Virus record (IMG/VR): IMGVR_UViG_3300017917_003533
Location: 1 to 57,028 of that record
Origin: a virus
DNA length: 57,028 nt
Reading direction: 5' to 3' (one strand)
The notes beneath the pieces are model-generated. The model searched no databases. It saw nothing but the letters and a program-made list of their open reading frames with translations, and was not told where the DNA came from. Made by a program: the position numbers and the translations under genes. Shown one piece after another: positions 1 to 57,028 of this stretch. Every line of letters begins with the position of its first letter. Positions within the stretch are counted from its first letter, which is position 1.

Positions 1-1
1 C

Positions 2-220
2 CCATATGATGCTGGTCTATTCTATTGCCCATATGTTCCACTACAAATGGTACGTGCAATTGATCCTAACAGCTTCCAGCCAAAGATTGGCTTCAAGACT
101 CGTTATGGTTTAATTGCTAACCCATATGTTACTACAGCCGCTGGTGTAAATGATGCTGATACATTCACAGCAGATCGCAATCAGTATTATCGCAAGACCC
201 GTGTAGTAAATCTAATGTAA
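2..220 (+). CDS. 23: Major capsid protein gp23, C-terminal fragment
   Basis: The reading frame is open from the left edge to a TAA at 218-220, giving 72 residues of a truncated gene. The segment has the signature end of T4-like gp23 proteins: a YVPLQM stretch, then DPNSFQPKIGFKTRYG, a short variable loop, and a final YYRKTRVVNLM. In T4, gp23 forms the hexamers of the prohead and head. It is followed at once by a strong terminator and a late promoter, consistent with the end of a head-gene transcription unit. The identity rests on family recall, not on a search. Confidence 0.9.
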   Translation, partial: PYDAGLFYCPYVPLQMVRAIDPNSFQPKIGFKTRYGLIANPYVTTAAGVNDADTFTADRNQYYRKTRVVNLM

Positions 221-247
221 TTATTGAACCGGCGCAGATCGGGATTA

Positions 248-271
248 GGGGGATAAAAATCCCCCTTTTTT
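248..271 (+). terminator. Rho-independent terminator after gene 23
   Basis: A G5A stem pairs with TC5 (248-253 with 260-265), with a six-base loop, followed directly by six T residues. It lies 28 bases after the capsid gene stop and just before a late promoter. Confidence 0.9.
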
Positions 272-276
272 GTCTT

Positions 277-284
277 TATAAATA
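277..284 (+). promoter_or_regulatory. T4-type late promoter TATAAATA
   Basis: An exact TATAAATA box, the sequence recognised by the late sigma gp55 with gp33 and the gp45 clamp in T4. It sits between the gp23 terminator and the tail-tube-like gene. Predicted transcription starts near 290, right at a GGAG ribosome site. Confidence 0.8.
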
Positions 285-304
285 ATGCTGGAGAATGTAA
301 AAAT

Positions 305-892
305 ATGGCATATACACCTAATCTAAATGTACTACAGGCTTCTTACACGTCTAATAGGCCGACGACCTACGACTTTTTAAGACCTAACGCATTTAGATTT
401 ACAATTAAAGATTTGCCCAATACTTCCTACACATGTCAATCTGCCAATTTACCTGGTTTAGCTTTGGGATTTGCTCAACAACCAAGTCCATTTTTAGATA
501 TACCAACGGTTGGTGACAAATTAGTTTATGGTGATTTTACTATTAGATTTTTAATTACTGAGGATATGTCTAATTATTTGGAATTATATACTTGGTTAGT
601 TGCTTTAGGTTTTCCTCAGTCTCACGCTCAGTTCTCTGATTTCGTAATGAAGAAAATGAACAGATTTCCATTTGTAGTAAACTCTGCAGGTCAGACCACA
701 GCTTTGGCTTACTCGGATGGAATTTTAACTATTTTAGACTCGACAAACAATCCTAAAACTAATATAATATTCAAAGAGTTATTCCCAGTCTCATTAGAAG
801 CCTTGGATTTTGAAATAGCATCTCAAACAGTAGAATACTTCACAGCAATAGCAGCATTCAAATATAAATTATTTGAAGTAGAACAACTTTAA
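305..892 (+). CDS. Tail-tube-fold virion protein (gp19/gp54-like)
   Basis: A 195-residue protein. The pattern follows T4 tail-tube family proteins: an N-terminal RPNAFRF strand, a CQSANLPG turn near residue 45, a GDKLVYGDFTIRF beta hairpin, a NYLELYTWL helix, and a C-terminal 'elFPvsLe...tveYftaiAaFkY' segment matching the gp19 end. T4 gp19 is 163 residues and gp54 is 320, so it could be a tube protein, a tube initiator or a terminator-like paralog. It lies directly downstream of gp23 behind a late promoter, so a structural role is well supported. The exact virion position is inference. Confidence 0.65.
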   Translation: MAYTPNLNVLQASYTSNRPTTYDFLRPNAFRFTIKDLPNTSYTCQSANLPGLALGFAQQPSPFLDIPTVGDKLVYGDFTIRFLITEDMSNYLELYTWLVALGFPQSHAQFSDFVMKKMNRFPFVVNSAGQTTALAYSDGILTILDSTNNPKTNIIFKELFPVSLEALDFEIASQTVEYFTAIAAFKYKLFEVEQL

Positions 893-907
893 TATTTTGG
901 AGTTATT

Positions 908-1786
908 ATGGCAATAAAATTGGATCCTACAGCAATCAAACCGCCTACCTTACAAACACAAACAGAACAGCCTTTGAATACCTCAGGGAAATTAGAGATT
1001 CGTCTTGATGATCTACGAAAAGAAAGAATCTTTGTAGCAACACCTTGTTATGGTGGAATGTTAAATGAAGCATATTTTCGTTCGGTAATTAAGTTACTAA
1101 CATTTTGTAATCAACATCAAATCCCATTGGCGTTTGGTACTATTGCAAATGAATCATTAGTTACGAGAGCAAGAAATGTACTATTAGCATATTTTCTACA
1201 GAGCAATTTTACTCGTTTAATGTTTATTGACGCAGATATTGAATTTCAGGTAGAGGATGTACTTAAACTTGTAGCACATAATAAAGAGGTAGTAGTAGGT
1301 GCTTATCCTAAAAAGGGAGTAAATTGGGATCGTATTAGAGATTCCGTACGAGGAGAACCTACTAAGGAATTTTCAGCAAATCAAGTAGCAGCATTTGGTT
1401 CTGATTACGCAATCAATTTTAAGTTTATCAATCGTGATGCCAAGCAAATTGCAATTGAAAATGGCTTAATTAGATTACATGATGGAGCAACTGGATTCAT
1501 GATGATCAAAAGAGAAGCTATTGATAAAATGATTCAAGCATATCCTGAATTGAAATATAACAATGATCTAAATACTGGACCAGAATTACAAGATTATTTT
1601 TATGCTATGTTCGATACTATGATTGATCCAAAAGATAAAAGATATTTATCTGAGGATTATACTTTCAGTCGTAGGTGGCAGGATATTGGTGGAGATATTT
1701 GGCTTGATCCGAGTATTTCTTTGAATCATTATGGCACATTTAACTTTATGGGTAATCCGGCACAAATTATTCAAATACAACCTTAA
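908..1786 (+). CDS. GT-A fold glycosyltransferase-like protein
   Basis: A 292-residue protein with an N-terminal ~35-residue extension, then ATPCYGG, ANESLVTRARN and LMFIDADIEF (a DxD-type nucleotide-sugar and metal site), then VVGAYPKKGVNW and a GATGFMMIKRE acceptor-side loop. This is the pattern of GT2-related enzymes common in T4-like phages. A paralog lies at 37872-38633 with the same motif order. It follows the tail-tube-like gene by 15 bases and precedes uvsY, so it shares the late transcript from 277. The acceptor is unknown: virion glycan, host polysaccharide or modified DNA are all possible. Confidence 0.75.
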   Translation: MAIKLDPTAIKPPTLQTQTEQPLNTSGKLEIRLDDLRKERIFVATPCYGGMLNEAYFRSVIKLLTFCNQHQIPLAFGTIANESLVTRARNVLLAYFLQSNFTRLMFIDADIEFQVEDVLKLVAHNKEVVVGAYPKKGVNWDRIRDSVRGEPTKEFSANQVAAFGSDYAINFKFINRDAKQIAIENGLIRLHDGATGFMMIKREAIDKMIQAYPELKYNNDLNTGPELQDYFYAMFDTMIDPKDKRYLSEDYTFSRRWQDIGGDIWLDPSISLNHYGTFNFMGNPAQIIQIQP

Positions 1787-1789
1787 ATA

Positions 1790-2230
1790 ATGAAATTAAG
1801 TGATCTTCAGATGATGTGGGCTGAGGATTGCAAGATTGATGAAACGAATCTTGGCAAAGAATCAGCTCGCACTCCTATACTTCATGCTAAATATATTAAT
1901 TATCTTTCTTCTACAAGACTGAATCTTAGAAAGTCGGAATCAGATTATCTAAATTGTAGAAGAAAGAAATATCGTTATTACAGAGGGGAGATGTCTCGTT
2001 CAGAACTTGAAGAAGAAGGCTGGACACAATGGCAAGGAACTAAACCATTGAAAAATGAAATAGATGAATTTCTGCAGGGTGATGCTGATTTAGTTGCCTT
2101 ACAAGATAAGGTAGAGTATTTTAAGACTGTACTTTATCAATTAGAAGCAATTATTAGATCACTAAATAGTAGAACATGGGATATAAAAAATACCATTGAA
2201 TGGACAAAATTCACAAACGGAATGATGTGA
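1790..2230 (+). CDS. uvsY: UvsY recombination mediator
   Basis: At 146 residues it is close to T4 UvsY (137). It begins with the conserved MKLSDLQ..W..D..ID.T.L..E, a short charged middle with a YYRGEM segment, and a C-terminal helix with the SRTWDIKNTIEWTKF pattern. UvsY loads the UvsX recombinase on gp32-covered single-stranded DNA. It lies just upstream of uvsW, as in relatives, apart from an inserted homing endonuclease gene. UvsX is encoded at 52332-53393. Confidence 0.88.
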   Translation: MKLSDLQMMWAEDCKIDETNLGKESARTPILHAKYINYLSSTRLNLRKSESDYLNCRRKKYRYYRGEMSRSELEEEGWTQWQGTKPLKNEIDEFLQGDADLVALQDKVEYFKTVLYQLEAIIRSLNSRTWDIKNTIEWTKFTNGMM

Positions 2231-2252
2231 ATAACCTTAAATCTCCATCTTT

Positions 2253-2260
2253 TATAAATA
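2253..2260 (+). promoter_or_regulatory. Late promoter TATAAATA of the homing endonuclease gene
   Basis: An exact TATAAATA box in the short gap after uvsY, 20 bases before the endonuclease start. Its position suggests that it arrived with the mobile gene. It would also transcribe uvsW, which lies directly downstream. Confidence 0.7.
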
Positions 2261-2280
2261 AAAATAAAGACGGAGAAAAA

Positions 2281-2979
2281 ATGTATAAATTAATGGTTAA
2301 AACACATAATACTACCGGATTAAAATATCTTTGTATGACTAAACAAAAAAATTATATAAAGTATAATGGTAGTGGCCAATACTGGCTAAAGCATTTAAAA
2401 ATTCATGGTGAGGATATTACGACAGAAATAATATTTGAAACAGAAAATCATAATGAACTTAAAGAACGTGGTAAATTTTATTCAGAATTATGGGACATAG
2501 TCAACTCTGACCAATGGGCTAATCTAAGACCAGAAGAGGGCACCGGAGGAGATACTGTTTCTGGTAAATTTTGGATAACTAATGGTACCAAAGATCGTTA
2601 TATCAATAAGGGAGATGATATCCCAGATGATTGGAAAAAAGGTAGGTCAACCGGCGGGTTTACAGATAAAAATATACAGAAAGAATTATCTAGGCGTGGT
2701 CATAATAGTGAAAAATATAAAGAAGCTATGAAAAATCCCGCATTTCGAGAAAAAATAAGTAATTCGAAAAAGGGAAAACCAAATTTCTTAATGCGTGGAA
2801 ATCTTAATCCAGCAACTCGTCCAGAAGTTCGAGAAAAAATGTCAAATAGCGCTAAACTTCGTCCAATGATTACATGTGATATTTGTGGTAAACAAGGACA
2901 ACAATCGCCCGGCATGTTTGCCTTCCATTTTAAAAATTGCAAATATAATGACAATAATAAAACTGACAAAAAAGAATGA
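2281..2979 (+). CDS. Free-standing homing endonuclease (GIY-YIG-like N-terminus, NUMOD3 and zinc-finger C-terminus)
   Basis: The ATG at 2281 was chosen because GGAG lies at 2272-2275; reading further upstream only overlaps uvsY. The 232-residue protein starts with LKYLCMTKQ...YNGSGQYWLKHLKIHG and a LKERGKFYSE helix, a pattern seen in phage homing endonucleases related to GIY-YIG enzymes (YxGSG, then LK..I.K.G). The middle contains NUMOD3-type DNA-binding motifs (NPAFREKISNSKKGKP and PEVREKMSNSAK). The C-terminus carries a finger with C..C and H.F.NC. The last 32 bases overlap the start of uvsW. It has its own late promoter. The catalytic class is tentative; the mobile-endonuclease identity is firm. 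Confidence 0.8.
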   Translation: MYKLMVKTHNTTGLKYLCMTKQKNYIKYNGSGQYWLKHLKIHGEDITTEIIFETENHNELKERGKFYSELWDIVNSDQWANLRPEEGTGGDTVSGKFWITNGTKDRYINKGDDIPDDWKKGRSTGGFTDKNIQKELSRRGHNSEKYKEAMKNPAFREKISNSKKGKPNFLMRGNLNPATRPEVREKMSNSAKLRPMITCDICGKQGQQSPGMFAFHFKNCKYNDNNKTDKKE

Positions 2980-4432
2980 AGTTTATCTAAATATAGATAC
3001 GGATCCTAGTATATTAATGGAATTGAATGATCATTTTTCATTTGATGCTCCCGGTGCTAAATTTCATCCATTGTACAAATCTCGTATGTGGGACGGAAAA
3101 ATTAGATTACTTTCGATGTTTACGAAAGAACTCTATGTTGGATTGAAAGGCTACGTAGAGAATTTTGCTAAGGAACGTAATTACACTGTAGACTGTTCTG
3201 AATATGTACACACTGCAGATAATGTCACATTAGATGAGGTTAAAGAATTTTGCGACTTATTGAATGTTACATCTAGAGGCGAAAAAATACAAATACGGGA
3301 GTATCAGGTAGATGCAGTCTATCAAGCGATTGTCAACGGAAGACGCTTATTATTATCGCCAACTGGTTCGGGAAAATCTCTTATTATTTACTGCCTCATC
3401 AGATGGCATCAAAAATATGGAAGACGACAACTTATACTTGTCCCTACAACAAGTCTTGTGGAGCAGATGTACTCAGATTTCCAAGACTACTCAGGATTGA
3501 ATGAATGGAAAACATCTGAAAATTGCCATAGAATTTATGGGGGACATGAAAAATCAAATCAATATAGTGTTGTCATTAGTACTTGGCAGTCTATATATAA
3601 ACTACCTAAAAACTTTTTTACTGAATTTCAAGTAGTTTATGGAGATGAGGCGCATCTTTTTAAGGCAAAATCCTTGACTAGTATTCTAAATAAATGTACT
3701 ACCACGCCTTATAGAATAGGAACTACTGGCACATTGGATGGTACAAAGACACATAAACTAATACTAGAGGGGTTGTTTGGTTCTGTCTATAAGGTAACAA
3801 CCACAAAAAAATTGATGACTGATAAAACTCTCGCTGATCTGCAGATATACAATATTATATTGCAATATTCAGAAGAGATAAGAAAATTAGTAAAAGGATT
3901 TAATTATCAAGAGGAAATGGATTTTATTGTTCAATACAATCCAAGAAATATCTTTATACGCAATTTAACTTTAGACCAAAAAGGTAATACTCTTGTTTTA
4001 TTTCAGTATGTGGAAAAACATGGTAAACAGTTATATGACATGATTTCGACTAAATCTCAAGATAGGCAAGTATTTTTTGTTTATGGTGGGACAGATGCAG
4101 AACAACGAGAACTTGTAAGACAATTGACAGAGAAAGAAAATAATGCTATAATAGTGGCATCGTATGGCACATTCTCAACTGGCGTGAATATTAAAAATTT
4201 ACATAATATTATCTTTGCTTCTCCTTCTAAATCTAGAATTAGAAATCTACAATCTATCGGACGGGGGTTGAGAACGACTGAAGATAAAGATAAGTGTAAT
4301 TTATATGATATAGGTGATGATTTGTCTTGGAAGAATAAAAAGAATTACACTCTTCTTCATATGATAGAAAGAATTAAAATATATAATGATGAGCATTTTG
4401 AATACAAACTAGTAAAGGTTCCTATCAAATGA
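2948..4432 (+). CDS. uvsW: UvsW RNA-DNA / branched-DNA helicase
   Basis: The chosen start gives MTIIKLTKKNEVYLNIDTD, matching the T4 UvsW N-terminus; the frame is open further upstream only through endonuclease sequence. The 494-residue protein has an N-terminal UvsW domain (FSFDAPGAKF..L.KSRMWDGKIRLL), Walker A SPTGSGKS, a GDEAH box, TGTLDG and the C-terminal motif VI QSIGRGLR. In T4, UvsW unwinds R-loops and branched recombination intermediates and is made late. No good ribosome site precedes 2948, so translation probably couples to the overlapping endonuclease gene. Confidence 0.9.
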   Translation: MTIIKLTKKNEVYLNIDTDPSILMELNDHFSFDAPGAKFHPLYKSRMWDGKIRLLSMFTKELYVGLKGYVENFAKERNYTVDCSEYVHTADNVTLDEVKEFCDLLNVTSRGEKIQIREYQVDAVYQAIVNGRRLLLSPTGSGKSLIIYCLIRWHQKYGRRQLILVPTTSLVEQMYSDFQDYSGLNEWKTSENCHRIYGGHEKSNQYSVVISTWQSIYKLPKNFFTEFQVVYGDEAHLFKAKSLTSILNKCTTTPYRIGTTGTLDGTKTHKLILEGLFGSVYKVTTTKKLMTDKTLADLQIYNIILQYSEEIRKLVKGFNYQEEMDFIVQYNPRNIFIRNLTLDQKGNTLVLFQYVEKHGKQLYDMISTKSQDRQVFFVYGGTDAEQRELVRQLTEKENNAIIVASYGTFSTGVNIKNLHNIIFASPSKSRIRNLQSIGRGLRTTEDKDKCNLYDIGDDLSWKNKKNYTLLHMIERIKIYNDEHFEYKLVKVPIK

Positions 4433-4884
4433 AACAAGAATCTATTTTTCACTATAAACTTCTTAAGTTATCAAATGGTGAAAGTATTGTTTGTTGTACA
4501 GATGACGATTGTCAAAATTTAAGAAGTAAAGCAAGCATACATATATGCGATCCAGTTTTGGTAACACCCTTTAGAATGCCTAAGGGCATGTCTATTGCCG
4601 AAACTTTTATTATGACTCCTTGGATTTCTATAAGTGATGAAAGTATATTTGAAGTCCCAACAGAGCAGATTATAATTGCAGTGGACATCAAAGAAAACTT
4701 CAAAGAAAATTATAAAAGTTTTATTGAATCTTCTAATGTGACTGGAAAATCTAAATTGAAGATAGATGATGCAGAGCAACTCGTGGAAAAAATTTTAACA
4801 ACCTTGGGAAGAAATAGTAATGAAGAAATCGAAGAGCAAGAAGAAAGATCAATCCTTGTCCCCGGAACAAGAACTATCCACTGA
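4429..4884 (+). CDS. LSm-like phage protein, function unknown
   Basis: A 151-residue protein overlapping uvsW by ATGA. It begins FHYKLLKLSNGESIVCCT, a strand pair typical of Sm-like small barrels (L.nGe.I...), followed by an acidic, helical C-terminus. A second protein of the same plan is at 41733-42011 (VVKLVTTEEIVGDI). The LSm relation is inference from strand pattern and length. Its end overlaps the gp55 gene by 65 bases, so the two are probably co-translated. No enzymatic motif is visible. Confidence 0.6.
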   Translation: MKQESIFHYKLLKLSNGESIVCCTDDDCQNLRSKASIHICDPVLVTPFRMPKGMSIAETFIMTPWISISDESIFEVPTEQIIIAVDIKENFKENYKSFIESSNVTGKSKLKIDDAEQLVEKILTTLGRNSNEEIEEQEERSILVPGTRTIH

Positions 4885-5431
4885 GATACCGCAGTCATCT
4901 CATTATGTGGACAATAAAAAATTCTTGCAAGCCCTTATAGAATATAGAAATTTAGTTGATAGAGCTCAAGAGGAAGGGAATCCTCAACCTCAGGTGCCTA
5001 ATTACATAGGCGAGTGTTTTATTAAGATTGCTACACACTTGTCCTACAAATCCAATTTCATTAATTATACTTTTAAAGACGATATGATTAGTGACGGTAT
5101 TGAGAATTGCCTAACAGCGGTTGCCAAATTTGATCCAAGTAAATCATCCAATCCATTTGCATATTATACTCAGATTATTTACTTCGCTTTTATTAGAAGA
5201 ATTCAAAAAGAAAAGAAACAGCAGGCAACTAAATATAAGATGATTGAAAACATTGATATCGATCAAATCATTTCTCAAGAACACGGCAATGAGGAATTTA
5301 ATAATCAATTTATGGAATATGTTAAGAAACAACTAGATCAAGTTGATCTAGATAAAAGAGTGATTCATTTTCCTAAAAAGAACAAATTAGCTGAAGAAAG
5401 TGTTACAAATGCTCTTGATTTAGATGAGTAG
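4820..5431 (+). CDS. 55: Late-transcription sigma factor gp55
   Basis: A 203-residue protein (T4 gp55 is 185). The core YKSNFINYTFKDDMISDGIENCLTAVAKFDP...NPFAYYTQIIYFAFIRRI is the sigma region 2-like helix that binds RNA polymerase and melts the late promoter. After it comes a lysine-rich stretch (KEKKQQATKYK). Its targets are the TATAAATA boxes seen in this window. The C-terminus ends in NALDLDE, acidic and hydrophobic but lacking the aromatic residue of the classic clamp-binding tail. It overlaps the LSm-like gene. Confidence 0.9.
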   Translation: MKKSKSKKKDQSLSPEQELSTEIPQSSHYVDNKKFLQALIEYRNLVDRAQEEGNPQPQVPNYIGECFIKIATHLSYKSNFINYTFKDDMISDGIENCLTAVAKFDPSKSSNPFAYYTQIIYFAFIRRIQKEKKQQATKYKMIENIDIDQIISQEHGNEEFNNQFMEYVKKQLDQVDLDKRVIHFPKKNKLAEESVTNALDLDE

Positions 5432-5444
5432 TTTACTATATAAT
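5415..5444 (+). promoter_or_regulatory. Sigma70-type promoter of the queE operon
   Basis: TTGATT at 5415-5420, an 18-base spacer, TATAAT at 5439-5444. It overlaps the end of the gp55 gene and precedes queE by 25 bases, so the base-modification module is probably transcribed early by host polymerase. Confidence 0.65.
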
Positions 5445-5469
5445 ATGAGGATTATACGAAGGAGATACT

Positions 5470-6315
5470 ATGCAAAAAATTAAAGTATCAGAATTATTTT
5501 ATTCAATTCAGGGGGAAGGTCGTTATATGGGCGTTCCCTCAATTTTTCTCAGGACCTTTGGTTGTAATTTTACCTGTGATGGGTTTGGAATGCCCAGAGG
5601 AGAAAAGAGTGACGAACGAGAAATCATTGCGCAACACGCGGATCAGTACAAAGATTATAAATCTTTGCCTTTGGTTACTACAGGCTGTGACAGTTACGCT
5701 AGTTGGGATGTTAGGTTCAAGCATCTTAGCCCTCTGTTGTCTATTAATGGTATTGTTGATGCCATTTTACGTATGCTACCTCATGGTAAGTGGACAAGTG
5801 AACATCTCGTTATTACAGGAGGCGAACCACTCCTTGGGTGGCAAAGGGCGTATCCTAGTCTCCTCTCGCATCCCAATATGGTCAATCTACAAGAGATCAC
5901 GTTCGAGACAAACGGAACACAAGAACTAACTAATGAATTTTCAGAATATCTAAAGACACATTGGCGTAAAGGATGGGATCGCCTTACTTTTAGTGTTAGC
6001 CCAAAGCTAAGTGTCAGTGGAGAGAAATGGGAAGATGCAATTAAACCAGATGTTGTGATGCAATATCAAGAACATGGTTATGCCTATCTTAAATTTGTAG
6101 TTGCAGATGAAAAAGATGTGGCTGAGGCAGCAATGGCAGTTGAATGCTATAAAGACAATGGATTTACTGGTCCTGTTTATTTGATGCCAGTGGGTGGAGT
6201 AGAATCAGTATATGCTATGAATAACAAGAATGTTGCATTGATGGCAATGAAGAAAGGTTGGCGCTACAGTGATAGACTTCAAGTGCCTTTGTTTAAAAAT
6301 GAATGGGGTACATAA
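5470..6315 (+). CDS. queE: 7-carboxy-7-deazaguanine synthase (QueE), radical SAM
   Basis: QueE converts 6-carboxytetrahydropterin to 7-carboxy-7-deazaguanine (CDG). Seen in the 281 residues: FYSIQGEG near residue 12, RTFGCNFTC at 28-36, TTGCDSYASWD around 71-80, ITGGEPLLGWQ and FETNGT. The radical SAM cluster cysteines are C32 and C36, with the third displaced to C73 by an insertion of about 34 residues; most QueE proteins have CxxxCxxC. The gene has an AAGGAG site and its own sigma70-type promoter, and touches folE by TAATG. Confidence 0.9.
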   Translation: MQKIKVSELFYSIQGEGRYMGVPSIFLRTFGCNFTCDGFGMPRGEKSDEREIIAQHADQYKDYKSLPLVTTGCDSYASWDVRFKHLSPLLSINGIVDAILRMLPHGKWTSEHLVITGGEPLLGWQRAYPSLLSHPNMVNLQEITFETNGTQELTNEFSEYLKTHWRKGWDRLTFSVSPKLSVSGEKWEDAIKPDVVMQYQEHGYAYLKFVVADEKDVAEAAMAVECYKDNGFTGPVYLMPVGGVESVYAMNNKNVALMAMKKGWRYSDRLQVPLFKNEWGT

Positions 6316-7049
6316 TGAGTGATAGATTAGTTGAAGAAGCACCTTATCATCCTGGATATGAATGTGCAGTTTTCGGTCGTCCAATGAGTCAAGTAATTCG
6401 AGAACGTATTGAAGAAGGTCAGACTAGATTTTTCGCTAATGATAATATTTCGGAATTTATTCATAGTGAAGACGAGATTGAATTATTAGTAGACGAGGTT
6501 GCTGATAAATTTCAGCAAGTATTATATTCATTAGTTATTGATACTGCTAACGATCACAATACTCAAGATACCGCTCGTCGTGTAGCAAAGATGTTTATTA
6601 AAGAAACATTTAGAGGTCGATATGCTAATCCTCCAAAAGTTACAGCATTTCCTAATGCTGGTAATTATGATGAGCTTTATGTCACTGGTCCTATTACTAT
6701 TAGATCGACTTGTGCTCACCATTTTCAAAACATTGTCGGTAAAGCATACATTGGTGTATTCCCGGGCAAGAATGTTATTGGTCTTAGTAAGTTCAATCGT
6801 ATCACAGATTGGATCGCTTCTCGTCCTCAGATTCAAGAAGAGATGACTATTCAAATTGCTGATGCTATCGAGAAAGAAACTGGTGCAGATGGTGTAGCAG
6901 TTCTAATGCAAGCAGAGCATCATTGCATGACACACAGAGGTGTTAAAGAACATGAGTCAGATATGACAACATCTGTTATGCGTGGCGCATTTAGACAAGA
7001 TCCATCATTAAAACAAGAGTTTTTCAATATCGTACATAAAATGAAATGA
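6315..7049 (+). CDS. folE: GTP cyclohydrolase I (FolE)
   Basis: FolE makes 7,8-dihydroneopterin triphosphate from GTP, the first step of the deazaguanine pathway. The 244-residue protein carries the zinc and catalytic motif TCAHHFQNIVGKAYIGVFP, GLSKFNRITDWIASRPQIQE, and the second metal region MQAEHHCMTHRGVKE, all diagnostic of type I FolE. The start at 6315 overlaps the queE stop by one base. It has an N-terminal extension of about 70 residues that is common in phage forms. Its location between queE and dpdA ties it to DNA modification, though folate supply is an alternative. Confidence 0.92.
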   Translation: MSDRLVEEAPYHPGYECAVFGRPMSQVIRERIEEGQTRFFANDNISEFIHSEDEIELLVDEVADKFQQVLYSLVIDTANDHNTQDTARRVAKMFIKETFRGRYANPPKVTAFPNAGNYDELYVTGPITIRSTCAHHFQNIVGKAYIGVFPGKNVIGLSKFNRITDWIASRPQIQEEMTIQIADAIEKETGADGVAVLMQAEHHCMTHRGVKEHESDMTTSVMRGAFRQDPSLKQEFFNIVHKMK

Positions 7050-8416
7050 AGATTTATAGTAAGCGAATAGCATTTTGTCTTAGCGATCAACATACTATTC
7101 CCCACGGAGGTCTCGGTCAATTTGCTAAAAGCTTCGTCGAGACTTTTACTCCATTGGGATTTAAAGTAGACATTATCTGTGATAAAGCCCCTTCTAATTT
7201 GGGTTTTCAAAGAAGCCTTGAAGAATCTGGTGCTTCGTTTATTTACCCGTCGGATTCTGTTACTTATAGTAAACATAGTAAAATCTTTATGTTTGAAGAT
7301 TCTTACAATTTTGAAAAGATGATTAATTTTAGAGATGCTATGATGCAGGCTCTAAATACTAATTTATATGACACTATAATCTGTAACACACTTGAATCGT
7401 TTCCTGCAGTACATTCCTTAAGTCTACAAAAATCTATTCAGATAATTTATTATACTCATAATGAAAGTATGGTATTTTTAGATGATAGAACATGGAAGAA
7501 CGAGTTTAGTTTCTCCTTCAATGACTTCTTCAATGTATTACTTCGTTGTTCTAATATTACAGTAGGCACACAAACATCCCGTAATTTGGATGAACTTATT
7601 CTTAATAGAATAAATGCTAATCTACTTCCTATTCCAATGCCAGAGAAAACATTATTAGATAAACACGTAAAACCTCGTAAGGGTGTTTTATGGATTGGTA
7701 GATGGGAACCAAGAAAGAATCCAGAAGAATTTATTCGAGTAATTCAAGAAACAAAATTGCCGGCAAAAATTATTACCAATTCTAATGGTGCCAAAAAATT
7801 TGAACAGGCCTTAAATGAAATAGGTGCAGAGTTTGAAATAAAGATTGGCGTCTATGGAAAAGAAAAAGTAGACTTTTTAACGTCTGCAAGAGTAGCATAC
7901 AATCCTGCAATAAGAGAGTCTTTTGGATTAGCGTTTTACGAAACAGCAGGACATATGCCAACCGTTGTTCTTGAAAATATGAGTTGGATTAAAAATTTTC
8001 CAACTGATTTTTATATCCCAACAACCAAAAAAGATGCAGTGGAGAATATAAAAAGATTATATGATATTATGGAAGATGGTAGTTACCAATATCAAACTAG
8101 AGTATTAGATAAAATTATTAATGATAATGCGAATGGTATAACCAAATGGATAGATGAGTTTGATAAGTTTACCCCTGTTAAATCTGATAGTGACAAAGCT
8201 AGAATAAATCAAGAATACACTGTTTGCTACAAGGATTTCATAAAAGGGTTAAATAGAAAGGATTTGGCTATCGACGATATTAAAAGTGTATTGACAAACA
8301 AGCACAAATTCAATATAATCTATACTGATGACAACACTTATCTATCTAAAGAAAAACACTTTGTTCCTAATGAAAAGACTAGTAATAATTCTAGTCTAGA
8401 GGATTTATTTGCATGA
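7046..8416 (+). CDS. GT-B glycosyltransferase (GT4-like) with clamp-binding-like tail
   Basis: A 456-residue protein. It has the N-terminal GGLGQFAKSFVE loop of glycogen-synthase-like GT-B enzymes, GVLWIGRWEPRKNPEEFI for the donor-side domain, and AIRESFGLAFYETAG, the E-x7-E nucleotide-sugar site. After a charged linker it ends in NNSSLEDLFA. That tail is identical in its last residues to the tail of the downstream DpdA and close to that of the gp43 polymerase. It overlaps folE and dpdA by four bases each. Inference: it may glycosylate the modified base in phage DNA while attached to the sliding clamp. A role in surface glycans is the alternative. Confidence 0.8.
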   Translation: MKIYSKRIAFCLSDQHTIPHGGLGQFAKSFVETFTPLGFKVDIICDKAPSNLGFQRSLEESGASFIYPSDSVTYSKHSKIFMFEDSYNFEKMINFRDAMMQALNTNLYDTIICNTLESFPAVHSLSLQKSIQIIYYTHNESMVFLDDRTWKNEFSFSFNDFFNVLLRCSNITVGTQTSRNLDELILNRINANLLPIPMPEKTLLDKHVKPRKGVLWIGRWEPRKNPEEFIRVIQETKLPAKIITNSNGAKKFEQALNEIGAEFEIKIGVYGKEKVDFLTSARVAYNPAIRESFGLAFYETAGHMPTVVLENMSWIKNFPTDFYIPTTKKDAVENIKRLYDIMEDGSYQYQTRVLDKIINDNANGITKWIDEFDKFTPVKSDSDKARINQEYTVCYKDFIKGLNRKDLAIDDIKSVLTNKHKFNIIYTDDNTYLSKEKHFVPNEKTSNNSSLEDLFA

Positions 8417-8419
8417 GTA
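8396..8419 (+). repeat. 24-nt direct repeat, copy 1 (LEDLFA tail)
   Basis: Identical over 24 bases to 9679-9702. It codes for the LEDLFA tail and stop of the glycosyltransferase and also supplies the start and second codon of dpdA. Confidence 0.9.
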
Positions 8420-9699
8420 AAATATTTGAATACGTGATTTCAGGACCTGCATATCTGCGACTCGGCGCAGAACAATGTAATGATCCTGAGACACTTAATA
8501 TGATTAAAAGTATGATTTTGAAGACTTGCCATAATCAAAATAATCATACCTTTTCATTACTATATAATGGATTTACAGAAAAGAATTTTGGCCCTAAGTT
8601 ACAAAAGTATAGGCCTGCGGTAAAACAGATTCATGCTGATTCAGGTGGATTGCAGATTATTACTAGAGGACTAAAGAATACTCCTGAACTTAGAGATAAA
8701 GTTTATACTAATCAAGGAACGTATGCTGATATTGGTATGGCATTTGATGAGATCCCTGTAAAAGCTACACAGGATGGTAAATCATCGAAAATTGATACCA
8801 AGCGCAGATATTTTGACAGAGAAAATTTTGAGGCGTATGCTACACAAACTGGAAAAAATGTTCGAGCACAAATTGAAAAATTTGCAGAGTTAAAATCAGA
8901 CTGCAGACCCTTTGTAATTATGCACGGGGCATCTCATCAGACTTATCAGCATTGGGCAGAAACAATTCTTCGAGAAGTCTCAGAACCATTACAGAATAGG
9001 ATTGGTGGTGTAGCCATGGGATCAGCGGCCCTAGGTATGGGTCAGTTAGAAGATGTAAAGAGAGCATTTTACGTTACTCTTATGCCTTTCAGTAGACCTT
9101 TTCATCTACACGTATTGGGGGTTGGAGCATTACGTCGAATGCTTCCGTATCTTTTATTTAGCCAAACGGGATTGTATGATGGCATTGATATCTCTTATGA
9201 TTCTACTACTCATTCTATGTCTCTTGATAATGGTTTATTCTACTTCTCACACTATAAAAAGTCACCGGGATCTGCTTATGGAGGCACATCGGTTAAGATG
9301 GGACGTGAATACTCGAATATCTATAGAACAGTTACCGAGGAAATAAATTCGGTGTGTGGAACAGAGTATTCCCCTGAAGAATATCATAAGTTAATGAACT
9401 ATCAGGTAACTGCTTATCTTGAAACAGGCGGTAAATTTATTGATATCATGAGAGCAAGATTGGCTTTTATTCTTACTAATGTTCATAATTTCACTAAAGA
9501 TGTTTCAGAACTTACTCAATCTAAAGAACAATTTTTAAGATTTGCTAGAGATAAAGATTGCGAAAACGAATATGCTACATTATTTGATGTTAAGAATTTA
9601 GATGATTTTCTACACTGGGAAAAGCATGTTGGAAAACATATGGATTCGGAATCAGTTATTGACAAACCACCAGCTTCACTAGAGGATTTATTTGCATGA
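8413..9699 (+). CDS. dpdA: DpdA-type DNA guanine transglycosylase
   Basis: A 428-residue member of the tRNA-guanine transglycosylase superfamily. Seen: HADSGGLQ at 74-81 (the DSGGFQ site), FVIMHGASHQTY, GGVAMGSAALGMG near 198-210, HLHVLGVGALRR and GIDISYDSTT near 256-265 (candidate nucleophile Asp). Phage and bacterial DpdA proteins exchange guanine in DNA for a 7-deazaguanine, which protects phage DNA from restriction. Neighbouring queE, folE and queD supply the base. It ends in PPASLEDLFA, a clamp-binding-like tail shared with the preceding glycosyltransferase. DNA rather than tRNA as substrate is inferred from the family and context. Confidence 0.87.
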   Translation: MSKIFEYVISGPAYLRLGAEQCNDPETLNMIKSMILKTCHNQNNHTFSLLYNGFTEKNFGPKLQKYRPAVKQIHADSGGLQIITRGLKNTPELRDKVYTNQGTYADIGMAFDEIPVKATQDGKSSKIDTKRRYFDRENFEAYATQTGKNVRAQIEKFAELKSDCRPFVIMHGASHQTYQHWAETILREVSEPLQNRIGGVAMGSAALGMGQLEDVKRAFYVTLMPFSRPFHLHVLGVGALRRMLPYLLFSQTGLYDGIDISYDSTTHSMSLDNGLFYFSHYKKSPGSAYGGTSVKMGREYSNIYRTVTEEINSVCGTEYSPEEYHKLMNYQVTAYLETGGKFIDIMRARLAFILTNVHNFTKDVSELTQSKEQFLRFARDKDCENEYATLFDVKNLDDFLHWEKHVGKHMDSESVIDKPPASLEDLFA

Positions 9700-9702
9700 G
9701 TA
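9679..9702 (+). repeat. 24-nt direct repeat, copy 2 (LEDLFA tail)
   Basis: Identical over 24 bases to 8396-8419. It encodes the end of DpdA and the start of the next gene. Confidence 0.9.
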
Positions 9703-10076
9703 TTAAACAAGACGTAAGACCAAGAACAGAAACATTCATCAAGATTCGAACAGAATTTGAAGGATATCATCGTTATCCTATTGCTAGTCAAATTGATTCT
9801 CGAATAGCTTTTCTTGAAAATGAACATAGGCATATGTTTAAAGTTGAGGTGAAAATTTCGGTATCTCATCTTGATAGAGAATTGGAATTCTTTTTAGTTA
9901 AATGGGCACTACAAGATTTTATCCAAGGTGGCAATATGAATCATAAATCATGTGAAATGATTGCTACTGATATTCTTGAGCAACATCTTATTCCAAAGTA
10001 TGGTGAAAGATTTTATGAGATTGTTGTATCAGAGGATGGTGAGTCAGACGGTATTGTAACATATTTTCCGGGGTAA
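9696..10076 (+). CDS. QueD-like T-fold protein (second PTPS-family member)
   Basis: A 126-residue protein overlapping dpdA by four bases. The layout matches the 6-pyruvoyl-tetrahydropterin-synthase/QueD fold: FEGYHRYP (first zinc His), ENEHRHMFKVEV (HxH pair), ELEFFLVKWAL (in place of DF..LK), a SCEMIATDILEQHL helix (like PTSENIA), and a final VVSEDGE (like V.ET). The usual catalytic Cys before HxH is not evident. It is therefore a diverged relative. It might act on a deazapterin intermediate or be an unrelated T-fold enzyme. The true QueD is at 12281-12790. Confidence 0.55.
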   Translation: MSIKQDVRPRTETFIKIRTEFEGYHRYPIASQIDSRIAFLENEHRHMFKVEVKISVSHLDRELEFFLVKWALQDFIQGGNMNHKSCEMIATDILEQHLIPKYGERFYEIVVSEDGESDGIVTYFPG

Positions 10077-10078
10077 TA

Positions 10079-11245
10079 ATGGGTAAGCTATATTATATGG
10101 GGCTGGAGCCATACGAAGGCCGTTACACATTACAACTTCAACACTGGAGTGAAGAAGTATTTAAGCGTCGAGGTGTTGAGTATGAGGTAATTCATGGGGA
10201 ACTACTAGACTCATCTAAGTCTATTGTGACTGGGCAAGTATTAGATGCTCATGGTCGCAGCTACTATTCTTTGACACAGATGGCTAAACTTGTGGCGAAG
10301 ATGAAAGCAGGCGAAATAACTTGGGAAGATACTATTTTCTTTGAGGATATGTTTACTCCTGGAATGGAAGTACTACCCTATATCATGGATCAAACTACTC
10401 CAGAATATTGCCCTAACATCTGGGTAAGATGTCTAGCTCAAACTATTGATCCTGATGACTTTCTTCATGTATGGCATATGGAAGAATGGATGTCGAAGTA
10501 TGAGCATATGGTCAACGTATTCGTAAAAGGTGTACTGGCATCAAATGAAGAAATGGTCGCTCATATGAAAATTGCAGGTTGGAATGTTCCAATCTATAAT
10601 ATTTCTGGTCTAGCTTTTGGTAAAGAAGAAGTCCAATCAAGAGTACCTAATAGGAAAGACTTTCATGATCGTAAAAGACAAGTTTGTTTTGCTGCGAGAT
10701 TTGATCAAGAAAAACAACCTAACTTCTATATGGATATGGTTGAAAGGCTTAAGCCATATCATGATATAGAGTTTTGTGTACTGTCAGGTGGACCTTTACG
10801 TAGTAATGATGAATTAATTTTGCAACGAGCCAGAATGCTTCAAGAAAAAGGCATGTTGACTATCCATGAGAATTTGAAAAAGAATGAGTATTATGAAATT
10901 TTAGCTGATTCTCGAGTGTTATTTAATTGTGCTCTACAAGACTGGGTGTCTAATACAGCATCGGAAGCAGATGCACTGGGTACTAATTGTTTATATCCGG
11001 CGTATCGTTCTTTCCCTGAGTCATTTGCCAATGATGCAGAATGTCTATATATTCCATGGTCTACTGTAGATGCTGATACTAAGCTTGTTAAGTTGTTAAA
11101 TTCACCAAGACAAAATCTTGGCAAATTATCTGATTGGACAAATGGCACTATTGATAGATGTTTGGATATCATGTTAGGAGAATCGAGTCAATGGTATAGA
11201 GGCGGAATTAGGTATCGTAATCATGTCACAGAATCTAAATACTGA
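10079..11245 (+). CDS. GT-B glycosyltransferase-like protein
   Basis: A 388-residue protein with a two-domain GT-B look: an N-terminal LQLQHWSEEVFKRRGV..EVIHGE domain, then RQVCFAARFDQEKQPNFYMDMVERL and EFCVLSGG as the start of the donor domain, HENLKKNEYYEILADSRVLFNCALQDWVSNTASEADALGT as the E-containing nucleotide-sugar region, and a C-terminal helix. It sits between the T-fold gene and a GalE-like gene. That location makes it a second candidate for decorating DNA, but its acceptor cannot be told from sequence. Confidence 0.7.
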   Translation: MGKLYYMGLEPYEGRYTLQLQHWSEEVFKRRGVEYEVIHGELLDSSKSIVTGQVLDAHGRSYYSLTQMAKLVAKMKAGEITWEDTIFFEDMFTPGMEVLPYIMDQTTPEYCPNIWVRCLAQTIDPDDFLHVWHMEEWMSKYEHMVNVFVKGVLASNEEMVAHMKIAGWNVPIYNISGLAFGKEEVQSRVPNRKDFHDRKRQVCFAARFDQEKQPNFYMDMVERLKPYHDIEFCVLSGGPLRSNDELILQRARMLQEKGMLTIHENLKKNEYYEILADSRVLFNCALQDWVSNTASEADALGTNCLYPAYRSFPESFANDAECLYIPWSTVDADTKLVKLLNSPRQNLGKLSDWTNGTIDRCLDIMLGESSQWYRGGIRYRNHVTESKY

Positions 11246-12221
11246 TACAGTAGTAGTAACAGGTGCTGCCGGTTTCATTGGTGGCATCACGTGTATAGAA
11301 TTAAAGAAAAAAGGATATAAAGTCATTGGTATAGATAGAAGATATACAAGTCATTTAAAAAAATATTTTAATGATTTTATATGTACTGATTTTACTGATT
11401 ACGAAGCTTTCCTTACTATAAAAAGAAGTAGGCCTGCCAGTATAATTCATTGTGCCGGCACAAGTTTAGTTGGGCCAAGTTTTGCCTATCCGGGCATATA
11501 CTTTGATAATAATGTAGCAAGAACGAATAGGTTATTAAATTTTATTAAAGATGAAATACCGGCAACTAAATTTATTTTTAGTAGTAGTGCTGGAGTATAT
11601 GGTAATTGGAGTAATAACCCGTACAGCGAATATAATGATACTCTACCTATTTCTCCCTACGGAGAGACTAAACTAATGGTAGAAAAAATACTTAAATGGT
11701 ATAATAATGCTTACAATCTTAAATTTGTATCTCTCAGATATTTTAATGCATGTGGAGCAGATATTGATGCTGCGCATGGGCAGGAACCAGGTGCTTCTCA
11801 TATACTAGCAAAGTTATTTGATGCAGGGCAAAATAATAAATCTTTTGATTTATATGGAACACAATATAATACCAAAGATAAAACTTGTATAAGGGATTAT
11901 GTGCATGTAGTGGATATCGCAGATGCGCATATAAAAGCAGTAGAGAAAGACATTACGGGGATATATAATCTTGGATCTTTTCGAGGTCTCTCTAATTTAG
12001 AATGTATACAGTATATAGAAAATAATTTAAACACTAAGATACAAGTAAATATTTGTCCTGCAAGAGAAGGAGATCCTGCTGTGCTTATAGCAAATCCTTC
12101 TAAATTTCAATTAGATACTGGATGGAAAGCTTGGCGAACTATGCCTATGATTGTTGAACATCTTAATAAGTGGTACAACAGTGAAACTTATAAATCCTTA
12201 ATAAATAATAAGCGGTCTTAA
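11223..12221 (+). CDS. UDP-glucose 4-epimerase-like SDR (GalE family)
   Basis: A 332-residue extended short-chain dehydrogenase. Seen: the NAD-binding VVTGAAGFIGG near residue 11, IIHCAGTSLVGPS, FIFSSSAGVYG with the later SPYGETK (Tyr-x3-Lys), SLRYFNACGAD, CIRDYVHVVDIADAHIKA and YNLG. The RYFNxxGA and RDYVHVxDIA motifs are those of GalE, which interconverts UDP-hexoses. It overlaps the preceding glycosyltransferase by 23 bases, so it may make that enzyme's donor sugar. The substrate is unproven. Confidence 0.85.
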   Translation: MSQNLNTDTVVVTGAAGFIGGITCIELKKKGYKVIGIDRRYTSHLKKYFNDFICTDFTDYEAFLTIKRSRPASIIHCAGTSLVGPSFAYPGIYFDNNVARTNRLLNFIKDEIPATKFIFSSSAGVYGNWSNNPYSEYNDTLPISPYGETKLMVEKILKWYNNAYNLKFVSLRYFNACGADIDAAHGQEPGASHILAKLFDAGQNNKSFDLYGTQYNTKDKTCIRDYVHVVDIADAHIKAVEKDITGIYNLGSFRGLSNLECIQYIENNLNTKIQVNICPAREGDPAVLIANPSKFQLDTGWKAWRTMPMIVEHLNKWYNSETYKSLINNKRS

Positions 12222-12280
12222 GACGCTCATCCCGCTTTATAAATTCTGCGTGTCATCAAACTTACTCAAAGAGGCAAGAG

Positions 12281-12790
12281 ATGGCTTTTATCAATTTATC
12301 AAGACCTTACAAATATACCAGCACAAAAGAATACCACGATTCATTCCCATGCGCATATAGACAATGGCGAGCGGATAGTCATTGTAATTTAATTCATGGT
12401 TATAGTTTCTCAATGAAATTTTATTTCGGCACAGACTATTTAGATGTTAGAAATTGGGCAGCTGATTATGGTGGACTAAAAGAGTTGAAGAAAATACTCG
12501 AAGATCAATTTGATCATACATTATTAGTAGCTCAAGATGATCCAGAGATTGAAACATTTAAACTATTGCAAGAAAAGAATCTAGCTAAATTAACTATTTT
12601 ACCTAGACTAGGGTGTGAAGGCCTAGCTGATATGTTATACAAGTATGTGAACGGTGTTTATATCCCAGATATGTGGGGACCCGGGGAAGCAGAAAGACTT
12701 TGGTGCTATCGTGTTGAAGTGAGAGAAACACAAAGTAATATGGCTTTTAGAGAAGGTCATAGAGAATGGAACGAGGACTTGTTTAACTAA
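12281..12790 (+). CDS. queD: 6-carboxytetrahydropterin synthase (QueD)
   Basis: A 169-residue PTPS-family protein. It shows a first zinc His region (FPCAYRQWRADSHC), HCNLIHGYSFSMKF with the catalytic Cys and metal His, WAADYGGLKELKKILEDQFDHTLL with the DH pair, CEGLADMLYKYV and VEVRETQSNMA. QueD makes the pterin that QueE turns into CDG. It is separated from the GalE-like gene by 59 bases and overlaps the next gene by one base. With FolE and QueE, the phage encodes everything up to CDG; QueC is not in the window. Confidence 0.85.
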   Translation: MAFINLSRPYKYTSTKEYHDSFPCAYRQWRADSHCNLIHGYSFSMKFYFGTDYLDVRNWAADYGGLKELKKILEDQFDHTLLVAQDDPEIETFKLLQEKNLAKLTILPRLGCEGLADMLYKYVNGVYIPDMWGPGEAERLWCYRVEVRETQSNMAFREGHREWNEDLFN

Positions 12791-13380
12791 TGTTAAAAAT
12801 TTATAAGAATATTATATCTATCAATACAGCCAATAAAATATATGAAAAATTTATGTCATTGGTAGTATTAAGAAACGGTGAATTGAATAGTGACCTATAC
12901 GAAAGTCAAACACATGCGACAAATTTTAGATCATTTGGTTTTTATGGTCTTGATGAAACATATTTAGAAATAGATGAAATAAATAAAAAAGTTTTGAATG
13001 ATTTTGGTAAAGAATATATGTTTACACATTCGTATACTAGAGTGTACCCAGATGGTGGTATTTTGAATCCTCATGTGGACAGAGAAGGTTTGGATTTAAC
13101 ATTAACCGTAAATGTCCATAGTAATCCTAGTAATCCTTGGCCGATTTTATTTTCTAAAAAGTCTTTAGATTTTAATAATTTTGGTCCAGAATGTTACGTT
13201 GGTAATTCTGATTCGTATAACCTTCTCAAAGATTTTATGCAAGATTATACTACAGTGGTTACAAACAAGGGAGACGGTGCTTGTTGTACAAGAGATATCC
13301 CCCATTGGAGAGAACCATTTAGAGCATCTTTTACCGGTGAGCATTTCGTACAAGTATTTTATCATTGGAAAAAAAGATGA
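12790..13380 (+). CDS. 2-oxoglutarate/Fe(II) oxygenase-like protein
   Basis: A 196-residue protein with an HxD...H iron site: NPHVDREGLDLTLTVNVHS near residue 97, and a distal His in GDGACCTRDIPHWREPF or GEHFVQVFYHW near the C-terminus. The double-stranded beta-helix pattern fits prolyl-4-hydroxylase-like phage oxygenases. It lies between queD and gp47. It may hydroxylate a protein, a sugar or a nucleobase; its closeness to the modification module makes base modification worth testing, but there is no direct support. Confidence 0.7.
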   Translation: MLKIYKNIISINTANKIYEKFMSLVVLRNGELNSDLYESQTHATNFRSFGFYGLDETYLEIDEINKKVLNDFGKEYMFTHSYTRVYPDGGILNPHVDREGLDLTLTVNVHSNPSNPWPILFSKKSLDFNNFGPECYVGNSDSYNLLKDFMQDYTTVVTNKGDGACCTRDIPHWREPFRASFTGEHFVQVFYHWKKR

Positions 13381-14423
13381 AAATATGTTTACTCGGCGAT
13401 ACTCATCTTGGCGCAAGAAACGACTCTAAAACTTTCCATAGCTATTTTAAGAAATTTTATGATCTGTTTTTTGATTATATAGATCAGAACAAAATTGAGT
13501 ACATTATTCAATTAGGAGATTTATTTGATAGAAGAAAATATATAAATTTTTTAACTCTATCTGAATCTAAAAAATACTTCTTTGATAGAATTGAAAATAG
13601 AGGTCTAAGATTAATAACTTTACTAGGTAATCATGATATATTCTGGAAGGAAAGTTTATCAGTTAATTCTCCAGAGTTGCTACTAGAAAATTACAATTAT
13701 ATAGACATTATTAAGCATCCAACCACAATAAGAAATGGTGGAGTATCAATAGATATTATTCCTTGGATATGCAAGGAAAACGAACAAAGTGTTTTTGAGT
13801 TTGTAAACAAATCCAAATCTAAAATTTGTATGGGTCATTTTGAATTATCGGGTTTCGAAATGATGAAAGGTGTTCCTAATCATGATGGTATTGACGGAAA
13901 GTTCTTAAGTAATTATAATCATGTATACAGTGGGCATTACCATACTGCATCAACTAAAGGTAATATCACTTATCTTGGTACTCCTTATGAACTTACCTGG
14001 TCTGATTATAATGATTCAAAGGGCTTTTATATCTTAGACTTAGATTCAAACGAAGTTGAATTTGTGAAAAATCCTTATTCGATGTTTGAGAAATTTTATT
14101 ATAATGATGCTGAAGAACAAAATATAGATTATGCTAATTTTGAAGATAAATTTGTAAAGATCATAGTAGTAAACAAATCTGATTTTACTAAGTTTGACAC
14201 CTTAGTAGACAATCTTTATAAAATAAATCCCGCTGAAGTAAAGATTATTGAGGACATGTCTGAGTTTGAAAGCTCAGCTGTGGATGATAATCTTAATCTA
14301 GAGGATACAATGACATTGTTATCTGAATATGTCGATGGTTTAGAAACTGATGCGGATAAACAAAAATTAAAAAATCTTCTTAGAGAACTTTACGTAGAAG
14401 CACATGATTATGAGGAAACATGA
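13377..14423 (+). CDS. 47: gp47 recombination nuclease subunit (Mre11/SbcD-like)
   Basis: A 348-residue calcineurin-like phosphoesterase. All metal motifs are present: LGDTHLG, QLGDLFDRRK, LLGNHDIFW, GHFE and YSGHYH. With gp46 it forms the nuclease that resects DNA ends and degrades host DNA in T4. The start ATG overlaps the previous stop by ATGA. Its end overlaps gene 46 the same way. Confidence 0.93.
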   Translation: MKICLLGDTHLGARNDSKTFHSYFKKFYDLFFDYIDQNKIEYIIQLGDLFDRRKYINFLTLSESKKYFFDRIENRGLRLITLLGNHDIFWKESLSVNSPELLLENYNYIDIIKHPTTIRNGGVSIDIIPWICKENEQSVFEFVNKSKSKICMGHFELSGFEMMKGVPNHDGIDGKFLSNYNHVYSGHYHTASTKGNITYLGTPYELTWSDYNDSKGFYILDLDSNEVEFVKNPYSMFEKFYYNDAEEQNIDYANFEDKFVKIIVVNKSDFTKFDTLVDNLYKINPAEVKIIEDMSEFESSAVDDNLNLEDTMTLLSEYVDGLETDADKQKLKNLLRELYVEAHDYEET

Positions 14424-15394
14424 TTTATTTTCGTACTATTCGCTGGCGAAATTTTTTATCGACAGGAAATCAGTTTACGGTAGTTGAATTAGATAAAAAC
14501 CCAACAACACTAGTTATAGGCGAAAATGGTGCCGGTAAAAGCACCATTCTTGATGCTATTTGTTTTGGATTATTTGGTAAAGCATTTCGAAACATAAATA
14601 AACCACAACTTGTCAATTCTATTAATCAAAAGAATTGTACTGTAGAAATTGAATTTCGTATTGGTAAAAAAGAATATAAAGTTATACGAGGTATGAGACC
14701 TGGTATATTTGAGATATATCAGGATAATGTCATCATTAATCAAGATGCTGCAGTAAAAGATTATCAAAAGTATTTTGAGGATAAGATTCTAAAACTTAAT
14801 TATAAATCTTTTACTCAAATAGTTATACTTGGTTCAGCTTCATTCACTCCCTTTATGCAGTTGGCACAAGGAATTAGACGAGAAGTCATCGAGGATATTT
14901 TAGATATCCAAATATTTAGTGTGATGAATACTTTATTAAAAACTCGTATTACCGATATGAAAGAAAAAATACGAGAAATTGATACTCAAATAGAAATAGG
15001 TAAACAAAAGGTAAAGCTTCAACAGGATTATATCAAACAACTTGAAGACGATCAGAAGAAAAGAAATGATGATATACAAGCAAAGATCGATAAGGCTAAT
15101 GACGATATCAAATCTCTTGAAGAGAAGAGTAGAAGCCTCACAGGACAATACAACTCTCTCGCGGATTCAGTTAAAGATGATGCTGAGATCTCTACCAAGC
15201 GAACTGAGATGGCAACTCTTTACAAGTCATTACAGACAAGAATTAAAAAAGTTGAAAGTGATATCCTATTCTACGAAGAACATGACTCATGCCCGACTTG
15301 TGCTCAAGATATATCTACAGAACTTAAAACTTCTACAATCGGCAAACACACACATAAAAAAGAAGAAATCAGTAATGCAGTTGATTCGCTCTAA
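14420..15394 (+). CDS. 46: gp46 N-terminal half (Rad50/SbcC-like), cut by an in-frame stop
   Basis: A 324-residue protein: RNFLSTGNQFTVVELD, Walker A GENGAGKST near residue 37, a Q-loop region (SFTQIVILGSASFTPFMQL), a long coiled coil and the zinc-hook CPTC. It then stops at TAA 15392-15394. T4-like gp46 is normally about 560 residues with Walker B at the far end. The missing half continues in the same frame from the ATG at 15401. So this is a split or disrupted gene: either two subunits assemble, or the stop is a mutation or sequence error. Confidence 0.88.
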   Translation: MIYFRTIRWRNFLSTGNQFTVVELDKNPTTLVIGENGAGKSTILDAICFGLFGKAFRNINKPQLVNSINQKNCTVEIEFRIGKKEYKVIRGMRPGIFEIYQDNVIINQDAAVKDYQKYFEDKILKLNYKSFTQIVILGSASFTPFMQLAQGIRREVIEDILDIQIFSVMNTLLKTRITDMKEKIREIDTQIEIGKQKVKLQQDYIKQLEDDQKKRNDDIQAKIDKANDDIKSLEEKSRSLTGQYNSLADSVKDDAEISTKRTEMATLYKSLQTRIKKVESDILFYEEHDSCPTCAQDISTELKTSTIGKHTHKKEEISNAVDSL

Positions 15395-15400
15395 AACAAA

Positions 15401-16132
15401 ATGCAAGAAATTGAAACTAGAGCTAACGCAATTATTGAAATCAAACAGCAAATTGTCGATCTACAAAATAAGATTACAGAATGTAACGGAAAAATTATTG
15501 CCCAGCAAACCTATATCAAAGCGATACAGACAGAAACAACACCTGAAACTAGTTCAGAGGACGTTTTGGCTATCGCAAAGGGAACACTCAAAATACTTGC
15601 CAAAGAAGTTATACATGCGTCGGAAGATAAAAGTAAACTCAAAGAAAACTCGTATTATCTTGACGCCGCTTCTACGTTACTCAAAGATACTGGGATCAAA
15701 ACTCGTATTATAAAACAATACTTACCTGTTATTAATAAGTTGGTAAATAAATATCTCACAGCAATGGACTTCTTTGTTTCATTTGAATTAGATGAAGCCT
15801 TCAACGAAATAATTAAATCAAGACATAGAGACGACTTTAGTTATGCTTCATTTAGTGAAGGAGAAAAACAAAGAATAGATTTGGCTTTATTATTTACTTG
15901 GCGTACTATAGCAAAGATGAAAAATAGTGCAGCTACTAATTTGCTTTTATTGGATGAAGTTTTTGATTCTAGTCTTGATTCTAATGGTACAGAATTTGTA
16001 ATGACTTTATTAAACACTATTGGTGAAGATGTAAATGTATTTGTAATCTCTCACAAAGGAGATCAATTACTTGATAAATTTAAGAATCAGATAAAATTTG
16101 AGAAATATCAAAACTTTTCTAGGATAGCATAA
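15401..16132 (+). CDS. 46: gp46 C-terminal half
   Basis: 243 residues in the same frame as the N-terminal half, starting two codons after its stop. It contains the return coiled coil, the ABC signature FSEGEKQRIDLALLF, Walker B NLLLLDEVFDSSLD and an ISHK H-loop, which complete the ATPase. No convincing ribosome site precedes the ATG, so expression may depend on reinitiation or readthrough. It ends at the start of the deformylase gene (TAATG). Confidence 0.85.
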   Translation: MQEIETRANAIIEIKQQIVDLQNKITECNGKIIAQQTYIKAIQTETTPETSSEDVLAIAKGTLKILAKEVIHASEDKSKLKENSYYLDAASTLLKDTGIKTRIIKQYLPVINKLVNKYLTAMDFFVSFELDEAFNEIIKSRHRDDFSYASFSEGEKQRIDLALLFTWRTIAKMKNSAATNLLLLDEVFDSSLDSNGTEFVMTLLNTIGEDVNVFVISHKGDQLLDKFKNQIKFEKYQNFSRIA

Positions 16133-16701
16133 TGTTAATTGTAAGACGTGATAAGCTAAATTTACTCGAACCAAGCGATCCATTGTTGCATAAAAGACCA
16201 GATCCTTATTCCTTCGAGGAAGATGGTGATCCTCAAAATCTTATTAACGTCTTGTTTGCTAGAATGAAAGAGCTAGGTGGAGTAGGACTAAGTGCTAATC
16301 AGGTGGGTATAGATAGACGTATGTTTATTATGGGGGCAGAAATACCTATAGCAGTATTCAATCCTGAAATTATAGAATACAATAAAGCAACTGAATCATT
16401 ACGAGAAGGTTGCTTAACTTATCCTGGATTGGTTTTAAATATTACTAGACCAAAGGCTATAAAGGTTAGATATCAAAATAAAAATGGTGACTTTATAGAA
16501 GAGGAATTAATTGGTTTGACTGCTAGAGTTTTTCAGCATGAGTATGATCATATGGAAGGTAAAAATTTTACTGAGAATATTTCTAAATTGAAGTTGGATC
16601 TTGCAAAGAAAAGATTTGTTAATCTAAAAAAGAAAATAATTAAAAAACATGCAGTAAAAACTATGGTAGAGGCACTTAATGAGTCAACCAAATCCGAATG
16701 A
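16132..16701 (+). CDS. def: Peptide deformylase
   Basis: A 189-residue protein with the three deformylase motifs: GVGLSANQVG, EGCLTYPG (metal Cys) and HEYDHMEG (metal His pair and catalytic Glu). It removes the N-formyl group from new proteins. Phage deformylases occur in many marine T4-like phages. The C-terminus is a lysine-rich tail. It follows gp46 directly and overlaps the next gene by 23 bases. Confidence 0.93.
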   Translation: MLIVRRDKLNLLEPSDPLLHKRPDPYSFEEDGDPQNLINVLFARMKELGGVGLSANQVGIDRRMFIMGAEIPIAVFNPEIIEYNKATESLREGCLTYPGLVLNITRPKAIKVRYQNKNGDFIEEELIGLTARVFQHEYDHMEGKNFTENISKLKLDLAKKRFVNLKKKIIKKHAVKTMVEALNESTKSE

Positions 16702-17083
16702 GTATGATAATTTTGACTTTGGTTTCACAGCTGTAGATTCTGAGGAACCATTAGCTGAAAAACCAGTTCAAGAAATTGTTCAACCGGTAAACGATGAACT
16801 AGATAAAATCAAAAAAATAGTTAACGAAATTTATGTTAAGATTGACGCATTAGAAGAAATTATTAAAGCTAGTGCCGGAAACACTTTTGATATCGATTCA
16901 TATAAAGTATTAGTAGATAAAGAATCTTCCGAGAAACTAAAAAAGTTAGAAGGTCTTATATTACCTCTTCTTATGAATCTGAAAAAAAATCCAACCAAAG
17001 ATACTATCAAGTGGCCTAATAGAGAGCCAATTATTGATGCTCAGATAGCCAAAATTTTAGCAATTACTAGACCACCCCAGTAA
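16679..17083 (+). CDS. Conserved phage protein of unknown function
   Basis: A 134-residue acidic protein with an N-terminal YDNFDFGFTAVDSEEP segment, a central predicted coiled coil (NDELDKIKKIVNEIYVKIDALEEI), and a C-terminal helix ending in TRPPQ. I recall similar N-termini in marine T4-like phages, always without a known role. No catalytic motif is visible. It is the last gene before the sigma70 promoter at 17133. Confidence 0.7.
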   Translation: MSQPNPNEYDNFDFGFTAVDSEEPLAEKPVQEIVQPVNDELDKIKKIVNEIYVKIDALEEIIKASAGNTFDIDSYKVLVDKESSEKLKKLEGLILPLLMNLKKNPTKDTIKWPNREPIIDAQIAKILAITRPPQ

Positions 17084-17132
17084 GTCGTTGATTTTCAAAA
17101 TACTTATTTTTAGCATAATTCTTAGAAAAGTA

Positions 17133-17161
17133 TTGACACCGAATACTATCTAATATATAAT
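17133..17161 (+). promoter_or_regulatory. Consensus sigma70 promoter of the VWA gene
   Basis: TTGACA at 17133-17138, a 17-base spacer, TATAAT at 17156-17161: a full consensus. The ATG at 17185 has a GAGGAG site. A 7-bp inverted repeat (AATACTT/AAGTATT) lies just upstream of the -35 box. Confidence 0.92.
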
Positions 17162-17184
17162 AAGGCATATAGTGAGGAGAACAT

Positions 17185-19335
17185 ATGTCTTTATCTAATA
17201 TTGCCAATCCAAAGTCAATTCTAGCAAAATTGCTAGCTCAAGAAAATCTCATCGTAGAACATAAGAAAACACATACAGCATCATTCGATCCGGTAAATCG
17301 AGTGTTGACTCTACCTATTTGGAAAGAAATGTCTGTAGACATTTATGATCTTTTAGTAGGTCATGAAGTTGGACACGCATGGGAAACTCCTCCACAGGGC
17401 TGGCATACTGCTATCGAGAAAAAGGGAAGGGGATTTAAGTCTTTTCTTAATGTCGTAGAAGATGCTCGTATTGAAAAGAAAATTAAGAATCGTTATCCGG
17501 GTCTTCGGGCTCCTTTTTATCGAGGATATCGAGAATTATTTGACTCCAATTTCTTTGGAGTAGATGAGGATCGAGTTGCTACTTTGTCTTTAATTGATCG
17601 CCTTAATTTGCATTTTAAAATTGGATCGTTACTTAACGTGCCCTTTGAATCAAATGAGAAAACCTACGTAGATAGAATGGAAAAATTAGATACGTGGGAA
17701 GATGTATATAACTTGGCTGAAGAATTGTATACGTATCATAAGGAGAATCCTACTACTGAGTTTGACGATCTTGATTATGAAGAAAATGGATTCGGCGAAT
17801 CAGAAGATGATGAAAGTGATGAGCGCAGCAATAACAAACTAGGTAGTAAGGGTAGTAGATCTGGAGATGAATACGATCCTCAATCTCATACCGATAAAGC
17901 ATTCCGAGAAAACGAAGCATCTCTTCTATCCAATGATTTGCATCCATATGTTTATGTGAACCTACCCACAGCAAATTTGGATGATGCTATTATAGATCAT
18001 AAAGTATTATACAATGGATGTGATTTTTCTGTGTGGGATAATTATTCTGAGTACGTTGTTAAACATTTTAATGGGCAACGAGATTTTACAGAAAAAGAAA
18101 AAATGGTATTCGATAAAGGTCGGCTATACAACGAATACAAAGAAAAGAACATGAAATTCATTATGTACTTGGTAAAAGAGTTTGAGTTGAAAAGAAATGC
18201 TAGCCAATATATGCGTGCTAGTGTATCTAAAACGGGTGAACTTGATACTAATAAAGTATGGTCATACAAGTTAAAAGAGGATCTTTTCAAACGTGTTACT
18301 AAGTTACCTAATGGTAAGAATCATGGTATGGTAATGTATGTAGATTGGTCTGGTTCTATGGTTAATAATATTACCAATACTATTGAACAAACTTTGATTC
18401 TGGCCGATTTCTGTAAAAAGGTATCTATTCCTTTTGAAGTGTTCGCCTTTTCCGATAATTCATTTCTTAGAAAGTTGAAATATGGGACAGAAGACATGTC
18501 GTTTAGAAAAAATAAATTTTCTAAACGTCATAAGGAAATAGCATTTGAAGGACACAATGTTTACCTAATGAATCTGTTATCAAATAGAATGAGTAAAGTA
18601 GAGTATAGAAATGCTCAGCATAGATTATTGCAACTTGGCGCAGCATATGACGATTCAGATTTCTCATCATATGAACATAGATACTCAAGATCATTAAGGA
18701 CTAATTCAGTTCCGAAGTATTTGACTTTACATGGTACTCCATTGGATGAATCCATTGTATTGGCTACCTATTTTATTGAAAAGTTTAAAGCTGCTAATAA
18801 ATTAGATGTGGCGAACACTATATTTTTAACTGACGGTGATGGGTCTGAAACTAGATGCGCGTGGGATAACGGGCTTTACAAAAGTTTTGTCTCTGAAGCA
18901 GGTTCTAAATTATACAATGTTGTGCTTAAAGATGTTGCTACTGGAACAACTGTTACATCCAAACCAAACGAACCTATGGCCATTGCTCTGTTAAAAATGT
19001 TGAAAGCTAAGACTAATACTAATTTGGTTGGGTATTTTATAAGTGGTAGATCCATGAAGAGCACTATTTACTCAATGGCTCAATCATATGGTCAGCATGT
19101 GGATATTGAGCAGGCACTTAAGTTTGCTAGAAAGAACAAGTATTTCGGTATGGATAACACTGGATATGATAAGTATTTCATCGTTCTTGGTAAGGATCTA
19201 GAAGTACAAGAGTCCAAGATTGATGTAAAAGATGATTTTAATAAACGGGAATTATTAAAGGCCTTTGTAAGTAATCAAAAGAATAAGGTGTTGAATCGTA
19301 TTCTTTTGAACAAGTTTATTGAACAGATTGCTTGA
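17185..19335 (+). CDS. CobT-like VWA-domain protein with HExxH motif
   Basis: A 716-residue protein. The N-terminus has HEVGH at 60-64, a metalloprotease-type zinc motif followed by ARIEKKIKNRYPG. The middle has an acidic low-complexity linker (residues ~195-235). The C-terminal half holds a von Willebrand A domain with the MIDAS motif MVMYVDWSGSM near 386 and a later TDGDGSETR. It pairs with the MoxR/CobS-type ATPase next door; such ATPase-VWA pairs remodel or metallate protein complexes. The cobalamin link is family naming only. The strong separate promoter argues for an early role. Confidence 0.8.
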   Translation: MSLSNIANPKSILAKLLAQENLIVEHKKTHTASFDPVNRVLTLPIWKEMSVDIYDLLVGHEVGHAWETPPQGWHTAIEKKGRGFKSFLNVVEDARIEKKIKNRYPGLRAPFYRGYRELFDSNFFGVDEDRVATLSLIDRLNLHFKIGSLLNVPFESNEKTYVDRMEKLDTWEDVYNLAEELYTYHKENPTTEFDDLDYEENGFGESEDDESDERSNNKLGSKGSRSGDEYDPQSHTDKAFRENEASLLSNDLHPYVYVNLPTANLDDAIIDHKVLYNGCDFSVWDNYSEYVVKHFNGQRDFTEKEKMVFDKGRLYNEYKEKNMKFIMYLVKEFELKRNASQYMRASVSKTGELDTNKVWSYKLKEDLFKRVTKLPNGKNHGMVMYVDWSGSMVNNITNTIEQTLILADFCKKVSIPFEVFAFSDNSFLRKLKYGTEDMSFRKNKFSKRHKEIAFEGHNVYLMNLLSNRMSKVEYRNAQHRLLQLGAAYDDSDFSSYEHRYSRSLRTNSVPKYLTLHGTPLDESIVLATYFIEKFKAANKLDVANTIFLTDGDGSETRCAWDNGLYKSFVSEAGSKLYNVVLKDVATGTTVTSKPNEPMAIALLKMLKAKTNTNLVGYFISGRSMKSTIYSMAQSYGQHVDIEQALKFARKNKYFGMDNTGYDKYFIVLGKDLEVQESKIDVKDDFNKRELLKAFVSNQKNKVLNRILLNKFIEQIA

Positions 19336-19360
19336 CCTTTTATTCAAATTAATTTATAAT
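19332..19360 (+). promoter_or_regulatory. Sigma70 promoter of the MoxR/CobS-like ATPase gene
   Basis: TTGACC at 19332-19337, a 17-base spacer, TATAAT at 19355-19360. The -35 box overlaps the stop of the VWA gene. Confidence 0.88.
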
Positions 19361-19388
19361 TAGATATGTACAACGTGGAGTGTTTATT

Positions 19389-20558
19389 ATGAAATTGACT
19401 GATTCACAGAAAGCTAAAATTGTATCTGATCTTCGAGATGTTTTCGGATCAACCATCACTCGCAAGAATTTAATCGCGCATTTTAAAGACAAATCTATGG
19501 CTATTCCCAATTGGTTAGTCAATGGTTCTGAGTATCGTTTAGATAAAGGTCTTATCTCTCTTTCTGGAGTAAATGAAGTGGCACCAAAAGAAGTTGCTAT
19601 GGTGGAACAGAATGCGGCTATTGCTATGCAGGCACAAGTTGTGCCTTTGCGTCAAAAGAAATTACTTACAGAAGTAGGTGATCTTATTCCAAATAAAGAT
19701 GAGACTTATGTCCCATTTGGATTCTTCAAAGACTTAGAATCAATTATCAAGTCAAAACAATTCTATCCTTTATTCATTACTGGTCTAACAGGTAATGGTA
19801 AGACCACTATGGTAGAACAAGTATGTGCCAAGTTGAAACGAGAGTGTATTCGAGTCAATGTTAGTATTGAAACAGATGAGGATGATCTTGTAGGTGGTTC
19901 TACTCTAATTGATGGCAATGTAACCTTTCGCGAAGGTCCTGTCATTACTGCAATGCGACGTGGTGCTATTCTGTTGATCGACGAAATCGATCGAGGCAGT
20001 AATAAGCTAATGTGTATTCAAGGTATCTTGGAAGGTAAGCCTTATTTTATTAAGAAAACAGGTGAAGTTGTAGCAGGTGCTCCTGGATTCAATGTTATTG
20101 CTACAGCTAATACTAAGGGTCGAGGTACAGATGACGGCAAGTATATTGCAGCACAAATTCTTGATGAGGCTTTCTTAGAGCGCTTCCCTGTTACTGTAGA
20201 ACAAGAGTATCCGACCTCTGTTATTGAAAAGAAAATTATTATAAATAACATGGAAGCATTGGAGTGCGCTGACGAAGATTTTGCAGACAAGTTAGTTAAT
20301 TGGGCTGAGATTATTCGTAAGACATTTACTGAAGGTGCTATAGATGAGATAGTTTCTACAAGACGTCTAGTCCATATTGTAAAGGCTTATTCTGTTTTTA
20401 AGGATAGGCAGAAAGCAATTAATCTATGTATCAATCGTTTTGACTCTGATACTAAATCTGCTTTCCTTGATCTTTATCAGAAAATGGATCTGCCGCCAGG
20501 TGAAGTAAAACAAGAAACTGAACCTAAAGTGAATATTGAGGAAGAAATTCCGTTCTAA
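19389..20558 (+). CDS. MoxR/CobS-like AAA+ ATPase
   Basis: A 389-residue protein. The start at 19389 was chosen for its GGAG site at 19377-19380. N-terminal 110 residues form a small helical domain. Then come Walker A TGLTGNGKTT near 131-140, a DLVGGST pore-loop region, Walker B AILLIDEIDRG, sensor 1 IATANTKGRG, and an arginine-finger region DEAFLERFPV. This is the CobS/MoxR class, which works with VWA partners such as the product of the preceding gene. Both have consensus sigma70 promoters. The target is unknown. Confidence 0.85.
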   Translation: MKLTDSQKAKIVSDLRDVFGSTITRKNLIAHFKDKSMAIPNWLVNGSEYRLDKGLISLSGVNEVAPKEVAMVEQNAAIAMQAQVVPLRQKKLLTEVGDLIPNKDETYVPFGFFKDLESIIKSKQFYPLFITGLTGNGKTTMVEQVCAKLKRECIRVNVSIETDEDDLVGGSTLIDGNVTFREGPVITAMRRGAILLIDEIDRGSNKLMCIQGILEGKPYFIKKTGEVVAGAPGFNVIATANTKGRGTDDGKYIAAQILDEAFLERFPVTVEQEYPTSVIEKKIIINNMEALECADEDFADKLVNWAEIIRKTFTEGAIDEIVSTRRLVHIVKAYSVFKDRQKAINLCINRFDSDTKSAFLDLYQKMDLPPGEVKQETEPKVNIEEEIPF

Positions 20559-20566
20559 GGAGATGT

Positions 20567-21322
20567 ATGTTTATACTTGATAACTTTGTTGTAATGGATT
20601 CAATGTATGGCAGATTTATAATACCCAGACATTATACCCCCGGACCACCGACTCCAGACCCAGCATCAGTTATGCTGCGTACAGGCAAGACTCATATTGA
20701 AGATGAACTACAAACTATTTTGTATTTCATTTCCAAGTTACCAGACAATTCTATAGTTGTTGACGGTGGTGCTAATATGGGATTCTTTACTATACCTGTT
20801 GCCCAGGCATTGAAGAATCGAGGCGGCAAAGTTATCTCATTCGAACCGCAAAGGCAAATTTATTATGCCCTTTGCGGCTCTTGTGCTTTAAATGAATTAG
20901 AAAATGTATTTGTTAAGAATCTTGGTTTAGGTGATTCTAAAACTACTGCTCAATTATCAGATGTCGATTATAGTGACAGAAAAGATTTTGGTATGGTTAC
21001 TATATCTGAAGATGTGTCTATACAAGAACATAAGTATTTAAGTAACAAAACTGTTGATGTCATTACTCTTGATTCTATGGATTTGCCTTCTTTAGAATTT
21101 TTAAAGTTAGACGTGGAGGGATATGAATGTCAAGCATTAAGAGGTGGGATCAATACAATATCGAAATATCGCCCGATTATATGGATAGAATATAATATGG
21201 CGGGAGAGGATAATATCAAGAAAGAACTGCAGAGTGTACAAAATTACAAATACATTGTAGTTGATTGGCAGAATATGCTTTGTGTCCCAGCAGAACTTTG
21301 TGATAAGTATGGTATCAAATGA
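20567..21322 (+). CDS. FkbM-family methyltransferase
   Basis: A 251-residue class I SAM methyltransferase of the FkbM family: VVDGGANMGFFTIPVAQAL (SAM glycine loop), VISFEPQRQIYYAL, DVITLDSM, LEFLKLDVEGYECQALRGG and IIWIEYN. FkbM enzymes usually O-methylate sugars. It opens the glycan island and overlaps the next gene by four bases, so a sugar methylation role is likely. AAGGAG precedes the ATG. Confidence 0.88.
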   Translation: MFILDNFVVMDSMYGRFIIPRHYTPGPPTPDPASVMLRTGKTHIEDELQTILYFISKLPDNSIVVDGGANMGFFTIPVAQALKNRGGKVISFEPQRQIYYALCGSCALNELENVFVKNLGLGDSKTTAQLSDVDYSDRKDFGMVTISEDVSIQEHKYLSNKTVDVITLDSMDLPSLEFLKLDVEGYECQALRGGINTISKYRPIIWIEYNMAGEDNIKKELQSVQNYKYIVVDWQNMLCVPAELCDKYGIK

Positions 21323-22104
21323 ATAGCTTAGTATTACATACTCATACTGGTTTAGGAGATCATCTTATAACTAATGGAATGGTGCATTCTTTCGCTGAAA
21401 GATATGACAAAGTATATGTTATTCATTTGAATATGTTTAAGGAGTCCTTACAAGCATTATATAATGGTTATAATAATATTGAAACAGTAGCGTTCGAGGA
21501 TAAAGATATTAATCTTTATCAAAGAGATAAAATTGCTGAACTAGCGAAAAATACTAATTCAGAATTGATATCCATAGCTGATCCTTATCTATTCTATCCT
21601 CGCAGATTAGTTTTGGACAAAGATGGTAATTTAATAAGAGTAAATACTGCAGTTAATTTTGATAGGCAATTCTATGAATTGGCTGGCATGCATTTTTCTA
21701 TTAGATATACTAAATGTAGAATACCTAGCAGTACCAAAATATCAAAAGAAATTTTAATGGATCTTACTAAAGGCAAAGATTTTAGATTGGTACATAATAC
21801 AAGTAGTCAGGCCTCTATCGGTTATCCTATTGATATGAATGCGGAATCGCCTTTTAGTGATTTATCAGTTATTGAAATAAAACCTGGTATTACTAATAAT
21901 ATTTTTGACTTTGTTGATCTTATAAAAGAGGCGAAGGAAATACATACTGTAGGTAGTTTCTTTCATAATTTGGTTGATAGTATGACAGATCAAACTTTGG
22001 CTAGATTAGTATTTCATAATATTATGATCAAGCATGAGACACAGGTCAATTGTTTTTGGAATAATAATAGATGGTTACAATTAGATTACGATAGAAAGTT
22101 TTGA
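21319..22104 (+). CDS. Putative glycosyltransferase (GT9/heptosyltransferase-like)
   Basis: A 261-residue protein beginning with [26 protein letters not shown], a GLGDxLitNGxv loop seen in heptosyltransferase-like GT-B proteins. The C-terminal half has [37 protein letters not shown], similar to the donor site of that group. It is short for a full GT-B enzyme. Within a glycan island the role is plausible but unproven. Confidence 0.5.
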
Positions 22105-22109
22105 AAAAT

Positions 22110-23114
22110 ATGAAAAAAGCTTTGATTACGGGTATAACTGGGCAAGATGGTTCTTATCTTGCCGAACTGCTCTTAGATAAGGGTTACCAGGTTCATGGAG
22201 TAGTTAGACGTTCTTCAAGTATTAATACTAAAAGAATAGACCATATCTATAACAATAAAAATCTATTTCTACATTATGGAGATGTTACAGATTCTCTATC
22301 ACTTATAAATCTACTTAAAAGTGAATATGATGAAATATACAACTTGGCAGCACAAAGTCATGTTAAAGTTTCATTTGAAACTCCTGAATACACAGGTCAA
22401 GTAGATGCATTAGGCACTCTTAGAATATTAGAAGCTCTTCGACAGTTAAATCTTGAGAATCATACTAGAGTATATCAAGCATCTACGTCTGAACTCTATG
22501 GACTAGTTCAGGAAACTCCCCAGACAGAAACCACACCCTTTTATCCTAGATCTCCTTATGGGGTAGCAAAATTATATGCGTATTGGATAATAAAAAATTA
22601 TAGAGAAGCATATAATATGTATGCTTGTTCCGGTATACTATTTAATCATGAATCTCCTAGGCGCGGTGATACTTTTGTTACCAAGAAGATTGTTAATGGA
22701 CTAAAAAATATTTCTAAAGGAAAACAGAATTGTCTATATCTTGGCAATTTGAATGCACTAAGAGATTGGGGCCATGCTAAAGATTATGTGGAAGCAATGC
22801 ACTTAATGTTACAACAAGATACTCCTGAAGATTATGTTATTGCTACGGGTGAACAATATTCTGTGAGACAATTTGCTGAAAAATGCGCACCTTATTTTGG
22901 TATCAATCTAGTTTGGGAAGGACAAGGATTGGATGAAAAAGGTATCAATAGCATCACGGGTGAAGTAATTATAAAGGTAGATAAGAAATATTTTCGTCCT
23001 GCTGAGGTAGAAACATTACTTGGAGATTCAACAAAGGCCAGAACCAAATTAGGATGGACGCCTAAATATAACTTTGATAGTTTAATAGATGAAATGTGTT
23101 TTAAGGATAATTGA
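22110..23114 (+). CDS. gmd: GDP-mannose 4,6-dehydratase
   Basis: A 334-residue SDR. Seen: the NADP loop [25 protein letters not shown], the [15 protein letters not shown] segment typical of Gmd, [27 protein letters not shown] and the catalytic [12 protein letters not shown] (YxxxK), and [17 protein letters not shown]. It makes GDP-4-keto-6-deoxymannose, the branch point to GDP-fucose, GDP-perosamine and GDP-colitose. Its two followers are a fucose-synthase-type reductase and a ColD-type dehydratase. Confidence 0.95.
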
Positions 23115-24031
23115 TGAATAAAAATTCTAGAATATATGTTGCAGGCCATAATGGATTAGTTGGATCGGCAATAATGAAAACATTAGAAAATCATGGATAT
23201 CAACACATTATTAAAACAGATAGACGGGCAACTAATCTTATTAATAGGGCTGAGGTAGAAAGATTTTTTAATTGGAATAGACCAGAATATGTATTTCTTG
23301 CAGCAGCCAAGGTAGGTGGAATTTTAGATAATAGTTTACGACCAGCTGATTACATTTATACTAATCTTATGATTCAGAATAATGTAATAGATGCAGCATA
23401 TAATTATGGCGTGAAAAAATTATTGTTTTTAGGTTCATCGTGTATATATCCAAGGCTTGCTAAACAACCGATTACTGAAGATCAATTATTATCTAGTTAT
23501 TTGGAACCTACTAATGAATGTTATGCTCTAGCCAAGATTGCTGGACTAAAGATGTGTCAAGCATATAATAAGCAACATAATACTAATTTTATTTCTTGTA
23601 TGCCCACTAATCTATACGGTCCTAAAGATAATTTTGATCTCGAATCTAGTCATGTTATCCCCGGATTAATTAATAAGTTTCTTGCTGCAAAAGATAAGGT
23701 AGTTTGTTTTGGTGACGGATCTCCGATGCGAGAATTTTTATATGTGGATGACATGGCAGATGCATGTTTATTCTTGATGAATCATTATAATCAAACTGAT
23801 ACAATTAATCTTGGTACAGGCGAAGATGTTACCATACGCGATTTAGCTATACTAATAGCAGAACTTACAGAGTTCAAAGGTGAAATAGTATGGGATACGA
23901 GTAAGCCCAATGGTACACCTAGGAAAGTATTGGATGTTTCTAGAATAAATAATCTAGGTTGGAAAGCTAGTACAAGTTTAAGAGAAGGCTTAATTAAAAC
24001 TATAACATGGTATAAGGAAAATAAACTATGA
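23114..24031 (+). CDS. GDP-L-fucose synthase / GDP-colitose synthase-like epimerase-reductase
   Basis: A 305-residue SDR: YVAGHNGLVGSAIMKTLE at the N-terminus, AAAKVGGILDNSLRPADYIYTNLMIQNNVIDAAY, LGSSCIYPR, and ECYALAKIAGLKMC (YxxxK) followed by MPTNLYGPKDNF. These are typical Fcl/WcaG features. With Gmd alone the product is GDP-L-fucose. With the ColD-like enzyme next door, a ColC-type role giving GDP-L-colitose is equally possible, as the two reductases are homologous. An encoded GT10 enzyme (25197) favours some use of fucose or colitose. Confidence 0.88.
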   Translation: MNKNSRIYVAGHNGLVGSAIMKTLENHGYQHIIKTDRRATNLINRAEVERFFNWNRPEYVFLAAAKVGGILDNSLRPADYIYTNLMIQNNVIDAAYNYGVKKLLFLGSSCIYPRLAKQPITEDQLLSSYLEPTNECYALAKIAGLKMCQAYNKQHNTNFISCMPTNLYGPKDNFDLESSHVIPGLINKFLAAKDKVVCFGDGSPMREFLYVDDMADACLFLMNHYNQTDTINLGTGEDVTIRDLAILIAELTEFKGEIVWDTSKPNGTPRKVLDVSRINNLGWKASTSLREGLIKTITWYKENKL

Positions 24032-25200
24032 GAAAGAAATGGCCTTTAATGGGTGAGTCTATTACTTTAGGTGATAGACTTAAAATGGCTTATTTCTGCC
24101 TCACTGCTAAAAGATTTACATATGGCGAAAATTTAAAAGAATTTGAGAATGAATGGAACAATTGGTTAGCTCCCGACAAGAAAATAGATTCACTATATGT
24201 TTCTAGTGGAAGCACTGCTAATTTTTTATTAGTAGCTGCAGTAATGGAAAAGTATGGAATCAAACCTGGAGATAAAATTATTCTTCCAGCATGTACTTGG
24301 ATGACTAATGTATCACCTGCTATGCAATTAGGTTTGTCTCCAGTATTTTGTGATGTAAATATGCAGAATTATAGTTATGATCTAGATGAACTAAAAATAT
24401 TATCTAGAAAGCACAGAGACGTTAAACTTATTTTTGTTACTCATCTATTAGGATTTTCCGCTGACATAGAAAAAATTCAAGAGATTTTTCCTAAAGCTCT
24501 AATTATAGAAGATATTTGCGAATCCCACGGATGTTTAGATAATAATGGTGAGAAAAGAGGAGCGAATTCTTTAGGTGCTACTTTTAGTTTTTACTTTGGA
24601 CATCATATGTCTACAGTTGAAGGTGGAATGATTACCACCAATAACGAAGATCTATATGATTTGATGAGAATGAAGCGAAGTCATGGATTAGCAAGAGAAT
24701 CTATATTTTTTAAATACTATAAGGAAACTCATAAAGAAATTGATTCCCAATTTCTTTTTATTACAGATGGATATAATTTTAGAAATCATGAGATTCCTGC
24801 AGTGTTAGGCAGATCACAATTGAAAAGATTGGATAGTATGATCACTATTAGACGCAAAAATTATGCAGTTTATTGTACTATTATAGAGCAGTATCCTAAT
24901 CTTTTTTATCAGCATTCGTATGAGTCTACAAATAGTAGTTTTTGTTTTCCTTTTATTTGTAAATCAACTGAGATAAGAGATAAAATCAGAAATTTATTGT
25001 CGTTACATAATATAGAACATCGACCTATTGTTGCTGGTAATCTTTTATCTCAACCATTTCTTAAAGGACACAAAATAGATACAAAAAGAGAAATTGCCAA
25101 TGCTGAAATTATACATAGGCAAGGCATATATGTTGGTAATAATCATTTTGTAACTGTAGATGATATGAATGATTTAGCGGGGTTATTTAATTTAGTATGA
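24028..25200 (+). CDS. ColD-like PLP-dependent 3-dehydratase (DegT fold, Lys replaced by His)
   Basis: A 390-residue DegT/DnrJ-fold protein: SSGSTANFLLVAA, ILPACTWMTNVSPA, IIEDICESHG, then SFYFGHHMSTVEGGM near residue 192, where sugar aminotransferases have the PLP-binding lysine and ColD has histidine. The ends RPIVAGN and YVGNNH also match ColD. ColD removes the 3-OH from GDP-4-keto-6-deoxymannose on the way to colitose. Placed after gmd and the fcl-like gene it completes a colitose route. Aminotransferase activity is unlikely without the lysine. Confidence 0.82.
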   Translation: MRKKWPLMGESITLGDRLKMAYFCLTAKRFTYGENLKEFENEWNNWLAPDKKIDSLYVSSGSTANFLLVAAVMEKYGIKPGDKIILPACTWMTNVSPAMQLGLSPVFCDVNMQNYSYDLDELKILSRKHRDVKLIFVTHLLGFSADIEKIQEIFPKALIIEDICESHGCLDNNGEKRGANSLGATFSFYFGHHMSTVEGGMITTNNEDLYDLMRMKRSHGLARESIFFKYYKETHKEIDSQFLFITDGYNFRNHEIPAVLGRSQLKRLDSMITIRRKNYAVYCTIIEQYPNLFYQHSYESTNSSFCFPFICKSTEIRDKIRNLLSLHNIEHRPIVAGNLLSQPFLKGHKIDTKREIANAEIIHRQGIYVGNNHFVTVDDMNDLAGLFNLV

Positions 25201-26069
25201 AAAAATTAAAATTAGGGTTTACTGATACCCATGAACATTTGGCTAGATTTTTCTATTCTATTCTATCAACTAGATATGATATAGAAATAGATAACGAAAA
25301 TCCAGAATATCTTATTTTTGGCGATAACAATTTTGGTAATCAAAATCAAAAGTATGATAAGAATAAAGTGACAAAAATTTTTTATACTGGAGAGAATCAA
25401 CGACCTGAAGATTATGATTGCCACTATGCTATTTCATTTGACCACAATTATGAATCATGGCATTATAGATTGCCGTTATTCGTAGTCTATATGTGGGCAT
25501 GGAAACATATTCATAATATGAAATACGACATGGACTACATACTTGGGAAAATAGCTATAAACGAAAAGAATTCCTTTGCATCCTTTGTAGTATCAAATCC
25601 AAACTGTCAAGAAAGAAATAACTTTTTTGAACTACTTAATAAATATAAAACTATTGACAGTGGAGGCAAATTATATAATAATATAGATGCAAAGATAGAG
25701 GGAGAACAAGGTAAAATAGATTTTCTTAGTACAAGAAAATTCAACATTTGTTTTGAACCTTACACTTATCCGGGATATGTTACAGAAAAAATCATGCATT
25801 CTTTTTATGCTGGTACTATTCCTATTTATTGGGGCAATGAATTAATCGCATCAGATTTTAATAAAGATAGTTTTATTAATGTACATGACTTTGCTTCGTT
25901 TGATGATGCTATAGATTATGTTGTAAAGATTGATAATAATAAAAAACTATATAATAAGATATTGAATGCTCCTAAGTTTATTAATAACATACCCCCATCC
26001 TATCTAATATTAGATAATTTTCTTAATTGGTTTGATGCTATAGTTTATAATAAGATATTACAAAGATGA
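25197..26069 (+). CDS. GT10-family fucosyltransferase-like protein
   Basis: A 290-residue protein with the alpha-1,3-fucosyltransferase pattern: KIFYTGENQRPEDYDCHYAISFD, then KFNICFEPYTYPGYVTEKIMHSFYAGTIPIYWG, the GDP-fucose binding block of GT10. The donor could be GDP-fucose or GDP-colitose from the three preceding genes. It overlaps its neighbours by four bases each. Confidence 0.85.
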   Translation: MKKLKLGFTDTHEHLARFFYSILSTRYDIEIDNENPEYLIFGDNNFGNQNQKYDKNKVTKIFYTGENQRPEDYDCHYAISFDHNYESWHYRLPLFVVYMWAWKHIHNMKYDMDYILGKIAINEKNSFASFVVSNPNCQERNNFFELLNKYKTIDSGGKLYNNIDAKIEGEQGKIDFLSTRKFNICFEPYTYPGYVTEKIMHSFYAGTIPIYWGNELIASDFNKDSFINVHDFASFDDAIDYVVKIDNNKKLYNKILNAPKFINNIPPSYLILDNFLNWFDAIVYNKILQR

Positions 26070-26773
26070 AAATACATACTATAATTTTTAATTGGCGCGG
26101 TCAACACAATAAGACTTTAGAGAAGATTGAGCAGTTTAAAGATATTGGCATTAATCCAACTGTAATAAACAGTGATGAAGGATTCTTTTTAGATGATTGG
26201 TATAACATTGGAGAAGAATCATATTTTACTGCACAATTTCTTAAAGCGTTAGATGTGTTTAATGGTGATATACTATTTCATGTGCAAGGTGACGCTTCTT
26301 ATACTAATTGGGGAAGGCTGATTGAGGATGCCAAAAAATACTATGAAGAATATAAATGGGGAATATATGCCCCGAATGTAGATTATACTTGGTATGATGC
26401 TACAAGAACTAATCTTGATATGTTCACTGTAGATGAGACGCCTTTGAAGATGGTTGCTAATACTGATTGTACTTGTTGGTTTATTCATAGGGATATTATA
26501 GAAGAAGCAAAGAAACGAAGTATAGATTTTTCTCCATATAAAATGGGATGGAGTTTCGATATTGTATATCCTGCGTTATCTCATATGTTGAAACGTCCAG
26601 TATTAAGAGATTATTCTCATACAATACAACATCCGTTTGGCACAAGTTATAATAAAGAACAAGCTGAAAAAGAAATGGCAGATTTATTTAAAGCTTTACC
26701 AAGAGATGTTCAAGAAGCATTTTCTTATATCAAAGGTGATAGATCTAAACTAGCAAAGTACTATGCCGAATGA
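26066..26773 (+). CDS. Putative GT-A glycosyltransferase
   Basis: A 235-residue protein. The N-terminus IHTIIFNWRGQHNKTLEKIEQF..IGINPTVINSDE and the later LDVFNGDILFHVQGDASYTNWGRLIEDA look like the nucleotide-binding core and DxD-like site of GT-A enzymes; FIHRDIIEEAKKR follows. The family is not one I can name. Its place between a GT10 gene and another GT-like gene supports the call. Confidence 0.55.
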   Translation: MKIHTIIFNWRGQHNKTLEKIEQFKDIGINPTVINSDEGFFLDDWYNIGEESYFTAQFLKALDVFNGDILFHVQGDASYTNWGRLIEDAKKYYEEYKWGIYAPNVDYTWYDATRTNLDMFTVDETPLKMVANTDCTCWFIHRDIIEEAKKRSIDFSPYKMGWSFDIVYPALSHMLKRPVLRDYSHTIQHPFGTSYNKEQAEKEMADLFKALPRDVQEAFSYIKGDRSKLAKYYAE

Positions 26774-27699
26774 GAATAGATTATCAAACTGCGAATGATC
26801 TTATCGTTAACATTATAAAGGAAAACAAACCTGCAAGTATACTTCGTTTAGATAATACTGCAGGATTTATTGTTCAATTAAAATTAAAAAATGAAATACC
26901 CCCACAAGAACATTTTAATGAAACAACCTTAATTCAAGGTGGTATTTTTCCACATAATCCTCAGTACTATTGGGATGTTATTATTCCTGAAACTATTAAA
27001 GTAATGCATCAAGCAGATATTTTAGGAATAACTGATGTTACTGATACATTTAATAATTGTGATATAAATGATCATGTAATACTAAAAGAATTTGATAGAC
27101 CCACTTTTGGTGGTAACTCTATTTTAGTAATGGACCCTGGTGGATTACTTGGACACGCTAATGATTTTTTCAATATACCTGCAGCTTCCAATCCGTGGAC
27201 TTCATATCTGAAGAATAAAAAGATTTTGGTAATATCCACTCATGCAGAATCAATTAAACATCAATGGAATCATATAGATAATATATGGGGAGCACAAAAA
27301 GATATCATTGCTCCTTTTGAATTAGCAGGAGTAATTAGAAGTCCATATCATCCAATGATGGATAACAGGCAATATCCAAATTGTAATCATTGGGGAGATA
27401 CTGTATCTTATGTAATGAAAGAAATGGAAAAATATGATTATGATGTATTATTAACAGGGGCTTCTACCTCATCAGTTTTTTATGCCCAGCACGCTAAAGA
27501 GATGGGGAAAATAGGTATTCAAACAGGGGGTGTTTTACAATTATTTTTCGGCATATTAGGATATAGATGGACTAAAGTGCCAGGGTATAGTAAATGGAAT
27601 GATATGTATAATGAACATTGGATTTATCCTTTAGAAATAGATGAAGCTCAGAATAGAAAAAACAATATGCATTTAGAAACTAATTTTGCTTACTGGTGA
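26770..27699 (+). CDS. Putative glycosyltransferase, GT-D-like
   Basis: A 309-residue protein. N-terminal residues include ENKPASILRLDNTAGFIVQL, and the C-terminal part DVLLTGASTSSVFYAQHAKEMGKIGIQTGGVLQLFFGILGYRW carries a 'GG.LQ..FGI.G.RW' ending that I associate with GT-D-type sugar-transferase relatives found in surface-polysaccharide loci. Its ends overlap both neighbours. Function is inferred mainly from this ending and context. Confidence 0.5.
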   Translation: MRIDYQTANDLIVNIIKENKPASILRLDNTAGFIVQLKLKNEIPPQEHFNETTLIQGGIFPHNPQYYWDVIIPETIKVMHQADILGITDVTDTFNNCDINDHVILKEFDRPTFGGNSILVMDPGGLLGHANDFFNIPAASNPWTSYLKNKKILVISTHAESIKHQWNHIDNIWGAQKDIIAPFELAGVIRSPYHPMMDNRQYPNCNHWGDTVSYVMKEMEKYDYDVLLTGASTSSVFYAQHAKEMGKIGIQTGGVLQLFFGILGYRWTKVPGYSKWNDMYNEHWIYPLEIDEAQNRKNNMHLETNFAYW

Positions 27700-27700
27700 T

Positions 27701-29020
27701 ATGAAAGAAGAAATTATTAAAAGTGTTTCTCAATATTTTATAGAGAAACAACGAAATAAAAAATGGGAAGCGGGCAAGGATTTTGTTAACTATGCTGGTC
27801 CTTATTTTGACGATAAAGAATATGCCTCAGTAATGGATTCATTACTTGATGGTTGGCTTGTTATGGGAGATAAGTGTTTAGACTTTGAACGCAAATTTTC
27901 TAAGCATTTTAGTAAAAATCATGGCATTTTAACTAATTCTGGTTCAAGTTCTAATCTTTTGATGATGGCATCTTTAACTTCAAAACGAGGTTACAATCTT
28001 CCAAAGGGCACCAAAGTATTGGTGCCGGTAGCAGGGTTTCCTACCACATTTAATCCTATTCTACAACTTGGTTTTGAACCAGTATTTTTAGATATAGAAC
28101 TAGACACATTAAATCTTGATCTAACTAAAGCAGAAGATTTAATAAAACAACATAATATTAAAGTAATGACATTCGCACACGTATTAGGTAATCCTCCTAA
28201 TATGCGGTGGTTAATGGAACTTGTCAAAAGATATGATTTACTTTTACTAGAGGATTGTTGCGATGCCCTCGGATCCACATATGATGGTGCGCCTTTGGGC
28301 TCATTTGGTATTATGGCTACTTGCTCTTTCTATCCTGCTCATCATATAACAATGGGCGAAGGCGGGTATGTAGCTTGTAATACACATGAGCAAGAAGTTA
28401 TTCTTAGATCATTTAGAGAATGGGGAAGAGGGTGTTACTGTGTAGGACCTGAAGCCAATAAGCTAAAGTGTGGCACATGCGGTAAAAGATTTAATAATTG
28501 GATCCCTAGTTTGCCTAATGAAATATTTGATCATAAGTATGTCTATGATGAAATAGGTTACAATCTTAAACCTATTGAAATACAAGGTGCTATGGGTTTA
28601 GTTCAACTTACTAAATTGGATGAGATTCATTCTATTAGAAAACGTAATTATAAATTACTATTTGACATATATAGTAAGTACGAAGAATATTTTCATTTGC
28701 CGAGAGCCCAAGAGCATAGTAATCCTAGTTGGTTTGCGTTTCCTATTACTATCAGATCCGGGTCTCCATTTAAGAGAAATGATATAGTTGATTATTTTGA
28801 AGAAAATTTAATACAGACTAGACCTTATTTTGCTGGTAATATTCTACTTCAACCTGCTTACAAACACTTAATGAAACAAGAAGATGTTAGAAAAAAATTT
28901 CCAGTAGCTACTAAGGTGATGCTCGATACATATTTTCATGGGACAAGTCCTGTTATTACTACAGAACAAATGGATTATATTGGTTACACTTTAGATAATT
29001 TTATGAGTTTATTCACATGA
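27701..29020 (+). CDS. rfbH: RfbH/E1-type CDP-4-keto-6-deoxyglucose 3-dehydrase
   Basis: A 439-residue PLP enzyme of the DegT fold. The start at 27701 follows the previous stop by one base. Seen: TNSGSSSNLLMMASLTS, LVPVAGFPTTFNPI, LLLEDCCDALGS, SFYPAHHITMGEGGY near residue 212 (His instead of the PLP lysine), then a cysteine cluster CYC...CGTC in the WGRGCYC and LKCGTCGKRF segments, which binds [2Fe-2S] in the Yersinia enzyme E1. It performs C-3 deoxygenation toward 3,6-dideoxyhexoses. The partner reductase (E3) and the cytidylyltransferase are not seen here. Confidence 0.88.
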   Translation: MKEEIIKSVSQYFIEKQRNKKWEAGKDFVNYAGPYFDDKEYASVMDSLLDGWLVMGDKCLDFERKFSKHFSKNHGILTNSGSSSNLLMMASLTSKRGYNLPKGTKVLVPVAGFPTTFNPILQLGFEPVFLDIELDTLNLDLTKAEDLIKQHNIKVMTFAHVLGNPPNMRWLMELVKRYDLLLLEDCCDALGSTYDGAPLGSFGIMATCSFYPAHHITMGEGGYVACNTHEQEVILRSFREWGRGCYCVGPEANKLKCGTCGKRFNNWIPSLPNEIFDHKYVYDEIGYNLKPIEIQGAMGLVQLTKLDEIHSIRKRNYKLLFDIYSKYEEYFHLPRAQEHSNPSWFAFPITIRSGSPFKRNDIVDYFEENLIQTRPYFAGNILLQPAYKHLMKQEDVRKKFPVATKVMLDTYFHGTSPVITTEQMDYIGYTLDNFMSLFT

Positions 29021-30816
29021 AAAAAGTAAGTTATGTTGTAGCAGAGACATTAGAAAAACTCGGCATAAAACATGCATTTGGTATTATAGGCGCTGGTAAT
29101 GTGCATCTGTATGAAGCAATTATTAATTACGGTTATACTGAATTAATATGTGTTCATCATGAACAAGCTGCTGCAATGGCAATGCAAACTTATTATAGAA
29201 CTTCTGGCAAATTAGCAGCATGTATTTTGACTACAGGCGCGGGGTCAACAAATGCTGTAACTGGAGTATTATCAGCATGGGCAGATTCTATTCCTGGAAT
29301 ATTAATTGCTGGTAACGAAAAATCTATGTATACTTCTGATTCTAACCCTTTGAGAATGTGGGGTGTACAAGGTTATGATTCTGTAGATATGGTTAAAAAA
29401 ATAACTAAGTATTCTGATAGAGTAACTAATCCACTTTTATCTAGTTATCAAATTTTAAAGGCTGCTGATATTTCTACCAGTGGTCGATATGGTCCTTGTT
29501 GGGTAGAAATACCTATGGATATACAATCTAGTTTAGTAAATGAAAATGAATTAGTGCAGTATAAAAAAATAACTAAAAAATTACCAAAACCAAATAAAGT
29601 ATCTATTACGAGAGTTTTATCCAATTTAAAAAAAGCTAGACGTCCTTTATTATGGATCGGTCATGGTATTAGATTATCTGAATGTCATAAACATATTCAA
29701 ACATATGTTGAAAAACTAAATGTTCCTGTACTAGTATCATGGGCAGGTATTGATATGATAGATTCAGATCATCCGTTAGTATTCGGTAGAGCAGGTATAT
29801 ACGGTCAAAGAGCAGCTAACTTTATTCTTCAAAACTGTGATTATCTACTAACTATAGGTACAAGATTAGCATTGCCTCAGGTAGCATATGATCCTACAGA
29901 ATTAGCTAGGGATGCAACTATAGATGTGGTAGATATAGATGAGAACGAAGCGTTAAAATTAAAACCAAGAATTAGAGAAGCTATAATATCTGATGCCAAT
30001 GAATTTTTCATACAATTATTAGAAAATATTGACTTTGAGATCGATTGTAAAGAATGGATAGATAATTGTAAAAAGTATCAAATGGATTATCCGTGGGTTA
30101 ATGACGAGGATCATCCTGATATAGATGGATTTATGAATTCTTATAAGTTCATGGAAGTTCTCAATAAACATTTTAAGGAAGATCAAATAGTTGTCACAGA
30201 TATGGGAACTGCCTTATTATCTGGTCATCAAGTATTAAAGTTTAAACAAGGTCAAAGATTTATGACATCTACGGGTCTTGGAGAAATGGGTTACGGTTTA
30301 CCTGCAGCAATAGGGGCATCTTTTGCAGATAAAAAAAGAGAGGTTATGTGCTTAAATTGTGATGGAGGTATGATGATGAACTTACAAGAATTACAAACAG
30401 TAGTTCATCATAACTTACCTATAAAATTTTTCATTTTTAATAATGATGGATACTTAATGATAAAACATAATCAACAATCCATATTTAAAAAGGGATATTT
30501 TGCCTCAGATAAAAATACAGGAGTATCCTGCCCGGACTATACAAAGATAGCAACCGCTTTTGATATACCTTCATATGTAATAAAAACTTGGGAAGAATGT
30601 GATGATGTAATAGACAAAGTCCAACAACACAATGGACCTGTTATTTGTGAAGTATACATGCACCCATCTCAATTATTTTCTCCTAAATTAGGATTTACAA
30701 TTAAAGGAGATGGTACAATGGTATCTTCTCCTCTAGAAGATTTACATCCATTATTACCTAGAGAAAAATTACAACAATCTATGATTATAGAAATGAGTGA
30801 GAAATCTAAATTATGA
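29017..30816 (+). CDS. TPP-dependent acetolactate-synthase-like enzyme (YerE-like)
   Basis: A 599-residue three-domain TPP enzyme. The catalytic Glu is in ICVHHEQAAAMAMQTYYR near residue 50; TTGAGSTNAVTGVLSAW follows; the C-terminal TPP and magnesium site is NCDGGMMMNLQELQTVVHHNLP..FIFNNDGY. A housekeeping acetolactate synthase is possible. However, it directly follows rfbH, as YerE does in Yersinia yersiniose A clusters, where it adds the two-carbon unit of pyruvate to C-4 of CDP-3,6-dideoxy-4-keto-glucose. The call is therefore YerE-like by context. Confidence 0.8.
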   Translation: MKKVSYVVAETLEKLGIKHAFGIIGAGNVHLYEAIINYGYTELICVHHEQAAAMAMQTYYRTSGKLAACILTTGAGSTNAVTGVLSAWADSIPGILIAGNEKSMYTSDSNPLRMWGVQGYDSVDMVKKITKYSDRVTNPLLSSYQILKAADISTSGRYGPCWVEIPMDIQSSLVNENELVQYKKITKKLPKPNKVSITRVLSNLKKARRPLLWIGHGIRLSECHKHIQTYVEKLNVPVLVSWAGIDMIDSDHPLVFGRAGIYGQRAANFILQNCDYLLTIGTRLALPQVAYDPTELARDATIDVVDIDENEALKLKPRIREAIISDANEFFIQLLENIDFEIDCKEWIDNCKKYQMDYPWVNDEDHPDIDGFMNSYKFMEVLNKHFKEDQIVVTDMGTALLSGHQVLKFKQGQRFMTSTGLGEMGYGLPAAIGASFADKKREVMCLNCDGGMMMNLQELQTVVHHNLPIKFFIFNNDGYLMIKHNQQSIFKKGYFASDKNTGVSCPDYTKIATAFDIPSYVIKTWEECDDVIDKVQQHNGPVICEVYMHPSQLFSPKLGFTIKGDGTMVSSPLEDLHPLLPREKLQQSMIIEMSEKSKL

Positions 30817-31649
30817 GAGTAGCTATTTTAGGTACAGGTAATATTGGCACAGATCTGCTTTATAAAGTCTTTAAATCGAAACATTTAAAATGCACATTAT
30901 TCGCTGGAAGGTCGAAAAATTCTGAAGGTATAAAAAGAGCGAAGGCTTTGGGCATACCAGTTTCCTATAAAGGAATAGAAGATATTAATAATAGTATTTG
31001 TGATTTAGTATTTGATTGTACCTCTGCTCAAGCACATATTGAACATACAAAAAAGTTAAAAGAGTTGAATTTAAGATGTATAGATTTAACTCCTGCAAAA
31101 TCTGGTATTTTTGTAGTTCCAAGTATAAATAAGAATTCTTTACAAGGCATAGATTTTAATCTAGTGACCTGTGGAGGACAAACTACAATTCCAATAGCTT
31201 ATGCTATAAGTAAAGTGCATTCTAATATAGATTATATCGAAGTGGCATCAAGTATCGCATCCTTGAGTGCAGGACCTGCAACTAGAAATAATTTAGATGA
31301 ATATGTTGAAACTACACAAGATGCCTTAAAAAAATTTACTAATGCAAAAAGAACAAAAGCGATTTTAATTTTAAATCCCGCTACTCCTCCTATAGATATG
31401 GTGACTTCAATTTATGCTAAAATCGAATCTCCCAATTTAACTAAAATTACTAAATCAGTTTTAAATATGGTAAATGACCTACAAAAATATGTCCCTGGGT
31501 ATGAGGTAATAGTACCTCCGTTTATTATGAATGATAAAGTAGTAATGACTGTTAAGGTAACTGGCGCTGGAGACTTTTTGCCTAAGTATGCAGGCAATCT
31601 AGATATAATTAATTGTGCAGCTATTGAATTGGCGGAATACTTAGCATGA
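30813..31649 (+). CDS. Acetaldehyde dehydrogenase (acylating), MhpF/DmpF-like
   Basis: A 278-residue protein with VAILGTGNIGTDLLYKVFKS (NAD loop), VFDCTSAQAHIEH, RCIDLTPAK and NLVTCGGQTTIPIAYAISKVH, which holds the catalytic Cys of acylating acetaldehyde dehydrogenases. These convert acetaldehyde and CoA to acetyl-CoA and normally sit in a complex with the aldolase encoded next (overlap of four bases). It is unusual in a phage. Either it salvages acetaldehyde from the YerE-type chemistry, or the pair supplies two-carbon units. Confidence 0.85.
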   Translation: MRVAILGTGNIGTDLLYKVFKSKHLKCTLFAGRSKNSEGIKRAKALGIPVSYKGIEDINNSICDLVFDCTSAQAHIEHTKKLKELNLRCIDLTPAKSGIFVVPSINKNSLQGIDFNLVTCGGQTTIPIAYAISKVHSNIDYIEVASSIASLSAGPATRNNLDEYVETTQDALKKFTNAKRTKAILILNPATPPIDMVTSIYAKIESPNLTKITKSVLNMVNDLQKYVPGYEVIVPPFIMNDKVVMTVKVTGAGDFLPKYAGNLDIINCAAIELAEYLA

Positions 31650-32650
31650 AGAATATTCTTATTAGTGACCCCACCTTAAGAGACGGAAATCATGCTGCAA
31701 AGCATGATTTGCCTCTAGATGTTTATATTGAGTACTGCGAAAATGCAGAAAGTGCAGGAGTACCTATAGTTGAGGCTGGGCACGGTAATGGGCTAGGTGC
31801 TTCGTCCATGCTTGTAGGTGAATGTAGTTTAGATGATGAGACTATACTTAAAAATTGTAGAGCCCATCTGAAAAATACTAAATTAGGTATACACGTTATT
31901 CCAGGATTTGCTACTATTAAATCTAATCTAAGTCAAGCAATCGATTTGGGGGTAGATGTATTTAGAATAGCATCGCATTGTACAGAAGCAGACATTACTA
32001 AAAATCATATAGGATATCTTAGAAAAAATAATAAAACAGTTTACGGTGTACTGATGATGAGCCATTTGGCTGATATTCAAACACTAATCAAAGAATCCTT
32101 AAAGATGCAAGATTATGGTGCAGAAGCAGTTATCATAATGGATTCTGCAGGATTTTATTTGCCTGACGATGTAAGAAATAGAATTAGATTATTGAAAGAA
32201 AGTTTAGTTATAGATATAGGATTTCATGGACATAATAATCTAGGTATGGGAATTTATAATGCTGTAGCTGCTGTGGAAGAAGGTGCTACTATTTTAGACG
32301 GCAGTATTAAAGGCTATGGTGCAGGTGCAGGCAATACGCAATTAGAAGTTTTGATTGCTGTGTTACATAGAATGGGATATGATACAGGAGTAAATTTAGA
32401 TGAACTATTCAAACTAGTTTCAGTATTAGATAAGTATAATCTAAATAATCCTGTTATAAGTCCTCTTTCTTTAGTCAGTGGCATTGCCGGGGTATTTTCC
32501 GGATTTGCTAAACATGTACTTGAAGCAGCTAATAAATTTAATGTTAATCCTAACGATATTTTTTACGAATTGGGAAAACGAAAAGTAGTTGCTGGGCAGG
32601 AAAGTTTAATATTTGAAGTTGCAAAAATTTTAGGGGATAAAAATGAATGA
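31646..32650 (+). CDS. 4-hydroxy-2-oxovalerate aldolase, MhpE/DmpG-like
   Basis: A 334-residue TIM-barrel aldolase: ISDPTLRDGNHAAKHDLP at the N-terminus (the metal and catalytic Asp, Arg and His), VEAGHGNGLGASS, FRIASHCTEAD, DIGFHGHNNLGMGIYNAVAAVEEGATILDGSIKGYGAGAGN with the metal HxH, and a C-terminal communication domain. It cleaves 4-hydroxy-2-oxoacids to pyruvate and an aldehyde, channelled to the preceding dehydrogenase. Pyruvate is the donor of a YerE-type reaction, so the trio may form one pathway. Confidence 0.87.
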   Translation: MKNILISDPTLRDGNHAAKHDLPLDVYIEYCENAESAGVPIVEAGHGNGLGASSMLVGECSLDDETILKNCRAHLKNTKLGIHVIPGFATIKSNLSQAIDLGVDVFRIASHCTEADITKNHIGYLRKNNKTVYGVLMMSHLADIQTLIKESLKMQDYGAEAVIIMDSAGFYLPDDVRNRIRLLKESLVIDIGFHGHNNLGMGIYNAVAAVEEGATILDGSIKGYGAGAGNTQLEVLIAVLHRMGYDTGVNLDELFKLVSVLDKYNLNNPVISPLSLVSGIAGVFSGFAKHVLEAANKFNVNPNDIFYELGKRKVVAGQESLIFEVAKILGDKNE

Positions 32651-32771
32651 AGAATTGAAAAATGAAATTGAAAAACTTATTGATGAAAAATTAGCTAATT
32701 ATATTTTAGTATTATATAATAAAATGATGAAAGATTTAGACATCTCTAAATTGCCTCCAGATGGTCTATGA
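32643..32771 (+). CDS. 42-residue small protein, unknown
   Basis: Fills the only gap in the chain of overlapping genes. The ATG at 32643 lies inside the end of the aldolase gene and the TGA at 32769-32771 overlaps the next ATG. The protein is a charged helix (MNEELKNEIEKLIDEKL) followed by a short hydrophobic stretch and KLPPDGL. The overlap at both ends supports translation. Function unknown. Confidence 0.65.
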   Translation: MNEELKNEIEKLIDEKLANYILVLYNKMMKDLDISKLPPDGL

Positions 32772-33568
32772 AAATTATGATTATAGGTGGTACCGGATTT
32801 ATAGGTACTTACCTAGGTAAACATCTTGTAACTAAAAAACATCATGTATTTAATATAAATAGAAGTATAGATATATTAAAACGTGATTTGCTTTCTACTT
32901 TTCTTAAAGAACAAAATCCTGATATTCTAATAAATTGTCTTAGTTTTGGTGGTAAAGAGAATTTTACTAGCGATAGTTTAGTGTATGCTGCTAATAATCT
33001 AGAGCTTTTTACAAATATTTTAAAGTCAGCTAAATACTTTAAAAAATTTATAAATATTGGATCTGGATCAGAAATAGTTGATTCAAACTATGTAGCAGAA
33101 AATTGGATATGGAAAGATTGTCCTGTTACTAGTTCTTATGCCATGTCAAAAAATATCATAGCTAGAATATGCGAGAGTATTGATCATTTCTACACACTTA
33201 GATTATTTGGTTGTTTTGGTAAAGGTGAACCTAGTTTTAGAATTTTTAGCAAGTACAAAAAATCATTTGAATCTAATACACCATTAGAACTACGGAATAA
33301 ATTTTTTGATAACTTTTTTGTAGAAGATTTTTGTACTGTAGTTGATTACTTTGTTAGTTATAATCATATGGTAAAAGATATAAACTGTGTCTATAAAGAA
33401 AAACTTACATTAAGTAAACAACTTGATCTAATGTCATCTATTCACGGTTGGAAAACTAATTATAAGATTATAGATAATGATAAAAATTATACTGGTAATT
33501 CTGATAATTTGGATTCTTTGAATCTAGATTTGAAAGGATTAGATTATGGGCTGGGAACTTATAAATGA
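32768..33568 (+). CDS. NAD-dependent epimerase/reductase-like SDR
   Basis: A 266-residue short-chain dehydrogenase: MIIGGTGFIGTYLGKHL, INCLSFGGKEN, FINIGSGSE, and SSYAMSKNIIAR (YxxxK), then LRLFGCFGKGEP. It is shorter than typical epimerases and resembles sugar 4-ketoreductases. By position after rfbH and the YerE-like gene, it could be the YerF-type reductase that finishes a branched 3,6-dideoxyhexose. That assignment is inference. Confidence 0.75.
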   Translation: MKIMIIGGTGFIGTYLGKHLVTKKHHVFNINRSIDILKRDLLSTFLKEQNPDILINCLSFGGKENFTSDSLVYAANNLELFTNILKSAKYFKKFINIGSGSEIVDSNYVAENWIWKDCPVTSSYAMSKNIIARICESIDHFYTLRLFGCFGKGEPSFRIFSKYKKSFESNTPLELRNKFFDNFFVEDFCTVVDYFVSYNHMVKDINCVYKEKLTLSKQLDLMSSIHGWKTNYKIIDNDKNYTGNSDNLDSLNLDLKGLDYGLGTYK

Positions 33569-34518
33569 AAAAAGTTGTTTATGTAACAGGTTGCTTAGGA
33601 TTTATAGGATACCATGTAACAAAGGCGTGCCTCGATAGAGGTTGGTATGTTTTTGGTATAGATAAATGTACTTATGCTGCCAATTGGGATCTTCTACAAA
33701 ATCTAAGAGATTATGGAGACCAATTTAAATTTGAAGTATCAGATATAAATGATATATCACGTTTATATGATTGTGACTATATTATCAATACTGCTGCAGA
33801 AACACATGTAGATAATAGTATAGAAAGTTCTGATGTGTTTCTAAAAAGTAATGTTAATGGAGTACATAGATTATTAGAATTGATCAAATCAAAACCTAAA
33901 TCTAGACGACCTATTTTACTTCATTTTAGTACTGATGAAGTATATGGGGATTTAGAAACAGGATATCATACCGAAACAGATTTACTCAAACCAAGTAATC
34001 CCTATTCTGCCACAAAGGCAGCAGCAGATATGTTAGTTCTAGCATGGGCCAGAACATATGATATCCCATATGTTATTGTTAGACCAACTAATAACTATGG
34101 TATTGGTCAGTATGTTGAAAAGTTTATTCCAAAAGCTATTAAGAATTTATCCTTAGGTAAAAAAATAGTGATGCATGATCAAGGTTTACCTAAAAGAACT
34201 TGGCTTCATGTATCAGATACTGCTAATGCTATCATAAAAATAATAGACAATAATGTTACTAATGAGATTTTTAATATATCAGGCAATGATGAAAGACAGA
34301 ATATTGAAGTAGCACAATCTATTTTGTCGTATTTCTATGTAGATTCATCTTATACTTTAATTGATAACTTTGATTTTTCAGAGGTAAGACCTGGACAGGA
34401 TGTTCGTTATGCTATAGACGATAGTAAATTAAAATCTTTTGGGTGGAAACCAAACGCAGTTTTTAATGATGAATTAAAATTAATTATAGAGTGGTATAGA
34501 AATAAATTTGTGTGGTGA
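33565..34518 (+). CDS. NDP-glucose 4,6-dehydratase-like SDR (RmlB family)
   Basis: A 317-residue SDR: VYVTGCLGFIGYHVTKACLDRG, NTAAETHVDNSIESSDVFLKSNV, LHFSTDEVYGDL (the Thr-Asp-Glu dehydration triad of RmlB), SNPYSATKAAADMLVLAWARTY and RPTNNYGIGQYVEKFIPKAI. It forms an NDP-4-keto-6-deoxyglucose. It could feed the RfbH branch if it uses CDP-glucose, or a dTDP pathway; the nucleotide cannot be told by eye. Confidence 0.88.
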   Translation: MKKVVYVTGCLGFIGYHVTKACLDRGWYVFGIDKCTYAANWDLLQNLRDYGDQFKFEVSDINDISRLYDCDYIINTAAETHVDNSIESSDVFLKSNVNGVHRLLELIKSKPKSRRPILLHFSTDEVYGDLETGYHTETDLLKPSNPYSATKAAADMLVLAWARTYDIPYVIVRPTNNYGIGQYVEKFIPKAIKNLSLGKKIVMHDQGLPKRTWLHVSDTANAIIKIIDNNVTNEIFNISGNDERQNIEVAQSILSYFYVDSSYTLIDNFDFSEVRPGQDVRYAIDDSKLKSFGWKPNAVFNDELKLIIEWYRNKFVW

Positions 34519-34519
34519 T

Positions 34520-35215
34520 ATGAATAAAATATTTTCGACTAGCTCATATGGCAATAATCCAAGATATATTGTTGGTGTTCATCGTCAGTACGAACTTGCT
34601 AAAAAATATTATCCTGATTGGGAATTTAGATTATATGTGGATAATAAGGAAAACTATTCTTCTCTTTGTGATGCAAATATTATAGAAGTAAAGGATGGTA
34701 GCCATGGTGTCTTTTGGCGCTTTATGCCTTTGTTTGAGGATGGCGAAAATGTTACTATAGTAAGAGATGCTGATGGCCGAGTAACAGTAAGAGAACAAAT
34801 GGCGGTGAATGAATGGTTAGATACAGATAAAATTTTTCATATCTATAGAGATCATGAGGCACATTTTCAATATCCGATTATCGCTTGCGCGTTTGGATTA
34901 AAAGGCAGACTTCCAGATGATATACTGAACGTAATGAACCATTTTATGTTCAACACAAATTACTATACTAACGATCAGGTATTTTTAAGAGATTTTGTTT
35001 TTCCTTATATAAAAAATAATGTATTAATTCATTCAATTGGTGAAGGTTGGTTTGGTGAAACTAGAAATAGATTAAAAAATAGATACAGTTTTTGTGGTAA
35101 TGGGTATGATGAAAATGACATGCCCTTATATGCGTCAACTATGGCAGAAATGACTAATGATCATATGGCTAGTTTAACAGACAAGGATAAATTTGATGAG
35201 GGATTGTTAGTATGA
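34520..35215 (+). CDS. Putative glycosyltransferase
   Basis: A 231-residue protein. The ATG at 34520 follows the previous stop by one base. It has KIFSTSSYGNNPRYIVGVHRQYELAKKYYPDWEFRLYVD, a central VTIVRDADGRVTVREQMAVNEWL with a DADGR metal-binding motif, and a NDQVFLRDFVFPYI segment. This pattern is seen in phage and bacterial GT-A-like proteins of polysaccharide loci. The family is not named with confidence. Confidence 0.6.
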   Translation: MNKIFSTSSYGNNPRYIVGVHRQYELAKKYYPDWEFRLYVDNKENYSSLCDANIIEVKDGSHGVFWRFMPLFEDGENVTIVRDADGRVTVREQMAVNEWLDTDKIFHIYRDHEAHFQYPIIACAFGLKGRLPDDILNVMNHFMFNTNYYTNDQVFLRDFVFPYIKNNVLIHSIGEGWFGETRNRLKNRYSFCGNGYDENDMPLYASTMAEMTNDHMASLTDKDKFDEGLLV

Positions 35216-36021
35216 AAACTTATTTTATTCTACCTATTTTTAACAAAGAAGATCTTATCAAAGATGTTCTTCAAGGAATAGTGGACAGTGTTGCTGGGGA
35301 ATATAAGGTAGTTGTAGTATTAGATGGATGCACTGATAAAAGTGAATCTATTCTTTTAGAATTTATTGAAAACAATAATCTAAAAGAAAAATTTGACATT
35401 CTATTTATGAATGATGTACACGAAATAACTTGTCTTAACTATGCACTAACTCATATTAAACTTGAATCCCCGGATCCAAATGATCTTATAATCACAGTAC
35501 AGGATGATGTAATAATTCAAGAAAAGAATTTAGACACCTATTTATTTGGTGTTTGGGATCAAATAAAAGATTTAGGATACTTATCTTTGAGACTTGGTTG
35601 CTCCGTGCATTCGTTGAATGGTACTCTTAATGAAAGTAATTTTGTAGAGTCAGAATTTGGTCATTGGAAACAGATAGGAAGAAATGATTACCAATTATTA
35701 GAACAATATAGTTTCGAGGAAACAGAAGTAGCAATAAGAAGTCCTGCAGTGACTAAATGGAAAAGACATATGGAAGTTGGATTTTACGATTCAGCATTGG
35801 CTCCATGTGGTTTTGATTGTCATGATTTTAGTATAAGGATGAGGCAACATGGTTATAAAAATGGTGTTTTATCAATAAAATTTAGAAGCGATGTTGACTG
35901 GGGATCAATGAGATCTAAAAATAAAACTAAAGTCAATTCTATTTTCGGTGGGATATACGAAGTAAACAAGAGATACTTGTCAAGAAAACATAGTAAATAC
36001 TTTGAGAACAGAAATGGATAG
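35212..36021 (+). CDS. Family 2 glycosyltransferase
   Basis: A 269-residue GT-A protein: YFILPIFNKEDLIKDVLQGI, VVVVLDGCTDKSESILLEFI, then LIITVQDDVIIQEKNLD (the D-x-D region, here QDD) and PCGFDCHDFSIRMRQHGYKNG as the acceptor-side ED/HD region. It overlaps both neighbours. Donor and acceptor are unknown. Confidence 0.82.
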   Translation: MKTYFILPIFNKEDLIKDVLQGIVDSVAGEYKVVVVLDGCTDKSESILLEFIENNNLKEKFDILFMNDVHEITCLNYALTHIKLESPDPNDLIITVQDDVIIQEKNLDTYLFGVWDQIKDLGYLSLRLGCSVHSLNGTLNESNFVESEFGHWKQIGRNDYQLLEQYSFEETEVAIRSPAVTKWKRHMEVGFYDSALAPCGFDCHDFSIRMRQHGYKNGVLSIKFRSDVDWGSMRSKNKTKVNSIFGGIYEVNKRYLSRKHSKYFENRNG

Positions 36022-36724
36022 TGTAACCATTATAACAGCAACTACAGGATCCCAATTACTAAAACAAAATCTTCAGTCTGTTAAGAATCAAACCTATAAG
36101 AATATTCAGCATTTGGTTGTGATAGATGGAGAACATCATAAAAGTAAAGCAAAACGGTTTATTACAAATCAAGATGTGATAGTATTACCGTATGCTACAG
36201 GTATAGAGCAATATAATGGACATAGAATATATGGTGGTTGTACTTATTTTGCTGAAGGCGACTACATTATGTTTCTTGATGAGGATAATTGGTTAGAAGA
36301 AAATCATATTGAAAGTCTTATTGAAGTATCAGATAAACATTCATTTTCATGTTCATTGAGAAATATAGTTGATAGTGCAGGTAAGTTTATTTGTAAAGAT
36401 GATTGTGAAAATTTAGGTAATTGGCAATCGGTTTTAGGTGACTATTTCGTGGATGTAAATTGTTTCTTTCTTCCAAAATTATTAGCATTACAACTATCTC
36501 CTTTATGGTATAAAAGAGCAAGACATCCAGACGATCAACCTGAGGTTGACCGAGCATTGACTTCTGCACTAAAAGATAATAATATTAAGTGTAATGTGTC
36601 AGGCAAGTACACCGTAAATTATAGAGTTGGAAATAGAACAGATTCGGTTCAAGCACAATTTTTTATAACTGGCAATGAAAGAATGAAGCAATTATATAAT
36701 GGAGATTATCCATGGAGAAGATAG
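36014..36724 (+). CDS. Family 2 glycosyltransferase
   Basis: A 236-residue GT-A protein. The start at 36014 gives MDSVTIITATTGSQLLKQNLQSVKNQTYKNIQHLVVIDGEH, the standard GT2 opening, then GDYIMFLDEDNWLEENHIESL with the DxD-type motif. It is the last gene of the glycan island and overlaps the next gene by 13 bases. Confidence 0.85.
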   Translation: MDSVTIITATTGSQLLKQNLQSVKNQTYKNIQHLVVIDGEHHKSKAKRFITNQDVIVLPYATGIEQYNGHRIYGGCTYFAEGDYIMFLDEDNWLEENHIESLIEVSDKHSFSCSLRNIVDSAGKFICKDDCENLGNWQSVLGDYFVDVNCFFLPKLLALQLSPLWYKRARHPDDQPEVDRALTSALKDNNIKCNVSGKYTVNYRVGNRTDSVQAQFFITGNERMKQLYNGDYPWRR

Positions 36725-37026
36725 ATTACAAATACAATGAGGAAGACTTACTTAAACAACTTAAAGCATATGTCGATAATACCTATTCTCAGCATTATGC
36801 CACTGGAAAGATTCAGACTACCGAATTCATTATAGACAATGGGCACGGTATTGGTCACACTGTCGGCAATGTGATTAAATATAGCCAAAGGTATGGTAAA
36901 AAAGAAGGAAGGAATAGAAAAGATATACTAAAGATATTACACTATGCATTAATTATGCTTTATGTGCATGATCTAGAAACAAACAAAGAAACAAAAGATA
37001 TTGAAATTATTCATCATCCTGTGTGA
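36712..37026 (+). CDS. DUF3310-like small phage protein
   Basis: A 104-residue protein with HYATGKIQTTEFIIDN, HTVGNVIKYSQRYGKKEGRNRKDILKILHYALIML, the pattern of DUF3310 proteins common in phages next to nucleotide-metabolism genes. No catalytic role is known. It precedes the sliding clamp gene. Confidence 0.7.
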   Translation: MEKIDYKYNEEDLLKQLKAYVDNTYSQHYATGKIQTTEFIIDNGHGIGHTVGNVIKYSQRYGKKEGRNRKDILKILHYALIMLYVHDLETNKETKDIEIIHHPV

Positions 37027-37033
37027 GGTTATT

Positions 37034-37690
37034 ATGCAAATTAGTAAAGAAACAATTGACATTCTAAAGAATTTTGCCGGTATTAATAGCAACATTCTAA
37101 TTCGTAAAGGTAAGTCTCTGGCAACTATTAGTACAGCAAAGAATATTTTTGCGAAGGCTGGGGTGACCGAGGACTTTCCTGTAGAGGTTCCAATCTATGA
37201 TCTAAATTCACTGTTAGCTCTTTTGACACTGATGGAAAATCAAAATGTAGAGTTTGGTGACAAATCGTTAACTATTTCTAAAGATGGTGGCAAGTTTGAA
37301 TACTTCTACTCTAATGCTGGAGTAATTGTAGCTGCACCAGATAAATCTATTGAATTAGATAATCATTTTCAGTTTAAACTTACTGCTGAAGATGTACAAA
37401 TGATTATGAAGGCAGCTGCTATTACATCTGCTCCTACTATTACTGTAGCATGTAAACATCAACAGGTTACTTTAACTATTGGTGATAAAAAGAACGATAC
37501 TGCAAATACCTATAAGAAAACTATTGGTCCAGGCATCGAGGATTTTGAATGCCATATCGCAGTAGAAAATTTCAAGATCATACCTGATGCATATTCTATC
37601 ACTATCTCGAAGAAGAAATTCATGCATTTTAAGCATGAGACTAAAGCAATTGAGTATTATATCGCAATGGAACCTGACTCAGTAGTATAA
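37034..37690 (+). CDS. 45: Sliding clamp gp45
   Basis: 218 residues, close to T4 gp45 (228). The start at 37034 was chosen because of GAGG just upstream and the N-terminus MQISKETIDILKNFAGINSNILIRKG, which matches the family. The two repeated clamp domains meet near residue 110. gp45 tethers gp43 to DNA and activates late transcription through gp33 and gp55. In this phage it may also tether DpdA and the 7046 glycosyltransferase, judging from their tails. Confidence 0.9.
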   Translation: MQISKETIDILKNFAGINSNILIRKGKSLATISTAKNIFAKAGVTEDFPVEVPIYDLNSLLALLTLMENQNVEFGDKSLTISKDGGKFEYFYSNAGVIVAAPDKSIELDNHFQFKLTAEDVQMIMKAAAITSAPTITVACKHQQVTLTIGDKKNDTANTYKKTIGPGIEDFECHIAVENFKIIPDAYSITISKKKFMHFKHETKAIEYYIAMEPDSVV

Positions 37691-37692
37691 TC

Positions 37693-37872
37693 ATGACTGA
37701 AAAAGCCAAAGAAAATATTGAGTATATTGCTAAAATACTGTCAGAGCGTAAGACCGGTTCTCAGGATAATTGGAACGATTATCAACATAACTTTGTAGGT
37801 AAAGCTTGGGACATGGTTTTACTTATAGAACAATTGGGATTTCTTAACAAAAAGAAATTCTGGGGTGAATAA
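37693..37872 (+). CDS. 59-residue protein, unknown
   Basis: An ATG two bases after gp45, a stop overlapping the next ATG (TAATG). The sequence is helical and charged (TEKAKENIEYIAKILSERKTG), with NWNDYQHNFVGKAWDMVLLIEQLGFL. It fills the space between gp45 and a glycosyltransferase. No family recognised. Confidence 0.65.
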   Translation: MTEKAKENIEYIAKILSERKTGSQDNWNDYQHNFVGKAWDMVLLIEQLGFLNKKKFWGE

Positions 37873-38633
37873 TGTATAGTATAAATAATTCTTCAAGTGT
37901 TATGATTGCCACTCCTATGTACAATGGGCAATGTTATTTTGGATACGTAAGTAGTCTAATGTCCAATGTTATAGATTTACGAGTAAATAATATAGGTGCA
38001 TATTGGATGTTTATTCCGAATGAAAGCCTAATTACCAGAGGTCGAAACTATGCAGTAAATTATTTTCTTAAGAATTCTGAGTGCACGCATTTAATGTTTA
38101 TAGATGGGGATATTATCTTCCCAGAAGGAAGTATCAGACAACTGTTACATGCACAAAAGGATGTCATTTGTGCGCCGTATCCAAAGAAATTTATTGACTG
38201 GCAAAATATAAATGATATAGTTAAGAATAATAAAGATAAAGATTTGCCCGATTTAAGTAAATTTGGCGCATCATATGTAATAAATTACTTGGATAATAAT
38301 AATCCACCCATTCCAGATTATAAAGGCGTAGTAGAAGTAGCTCATGCTGGGACAGGGTTTATGCTAATCAGAAGAGAAGTATTTGAATTACTTGAACCCA
38401 ATATGAACAAGGCAAGAGCAGCAAATTTTGGTAGATTTAATGAATGGTATACTGAATATTTTAAAACTGAAATAGGAACAGATGGAGTATTCTTATCTGA
38501 GGATTGGTACTTTTGTGAGCAATACAGAAATCTAGGAGGCCAAATTCATTTGATTCCAAGCATCAAACTAGATCATATTGGTATGCATATATATACTGGC
38601 GACATAGAAGCAGCTGGCGCTAACGTGAGTTAA
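37872..38633 (+). CDS. GT-A glycosyltransferase-like protein, paralog of the 908 gene
   Basis: A 253-residue protein with VMIATPMYNGQCYFGYVSSL, PNESLITRGRNYAVNYFL, HLMFIDGDIIFPEGS (DxD), VICAPYPKKFIDW and AHAGTGFMLIRREVF, the same motif order as the protein at 908-1786 but without its N-terminal extension. It lies between gp45 and gp44, among replication genes. A late-type TATAAATA occurs inside its first codons (37880-37887), probably by chance. Confidence 0.78.
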   Translation: MYSINNSSSVMIATPMYNGQCYFGYVSSLMSNVIDLRVNNIGAYWMFIPNESLITRGRNYAVNYFLKNSECTHLMFIDGDIIFPEGSIRQLLHAQKDVICAPYPKKFIDWQNINDIVKNNKDKDLPDLSKFGASYVINYLDNNNPPIPDYKGVVEVAHAGTGFMLIRREVFELLEPNMNKARAANFGRFNEWYTEYFKTEIGTDGVFLSEDWYFCEQYRNLGGQIHLIPSIKLDHIGMHIYTGDIEAAGANVS

Positions 38634-38649
38634 TTATTATGGAGTTGTT

Positions 38650-39591
38650 ATGGAAATTCGTGAAGATCAATTTTTGTGGGTAGAACGCTATCGCCCCCGT
38701 ACACTTAAAGATTGTATTTTACCTGCAGATCAGAAAAAAATATTTGAAGAGATGATATCTAAGGGTGAGATTCAAAATATGCTATTATGTGGAACTGCAG
38801 GTGTAGGCAAAACTACAGTAGCTAGAGCATTGTGTGAAGAATTAGAAACAGATTATATTATAATAAATGGTTCTGAGGAATCTGGTATTGATGTTCTTCG
38901 GACTAAGATTAAACAATTTGCATCTACAGTATCATTTAGTGGAAAAACTAAAGTAGTTATCTTGGATGAAGCAGATTATCTAAATCCAAATTCTACTCAG
39001 CCCGCTTTACGAGCATTCATCGAAGAGTTTTCAGCTAATTGTAGATTTATCTTTACTTGTAACTTTAAGAATAGAATTATTCCGCCGCTTCATTCTAGAA
39101 CAACAGTAATTGAATTTAAGTTGCCGAAAGAAGAAAAGCCAAAGATTGCAGCAAGATTCTTTAAACGAGCTAGTGAAATTCTTGAAACAGAACAAATTCA
39201 ATTTGATCCAAAAGTCCTAGCTCGTGTTATTGAAAAGCATTTTCCTGATTATAGAAGAATTCTAAATGAATTACAGAGATATTCCGTTTCTGGAAAAATT
39301 GATGAAGGTATTCTAGTAAGTATGGGCGAAGCGAATATGCAAGAATTATTCGCATCCTTGAAAGATAAAGACTGGAAAAAGATGAGATCATGGGTAGTGA
39401 ATAATCTCGATAATGATCCAGCATCAGTTATTAGAAAATTATATGATCATCTATCAGAACATGTTGTACAAGTCCCCCAATTGGTTTTAATACTGGCAGA
39501 TTATCAATATAAAAGTGCATTCTGTGCAGACCAAGAAATTAATCTTGTAGCATGTCTTACTGAAATTATGGCATCTGTTGAATTTAAATGA
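38650..39591 (+). CDS. 44: Clamp loader large subunit gp44
   Basis: A 313-residue AAA+ protein: WVERYRPRTLKDCILPADQKKIF, Walker A CGTAGVGKTTVARAL, Walker B VVILDEADYL, sensor 1 FIFTCNF, and the SRC-like HSRT motif. With gp62 it loads gp45. A GGAG site precedes the ATG. Confidence 0.95.
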   Translation: MEIREDQFLWVERYRPRTLKDCILPADQKKIFEEMISKGEIQNMLLCGTAGVGKTTVARALCEELETDYIIINGSEESGIDVLRTKIKQFASTVSFSGKTKVVILDEADYLNPNSTQPALRAFIEEFSANCRFIFTCNFKNRIIPPLHSRTTVIEFKLPKEEKPKIAARFFKRASEILETEQIQFDPKVLARVIEKHFPDYRRILNELQRYSVSGKIDEGILVSMGEANMQELFASLKDKDWKKMRSWVVNNLDNDPASVIRKLYDHLSEHVVQVPQLVLILADYQYKSAFCADQEINLVACLTEIMASVEFK

Positions 39592-39857
39592 AACTCCGTG
39601 TAGCAGGTATAGATTATAGTATAGAACATGTATCCTCAGATGATTTAAAAGGATTATTAGGTACTGCAGATTTTAGTAATCAACTTATTAAAATAAATAA
39701 GGATGCTACTGAATCTACTCAGCATATTGCTATCATACATGAAATTATTCATATATTGGATAAGTCCTATAATATTAAACTATCTGAGGAACAGGTTGTG
39801 TATCTTGCACAATCCATTGTTGCATTAGTGAATGAGAACCCGGAGTTTAAAATATGA
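39588..39857 (+). CDS. Small HExxH metalloprotease-like protein (ImmA/IrrE type)
   Basis: An 89-residue protein with IAIIHEIIHILDKSYNIKLSEEQVVYLAQSIVALV, a zinc HExxH helix followed by a second helix, as in minimal ImmA/IrrE-like proteins. It lies between gp44 and gp62 with four-base overlaps on both sides. A target is unknown; a host-repressor or defence regulator would be a natural guess, but nothing shows it. Confidence 0.65.
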   Translation: MKLRVAGIDYSIEHVSSDDLKGLLGTADFSNQLIKINKDATESTQHIAIIHEIIHILDKSYNIKLSEEQVVYLAQSIVALVNENPEFKI

Positions 39858-40300
39858 GCGGTTTATTTGGAGAACCAGTAGTTAAATATACAGAAGAAAA
39901 ATACGATACACCTAAAATATCACCTTTCGATTTTATAAATTCTATTCATTATACTAAAGATAATCTAATAGTAGATGATTGGTCTGAGAAACAATATAAT
40001 TCTTTTATTGTAAATAAGGGATTGTCTTATGGGCAGGACACTATTATTCCCGCAAATGAGATGAATTCGAGACCACACCTTGATAAAATACTTCAATATT
40101 CTTTTCTCATAAATATAATTAGGCCTAAAAAAAGATTCAATAAATGGTTGAAGGCTGAGAAGATTGAAGCGCTAGAAGTTATTCGGGAATACTATGGATA
40201 TAGCAAAGAAAAGGCCCGTCAAGTACTTCCGCTTCTTAGTGATGAACAGATTGAAACAATAAAAACAAGAATGTTTAAAGGTGGTAGAAATGGCGGATGA
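39854..40300 (+). CDS. 62: Clamp loader small subunit gp62
   Basis: A 148-residue protein between gp44 and regA, the invariant place of gene 62 in T4-like phages. Seen: SPFDFINSIHYTKDNL, a NSRPHLDKILQYSFLINIIRPKKRFNKWLKA segment resembling T4's 'P.GKRYGKWAK', and a C-terminal helix. T4 gp62 is 187 residues, so this one is shorter. Confidence 0.82.
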   Translation: MSGLFGEPVVKYTEEKYDTPKISPFDFINSIHYTKDNLIVDDWSEKQYNSFIVNKGLSYGQDTIIPANEMNSRPHLDKILQYSFLINIIRPKKRFNKWLKAEKIEALEVIREYYGYSKEKARQVLPLLSDEQIETIKTRMFKGGRNGG

Positions 40301-40718
40301 CTTATTCCATATAGATTTTCCAGGATATTCTCCTTTAGAAGTAGCGCTTACGCATCCTGACGATTTTTTAAAGGTCAGAGAAACATTAACTAGAATCGGT
40401 GTTGCTTCAAGAAAAGACAAGGTACTTTATCAATCGTGTCATATTCTACACAAACAAGGTAGATATTTCATTGTTCATTTTAAAGAATTATTTGCTTTAG
40501 ATGGTAAGCAAGCTGATCTTACAGATAATGATTTACAAAGACGCAATACGATTGCTAAACTACTTGTAGATTGGGGATTAATAAAATTACTTGAACCTAG
40601 TTTATTTAATGACATGGCTCCATTATCTCAGATCAAAGTGATTGCTTTCAAAGATAAGGATGACTGGGATTTACAAACTAAGTATAATATCGGCAAAAAG
40701 AAACAATCTGCGATATAA
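40290..40718 (+). CDS. regA: RegA translational repressor
   Basis: A 142-residue protein. The ATG at 40290 has AAAGG eight bases upstream; a GTG at 40281 in frame is an alternative. The core LTHPDDFLKVRETLTRIGVASRKDKVLYQSCHILHKQGRYFIVHFKELFALDGK is nearly that of T4 RegA, with an N-terminal extension of about 20 residues. RegA binds start regions of early mRNAs and shuts off their translation. A late promoter overlaps its stop codon. Confidence 0.95.
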   Translation: MADDLFHIDFPGYSPLEVALTHPDDFLKVRETLTRIGVASRKDKVLYQSCHILHKQGRYFIVHFKELFALDGKQADLTDNDLQRRNTIAKLLVDWGLIKLLEPSLFNDMAPLSQIKVIAFKDKDDWDLQTKYNIGKKKQSAI

Positions 40719-40721
40719 ATA
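40714..40721 (+). promoter_or_regulatory. Late promoter TATAAATA of hsp20
   Basis: An exact late box overlapping the regA stop codon. Predicted start near 40727, giving a leader of about 107 bases before hsp20. Confidence 0.8.
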
Positions 40722-40726
40722 ATATT

Positions 40727-40833
40727 ATCCCTGGGATGGGAACTAGCATGCCAGCGAAGGCTAGTAAAATATTCACTGGTGCCAACGCCATTTGGGTTGG
40801 ATAACTTTAATCTCGCTTACGAGGAGAACTAAA
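40727..40833 (+). promoter_or_regulatory. Structured 5' leader of hsp20
   Basis: Three small hairpins are visible: ACTAGC (40742-40747) with GCTAGT (40760-40765); CCAAC (40782-40786) with GTTGG (40796-40800); and CTCG (40812-40815) with CGAG (40820-40823) around a CTTA loop. The third hairpin takes up the first bases of the GAGGAG ribosome site, so it could restrain translation. There is no long ORF in the leader. Confidence 0.5.
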
Positions 40834-41334
40834 ATGACACTATTACTTAAAAACGGACCCTTTGATATGTTTAAAGATATGGATAAGTTTCTAGTCGGTT
40901 TCGATGAAACTTATAATCGCATGGCAAAATTCCATGATGATATGACCAAAAATATTCCTAACTATCCTCCATACAATATAAAGAAAGTTGAAGATAACAG
41001 ATATGTTATTGAATTAGCTGTGGCAGGATTTGCTAAATCAGACATTGAAGTTGTTTTTGAGGATAACAAACTTATCATTAGTGGTAAAGCCCAAGAAGAT
41101 AATGATAACTTCTTGTTTAAAGGTATTGCTAATAGAGCATTTACTCGTACATTTTTGCTTGACGATCATATTGAAATTAATGATGCAGCAATGATGAACG
41201 GTATGCTTAAAATTGCTCTTGAAAAAATTATTCCAGAGCACAAGAAACCAAAGAAAATCGAAGTCAAAGATACTGAATCTAAAACTAGTAAGAAACAGTA
41301 TTTGACGGAGAAAAATAATGACATTAATATCTAG
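40834..41334 (+). CDS. hsp20: Small heat-shock protein Hsp20
   Basis: A 166-residue alpha-crystallin-family chaperone. It has MTLLLKNGPFDMFKDMDKFLVGFDETYNRM at the N-terminus, then the crystallin domain PPYNIKKVEDNRYVIELAVAGFAKSDIEVVFEDNKLIISGKA, a RTFLL strand, and the MLKIALEK strand. The ATG at 40834 has a GAGGAG site. Hsp20 genes are common in marine T4-like phages and are thought to help virion assembly. Confidence 0.92.
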   Translation: MTLLLKNGPFDMFKDMDKFLVGFDETYNRMAKFHDDMTKNIPNYPPYNIKKVEDNRYVIELAVAGFAKSDIEVVFEDNKLIISGKAQEDNDNFLFKGIANRAFTRTFLLDDHIEINDAAMMNGMLKIALEKIIPEHKKPKKIEVKDTESKTSKKQYLTEKNNDINI

Positions 41335-41470
41335 TCTTACTAAATTTAAAGTATGGTTAGATAAGAAATTTCGTATACCTTCAATTGCCGAATTATACCT
41401 ATCCAAAAATATTGATAGAGCTGATTTTAGTTTTAGAGAAAAAATTCTACAACAGAAAGGTCTATTATGA
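41318..41470 (+). CDS. 50-residue protein, unknown
   Basis: Starts within the end of hsp20 with ACGGAG upstream and ends overlapping the next start. The product is basic and helical (KFKVWLDKKFRIPSIAELYLSKNIDRADFSFREKIL). The 'ELYL..A.D..D...RE' layout recalls small DUF3563-like proteins, but the match is weak. Confidence 0.6.
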   Translation: MTLISSLTKFKVWLDKKFRIPSIAELYLSKNIDRADFSFREKILQQKGLL

Positions 41471-41571
41471 AAATACTAAAGAAAATTTGGTGGTTTATGG
41501 AAGCGATGGCCGAGGGAAGACGTATGAGAGTTGATCGTGAAGTACAAGAATATATCCGCAATAACAGATAA
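41467..41571 (+). CDS. 34-residue basic protein, unknown
   Basis: ATGA overlap with the preceding small gene. The product MKILKKIWWFMEAMAEGRRM.. is a short amphipathic, Arg-rich peptide with WW near the N-terminus. It is very short; support is the overlapping layout only. Confidence 0.5.
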   Translation: MKILKKIWWFMEAMAEGRRMRVDREVQEYIRNNR

Positions 41572-41740
41572 TTTTTGTAGCTTTGATACCTTTAAACTAG
41601 GGAATTGGTTTGTAAAGATCAGTTCCCTAGATGGACAAATATTAATTCACTCTTTTAATTGTATCACTTTAGATTATGATCTAATACAATTTTCAAGTGA
41701 ACTTGAAGCATTTAATTATTTGGAGAAATTACATGATTAA
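41531..41740 (+). CDS. Small phage protein, unknown (non-ATG start)
   Basis: An open frame of 69 codons with TTG at 41531 or GTG at 41537 as the only sensible starts. The body CSFDTFKLGNWFVKISSLDGQILIHSFNCITLDYDLIQF and SELEAFNYLEKL looks like a real folded protein and fills an otherwise empty gap. It overlaps the next gene by eight bases. No ATG and a weak ribosome site lower the confidence. Confidence 0.55.
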   Translation: MIVKYKNISAITDNFCSFDTFKLGNWFVKISSLDGQILIHSFNCITLDYDLIQFSSELEAFNYLEKLHD

Positions 41741-42011
41741 GGTTGTGAAATTAGTCACCACTGAAGAAATTGTAGGTGACATAAAGGATGATGGTGATTA
41801 CTATCTTATTGAACAGCCATGCGCTATAGCAATTATCCCATCTCAATCATCATTTAATGAACATCGAATGGGATTGATTCCTTATGCAGGGTATACAAAA
41901 GATCATAAAATTTCAGTTAAGAAAAGTATGATTGCGTGGGAAGCAGAACCAGCTGAAGAACTGTATAACAATTATAATAAAGTGTTCGGTAGCGGAATTC
42001 AACTTATTTAA
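41733..42011 (+). CDS. LSm-like phage protein (second copy)
   Basis: A 92-residue protein starting at 41733 behind GGAG. IKVVKLVTTEEIVGDIKDDGDYYLIEQPCAIAIIP and LIPYAGYTKDHKISVKKSMIAWEAEP give the five-strand small-barrel pattern of Sm-like proteins, with a C-terminal helix. It is a likely paralog of the 4429 gene. RNA binding is a reasonable guess from the fold, not shown. Confidence 0.65.
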   Translation: MIKVVKLVTTEEIVGDIKDDGDYYLIEQPCAIAIIPSQSSFNEHRMGLIPYAGYTKDHKISVKKSMIAWEAEPAEELYNNYNKVFGSGIQLI

Positions 42012-42013
42012 TC

Positions 42014-42316
42014 ATGCGAGACAGATCCAATGGTCCGGTAATCTATATTGATCCTATAACCGGCAAACCTAAATGCAAGCCTTCTGATTGTAAAGATAAA
42101 TTACAACAATACAATGAAGTAATTGAAACTAATTATAAATGGGTAGGTGGTCCAGTTAAACATACCTTTTATTATTCCATTTGTCAAGAATGTGAAACGA
42201 GAACTATTACTAGTTTAGATAAAAAGAAAACTGATGAATCGTATAAACGGGGCACAAATAATAAGGGAATCGACCCATTACTTGAGGAATTAAATAATGT
42301 CAGAGAAGAAACATAA
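42014..42316 (+). CDS. Hypothetical protein with cysteine pairs
   Basis: A 100-residue protein: VIYIDPITGKPKCKPSDC near the N-terminus and SICQECETRTITS in the middle, which could form a zinc site, then a charged helical end. Overlaps the next gene. No family recognised. Confidence 0.65.
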   Translation: MRDRSNGPVIYIDPITGKPKCKPSDCKDKLQQYNEVIETNYKWVGGPVKHTFYYSICQECETRTITSLDKKKTDESYKRGTNNKGIDPLLEELNNVREET

Positions 42317-42416
42317 TTCAGTAGAAAAGAAAACAAGACAAAATGGTAGCAAAACTGCTACCATGAATAAACACGTCAAGAGATCTTATAAGAAGTACAG
42401 AGGTCAGGGTAAGTAA
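42297..42416 (+). CDS. 39-residue very basic protein, unknown
   Basis: Starts inside the end of the preceding gene and encodes MSEKKHNSVEKKTRQNGSKT followed by NKHVKRSYKKYRGQGK, rich in Lys, Arg and Asn. It may bind nucleic acid. It ends 14 bases before the tRNA. Confidence 0.55.
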   Translation: MSEKKHNSVEKKTRQNGSKTATMNKHVKRSYKKYRGQGK

Positions 42417-42430
42417 TAAATAAAGACTAT

Positions 42431-42505
42431 TGCGGGGTAGTTCAGTAGGAGAACGGTGGACTCATAATCCACAGGTCGGAGGTGCGAATCCTTCCCCCGC
42501 TTCCA
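42431..42505 (+). tRNA. tRNA with anticodon CAU (Met or lysidine-type Ile)
   Basis: A 75-base cloverleaf including an encoded CCA. The arms are: acceptor TGCGGGG/CCCCGCT, D stem GTTC/GAAC, anticodon stem GTGGA/TCCAC with loop CTCATAA, a five-base variable loop, and T stem GGAGG/CCTTC with one G-T pair. Odd points: the first acceptor position is T opposite T, the discriminator is T, and the T loop reads TGCGAAT with G where T55 is expected. The anticodon stem lacks the three G-C pairs of initiator tRNA, so elongator Met or Ile2 is favoured. Confidence 0.88.
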
Positions 42506-42512
42506 TCACTTT

Positions 42513-42538
42513 TTGCAGATTGATTCTGCAATATCTTT
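42513..42538 (+). terminator. Weak hairpin after the tRNA
   Basis: TTGCAGA (42513-42519) pairs with TCTGCAA (42525-42531) around a five-base loop, followed by the T-rich TATCTTTA. It may end or process the tRNA transcript. The T run is imperfect. Confidence 0.45.
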
Positions 42539-42559
42539 ATTCCCCATCATAAAATACGG

Positions 42560-42587
42560 GGCGTACCAATATAAAATTGAGTACGCC
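42560..42587 (-). terminator. Hairpin at the end of the minus-strand membrane-protein operon
   Basis: GGCGTAC (42560-42566) pairs perfectly with GTACGCC (42581-42587). On the minus strand it lies ten bases past the stop of the 42597 gene and is followed by CCGTATTTTA. The T run is short, so termination strength is uncertain. Confidence 0.5.
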
Positions 42588-42596
42588 ACCATAATA

Positions 42597-43211
42597 TCAA
42601 TCCAAGCTAATTGGTTTGATTGCTGGTTTACCAATTGGTCTAACTCCAGTAGAAGGTGGGGGTGAGCTAGGCATAATGTCTGGCATTGTGTCTGGATCGG
42701 GTCCCATGCTATTTACGGGACTTAAAGGACCTAATCCAACAGATGATATTGGTCTTTGACCACCTGGCGGTTTCATTCCTCCGTTCATTCCATTCATCGC
42801 ATTAGCTTGAGCTGCCGCCCCGGCCATTGCTGCTTCTTTACCTGATCCTGCAAGCATAATACCCGATAAAGTACCACACAGGAATGTAGCTACTGGTATA
42901 ATTAGCTCAAAAAACTTCTGGTCAATTGGACTAATAGCATTCAAAGGTTGTGTGACAAACATGATACTGTACAAAACAGTAAAAACAATGCCAATAAGAG
43001 TGAGCGCCAAACAGACTCCGATAATGAATTTAAGACGTACCATAAGTTCATTTTCAGTATACCTTTCTCCAGGTTTTGATGCCTTTTCACCTTTATGGTC
43101 ATCTTTTTTTGGCATAGGAGGCATAGTCTTTTTAACAGGGGTTGGTATTACAGTTTGTTTAGGTGCACTATCGTTGACACCAGGATCCTTAAACATGTCT
43201 TTGATTCCCAT
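42597..43211 (-). CDS. Membrane protein with Pro/Gly-rich tail, unknown
   Basis: A 204-residue protein behind a GGAG site. N-terminal ~55 residues are polar and Lys/Pro-rich. Two membrane segments follow (LKFIIGVCLALTLIGIVFTVLY and FFELIIPVATFLCGTLSGIML), then a Met/Ala/Gly segment (AQANAMNGMNGGM) and a proline-rich tail. Last gene of a minus-strand membrane cluster that begins at the 44.2-kb late promoter. A holin-like or structural membrane role is possible; no family recognised. Confidence 0.65.
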   Translation of the reverse strand: MGIKDMFKDPGVNDSAPKQTVIPTPVKKTMPPMPKKDDHKGEKASKPGERYTENELMVRLKFIIGVCLALTLIGIVFTVLYSIMFVTQPLNAISPIDQKFFELIIPVATFLCGTLSGIMLAGSGKEAAMAGAAAQANAMNGMNGGMKPPGGQRPISSVGLGPLSPVNSMGPDPDTMPDIMPSSPPPSTGVRPIGKPAIKPISLD

Positions 43212-43436
43212 TTATTTTGCTCCTTTACACTGTTCACACTTACCAGGACTGGTAAATGACGCTACACCTTCCTGTCCTTTAAAAATATGCTCAGGGCAAT
43301 CTCTTGAAACCTCACAATATGGTTTCTTGCAATAATCTTTATCCCAATTATCTGGATTTTGGCAAGGGTATCTGTATCTTGCATCGCATCCGAATAACAC
43401 TAAACTTGTTACTAAAATAGTAATTAACTTAACCAT
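43212..43436 (-). CDS. Small cysteine-rich lipoprotein
   Basis: From the ATG at 43436 the product begins MVKLITILVTSLVLFGC, a lipoprotein signal with the lipobox LFGC. An upstream ATG at 43451 is an alternative but spoils the signal. The mature part of about 58 residues has nine cysteines counting the lipidated one (as in CQNPDNWDKDYCKKPYC and CEQCKGAK). Its place after a TM-plus-coiled-coil protein resembles an outer-membrane spanin, but o-spanins are seldom Cys-rich. Confidence 0.65.
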   Translation of the reverse strand: MVKLITILVTSLVLFGCDARYRYPCQNPDNWDKDYCKKPYCEVSRDCPEHIFKGQEGVASFTSPGKCEQCKGAK

Positions 43437-43516
43437 GGTATCCACATCCATATAGCTTGACTTACTAGCAATGATCCTATAAAGCCTACTACTGTACTAA
43501 TGTAGAACCGCCCCAT
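43424..43516 (-). CDS. 30-residue single-span membrane peptide (overlapping ORF)
   Basis: An ORF in another frame bridging the end of the 43489 gene and the start of the lipoprotein gene. It encodes MGRFYISTVVGFIGSLLVSQ followed by AIWMWIPWLS, a clean transmembrane peptide. No strong ribosome site is visible, so its expression is unproven. Confidence 0.35.
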   Translation of the reverse strand: MGRFYISTVVGFIGSLLVSQAIWMWIPWLS

Positions 43517-43893
43517 GTGTACCAGGGAGATCTAAGTTTAGCCTCATCTCTTTCGGCTTCTAATTTCTTAGCTTTCTCCATGATATCTTTTTTATCATCA
43601 CTCATTCGTTTAGCTTCTGCTAGAAACTTTTCTTTATTTTCTGGTTTGGTGGTTTCTATAGCATTAATCTCATATAATACTCCTCGCACATTTTTAGCCT
43701 GATACCAAGCCCACATATTATTTGCTTGAATAGTATTATTTTGAATCTTGCTAGAATTACTACCACCTAGCATAGTATTGATTGCTAATACTGCTGCTAA
43801 AAAAACAATTATAAATCCTGCTTTATCTTTAATCTTTGCTTCACGTTCGCTTCTGGTTAATGGTTTCGGGTCTTTTGATTGTTGGTCGCTCAT
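43489..43893 (-). CDS. Membrane-anchored coiled-coil protein (DUF4337-like, i-spanin-like topology)
   Basis: A 134-residue protein: a charged N-terminus, one membrane span (AGFIIVFLAAVLAINTML), then NTIQANNMWAWYQAKNVRGVLYE, which recalls DUF4337 proteins, then a coiled coil (KEKFLAEAKRMSDDKKDIMEKAKKLEAERDEAK). An AAGGA ribosome site precedes it. An N-in/C-out span plus periplasmic coiled coil, followed by a lipoprotein gene, is the layout of i-spanin/o-spanin pairs. Spanin function is inference. Confidence 0.6.
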   Translation of the reverse strand: MSDQQSKDPKPLTRSEREAKIKDKAGFIIVFLAAVLAINTMLGGSNSSKIQNNTIQANNMWAWYQAKNVRGVLYEINAIETTKPENKEKFLAEAKRMSDDKKDIMEKAKKLEAERDEAKLRSPWYTWGGSTLVQ

Positions 43894-44218
43894 TTACTAT
43901 ATCCTTAGGTTTATTAACATACTTGTCAAGAATAGCATTACCTACCCAAGCAGCCATATATCCCATAAAATACCATTCACTAAATCTTTCTTCAACTATA
44001 AGATAAACAAAGCCCCAGGTACTAACTATCCATGCTCCAAATCTAACAAATTTTTTCTCATCCAATTTGCCATTACTACAAATTAAATCTTTGAGATCAA
44101 TACTGTTATCACTATTTCTATGCCATACCCAAAGTAATAGAATAAGAAAAAGCACAACTAGCATGAGTAAAGAGCTCATGGCGAACTGTGCTTTATTAAT
44201 ATCTGTCCAATCTATCAT
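43841..44218 (-). CDS. Multi-span membrane protein, holin-like
   Basis: A 125-residue protein: MIDWTDINKAQFAMSSLLMLVVLFLILLLWVWHRNSD forms a first span; KFVRFGAWIVSTWGFVYLIVEERFSEWYFMGYMAAWVGNAIL gives two more; the C-terminus is basic. The SNGKLDEKKFVRFGAWIVSTW..YL..E..SEWYF.GYM..W segment is recurrent in phage membrane proteins near lysis genes. First gene after the minus-strand late promoter. Holin function is a guess from topology, size and place. Confidence 0.6.
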   Translation of the reverse strand: MIDWTDINKAQFAMSSLLMLVVLFLILLLWVWHRNSDNSIDLKDLICSNGKLDEKKFVRFGAWIVSTWGFVYLIVEERFSEWYFMGYMAAWVGNAILDKYVNKPKDIVNERPTIKRPETINQKRT

Positions 44219-44224
44219 TTTTCC

Positions 44225-44232
44225 TATAAATA
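44225..44232 (+). promoter_or_regulatory. Late promoter TATAAATA (+), half of an overlapping divergent pair
   Basis: An exact late box reading right, 35 bases before the 44267 ATG; predicted start near 44238. It faces an identical box on the other strand 10 bases away. Confidence 0.8.
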
Positions 44233-44242
44233 AATTATTAAT

Positions 44243-44250
44243 TATTTATA
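44243..44250 (-). promoter_or_regulatory. Late promoter TATAAATA (-), half of an overlapping divergent pair
   Basis: TATTTATA on the + strand, so an exact late box reading left, 25 bases before the 44218 start; predicted start near 44237. Confidence 0.8.
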
Positions 44251-44266
44251 GATATTGGAATATAAC

Positions 44267-44710
44267 ATGCCTCGACAACCCAGAAAAGAAACAGTACCAT
44301 ATATAGAACCCCCACTATATTATAAGATTATTTCTTGGATTAAAAACAAGCCATTAAATTTTTTTATTATTATTTTAGTTGTTGTCGCATTAATATTATA
44401 TCTGTCAGTTATTCTTAAGACATCAGTTAAAGAACCAGTTTTAGAACCACCTAAACAAGTTATTACCGTTAATCCTACAAATTCAATTGAAATACAATTA
44501 GAAAAACATAGTGTATTGATTCAAAAATTAGAAAATGAAAACAATGTTTTAGAAAATAATCTTAGATCATTGGAAAAAAGGCATCAAGCACACACTGATC
44601 TATTGAAAAGATTATGTGAATATATTATAGTTATTACAGTAGATAAAAAGATAATTCCAAGACAATGCCTGCCCGAATACAAATGGGGTAAAGAAGAATA
44701 TGGAAACTAA
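44267..44710 (+). CDS. Membrane-anchored coiled-coil protein, unknown
   Basis: A 147-residue protein. The ATG at 44267 lies 29 bases after the predicted late start. A basic N-terminus is followed by one membrane span (PLNFFIIILVVVALILYLSVIL), a proline-rich stretch, and a coiled coil (IQLEKHSVLIQKLENENNVLENNLRSLEKRHQ), ending in a domain with two cysteines. It overlaps the cyclase gene by 11 bases, so the two are probably co-expressed. Another i-spanin-like topology is possible. Confidence 0.65.
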   Translation: MPRQPRKETVPYIEPPLYYKIISWIKNKPLNFFIIILVVVALILYLSVILKTSVKEPVLEPPKQVITVNPTNSIEIQLEKHSVLIQKLENENNVLENNLRSLEKRHQAHTDLLKRLCEYIIVITVDKKIIPRQCLPEYKWGKEEYGN

Positions 44711-45929
44711 ACTAGCCACCATAGTTTGTAGCGACGTAATTGGTTACAGCAGCCAAATGCAGCGTGACGAAGTTGATACACTTAAAAAGTTGGACCAATG
44801 CCGTGCTGTGATTGATCCTCTAATAGATCGTAGTCGTGGCAGATTATTCAATACCGGCGGAGATAGTGTCCTAATAGAATTTGCTAGTGCGGTGGATGCT
44901 GTACGATTTGGTATAGAAATGCAAGGCCTTATGCGCGGACTAAACAACGGACTACGCTGGCGTATAGGTATACATGTTGGAGAAGTATGGATATATGGTA
45001 CTAATCTCATGGGCGAAGCAGTTAATCTTGCTGCTCGTACAGAAAGTCTAGCTGACTATGGTGGTGTCACAATGACCGAATCTGTATATAGATTGGTTGC
45101 TGGCAAGATTAAAGATTATAAATTTATTAGCCGTGGACTACAAGAATTCAAAAATGTCGATCCCATGGAAATTTACAGTGTGGTCTTGGAAGGTAGTGAA
45201 CCCAATCCACATCTAAGTAAAGCACCTAAAGTACAGATCGCAGAGTCTACTAAATCACATAAAGATTTAATCGCTGCTGTTAACAACGACCAAGCGGCTC
45301 GCAATAAAAGTTTAAATGATGCAATGACTTTTAAACACGATGGTAAATATGGTCCAGCTATACGTATTATGATGTGGCGTGTTAGCAAACATGATCATCA
45401 AGCTTTAGATGAACTTATCAATATGATGCAAAAAGATTTAATCCCATTAGAATTGAAACCATATGTACTAGCTGTTTTTCGAGAATACTGCACTAAGATT
45501 AACAGTGATCTTGCTTTAAAAATTGCAGATTTAGTTGAAAAAGATAGTAAGAGTTTAGCTATTCAATTTTTAAAACAAGCAGCTAAGGTTAATGAACAGG
45601 CAGGGTATAAACTAGCATTGATGATATTTAGTGATCCAAATAGCAGTACAGGGGAAATTGAAAGTGTAATAGGTGACCTTAAGGAAAGCGCCATGAAACG
45701 CAAAGTACCAGCAATGATGAATTTAGGAAAGTATTATCTACAGATAAAAGATAATAAGAATGCCTTTAGATGGTTATATGCTGCTAGAGCTGAACATAAC
45801 AAAGAAGCACAAAAGTTATTGGAAGAACTAAATAAAACTATTAGTAAAACAGATTTCAATAACTATAAAACGGATGCTGACGCATTAGTAGACCAAATAA
45901 AATTTATAGATGACAATAGAATGCGTTAG
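44700..45929 (+). CDS. Class III nucleotide cyclase with C-terminal repeat domain
   Basis: A 409-residue protein. Residues 1-165 are a class III adenylate/guanylate cyclase domain: KLATIVCSDVIGYSSQM with metal Asp12, GRLFNTGGDSVLIEFASAVDAVRF with metal Asp55, RIGIHVGEVW, and GEAVNLAART with the transition-state Asn109 and Arg113. The base-selecting positions differ from typical adenylate cyclases: Asn51 where Lys is usual and Glu106 where Asp is usual. Residues ~200-390 are helical Sel1/TPR-like repeats (AMMNLGKYYLQIKDNKNAFRWLYAARAEHNKEAQKLLEEL). It resembles alphaproteobacterial soluble cyclases and is rare for a phage. The late promoter at 44225 drives it. Confidence 0.87.
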   Translation: METKLATIVCSDVIGYSSQMQRDEVDTLKKLDQCRAVIDPLIDRSRGRLFNTGGDSVLIEFASAVDAVRFGIEMQGLMRGLNNGLRWRIGIHVGEVWIYGTNLMGEAVNLAARTESLADYGGVTMTESVYRLVAGKIKDYKFISRGLQEFKNVDPMEIYSVVLEGSEPNPHLSKAPKVQIAESTKSHKDLIAAVNNDQAARNKSLNDAMTFKHDGKYGPAIRIMMWRVSKHDHQALDELINMMQKDLIPLELKPYVLAVFREYCTKINSDLALKIADLVEKDSKSLAIQFLKQAAKVNEQAGYKLALMIFSDPNSSTGEIESVIGDLKESAMKRKVPAMMNLGKYYLQIKDNKNAFRWLYAARAEHNKEAQKLLEELNKTISKTDFNNYKTDADALVDQIKFIDDNRMR

Positions 45930-45932
45930 TAA

Positions 45933-46109
45933 TTATTTTTCCTTATTTAGTTTATTTACTGCATCCCATAGAGCAGTGATCTGTTTATCATAATTCTTTT
46001 CTAAATAATCTACTCTCACTTTAAGAGTGACTGCATAAGCAGCTATGGCTACGACTCCGGCTCCTAAGAACCAGAGTTTACCCAACGCATCAGCAATGTT
46101 TTCCATCAT
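45933..46109 (-). CDS. 58-residue single-span membrane protein
   Basis: The ATG at 46109 overlaps the upstream stop. Product: MMENIADALGKLWFLGAGVV.. with one membrane span (LWFLGAGVVAIAAYAVTL) and a short coiled coil (VRVDYLEKNYDKQITALWDAVNKLNKEK). Last gene of the minus-strand secreted-protein operon; it ends four bases from the convergent cyclase gene. XhlA-like topology, function unknown. Confidence 0.65.
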   Translation of the reverse strand: MMENIADALGKLWFLGAGVVAIAAYAVTLKVRVDYLEKNYDKQITALWDAVNKLNKEK

Positions 46110-46759
46110 CTATTCGCCAATGGATTATCTAAGGCCTTCTTCAGATTATCTTCCATCTTTCTTTCTAATGATTTCATCTTTTGCTCCATTTCTCTATCTT
46201 GAGCTCTTAGTTGTTGCTCAGTATTTTTAATAGCTGCTGCAACATCTTTATTTAATTGATTAGCTGCAACATCAACTTGTTTCTGAGCTGCTCTTATTTC
46301 TGCTTTAGCTTCATTTATTGCCTTATCAATTTCTCTTGCCTGTGCTTTATTGGCACGGTTTACTTCTTCAACAACTTTTTCTAACCTACGAAGATCCCCT
46401 TTAATATCATTCTTGATATCTCTGGTATATTCAGCGGTCTTATTAGCGCCATCTTCTATACTTTTTTGTGCCTTAACTGTACCTTCTTCTTGAACTGATA
46501 ATCGTTTGTCAAATTCAGAAAGATCAGGTGTAACGTACTCAGCGATCTTTTTCTTCATTCCAACATAATCTTTGTACACTTCAAAGGCACCATATAGGCC
46601 ACCCAATATACTTGATACTAAGGTAAATGCTATCATTAGTTTAGCTGGGGTAAATTCATACCCACCAATACTAATTACAGTATCTGCACTAGCATATTTT
46701 TTTACTGCTGCTTGAGCCTCGTCTATCTTCTTATTAACATCTTTGATTTCTTCGGTCAT
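46106..46759 (-). CDS. Membrane protein with long coiled coil
   Basis: A 217-residue protein behind GAGG. Residues ~35-65 hold a membrane span (AKLMIAFTLVSSILGGLYGAF); the remaining 150 residues are a nearly unbroken, charged coiled coil (DIKGDLRRLEKVVEEVNRANKAQAREIDKAINEAKAEIRAA). Co-transcribed with two signal-peptide proteins. A scaffolding or envelope-spanning role is a guess. Confidence 0.7.
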   Translation of the reverse strand: MTEEIKDVNKKIDEAQAAVKKYASADTVISIGGYEFTPAKLMIAFTLVSSILGGLYGAFEVYKDYVGMKKKIAEYVTPDLSEFDKRLSVQEEGTVKAQKSIEDGANKTAEYTRDIKNDIKGDLRRLEKVVEEVNRANKAQAREIDKAINEAKAEIRAAQKQVDVAANQLNKDVAAAIKNTEQQLRAQDREMEQKMKSLERKMEDNLKKALDNPLANR

Positions 46760-46761
46760 TT

Positions 46762-48423
46762 CTACCTCGGTAAGTATTGTTGTTCCACCATTTGCTGATG
46801 GAGCCTATCACTTGCCAACGATCTTAATGCTCTAACATTATCAATAGTCTTTTGATTGCGATAAATTTCTTTTGGTGCATAAAATGCTACATCTTTCAAT
46901 GATACATTATACACTTCATATCCTGCAGGTAGTCTAGCTAATTGTGTTATACTAACTCCGCCGGCCGCATCATTATCCTGTGCTTTTTGATTTACTGCAG
47001 GACCACTAAATGTTGATATACTAGCTATCTGTGGCTGTGCTGTAACGATGTCATTAATAGGATTCGTTTTATCCGTCAGCATATTGACCGGCAGCGCAGT
47101 ACTAATTTCTTGTACTTGTATTTCTGGTTTTACTATCGCTATCTGTTCTATGTTTTGAGTATTTTCTAAACTAATATTTTGTTGTTGTAGTTGGGATGGT
47201 GGTCTATATAAGTTACTTTGTTGCAATGATGCTAAGTTATCCTCTATCTTAGTTGGTTCTATTTGTTGAATAACTGCAGGAACTTGTAATAATACACTAT
47301 TGTTTTCTGTTGTTGTATTTGGTGTTGCAATAATATTTGTAGTTTGTAAGTTTGTAGATACAGTTGCCTGTTCCTGGGCTTGCCTAGTGCCAGGTACAAC
47401 AGTTTGATCTATTTGTTGATTATCTACAGCTACGCTTACTTCTGCTTGAGTTTGGATTGCGGTTCGTGTTTGCATTCTAGTTTGTTGTGTGGACCTAGTT
47501 TGTTCTGTCATTGTTACAGTGGCCACTTGACTAGTAGTCTTTGATTCCGTACTAGCAGTTTCAGTAGCCTGTTCTGGTCCAGCCTGTACTAACTTAAGTT
47601 CATCACGCTGTCTGATTCTTGCCACAGTTTGAGCAGTAGTTTCTATTTTTTTAACTTCGCTGTTAGTAGTTAAGGTGATACTTGTAGCAATTGACTCAAC
47701 TGCTGGTTCTGCCTGTTTTGGCACAGCTGCAACATTTTGTATAGCATCTAAAAATCCTGGACATTGTGGGCTGACCAGTTGACTGCGAAGGCAAGGATCA
47801 GGTTGATAGTTTAGAGTAAAACTAACATTATTAATTTCTGGACCATATGGACCCACCCAATAATTATTATCTCGGCCTATAAAACCAAATCCAACTCTTG
47901 TAAGATTTTCTGTAGTATATCTTGAGGTTAGTGGACTATAACTATTGGCCAAATTAAAAGTATACCAATCGTGTGTGCCAGTATGAACAAAGTTAGCCTG
48001 CTCTATAAGGGTATTACCCTTGCCAACGATATTAACATAACTTCTTAAGTAATCATATGCACCATCATCCCAACCATTACCCACTTTGGCAGTATATTGG
48101 AGATGCCAACCAGTAACCACCAAGCCTGTTCCACTATAAGGTAATACATTTTTAACGTTATGGTACTGGTATATATCTGTCATATTATAACTAAAATTTA
48201 TATTACCATCTGGTCTCAAGTATGGGGTTCCAGGACTACAACTAGGATCACCTGCTTGCCAGCAGGTTAGACTATTTACAGAATACACATTAGCCCAACT
48301 GCCATTATTCAAGTTTCCCGTGGTGCTAGTTTGACCATAAGCCACAGATAAAAGGCCTAGTATCAATATTAATATAAAAAGAATAAAGCCTTTAGTGTGT
48401 TTATAACCATAATTTTTATCCAT
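46762..48423 (-). CDS. Secreted or surface protein with Gln/Thr-rich central region
   Basis: A 553-residue protein. It starts with a basic N-terminus and hydrophobic signal (GFILFILILILGLLSVAYGQT; cleavage likely after YG or AYG). Residues ~28-235 look like a beta-rich lectin-like domain with paired cysteines (LTCWQAGDPSC, DPCLRSQLVSPQC) and many Trp/Tyr. Residues ~240-440 are low complexity, rich in Gln, Thr, Val and Ala. The end is a short conserved domain (LARLPAGYEVYNVSLKDVAFYAPKEIYRNQKTIDNVRALRSL). A Sec signal is unusual in a phage protein. No family recognised. Confidence 0.7.
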   Translation of the reverse strand: MDKNYGYKHTKGFILFILILILGLLSVAYGQTSTTGNLNNGSWANVYSVNSLTCWQAGDPSCSPGTPYLRPDGNINFSYNMTDIYQYHNVKNVLPYSGTGLVVTGWHLQYTAKVGNGWDDGAYDYLRSYVNIVGKGNTLIEQANFVHTGTHDWYTFNLANSYSPLTSRYTTENLTRVGFGFIGRDNNYWVGPYGPEINNVSFTLNYQPDPCLRSQLVSPQCPGFLDAIQNVAAVPKQAEPAVESIATSITLTTNSEVKKIETTAQTVARIRQRDELKLVQAGPEQATETASTESKTTSQVATVTMTEQTRSTQQTRMQTRTAIQTQAEVSVAVDNQQIDQTVVPGTRQAQEQATVSTNLQTTNIIATPNTTTENNSVLLQVPAVIQQIEPTKIEDNLASLQQSNLYRPPSQLQQQNISLENTQNIEQIAIVKPEIQVQEISTALPVNMLTDKTNPINDIVTAQPQIASISTFSGPAVNQKAQDNDAAGGVSITQLARLPAGYEVYNVSLKDVAFYAPKEIYRNQKTIDNVRALRSLASDRLHQQMVEQQYLPR

Positions 48424-48426
48424 GCA

Positions 48427-49671
48427 TTAACCGTCCTTTAATAGTTTAGGCATTTTATCTGGATTCTTTAACCAAGCTTCCTTTGCTTGCTCACCAATCA
48501 TTCCTTCATATGGGCAAGGTGTTCCAGCCATCATCATTGCATCAAATATACGACGATCTTGGCACATTGTTGCAACTGCTGCTACTTTCATTCCCATATC
48601 AAAAAGAGTTTTACTTAATCTTAATCTTTCACAATTCATATCTCTCACTGTAGAACCGAAACTCATACCTAATACTTGTGTTTGAGCAGCGCCACTAATA
48701 CCCGTGACACATAAATCTTGTCCCATACTCATCATTGCTGGAGCTATTGCGGTAGGGGGAGGCTGTATGACCTTTTGTGTAATTTCACTCTTGTTTATAT
48801 TAGTATTGACATTGTCTGTCTTTACTGTTTGATCGCTACTACTGACACTTTGATTTATATTGGTATTAGTATTGTTTGATGTTGCAGCACTGGTGCTAGA
48901 ATTAATATTACGGTTTGTCATATCACCAGTTTGTATATTATTGTTTGTACTAACACTATTACTTTGATTGAAGTTAGTACTAGTGTTGTTACTGTTATTG
49001 GTATTTACATTATTACTAGCACTAATACTTGTAGAATTTATAGTGTTTGTATTTATACTACGATTTGTCATATCGCCGTATTGATAATTAGTATTATTGC
49101 TGGTACTTGTATTAGTATTTACATTATTACTAGTTGTGGTGTTTACATTATTGTTGTTATAGGTAACACTACCGCTCATTATATTACGATTAGTATTGTC
49201 GCTAGTACTAGTATTTTGATTAATATTTGTTAGTGTACCGCTTTGGACATTGTTATTGTTATAAGTTACAGTACCACTGTTTACATTATTGTTGTTATTG
49301 GTGTAGGTTACACTACCGCTTTGAATATTATTATTGGTATTTGTATTGTTGCTAGTATTATTACTAGTAGTTTGATTGATATTAGTGGCTGTTCCGCTCT
49401 GCACATTATTATTGGTGTAGGTCACACTACCACTCATCACGTTGTTATTGGTCACCGTTCCACTCTGTATATTGTTATTAGTATTGGTACTGGTGGTTGT
49501 GTTTGTATTAGTGCTAGTGGTAGTTGAATTCACCGTGTTGGTGCTATTGCTTGTACTATTAGTATCAACCAAACTAGAACTGGTATATCCACCTTGATTG
49601 ATCAATGTCTGCGCAAATACATTTAATGATAAACAAATACTTAACAGTATCCACAATACTGCTTTTAGCAT
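48427..49671 (-). CDS. Secreted Asn/Thr/Ser-repeat protein
   Basis: A 414-residue protein with an AGGAG site. It starts with a Sec signal peptide (KAVLWILLSICLSLNVFA, cut likely after VFA). Residues ~35-300 are almost only Asn, Thr and Ser with about ten copies of a short 'NNNVQSGTVT' or 'GDMTNRNI' unit, suggesting a beta-solenoid or fibre. The C-terminal ~110 residues form a compact, Cys/Met-rich domain (GQDLCVTGISGAAQTQVLGMSFGS, MCQDRRIFDAMMMAGTPCPYEG). The late promoter at 49797-49804 drives it. It might be exported to the host surface or form a virion fibre. Confidence 0.75.
   Translation of the reverse strand: MLKAVLWILLSICLSLNVFAQTLINQGGYTSSSLVDTNSTSNSTNTVNSTTTSTNTNTTTSTNTNNNIQSGTVTNNNVMSGSVTYTNNNVQSGTATNINQTTSNNTSNNTNTNNNIQSGSVTYTNNNNNVNSGTVTYNNNNVQSGTLTNINQNTSTSDNTNRNIMSGSVTYNNNNVNTTTSNNVNTNTSTSNNTNYQYGDMTNRSINTNTINSTSISASNNVNTNNSNNTSTNFNQSNSVSTNNNIQTGDMTNRNINSSTSAATSNNTNTNINQSVSSSDQTVKTDNVNTNINKSEITQKVIQPPPTAIAPAMMSMGQDLCVTGISGAAQTQVLGMSFGSTVRDMNCERLRLSKTLFDMGMKVAAVATMCQDRRIFDAMMMAGTPCPYEGMIGEQAKEAWLKNPDKMPKLLKDG
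48780..49530 (-). repeat. Degenerate tandem repeats encoding the Asn/Thr/Ser region
   Basis: Minus-strand AAT/ACT-rich triplet-biased repeats; the unit coding for 'N-V-x-SG-T-V-T' recurs about ten times at irregular spacing. The triplet bias keeps other frames open and creates false ORFs on the + strand. Confidence 0.75.
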
Positions 49672-49777
49672 TTACGTCTCCTAATTTCGTTAAAAGAACA
49701 AAATCAATATTACAAAATCAGGAAAAAGACATAAATATTAACGCACCGTATATTATTCTAAGTGATCAAATATTCTA

Positions 49778-49806
49778 TTGACTTTTCATTCAATTATATT
49801 TATAAT
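49778..49806 (+). promoter_or_regulatory. Sigma70 promoter of gene 43
   Basis: TTGACT at 49778-49783, a 17-base spacer, TATAAT at 49801-49806; predicted start near 49813. Its -10 box shares bases with the opposite-strand late box. Confidence 0.88.
49797..49804 (-). promoter_or_regulatory. Late promoter TATAAATA (-) of the secreted-protein operon
   Basis: TATTTATA on the + strand, an exact late box reading left, with the first minus-strand gene starting 126 bases downstream. It overlaps the gene 43 -10 box at 49801-49804. Confidence 0.75.
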
Positions 49807-49829
49807 ATAGAATCCAATGGAGATTCTTG

Positions 49830-52319
49830 ATGCGCTTTTACACTAACGTAGTACAATATGGTAACAAAATCCTTGTTAGAGGAATAAATAATAGCAAACA
49901 TGTGCAGGACCGAGTTGATTTTAGTCCATGTCTTTTTGTTAGAAGTCCAAAACCCTCTAAATATAAATCACTTTTTGGTCAAAATCTAGAACAGATTGAT
50001 TTTGAATCCATCAACGAAGCAAAAGATTTTGTCAAAAAATATAAGGAAGTTCAAGACTTTCCAATATTTGGCAACACTAATTTTGCCTATCAGTATATAA
50101 CCAGATCATTCCCTAACGATATTGATTTTGATATTAGCCAGATTAAAATCTGGACGATAGATATCGAGACATCTGCAGAATTGGGATTCCCAGATGTCAA
50201 CGATCCTCTGGAAGAAGTTCTATTGATCACCATTCAAGATTATAATACGAAGGATATTATTTCCTGGGGATCCAAACATTGCGAAGCAATAAAGGAAAAT
50301 CATAAGTATATTCGTTGTAAAGATGAATATGATCTATTGAAAAAGTTTATCGAATACACTGCCCTAGATCATCCACATATTATTACTGGATGGAATATAG
50401 AGTTTTTCGATATTCCCTATCTTTGTAATCGAATCAGAAAAATCCTCGGCGAGGATTCAATGAAACAATTGTCGCCCTGGAATGTGGTTAACCAAAGAGA
50501 AATATCTCGTTTCAAGAATTTAGAAACGGTATTTGATATTATGGGTGTATCCGTATTAGATTATCTAGACTTGTATAAGAAGTTTACATATACAGCGCAG
50601 GAATCCTACAAGTTAGATCATATTGCAAAGGTAGAACTTGGTAAAGAAAAATTATCATATGCTGAGTATGAATCCTTTAGAATGTTTTATAAGAACAATT
50701 GGCAAAAGTTTGTCGAGTATAACGTAGTTGACGTTGAGCTTGTAGATCAACTTGAAGATAAAATGAAGTTGATTGAACTTATTCTCACAATGGCTTATGA
50801 TGCTAAATGTAATTACGTCGATGTATTTTCTGCAGTACGAACCTGGGATTGTATTCTATGGAATCATCTCTGGAAAAAAGACATTGTGGTCCATCAGAGA
50901 GATGAATCTCGTAGGGGTCGGCAAATCGAAGGAGCATTTGTACAAGAACCAGTACCAGGAAAATATGATTGGGTAGTTTCTTTTGATGCTACAAGTCTAT
51001 ATCCAAGTATCATTATGCAGTATAATTTGTCGCCGGAGACAATGCTGCCAGGTGGAATGGATGTTACTGTTGATTCTTTAATTAAAAAAGAACATTCACT
51101 TGATACATTAAAGGAAGATAAGTTATGTATGACGGCAAATGGTTATACATTTAAAACAGATAAGCAGGGCATTTTTCCGGAGATCGTACAAAAGTTATTT
51201 GACGATCGACAAAAGTATAAGAAATTGATGATTGCTGCTCAAAAGAAATATGAAGAAACCAAAGACAAGTTGTATCAAAAGGAAATTGCTAAGTTTAACA
51301 ATTTTCAGATGGCAAGAAAAATTCAATTGAATTCTCTCTTCGGTGCTTGGAGTAACGAATTTTTCAGGTTTGCAGATCCAAGAATAGCAGAAGGCATTAC
51401 AATCACTGGGCAGTATATCATTAGAACTGTAGGTAAAGCTCTCAATGAATACCTTAATAAGATTTGTGGTAGTAACGATTATATCTATTCTTTCTATTCA
51501 GATACTGATGCATGTTATATTACGCTTGATCCCTTAGTACAAAAATTCTATAAGGATATGCCAAGGGAAAAGATAGTTGAGATACTTGACAAAATTTGTG
51601 ATGAGAGAATAGAAAAGGCAATCAATAAGGCATGTGATGATCTCATGTCTTATACCAATGCCTTTGAAAGAAAAGTATATTTCAAACGAGAGGTTATTGC
51701 CGATCGAGGCATTTGGGTAGCAAAGAAAAGATATGCTTTAAATGTCTATAACAATGAGGGAGTGCAATATAAGGAACCAAAGCTAAAGGTAATGGGTCTT
51801 GAGATTGTTAGATCATCTACACCTGAACCTATCAGAGATGCTTTACGAGAAGCAGTCAAATTGGCTTTGACTAAGACTGAAGCACATATTCAAAAGTATA
51901 TCAGAGAATTTGAAGAAGAATATAAAACATTACGAGCTGAAGATATTGCATTTCCTCGAGGCGTGAATGGACTAGAGAAGTATTCGGACAGAGCAAGTAT
52001 CTATAGACAAGCCACTCCAATGCATGTCAGAGGCGCGCTATTGTATAATTTTTATCTCAAAGATAAGAAACTAGAAAAGAAATATGAATTAATTCAAGAG
52101 GGGGATAAGATCAAATTTCTATATCTCAAAGAACCAAATACGATTGGTGAAAATTGTATCGCATTTGTTTCATCCATTCCTGAAGAGTTTCAATTGACAA
52201 AATATGTCGATTATAATATAATGTTCGAGAAGTCGTTCCTTGAACCATTAACAACTATTCTAAATGGTATCGGTTGGTCAGCTAAACCAAAGGCCACTTT
52301 AGAAGGGTTATTTGCTTAA
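49830..52319 (+). CDS. 43: Family B DNA polymerase gp43
   Basis: An 829-residue replicative polymerase. The ATG at 49830 has TGGAG upstream. Motifs: exonuclease I WTIDIETSAELGFP near 107, ITGWNIEFFDIPY, polymerase A SFDATSLYPSIIMQYNLSPE, B KIQLNSLFGAWSNEF and C YSFYSDTDACYI near 554. It ends in PKATLEGLFA, a hydrophobic-acidic tail in the position where T4/RB69 gp43 binds the gp45 clamp; nearly the same tail is on DpdA and the 7046 glycosyltransferase. Driven by a consensus sigma70 promoter. Confidence 0.96.
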   Translation: MRFYTNVVQYGNKILVRGINNSKHVQDRVDFSPCLFVRSPKPSKYKSLFGQNLEQIDFESINEAKDFVKKYKEVQDFPIFGNTNFAYQYITRSFPNDIDFDISQIKIWTIDIETSAELGFPDVNDPLEEVLLITIQDYNTKDIISWGSKHCEAIKENHKYIRCKDEYDLLKKFIEYTALDHPHIITGWNIEFFDIPYLCNRIRKILGEDSMKQLSPWNVVNQREISRFKNLETVFDIMGVSVLDYLDLYKKFTYTAQESYKLDHIAKVELGKEKLSYAEYESFRMFYKNNWQKFVEYNVVDVELVDQLEDKMKLIELILTMAYDAKCNYVDVFSAVRTWDCILWNHLWKKDIVVHQRDESRRGRQIEGAFVQEPVPGKYDWVVSFDATSLYPSIIMQYNLSPETMLPGGMDVTVDSLIKKEHSLDTLKEDKLCMTANGYTFKTDKQGIFPEIVQKLFDDRQKYKKLMIAAQKKYEETKDKLYQKEIAKFNNFQMARKIQLNSLFGAWSNEFFRFADPRIAEGITITGQYIIRTVGKALNEYLNKICGSNDYIYSFYSDTDACYITLDPLVQKFYKDMPREKIVEILDKICDERIEKAINKACDDLMSYTNAFERKVYFKREVIADRGIWVAKKRYALNVYNNEGVQYKEPKLKVMGLEIVRSSTPEPIRDALREAVKLALTKTEAHIQKYIREFEEEYKTLRAEDIAFPRGVNGLEKYSDRASIYRQATPMHVRGALLYNFYLKDKKLEKKYELIQEGDKIKFLYLKEPNTIGENCIAFVSSIPEEFQLTKYVDYNIMFEKSFLEPLTTILNGIGWSAKPKATLEGLFA

Positions 52320-52331
52320 TACGGAGTTAAT

Positions 52332-53393
52332 ATGTCGCTATTAGAAAAGTTAAAAAAGAATTCTACAATTAAAGAAACAGAAATACTGAGTAAATCCAAA
52401 TTCTTTTCGAAGAAAGATATGATTCAGACCTCGGTGCCGATGATGAATGTTGCCTTATCTGGCAGTTTAGAAGGAGGATTAACACCTGGTCTAACGGTGT
52501 TTGCCGGACCATCTAAACATTTTAAAACTGCTTTCTCATTACTTTGCGCAAAGGCGTACTTAGATAAATATGAAGATGCTATTATATTGTTTTATGATTC
52601 TGAGTTTGGTAGTCCTCAGTCTTACTTTGATAATTTCGGTATCGACCCAGCCCGAATTCTTCATACGCCGATAACTGATATCGAACAATTGAAGTTTGAT
52701 AGTATGCAGCAGATCAACAATATCGAAAGAGGCGATCATGTTATGATTGTAGTTGACTCTGTAGGTAACCTTGCATCTAAGAAGGAAGTAGAGGATGCTT
52801 TAGAAGGTAAATCGGTTGCAGATATGACTCGTGCTAAACAGATGAAGTCATTATTTAGAATGATTACTCCTCACCTGACAATCAAAGATATTCCAATGAT
52901 TGTAGTGAACCACACATATTCTGAGATTGGATTGTTTCCTAAGCAAATTGTATCGGGCGGTACTGGTTTAGTATACAGTGCAGATAACATCTATATCATT
53001 GGTCGCCAACAAGAAAAAGATGGTACTGAAGTTACTGGATTCAATTTTATTATGAATGTTGAAAAATCTAGATTCGTAAGAGAAAAATCCAAAATACCAA
53101 TTGAGGTATCTTTCGAAGGTGGAATCAGTACTTGGTCTGGGTTACTTGATATAGCAATGGAAGGTGGTTTCGTAGTAAAACCTACAAATGGATGGTATGC
53201 ACATAAAGGGTCAGAGAAAAAACATAGACAGAAGGATACGTATACTAAAGAATTTTGGATGCCTATTTTAACTAGTAAAGAATTTCGAGAATATATAGAA
53301 TCAAGATATAAGATTGCAGGTACAGATATGTTGCAAAATAAAATGACTACTGAAGAATTGAATGAGGAATATGAAAATGCTAGCGAAGTATAG
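52332..53393 (+). CDS. uvsX: UvsX recombinase (RecA/Rad51-like)
   Basis: A 353-residue protein: KFFSKKDMIQTSVPMMNVALSG, Walker A-like GPSKHFKTAFSL, ILFYDSEFGSPQSYF, VMIVVDSVGNLASKKEVEDAL, MTRAKQMKSLFRMITPHL, and GGTGLVYSADNIYIIGR, all matching T4 UvsX. It drives strand exchange with UvsY. It lies between gene 43 and the helicase gene; its end overlaps the next gene. Confidence 0.95.
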   Translation: MSLLEKLKKNSTIKETEILSKSKFFSKKDMIQTSVPMMNVALSGSLEGGLTPGLTVFAGPSKHFKTAFSLLCAKAYLDKYEDAIILFYDSEFGSPQSYFDNFGIDPARILHTPITDIEQLKFDSMQQINNIERGDHVMIVVDSVGNLASKKEVEDALEGKSVADMTRAKQMKSLFRMITPHLTIKDIPMIVVNHTYSEIGLFPKQIVSGGTGLVYSADNIYIIGRQQEKDGTEVTGFNFIMNVEKSRFVREKSKIPIEVSFEGGISTWSGLLDIAMEGGFVVKPTNGWYAHKGSEKKHRQKDTYTKEFWMPILTSKEFREYIESRYKIAGTDMLQNKMTTEELNEEYENASEV

Positions 53394-53646
53394 CCCCTGG
53401 CATTTCAGTGATAAGGCTTGGGGGTTTAGAATTGAGGATGGGGAATTTGCCGGCACTACGATTAGTATCAATGATGTTTCCTTGCCGGAAGATGGAAGTG
53501 ACATGGTATTAGATTATAACTATGTTACTTTCCCCAAAGGAAAAGATGAAAAAGATATGAATACCGAATCTTTTAATTTAACTATGAATTTTATAATGAA
53601 TGATATTCTAACTAAAGCAATTGAGGATTATAAAGATAATAAATGA
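53371..53646 (+). CDS. Conserved phage protein, unknown
   Basis: A 91-residue protein starting at 53371 behind GAGGA, overlapping uvsX. Seen: KYSPWHFSDKAWGFRIEDGEFAGTTISINDVSLPEDGSDMVLDYNYVTFPKG, a beta-rich body, and a C-terminal helix. I associate it with the uvsX-41 interval of marine T4-like phages but know of no function. Confidence 0.7.
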   Translation: MKMLAKYSPWHFSDKAWGFRIEDGEFAGTTISINDVSLPEDGSDMVLDYNYVTFPKGKDEKDMNTESFNLTMNFIMNDILTKAIEDYKDNK

Positions 53647-55043
53647 GTTCAAAAATAGAAACAGTTATTCTTCAAAATCTAGTTAATGATGATAAGTATA
53701 TGCGAAAAGTGATCCCGTTTATTAAGCGGGATTATTTTACTGACAATACAGAACAAAAGATATATGATCAGATCAAAACATTCATAGATGAGTATAATTC
53801 TGTCCCCAATAACGATGCTTTGATTGTAGCTTTTCAAAATGATAAGACATTAAATGATGAACAGTATAAAGAAATTATTCAATATGTGAATGAACTTGTT
53901 CCAACAGATCATAATAAAGAATGGTTACTAAAAGAAACTGAAAAATTTTGTAAAGACAAAGCCCTATATAATGCGATTCTTAATTCTATCTCTATTATTG
54001 ATGGGCGTAATAAAAGCCTGTCAGCCGACGGAATTCCACAGCTTCTTCAAGACGCACTTGGGGTATGCTTTGACAACAATGTAGGACATGATTATATTGA
54101 CAATGCTGATTCTAGATATGATTTTTATCATAAGGTAGAATCAAGAATTCCTTTCGATCTAGATTTTTTCAACAAGATTACTAATGGTGGTTTACCTAAT
54201 AAGACATTGAATGTGGTATTAGCTGGCACAGGTGTTGGAAAATCTTTATTCATGTGTCATGTTGCATCTTCAGTATTAGCTCAAGGCAAAAATGTTCTGT
54301 ATATTACTTTAGAAATGGCTGAAGAAAGAATCGCAGAAAGAATTGATGCGAATCTAATGAACATCACATTAGATCAGTTAAAAGATTTACCTAAAGCTTT
54401 ATTTGAAAACAGAATAGAAAAGATTAAAGATAAAACTAATGGTAAATTGATTATAAAAGAATATCCAACTACGGGCGCTCATGTCGGTCATTTTAAAGCA
54501 TTACTAAATGAACTGCAATTAAAAAGACAATTTAAACCAGACATTATTATTGTGGACTATCTAAACATCTGCGCATCTTCTAGATTCAAAGCAGGTGCTA
54601 ATATAAATTCTTATACTTTAATTAAGTCGATTGCAGAGGAATTGCGAGGATTAGCTGTTGAAGAAAATTTACCTATATTGTCTGCGACTCAAACTACAAG
54701 AGGTGGGTATGGAAACACTGATGTTGAACTTACTGATACTTCAGAATCATTTGGTCTTCCTGCTACAGTTGATCTCATGTTTGCCCTCATTGCAACTGAA
54801 GAACTTGATCAGTTGAATCAGATTATGGTAAAGCAGTTAAAGAATAGGTACAACGATCCAACAATAAATAAAAGGTTCGTCGTCGGGATTGATAGAGCAA
54901 AGATGAAGTTATATGATCTTGAACAAAATGCACAAAAAGGTCTATCTGATTCTGGATTAAAGATTGACGAAAGTAAACTTGATACATATGACCTTAGTTC
55001 TGTATTCAAAAAGTCTCGTGATTTCTCTGGCATAAAAATATAG
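53643..55043 (+). CDS. 41: Replicative DNA helicase gp41 (DnaB-like)
   Basis: A 466-residue RecA-fold helicase: an N-terminal helical domain, PFDLDFFNKITNGGLPNKTLNVVLAGTGVGKSLFMCHVA with Walker A, LYITLEMAEERIAERIDANLM (catalytic Glu), DIIIVDYLNIC (Walker B), LPILSATQTTRGGYGNTDVELTDTSESFGLPATVDLMFAL, and a KNRYNDP..N arginine-finger region. It unwinds at the fork with the primase. Confidence 0.94.
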   Translation: MSSKIETVILQNLVNDDKYMRKVIPFIKRDYFTDNTEQKIYDQIKTFIDEYNSVPNNDALIVAFQNDKTLNDEQYKEIIQYVNELVPTDHNKEWLLKETEKFCKDKALYNAILNSISIIDGRNKSLSADGIPQLLQDALGVCFDNNVGHDYIDNADSRYDFYHKVESRIPFDLDFFNKITNGGLPNKTLNVVLAGTGVGKSLFMCHVASSVLAQGKNVLYITLEMAEERIAERIDANLMNITLDQLKDLPKALFENRIEKIKDKTNGKLIIKEYPTTGAHVGHFKALLNELQLKRQFKPDIIIVDYLNICASSRFKAGANINSYTLIKSIAEELRGLAVEENLPILSATQTTRGGYGNTDVELTDTSESFGLPATVDLMFALIATEELDQLNQIMVKQLKNRYNDPTINKRFVVGIDRAKMKLYDLEQNAQKGLSDSGLKIDESKLDTYDLSSVFKKSRDFSGIKI

Positions 55044-55051
55044 GAGGCGTT

Positions 55052-55204
55052 ATGCTATTTCCTCATCCAAATCAAAAACCAATTCAAGAACAAATAGAAG
55101 AAGAACAGTTGCTTCTAAAAGAAGTTCTAAACGATCAACCAAAGAAAGTAAAAAAATTAGAAGAGGAGTTGTTTAATCACGAACCACCTGCGTTTACTGA
55201 TTAA
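55052..55204 (+). CDS. 50-residue acidic protein, unknown
   Basis: A strong TAGGAGG ribosome site and a TAAATG junction with the next gene support it. The product MLFPHPNQKPIQEQIEEEQLL.. is mostly one charged helix ending in NHEPPAFTD. No family recognised. Confidence 0.7.
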   Translation: MLFPHPNQKPIQEQIEEEQLLLKEVLNDQPKKVKKLEEELFNHEPPAFTD

Positions 55205-55648
55205 ATGGTCGTAACAGTTAGAAATGCTAGAGATAGATATCTAACATCTTTGCTAAAGACAGCAGCAATTAGTTATGCCAATATGCTAATGTCTCCGCAA
55301 TTGGTCAAAAATTTAAGTGTTAAAATTATAATTTACAACAATCTAGGCAGAAATGCATATGCCTTTTGTTGTCCAGATGAAATATCAGGAAGACTCAGAA
55401 GTTTTGAAATAGAAATCAAGAAGATGCGAGTAAACAGAATGCTTCGTTTGCTCGCACATGAAATGGTACATGTAAAACAGTTCGCTAAGAATGAACTAAA
55501 GGCAAAATACTTCAGGGATGGTTACAAGACAGTTTGGCATGGCGAAATCTGCGATATTGATTCTTACTGGGATCAACCTTGGGAGATAGAAGCTTTTACC
55601 CTAGAGGAGGAATTACTTTGTTATTTCAAAGAGGAGTATCAATATTGA
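55205..55648 (+). CDS. SprT-like / HExxH metalloprotease-like protein
   Basis: A 147-residue protein with RMLRLLAHEMVHVKQFAKNEL (zinc HExxH) and a later WHGEICDIDSYWDQPWEIEAF with further candidate ligands. A nearby cysteine pair (AFCCPDE) is present. The layout matches small phage SprT-like or YgjP-like zinc peptidases. Its target is unknown. Confidence 0.75.
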   Translation: MVVTVRNARDRYLTSLLKTAAISYANMLMSPQLVKNLSVKIIIYNNLGRNAYAFCCPDEISGRLRSFEIEIKKMRVNRMLRLLAHEMVHVKQFAKNELKAKYFRDGYKTVWHGEICDIDSYWDQPWEIEAFTLEEELLCYFKEEYQY

Positions 55649-55663
55649 GCAGAAAGGATATAC

Positions 55664-55825
55664 ATGGACTCAATCACATTCACGATAATGGACCTTATAC
55701 AAATAGGTCTAATGATAGCAGCATGTTATGCTTGTTACTTGAGGGGCGTAAATAAGGGCATAGGGGACACTCTAGACTTTTTCGAAGAGCAAGGACTGAT
55801 AGAAAAAGAAGAGATTAACGAATAA
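55664..55825 (+). CDS. 53-residue single-span membrane protein
   Basis: The ATG at 55664 is preceded by AAAGGA. The product MDSITFTIMDLIQIGLMIAA.. has one membrane span with CYACY, then an acidic tail (DTLDFFEEQGLIEKEEINE). Similar tiny acidic-tailed membrane proteins occur in T4-like phages, without known function. Confidence 0.65.
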   Translation: MDSITFTIMDLIQIGLMIAACYACYLRGVNKGIGDTLDFFEEQGLIEKEEINE

Positions 55826-55840
55826 TCAATGACTTACAAG

Positions 55841-55858
55841 TGTTGTTCTAGAACAACA
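55841..55858. repeat. 18-bp perfect palindrome
   Basis: TGTTGTTCTAGAACAACA is its own reverse complement. It lies 16 bases after a stop and just upstream of a terminator-promoter. It may be an operator or a hairpin. Confidence 0.85.
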
Positions 55859-55864
55859 GAATAG

Positions 55865-55895
55865 AACCCGAGCATTTGACTCGGGTTACTTTTTC
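55865..55895 (+). terminator. Rho-independent terminator
   Basis: AACCCGAG (55865-55872) pairs with CTCGGGTT (55880-55887) around a seven-base loop, followed by ACTTTTTCTT. It ends the gene 41 operon. Confidence 0.88.
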
Positions 55896-55904
55896 TTATA
55901 TAAT
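55876..55904 (+). promoter_or_regulatory. Sigma70 promoter built into the terminator
   Basis: TTGACT at 55876-55881 lies in the terminator loop and stem, a 17-base spacer follows, then TATAAT at 55899-55904. The predicted start is at or within a base or two of the ATG at 55911. Confidence 0.85.
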
Positions 55905-55910
55905 TATGAT

Positions 55911-56291
55911 ATGAACTTAGAAATCGGACAATTTGTAGAGCTCAGGACACGCTTTTATTCTTATCTATATAAGAACGAGGGCTGGGTTGAGAATACTCTA
56001 AAAGGGCAAGTCGTTCCTAATCCTAAATGGTTAGATGACGACTACGTTAGTATTTTAACAGACCACCCGTTACATCCTGTGTCGATGGTCTTCAAGCAAA
56101 ATATTGTCGGTTTGGATATGGCAAAGGGGCGTTCTGCTAGCAGAATCTTCAAAGTCAGTTCTAAGAAAACAGGTAAACAGTATCAAGTGATCTCTATAAA
56201 TGGATCAGTCACTTGTGATTGTATCGGTTATCAGTATCGTAAAGCGTGCAAGCATTCTTCTGCAGTAAAGAAATTTATTCAAAATGCTTGA
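55911..56291 (+). CDS. SWIM zinc-finger protein
   Basis: A 126-residue protein. The C-terminus SINGSVTCDCIGYQYRKACKHSSAVKKFI is a SWIM finger (CxC...CxH), a zinc motif for nucleic-acid or protein binding. The N-terminal 80 residues are beta-rich (EIGQFVELRTRFYSYLYKNEGWVENTLKGQVV..YVSILTD). The promoter puts the transcript start at the ATG, so the mRNA may be leaderless. The function is unknown; an early regulator is plausible. Confidence 0.8.
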   Translation: MNLEIGQFVELRTRFYSYLYKNEGWVENTLKGQVVPNPKWLDDDYVSILTDHPLHPVSMVFKQNIVGLDMAKGRSASRIFKVSSKKTGKQYQVISINGSVTCDCIGYQYRKACKHSSAVKKFIQNA

Positions 56292-56316
56292 CAAGGTGTT
56301 CAGTCGGTTATATAAT
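56288..56316 (+). promoter_or_regulatory. Consensus sigma70 promoter before the 56366 gene
   Basis: TTGACA at 56288-56293, a 17-base spacer, TATAAT at 56311-56316: full consensus. The -35 box overlaps the SWIM gene stop. Confidence 0.92.
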
Positions 56317-56365
56317 TATGGTATGGTAGTTAATTAATCAAAATTTTATGAGAGGTAATTTTATT

Positions 56366-56767
56366 ATGTCAGATTCATATTTTACAGTTGCAGGTGTTTC
56401 TACTCAACATGGTTCCACTAAGGTTCGTTTCGCTAATGATCTAGCATCTCGAGTTAAATTGCTAGCTAAAGGTGGTCATGATCCTTTAGAGCTTGTTCAA
56501 CTTCCCAAGGCAATGACCAAGGCAGAAGCATGCCAGTATTTGCTCGAACTAGGTGGCGTATTTAAGCAGTGGGATTCACTTATTACTGAGACAATGGGTA
56601 AGAAATCAGGTGTATCCACGCCAAAGGCGCCGAAAGTTGCTAAGGCGTCGGCTACGGTTAAGGCTCCTGCTAAGACCAAAGCTGTTAAGCAACCCAAGAT
56701 CACAGTAGCCCCCAAGGCTGAGGATGAGGATCTTGAGATTGAAGAGCTGAAGCAAATCGCAGCTTAA
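56366..56767 (+). CDS. Small protein with histone H1-like Lys/Ala/Pro tail
   Basis: A 133-residue protein; the start at 56366 is preceded by AGAGGT (an in-frame ATG at 56348 is an alternative). Residues 1-75 form a small domain (SYFTVAGVSTQHGSTKVRFANDLASRVKLLAKGG..ELVQLPKAMTKAEACQYLL). Residues ~85-115 are a Lys/Ala/Pro/Thr tail (TPKAPKVAKASATVKAPAKTK) like histone H1 or bacterial HctB tails, followed by an acidic end. DNA binding is inferred from the tail. A consensus early promoter drives it. Confidence 0.7.
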   Translation: MSDSYFTVAGVSTQHGSTKVRFANDLASRVKLLAKGGHDPLELVQLPKAMTKAEACQYLLELGGVFKQWDSLITETMGKKSGVSTPKAPKVAKASATVKAPAKTKAVKQPKITVAPKAEDEDLEIEELKQIAA

Positions 56768-56768
56768 A

Positions 56769-56819
56769 CGTCGGGAGACGAGTAAAAGGGAGAGTAGCGG
56801 AGACCCGAAGCCTACGCTC
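56769..56819 (+). other. Structured RNA segment after the 56366 gene
   Basis: Two hairpins: CGTC-GGGA-GACG (56769-56780, a GNRA-type loop), then GTAG and CGG (56794-56800) pairing with CCG (56805-56807) and CTAC (56812-56815), extended by GAG (56790-56792) with CTC (56817-56819). No T run follows, so it is not a typical terminator. Confidence 0.45.
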
Positions 56820-56873
56820 ATTCTTAAACGACAGAAATATTGTGTCCCTTAGTAATAACGAGGTTATCAGGTA

Positions 56874-56881
56874 TATAAATA
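56874..56881 (+). promoter_or_regulatory. Late promoter TATAAATA
   Basis: An exact late box; predicted start near 56887, 16 bases before the long inverted repeat. The only thing downstream in the window is the RNA/short-ORF candidate. Confidence 0.8.
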
Positions 56882-56901
56882 ATTATACAACAGGAGAAGT
56901 T

Positions 56902-57003
56902 ATGTTTTGTATGTTACATTCCTTTAGAATTAGTACGGTATCAGGCTATGATAAGCCAGAGTGCCGTGCCACACAAAATCCATGGAGTGTGCTAGAGGGC
57001 TAG
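56902..57003 (+). CDS. 33-residue ORF inside the RNA candidate
   Basis: An ATG with AGGAG seven bases upstream opens a 33-codon frame (MFCMLHSFRISTVSGYDKPE.., ending SVLEG) that stops exactly before the right arm of the inverted repeat. The ribosome site is good, but the codons coincide with base-paired RNA, so peptide and structured RNA are competing readings. Confidence 0.4.
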   Translation: MFCMLHSFRISTVSGYDKPECRATQNPWSVLEG

Positions 57004-57026
57004 GTAACATACAAAACACAGTTTTT
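56903..57026 (+). ncRNA. Candidate late structured RNA with 15-bp closing stem
   Basis: TGTTTTGTATGTTAC (56903-56917) is perfectly complementary to GTAACATACAAAACA (57004-57018), and a T5 run follows at 57022-57026. Inside are two further hairpins: ACGG (56935-56938) with CCGT (56964-56967) enclosing GGCT/AGCC (56944-56947 with 56954-56957), and CACAC (56970-56974) with GTGTG (56987-56991). Together they make a three-way junction. A late promoter sits just upstream. I do not recognise the RNA family. Confidence 0.55.
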
Positions 57027-57028
57027 AC

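Follow-up and report, generated by a model that had tools for sequence, protein, structure and literature searches.

Why would a tailed phage carry a nucleotide cyclase, and what could such an enzyme do during infection? Proteins with which phages degrade or sequester cyclic nucleotides have received much study; the making of cyclic nucleotides by phages has, to our knowledge, received hardly any. The locus examined here lies in a 57,028-nt stretch of DNA from an uncultured T4-like phage (IMG/VR record IMGVR_UViG_3300017917_003533, positions 1-57,028; hereafter the window), in which a reading of the letters alone (the original prediction) had placed a class III nucleotide cyclase with a repeat domain on an inserted segment. 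Features of the locus are collected in Table 1.

Table 1. Features of the cyclase locus, with positions in the window.
Feature	Position	Strand	Remarks
c4, DUF4337 protein	43489..43893	-	Left border of the insertion site; Pfam, locus comparison
c37, membrane protein (phrog_1322)	43841..44218	-	Within the 2.2-kb insert; PHROG match
TATAAATA, T4-type late-promoter-like motif	44225..44232	+	30 nt before c30; motif scan
TATAAATA, divergent copy	44243..44250	-	32 nt before c37; motif scan
c30, transmembrane and coiled-coil protein	44255..44710	+	Same operon as the cyclase; TTG start as called, ATG at 44267
Class III nucleotide cyclase, 409 aa	44700..45929	+	ATG start; catalytic domain 1-161, linker about 162-186, alpha-solenoid 187-407; ORF call, Pfam, PDB phmmer, alignment, AlphaFold, Foldseek
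c11, 57 aa	45933..46106	-	N-terminal helix hydrophobic, C-terminal helix charged; convergent with the cyclase, directly downstream
c3, transmembrane/coiled-coil protein	46106..46759	-	Right border of the insertion site; locus comparison

The phage gene encodes a conserved two-domain class III cyclase

The Pfam family Guanylate_cyc (PF00211) matched residues 6-160 of the protein (E 2e-9; 37.8 bits against a cut-off of 21.9), and a phmmer search of the PDB retrieved 3mr7 (E 3e-22) and Rv1900c of M. tuberculosis (1ybt, E 9e-12). Foldseek matches of the AlphaFold model were class III cyclases, the top solved structure being the Rv1900c domain with substrate analogue (TM-score 0.91 on the target). 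The predicted class is thereby borne out, as is the repeat domain: residues 187-407 were modelled as an all-alpha solenoid (mean pLDDT 87), and Sel1-repeat viral proteins gave weak matches to the second half of the protein. The pTM of the model is low (0.48), so the relative placement of the two domains is uncertain. The enzyme family is ordinary; what is unusual is where it occurs.

A first scan retrieved 13 homologues, and an alignment-based scan of IMG/VR extended the family to 51 contigs with full or partial homologues at 66-82% identity, many more than chance would produce; some of these contigs are near-duplicates, so that counts of loci are not independent. The two metal-binding aspartates (D12 and D55) and the transition-state pair (N109 and R113), all noted originally, were invariant across about 50 phage homologues (50-52 sequences aligned). 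Substitution of catalytic residues in close relatives, which would have counted against the prediction, was looked for across the family and none was found. In close pairs, dN/dS was mostly 0.03-0.1 in both domains, with a value of 0.46 in one pair having very few synonymous differences, and the catalytic core was as constrained as the solenoid, or more so. Residue conservation and low dN/dS together indicate strong purifying selection on both domains, which are kept as parts of one functional protein, and catalytic activity is likely.

Base-selecting residues and the predicted product

Asn51 and Glu106 occupy the base-selecting positions, as had been read. N51 is invariant in the family; of 52 sequences, 40 have Asp at position 106 and the other 12, including the window protein, have Glu. 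The canonical Lys/Asp adenine-selecting pair of the adenylyl cyclase subtype is thus absent from the window cyclase, which lowers certainty about the substrate but not about fold or catalysis. The Asn/Glu pair had been taken as a pointer to an unusual base, a pyrimidine cyclic nucleotide among the options; neither idea gained support. One earlier search for cellular relatives was biased, since one search pattern contained Asn51, but a later profile search independent of that residue returned close cellular relatives that likewise carry Asn together with Asp or Glu, and the notion that the pair marks a new product was rejected. Rv1900c, too, has Asn aligned at the Lys position, and it is an active adenylyl cyclase (PMC4174876; also PDB titles), so that N51 lends no support to an unusual base. 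In the pyrimidine cyclase EaPycC, the hallmark is an aromatic residue, F100, which contacts the base and lies two residues before the first metal aspartate, D102 (PMC11224242). The specificity positions of EaPycC map to Cys10, Asn51 and Gly53 in the window cyclase, and Cys10 is invariant (50/50); with a cysteine at the hallmark position, the pyrimidine proposal lost its main family support. No positive support emerged for a pyrimidine product or for a decoy role.

Base-selecting residues predict the product of this enzyme only weakly. By analogy with the closest characterised fold relative, our first guess is that cAMP would be the most likely product, and cGMP a possible one. That relative, Rv1900c (LipJ; 1ybt/1ybu), is the best fold match and shares the Asn at the Lys position, but it differs in its alpha/beta hydrolase fusion, in having His at the position of the transition-state Asn and in lacking a solenoid. 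The window protein scored 62 bits against the LipJ family (NCBIfam NF058673; cut-off 800), over the cyclase region only.

The phage cyclases group with Burkholderiaceae proteins

In a tree of 90 catalytic domains, the phage cyclases formed one clade (100/99). It was joined by three full-length proteins of Burkholderiaceae (100/98), and the alphaproteobacterial cluster lay elsewhere; the sister group is therefore Burkholderiaceae rather than the alphaproteobacterial cyclases against which a phylogeny had been proposed. These three proteins (L064, L123 and L124) resemble the window cyclase in having the two domains end to end, at 35-37% identity, with Asn and Asp/Glu at the base-selecting positions. 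Unlike it, they are chromosomal, lie in cyclic-nucleotide or flagellar neighbourhoods and had no c11 observed beside them: one adjoins a cNMP-binding gene, with flagellar genes also nearby, and that of L124 has a GAF-PAS cyclase as a second cyclase next to it, together with a PDEase_I-like gene. Full-length homologues occurred in 3 of 61 genomes of one Burkholderiaceae genus and in 1 of 300 genomes across the family. The best explanation of these comparisons is that the phage family and the chromosomal two-domain cyclase of Burkholderiaceae would share a recent common ancestor. Cyclases from contigs labelled Bacteroidota (L071, L086 and L088) fell inside the alphaproteobacterial cluster, and these contigs are likely mis-binned.

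In one related phage, a PstS-like gene shares 75% identity with a Burkholderiales PstS (in a search within Burkholderiales), a hint that the hosts may be related to the source of the cyclase. PstS-like genes are carried by L020 and L045. A HemF-like (coproporphyrinogen oxidase) gene lies two or three genes from the cyclase in L016, L018, L019, L021, L043 and L049.

The cyclase gene is inserted at a defined junction

Identity to the window cyclase stays within the family range irrespective of backbone distance: L015 shares 95% identity in DNA polymerase and 79% in the cyclase, and L021 shares 26% in DnaB and 77% in the cyclase. A six-gene cassette (c5, c6, c3, c4, c2, c1) surrounds the gene and often occurs without it: of 47 c4 loci whose flanks are long, 14 have the cyclase. 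Relatives whose DNA polymerase is 94-97% identical have the flanking cassette with an empty c3-c4 junction, and L140 likewise has an empty site. The claim that the gene is an insertion is thus confirmed, and the idea that the cyclase belongs to the phage core was rejected. In the window, the insert measures 2.2 kb (c37, c30, cyclase and c11); in L044, L057 and L063 it comprises the cyclase and c11 alone (1.45-1.49 kb). From these comparisons, the view that the cyclase is mobile cargo among unrelated tailed phages is well supported. The description of the gene as flanked by minus-strand genes proved right for the outer genes and for c11 downstream, but the immediate upstream gene, c30, is on the plus strand.

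The c3-c4 junction (43894-46105 in the window, and its equivalents) is an insertion site for other cargo as well. L148 and L151 carry a gene there that reads like a lipase, judging from a GHSLG motif, along with a 165-aa membrane protein; L015, L017 and L042 carry a nuclease-like 141-aa protein; and proteins of 211 and 168 aa, with no function assigned, also occur. Upstream of the inserted block, the window has RegA-like and Hsp20-like genes (40281-41334) and then a tRNA-Met (42431), and T4-like relatives show synteny over the Hsp20 and RegA region. On the other side, at 46762-49671, are two secreted Asn/Thr/Gln-rich proteins, c6 and c5. The C-terminal domain of c5 is conserved in the cultured pelagiphages HTVC115P, HTVC023P, HTVC202P and Mosig, and in HTVC023P its gene lies four genes from a peptidase M15.

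c30 overlaps the start of the cyclase by 11 nt, and the 36-nt gap at 44219-44254 contains both divergent copies of TATAAATA. This motif stood 30-45 nt before the operon start in all seven of the nearest loci, which are related to one another, against 38 of 957 gene starts overall; across the whole window it was not enriched (13 found, 14.5 expected). By analogy with T4 biology, a T4-type late promoter probably drives transcription of the c30-cyclase operon late in infection.

A frequent neighbour of the cyclase, c11, is associated with lysis cassettes

c11 was too short for the first ORF list of the window, and it gave no significant Pfam or PHROG match. It lies within 1 kb of the cyclase in 37 of 47 complete loci, in either orientation; nine of the other ten have c7, a different membrane/coiled-coil protein, and the single exception is a short contig. 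A first count (56/75 against 0/136 loci) had pointed to an obligate cyclase-c11 pair. We dropped this idea after a reciprocal scan in which 46 of 80 c11 loci were cyclase-free, so that the link is one-sided. The 46 cyclase-free loci contained a holin-like gene in 45 cases, a label that rests on PHROG 3427 at E 4e-4, and a GH24 endolysin (T4-type lysozyme) in 43, a strong label; the three misses end within 0.5 kb. These neighbours make c11 a lysis-cassette gene by association.

In one group of cyclase loci (group iii: L006, L022, L028, L031-L034, L037 and L055), the cyclase sits exactly between the holin-like and lysozyme genes, with a 4-nt overlap. L347 and L372 have holin-like and lysozyme genes 94% and 81% identical to these, joined directly and without a cyclase. 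Neither a holin nor an endolysin gene adjoins the cyclase in the window; a 400-kb relative has its GH19 endolysin 207 kb from the cyclase, and in two other relatives the distance is 17-22 kb. Such distances led us to reject a universal lysis adjacency, and the lysis neighbourhood of the cyclase is lineage-specific. From its recurrence beside the gene, c11 is a well-supported candidate for the membrane partner of the cyclase.

A second membrane protein family accompanies two cyclase architectures

An independent scan for c7 recovered 57 loci, with a CHASE2-class III cyclase nearby in 35 and a cyclase of the soluble solenoid type in 11; the remainder were mostly truncated or ran into a curli operon. 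Three of the 11 soluble-type loci encode divergent (44-45%) full-length members of the window cyclase family, and at L433:1509-3660 a soluble cyclase (45% identical) stands side by side with a CHASE2-type cyclase. The association of one family of small membrane proteins with cyclases of two architectures speaks for a genuine functional tie. The proteins c7a and c7b are paralogues; c11 and c7 showed no similarity in a profile comparison, and a single family uniting them was rejected. The c7b/c7a genes adjoin CHASE2-class III cyclases in many large phages (L384-L433; L129:6900-7462).

In the cultured phage HTVC008M, the c7 pair gp011/gp012 heads the curli operon and a CHASE2 cyclase stands at its end. 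The pelagiphage study (PMC9599517), the one relevant paper that our searches on phage cyclases returned, described "a histidine kinase, sometimes two" at the c7 position of this operon. We infer that these "histidine kinases" are probably c7 proteins, whose length is too small for a kinase. Like the window gene, HTVC008M gp019 and the pelagiphage adenylate cyclases of that study are phage-encoded class III cyclases, and c7 in the cyclase region is common to HTVC008M and the group iv relatives of the window family. Unlike the window protein, gp019 has CHASE2 and transmembrane regions, a canonical Lys/Asp pair and a place in a curli (CsgF/CsgG/FecR) operon, and the two match at only 25 bits and are of separate origin. 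Pfam found no CHASE2 in the window cyclase, and no Csg matches occurred in the window or in the family loci; a curli link for the window cyclase was therefore rejected.

Proposed role and alternative explanations

The reading that we favour is that of a competent class III cyclase, making cAMP most likely and possibly cGMP, that moves as small cargo among unrelated tailed phages, mostly together with c11, and inserts into blocks of late genes for membrane or lysis proteins. In the window, it would probably be transcribed late, together with c30, and through its solenoid it would probably dock on a small coiled-coil protein of the membrane, c11 here and c7 elsewhere. Cyclic nucleotide made at the envelope would then help to determine the condition of the cell as it dies, for example the timing of lysis; control of lysis or of the envelope is our best-supported guess at its role. 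For this reading as a whole we put the probability at roughly 0.45. The wider proposition, that phages control their own lysis or envelope programme by a cyclic-mononucleotide messenger through a mobile cyclase and c11/c7 module assembled at least twice (soluble-solenoid and CHASE2), strikes us as distinctly unlikely at present.

Instead of acting at the envelope, cAMP or cGMP might diffuse and act on a CRP-type or other cNMP-binding protein of the host, reprogramming metabolism or motility, with the proximity to lysis and membrane genes reflecting nothing more than late-gene insertion hotspots. The cNMP_binding and flagellar genes beside a cellular homologue fit this explanation, as do the PstS hint at hosts related to the source of the cyclase and the other cargo of the c3-c4 junction, such as the lipase-like gene. 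The 22 phage records scanned, all possibly fragments, contained no PF00027 (cNMP-binding) protein, which counts against the favoured reading; here, a receptor would be the host's. Diffusion leaves unexplained, however, why c11 or c7 is kept beside the cyclase across lineages and orientations and why the solenoid is conserved, and we hold host reprogramming to be possible but somewhat unlikely.

The same mobile unit of a cyclase and a membrane protein, present in 14 of the 47 comparable loci, could also be defence or counter-defence cargo, either a Pycsar-like exclusion pair of cyclase and membrane effector or a source of decoy nucleotide that would weaken a signalling defence of the host. PycC (PMC11224242) has a class III-like fold and is encoded next to a membrane protein, and PADLOC returned a weak PycC match (E 0.003 and 1e-4). 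Yet the window cyclase lacks the aromatic residue at the metal Asp minus 2 position, the 22 phage records yielded no CNBD effector, and c11 is a member of lysis cassettes where no cyclase is present. On the first two counts we rejected Pycsar membership, and a defence role in general appears improbable. An inactive scaffold would accommodate the noncanonical base pair, and structural proteins can conserve a fold; such a pseudo-cyclase is nonetheless hard to reconcile with metal and transition-state residues that are all invariant in 50-52 sequences and with a catalytic core constrained at least as much as the solenoid, and we regard it as very improbable.

What is new here is the presence of a cyclase within 1 kb of c11, a protein of lysis cassettes in cyclase-free phages. 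This neighbourhood suggests that a second messenger may be at work late in the infection cycle of these phages. For the cyclases of abundant aquatic phages, so far little explained, it offers a partner other than curli, and, since the family spans several phage lineages and comes with a defined small membrane partner, the idea of a phage-made second messenger becomes directly testable with two or three small genes.

Follow-up and report, generated by a model that had tools for sequence, protein, structure and literature searches.

Phage T4 makes its stable RNAs C and D together with its tRNAs, as part of the tRNA transcript, from which processing releases them. The dual-function bacterial RNAs SgrS/SgrT and RNAIII each combine a structured RNA and a small ORF in one transcript. 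In hok-type mRNAs, a small ORF lies in a compact mRNA with paired ends, and this 5'-3' end pairing gates translation, while the start sites of the T4 soc, e and 49 mRNAs are hidden by hairpins. The element described in this study is located at the right end of the window, that is, the whole 57,028-nt stretch of viral DNA that was analysed (IMG/VR record IMGVR_UViG_3300017917_003533). Like RNAs C and D, it would be a small RNA of a T4-type phage beside tRNA genes. This likeness, proposed in a sequence-only reading of the window, held as a loose analogy only, as the element differs in a putative late promoter of its own, a predicted terminator before the tRNAs and an open frame. As in SgrS/SgrT and RNAIII, one transcript would be both structured RNA and small ORF, whereas in this element the whole fold is occupied by the ORF, and a stem (P1) joins the start of the ORF to its stop. 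Paired ends and a small ORF in a compact mRNA are also found in hok-type mRNAs, but in contrast to the membrane peptide of a hok-type toxin, the peptide here is not hydrophobic (the homologous peptides were polar on inspection, without a long hydrophobic stretch). The start region is buried near a late promoter, as in soc, e and 49, whereas the structure here would lie within the late transcript and span the whole ORF. Of the traits of dual-function RNAs, a conserved structure was found; the frame is open, has ribosome sites and is under weak amino-acid selection, and it may be translated. The element resembles dual-function or structured-mRNA genes as a kind, and belongs to none of those that can be tested.

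At the right end of the window lie, in order, the late promoter motif, an AGGAG sequence, a 33-codon ORF and a three-way-junction RNA of 116 nt (56874-57018), with the following features.

56874..56881, + strand: TATAAATA, a T4-type late promoter motif, which precedes 30 of the 31 homologues, with TATATATA in the remaining one
56892..56896, + strand: AGGAG Shine-Dalgarno sequence, retained as AGGAG or AAGGA in many leadered homologues
56902..57003, + strand: 33-codon ORF encoding MFCMLHSFRISTVSGYDKPECRATQNPWSVLEG, followed by its stop
56903..57018, + strand: structured RNA body, a predicted three-way junction closed by P1 (fold and arm-swap test)
56903-56917 with 57004-57018, + strand: stem P1, a perfect 15-bp inverted repeat
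56920-56927 with 56992-56999, + strand: predicted inner stem P1b, 8 bp, which closes the junction (also in A-type homologues)
56933..56969, + strand: predicted hairpin P2, with the apical loop AUGAUA at 56948-56953 (fold and arm-swap test)
56970..56991, + strand: predicted hairpin P3, with the loop AAAAUCCAUGGA, whose AUGG is kept in almost every lineage
57019..57028, + strand: beginning of the 3' tail; the terminator lies past the window edge and is visible in relatives

The two arms of P1 are 15 nt each, 100% complementary and separated by 86 nt; perfect arms of this length were not expected at all in shuffles of the window. The fold energy was -50.6 kcal/mol, compared with -28.1 +/- 3.5 kcal/mol in dinucleotide shuffles (z = -6.43; reached by 0/200 shuffles). 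The promoter motif followed by a unit of about 115 bases with a perfect 15-bp stem, as the sequence-only reading had described, was therefore confirmed, as were the 33-codon ORF with a good ribosome site and a stop (TAG, 57001-57003) abutting the right P1 arm at 57004. The two inner hairpins were also found, and the junction additionally holds P1b, which had gone unmentioned. The claim that the element matches no known RNA family stood: the 4,227 covariance models of Rfam 15 gave no match over it at gathering or permissive thresholds, and the sole match nearby in the permissive scan was to a snoRNA (E 0.28), located elsewhere. No description of such an element was found in the open-licence literature.

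The number of TATAAATA copies in the window (13 found, 14.2 expected) showed no overall enrichment. However, five of the 13 are intergenic, though intergenic DNA makes up only ~4% of the window, and four of these five lie ~20-25 nt ahead of an ORF, including ORF 56902. As it is concentrated in intergenic DNA, mostly shortly before ORFs, TATAAATA behaves as a promoter motif. From the geometry of T4 late promoters, the transcript is predicted to start at ~56887. Elsewhere in the window, at 44225-44250, two TATAAATA motifs on opposite strands lie within 26 bases between divergent ORFs, an arrangement resembling a compact divergent late promoter.

IMG/VR was queried with the protein of the upstream ORF (56366-56767), which gave 80 loci, and homologues of the element were gathered by running a peptide profile on every ORF in the fetched loci, together with DNA-pattern scans. 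For a direct scan of the collection the first peptide alignment proved too diverse, and a narrower one worked. In total, 31 distinct homologous units were found in several lineages: A, which includes the window and the A-type loci L004, L006, L012, L014, L018 and L019, B (L015, L020, L043, L087 and L091), C (L027, L028, L030, L031, L034 and L036), and a main set (L023, L026, L037, L049, L050, L055, L061-L064, L067, L069 and L073). The gene order common to the homologues, where the contig reaches, is the shared gene (sometimes a second gene), TATAAATA, the element, the terminator and the tRNA array. The motif (once TATATATA) was located 107-146 nt upstream of the ORF stop in all 31 units. The element was single-copy in every large contig possessing it. 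Several related loci lacked it, and no degraded or broken copy was seen there.

The genes of the window include those for DNA polymerase, a replicative helicase and UvsX, the last with a best match of 65% to Stenotrophomonas phage DLP6; by its genes, the window belongs to a T4-type phage. Among cultured phages, a blastn search of 50,697 phage records with 56300-57028 found no match, including none to T4 RNA C or D in this comparison by sequence. For the region, the neighbouring gene and four peptides, blastn and tblastn gave nothing or chance-level matches only. In GTDB genomes, the core DNA motif had 21 matches, none with the surrounding element, and these were taken as chance. At this search sensitivity the element was found in no cultured phage, and the gene is best read as one of a clade of uncultured T4-like phages.

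The window stops 10 nt past the stem, at the same base as contig L003, as might be seen with an assembly or amplification artefact at a contig end. Such an artefact is extremely improbable: the element occurs inside many other contigs, of up to 222 kb, which continue into the terminator and tRNAs, and the mirrored sequence stops short of the contig end, unlike that of a fold-back chimera. A fold-back artefact is ruled out by these other contigs. A block common to co-occurring phages could interrupt assembly, which would explain why L003 and the window have the same end point. In several loci a near-identical element lies in mid-contig, followed by the terminator, a sigma70-like promoter and tRNAs. 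Over 117 nt, identity among the A-type elements is 97-100%, compared with 78-93% for the neighbouring gene; a recent exchange of the block may account for part of this similarity. The near-identical stretch begins near the start codon and extends to the end of the terminator, and the flank diverges downstream in L012 and upstream in L014. It may have been exchanged as a unit.

A second conserved structured element was observed at 56769-56848, immediately past the stop of ORF 56366-56767. It comprises an invariant CGUCGGGAGACG hairpin, then GGGG/CCCC around a variable hairpin and CUUAAACGAC, and it is also present in L003, L004, L006-L014, L018, L019 and L035, even in loci without the three-way-junction element. 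In its alignment, 96.6% of cells pair, and the covariation score was 0.228, compared with 0.161 when shuffled (0/500), with far lower values in slid controls. The Rfam scan of this element gave no match at either threshold.

Relatives with longer contigs carry a hairpin and T run that begin ~29 nt past the ORF stop, beyond the window edge, and every unit with enough contig has a GC-rich hairpin plus T run after the element. The T5 run at 57022-57026, listed in the sequence-only reading, is not the terminator. In the loci scanned the element is always upstream of the tRNAs, and in several lineages the end of the ORF is, by eye, complementary to the terminator arm over 6-9 bases. This might indicate a leader-peptide attenuator: GAGGGUU at the ORF end would form an antiterminator with the terminator 5' arm AACCCUCGG and control read-through into the tRNA array. 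We consider this very unlikely. The antiterminator pairing scored -10.6 with its own partners and -10.1 with swapped ones, and 1,621 of 10,000 permutations equalled or bettered the own pairing; the stem of the terminator itself, by contrast, covaries (4/10,000). In addition, C-type elements lack the antiterminator pairing, and the A-type tRNA arrays carry their own sigma70-like promoter past the terminator. As the ORF end does not covary with the terminator arm, the attenuator reading is not supported. Large phage tRNA arrays, of which as many as 23 genes lie within the sequence fetched, were observed to begin soon after the element (L018, L019, L020, L045, L049, L063, L067 and others), and many are ordered Ile, Glu, Cys, Asp, Leu.

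The fold appears to be under selection. For 25 of the 31 homologues, the mRNA was more stable than versions with synonymous codons (z -2 to -5); L023, L062 and L087, and weakly also L064 and L069, fold little better than their synonymous versions. On a plain sequence alignment, RNAalifold recovered only the apical P2 stem. Little is recovered in this way because helix registers shift between lineages, and an arm-swap test was therefore used in place of a covariance model. In 12 representative lineages, the P1 arms scored -16.2 kcal/mol when paired with their own partners and -11.2 kcal/mol when swapped, and the corresponding values for P2 were -15.9 and -11.1 kcal/mol (0/20,000 permutations in each case). 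The P3 pairing showed no significant covariation in the same 12 lineages, and P3 is absent from the C-type elements and L062. Within close groups, the rate of change was 0.026 at paired sites and 0.063 at unpaired sites; pairing persisted in 24 of the 42 pairs that had changed. By these comparisons, P1 and P2 pairing is upheld across lineages despite differing arm sequences. The covariation that the sequence-only reading had proposed to look for in related phages was thus found, and most lineages had no homologue with the ORF retained and the pairing lost. For what had been suggested to be a phage small RNA made late, the comparison supports a structured RNA that is conserved and follows a late-type promoter (31 homologues, covariation), with late transcription as the predicted part.

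The dominance of this structural constraint, and the recurrence of the P3 AUGG and apical AGACA motifs across lineages, would suit a purely non-coding regulatory RNA or decoy with an incidental ORF. The ORF, however, was open in each of the 31 distinct homologues, with a length of 29-38 codons and one copy cut by a contig end, while the other forward frames mostly contain stops. It starts 5-25 nt past the promoter motif in all 31 units. Most leadered units have an AGGAG or AAGGA Shine-Dalgarno sequence, and in the B units, L026, L069, L073 and L064 the predicted late transcript has the AUG at its first or second base and would be leaderless. Among 343 changes, ~18 would be expected to create a stop and none was seen (P ~8e-9, a value that is overstated since the homologues were partly found via the ORF). 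The frame being always open is thus partly a selection effect, which the element-free loci without broken relics reduce but do not remove. Indels between conserved blocks were, by eye, mostly multiples of three, with an exception in the C type. We regard a purely non-coding RNA as quite unlikely, and the ORF, treated as incidental in the sequence-only reading, is probably not so; as it is open in all 31 homologues, the RNA alone is not the whole story.

These features of the frame are also those of an ordinary late micropeptide gene, for which the peptide of ~33 aa would be the product and the mRNA structure secondary, tuning expression. A peptide HMM joins the A, B, C and main types (E ~1e-12 or better), and the peptides have the core YGRQPExFAR..NSW, whose A and W do not vary in an alignment of 14 rows. 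Among the main lineages, changes in the core codons showed a modest excess at the third position (9/11/21 at positions 1/2/3), which suggests some selection on the peptide. However, changes across the whole ORF were near-uniform over the codon positions (25/31/37 within groups and 114/103/126 between groups), compared with 159/109/468 and 201/101/442, respectively, in the neighbouring gene, and unpaired sites had no position-3 excess (13/12/9). Silent sites were more conserved in the ORF than in the neighbouring gene (0.61 compared with 0.44). AlphaFold gave no confident fold for the peptide (mean pLDDT 58), and Pfam-A and PHROGs held no family for six representative peptides. On this evidence a micropeptide gene is plausible but unlikely. 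The pattern of changes is read as that of an ORF that stays readable while its amino acids are weakly constrained, the stronger constraint being RNA structure.

Comparison shows that the homologues retain P1 and P2 pairing, the order of the genes and an open reading frame. We consider it somewhat probable that the element is a free-standing late RNA gene, in which the fold is the main selected product, the ORF stays translatable, and the fold probably limits translation. Late transcription, the start site, ribosome loading and translation are inferred steps, and could proceed as follows. Transcription from TATAAATA would yield a transcript of ~180 nt that ends at its own terminator, ahead of the tRNA array, and folds into the three-way junction of P1, P2 and P3. 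P1 would join the first codons to the last codons and the bases past the stop; as it joins start-proximal to stop-proximal sequence, the whole ORF would lie inside one closed fold. Ribosomes would load on the Shine-Dalgarno sequence or on the 5' AUG. In predicted folds of most complete transcripts the AUG is largely paired, and the Shine-Dalgarno sequence is partly free in many. The closed fold may protect the RNA and slow or gate initiation, and a translating ribosome would open the clamp. The folded RNA would then be the main selected product, with translation secondary or regulatory and not serving a strongly constrained peptide.

A more speculative proposal, which we hold only tentatively and consider rather unlikely, is that these elements form a new class of late phage RNA, with selection keeping frame and fold while the peptide barely matters. 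Translation would act as a switch, the ribosome opening the start-stop clamp, and the RNA would respond to late translation or tRNA supply, or would decoy a host RNA-sensing defence.

The family is a single-copy, syntenic, covarying RNA gene without a database entry, present before the tRNA arrays in many uncultured phage contigs. If confirmed, it would add an RNA component to late T4-type infection, and would be a natural case of an ORF maintained with little peptide constraint. Leaderless late mRNAs would be made by some lineages of T4-type phages.
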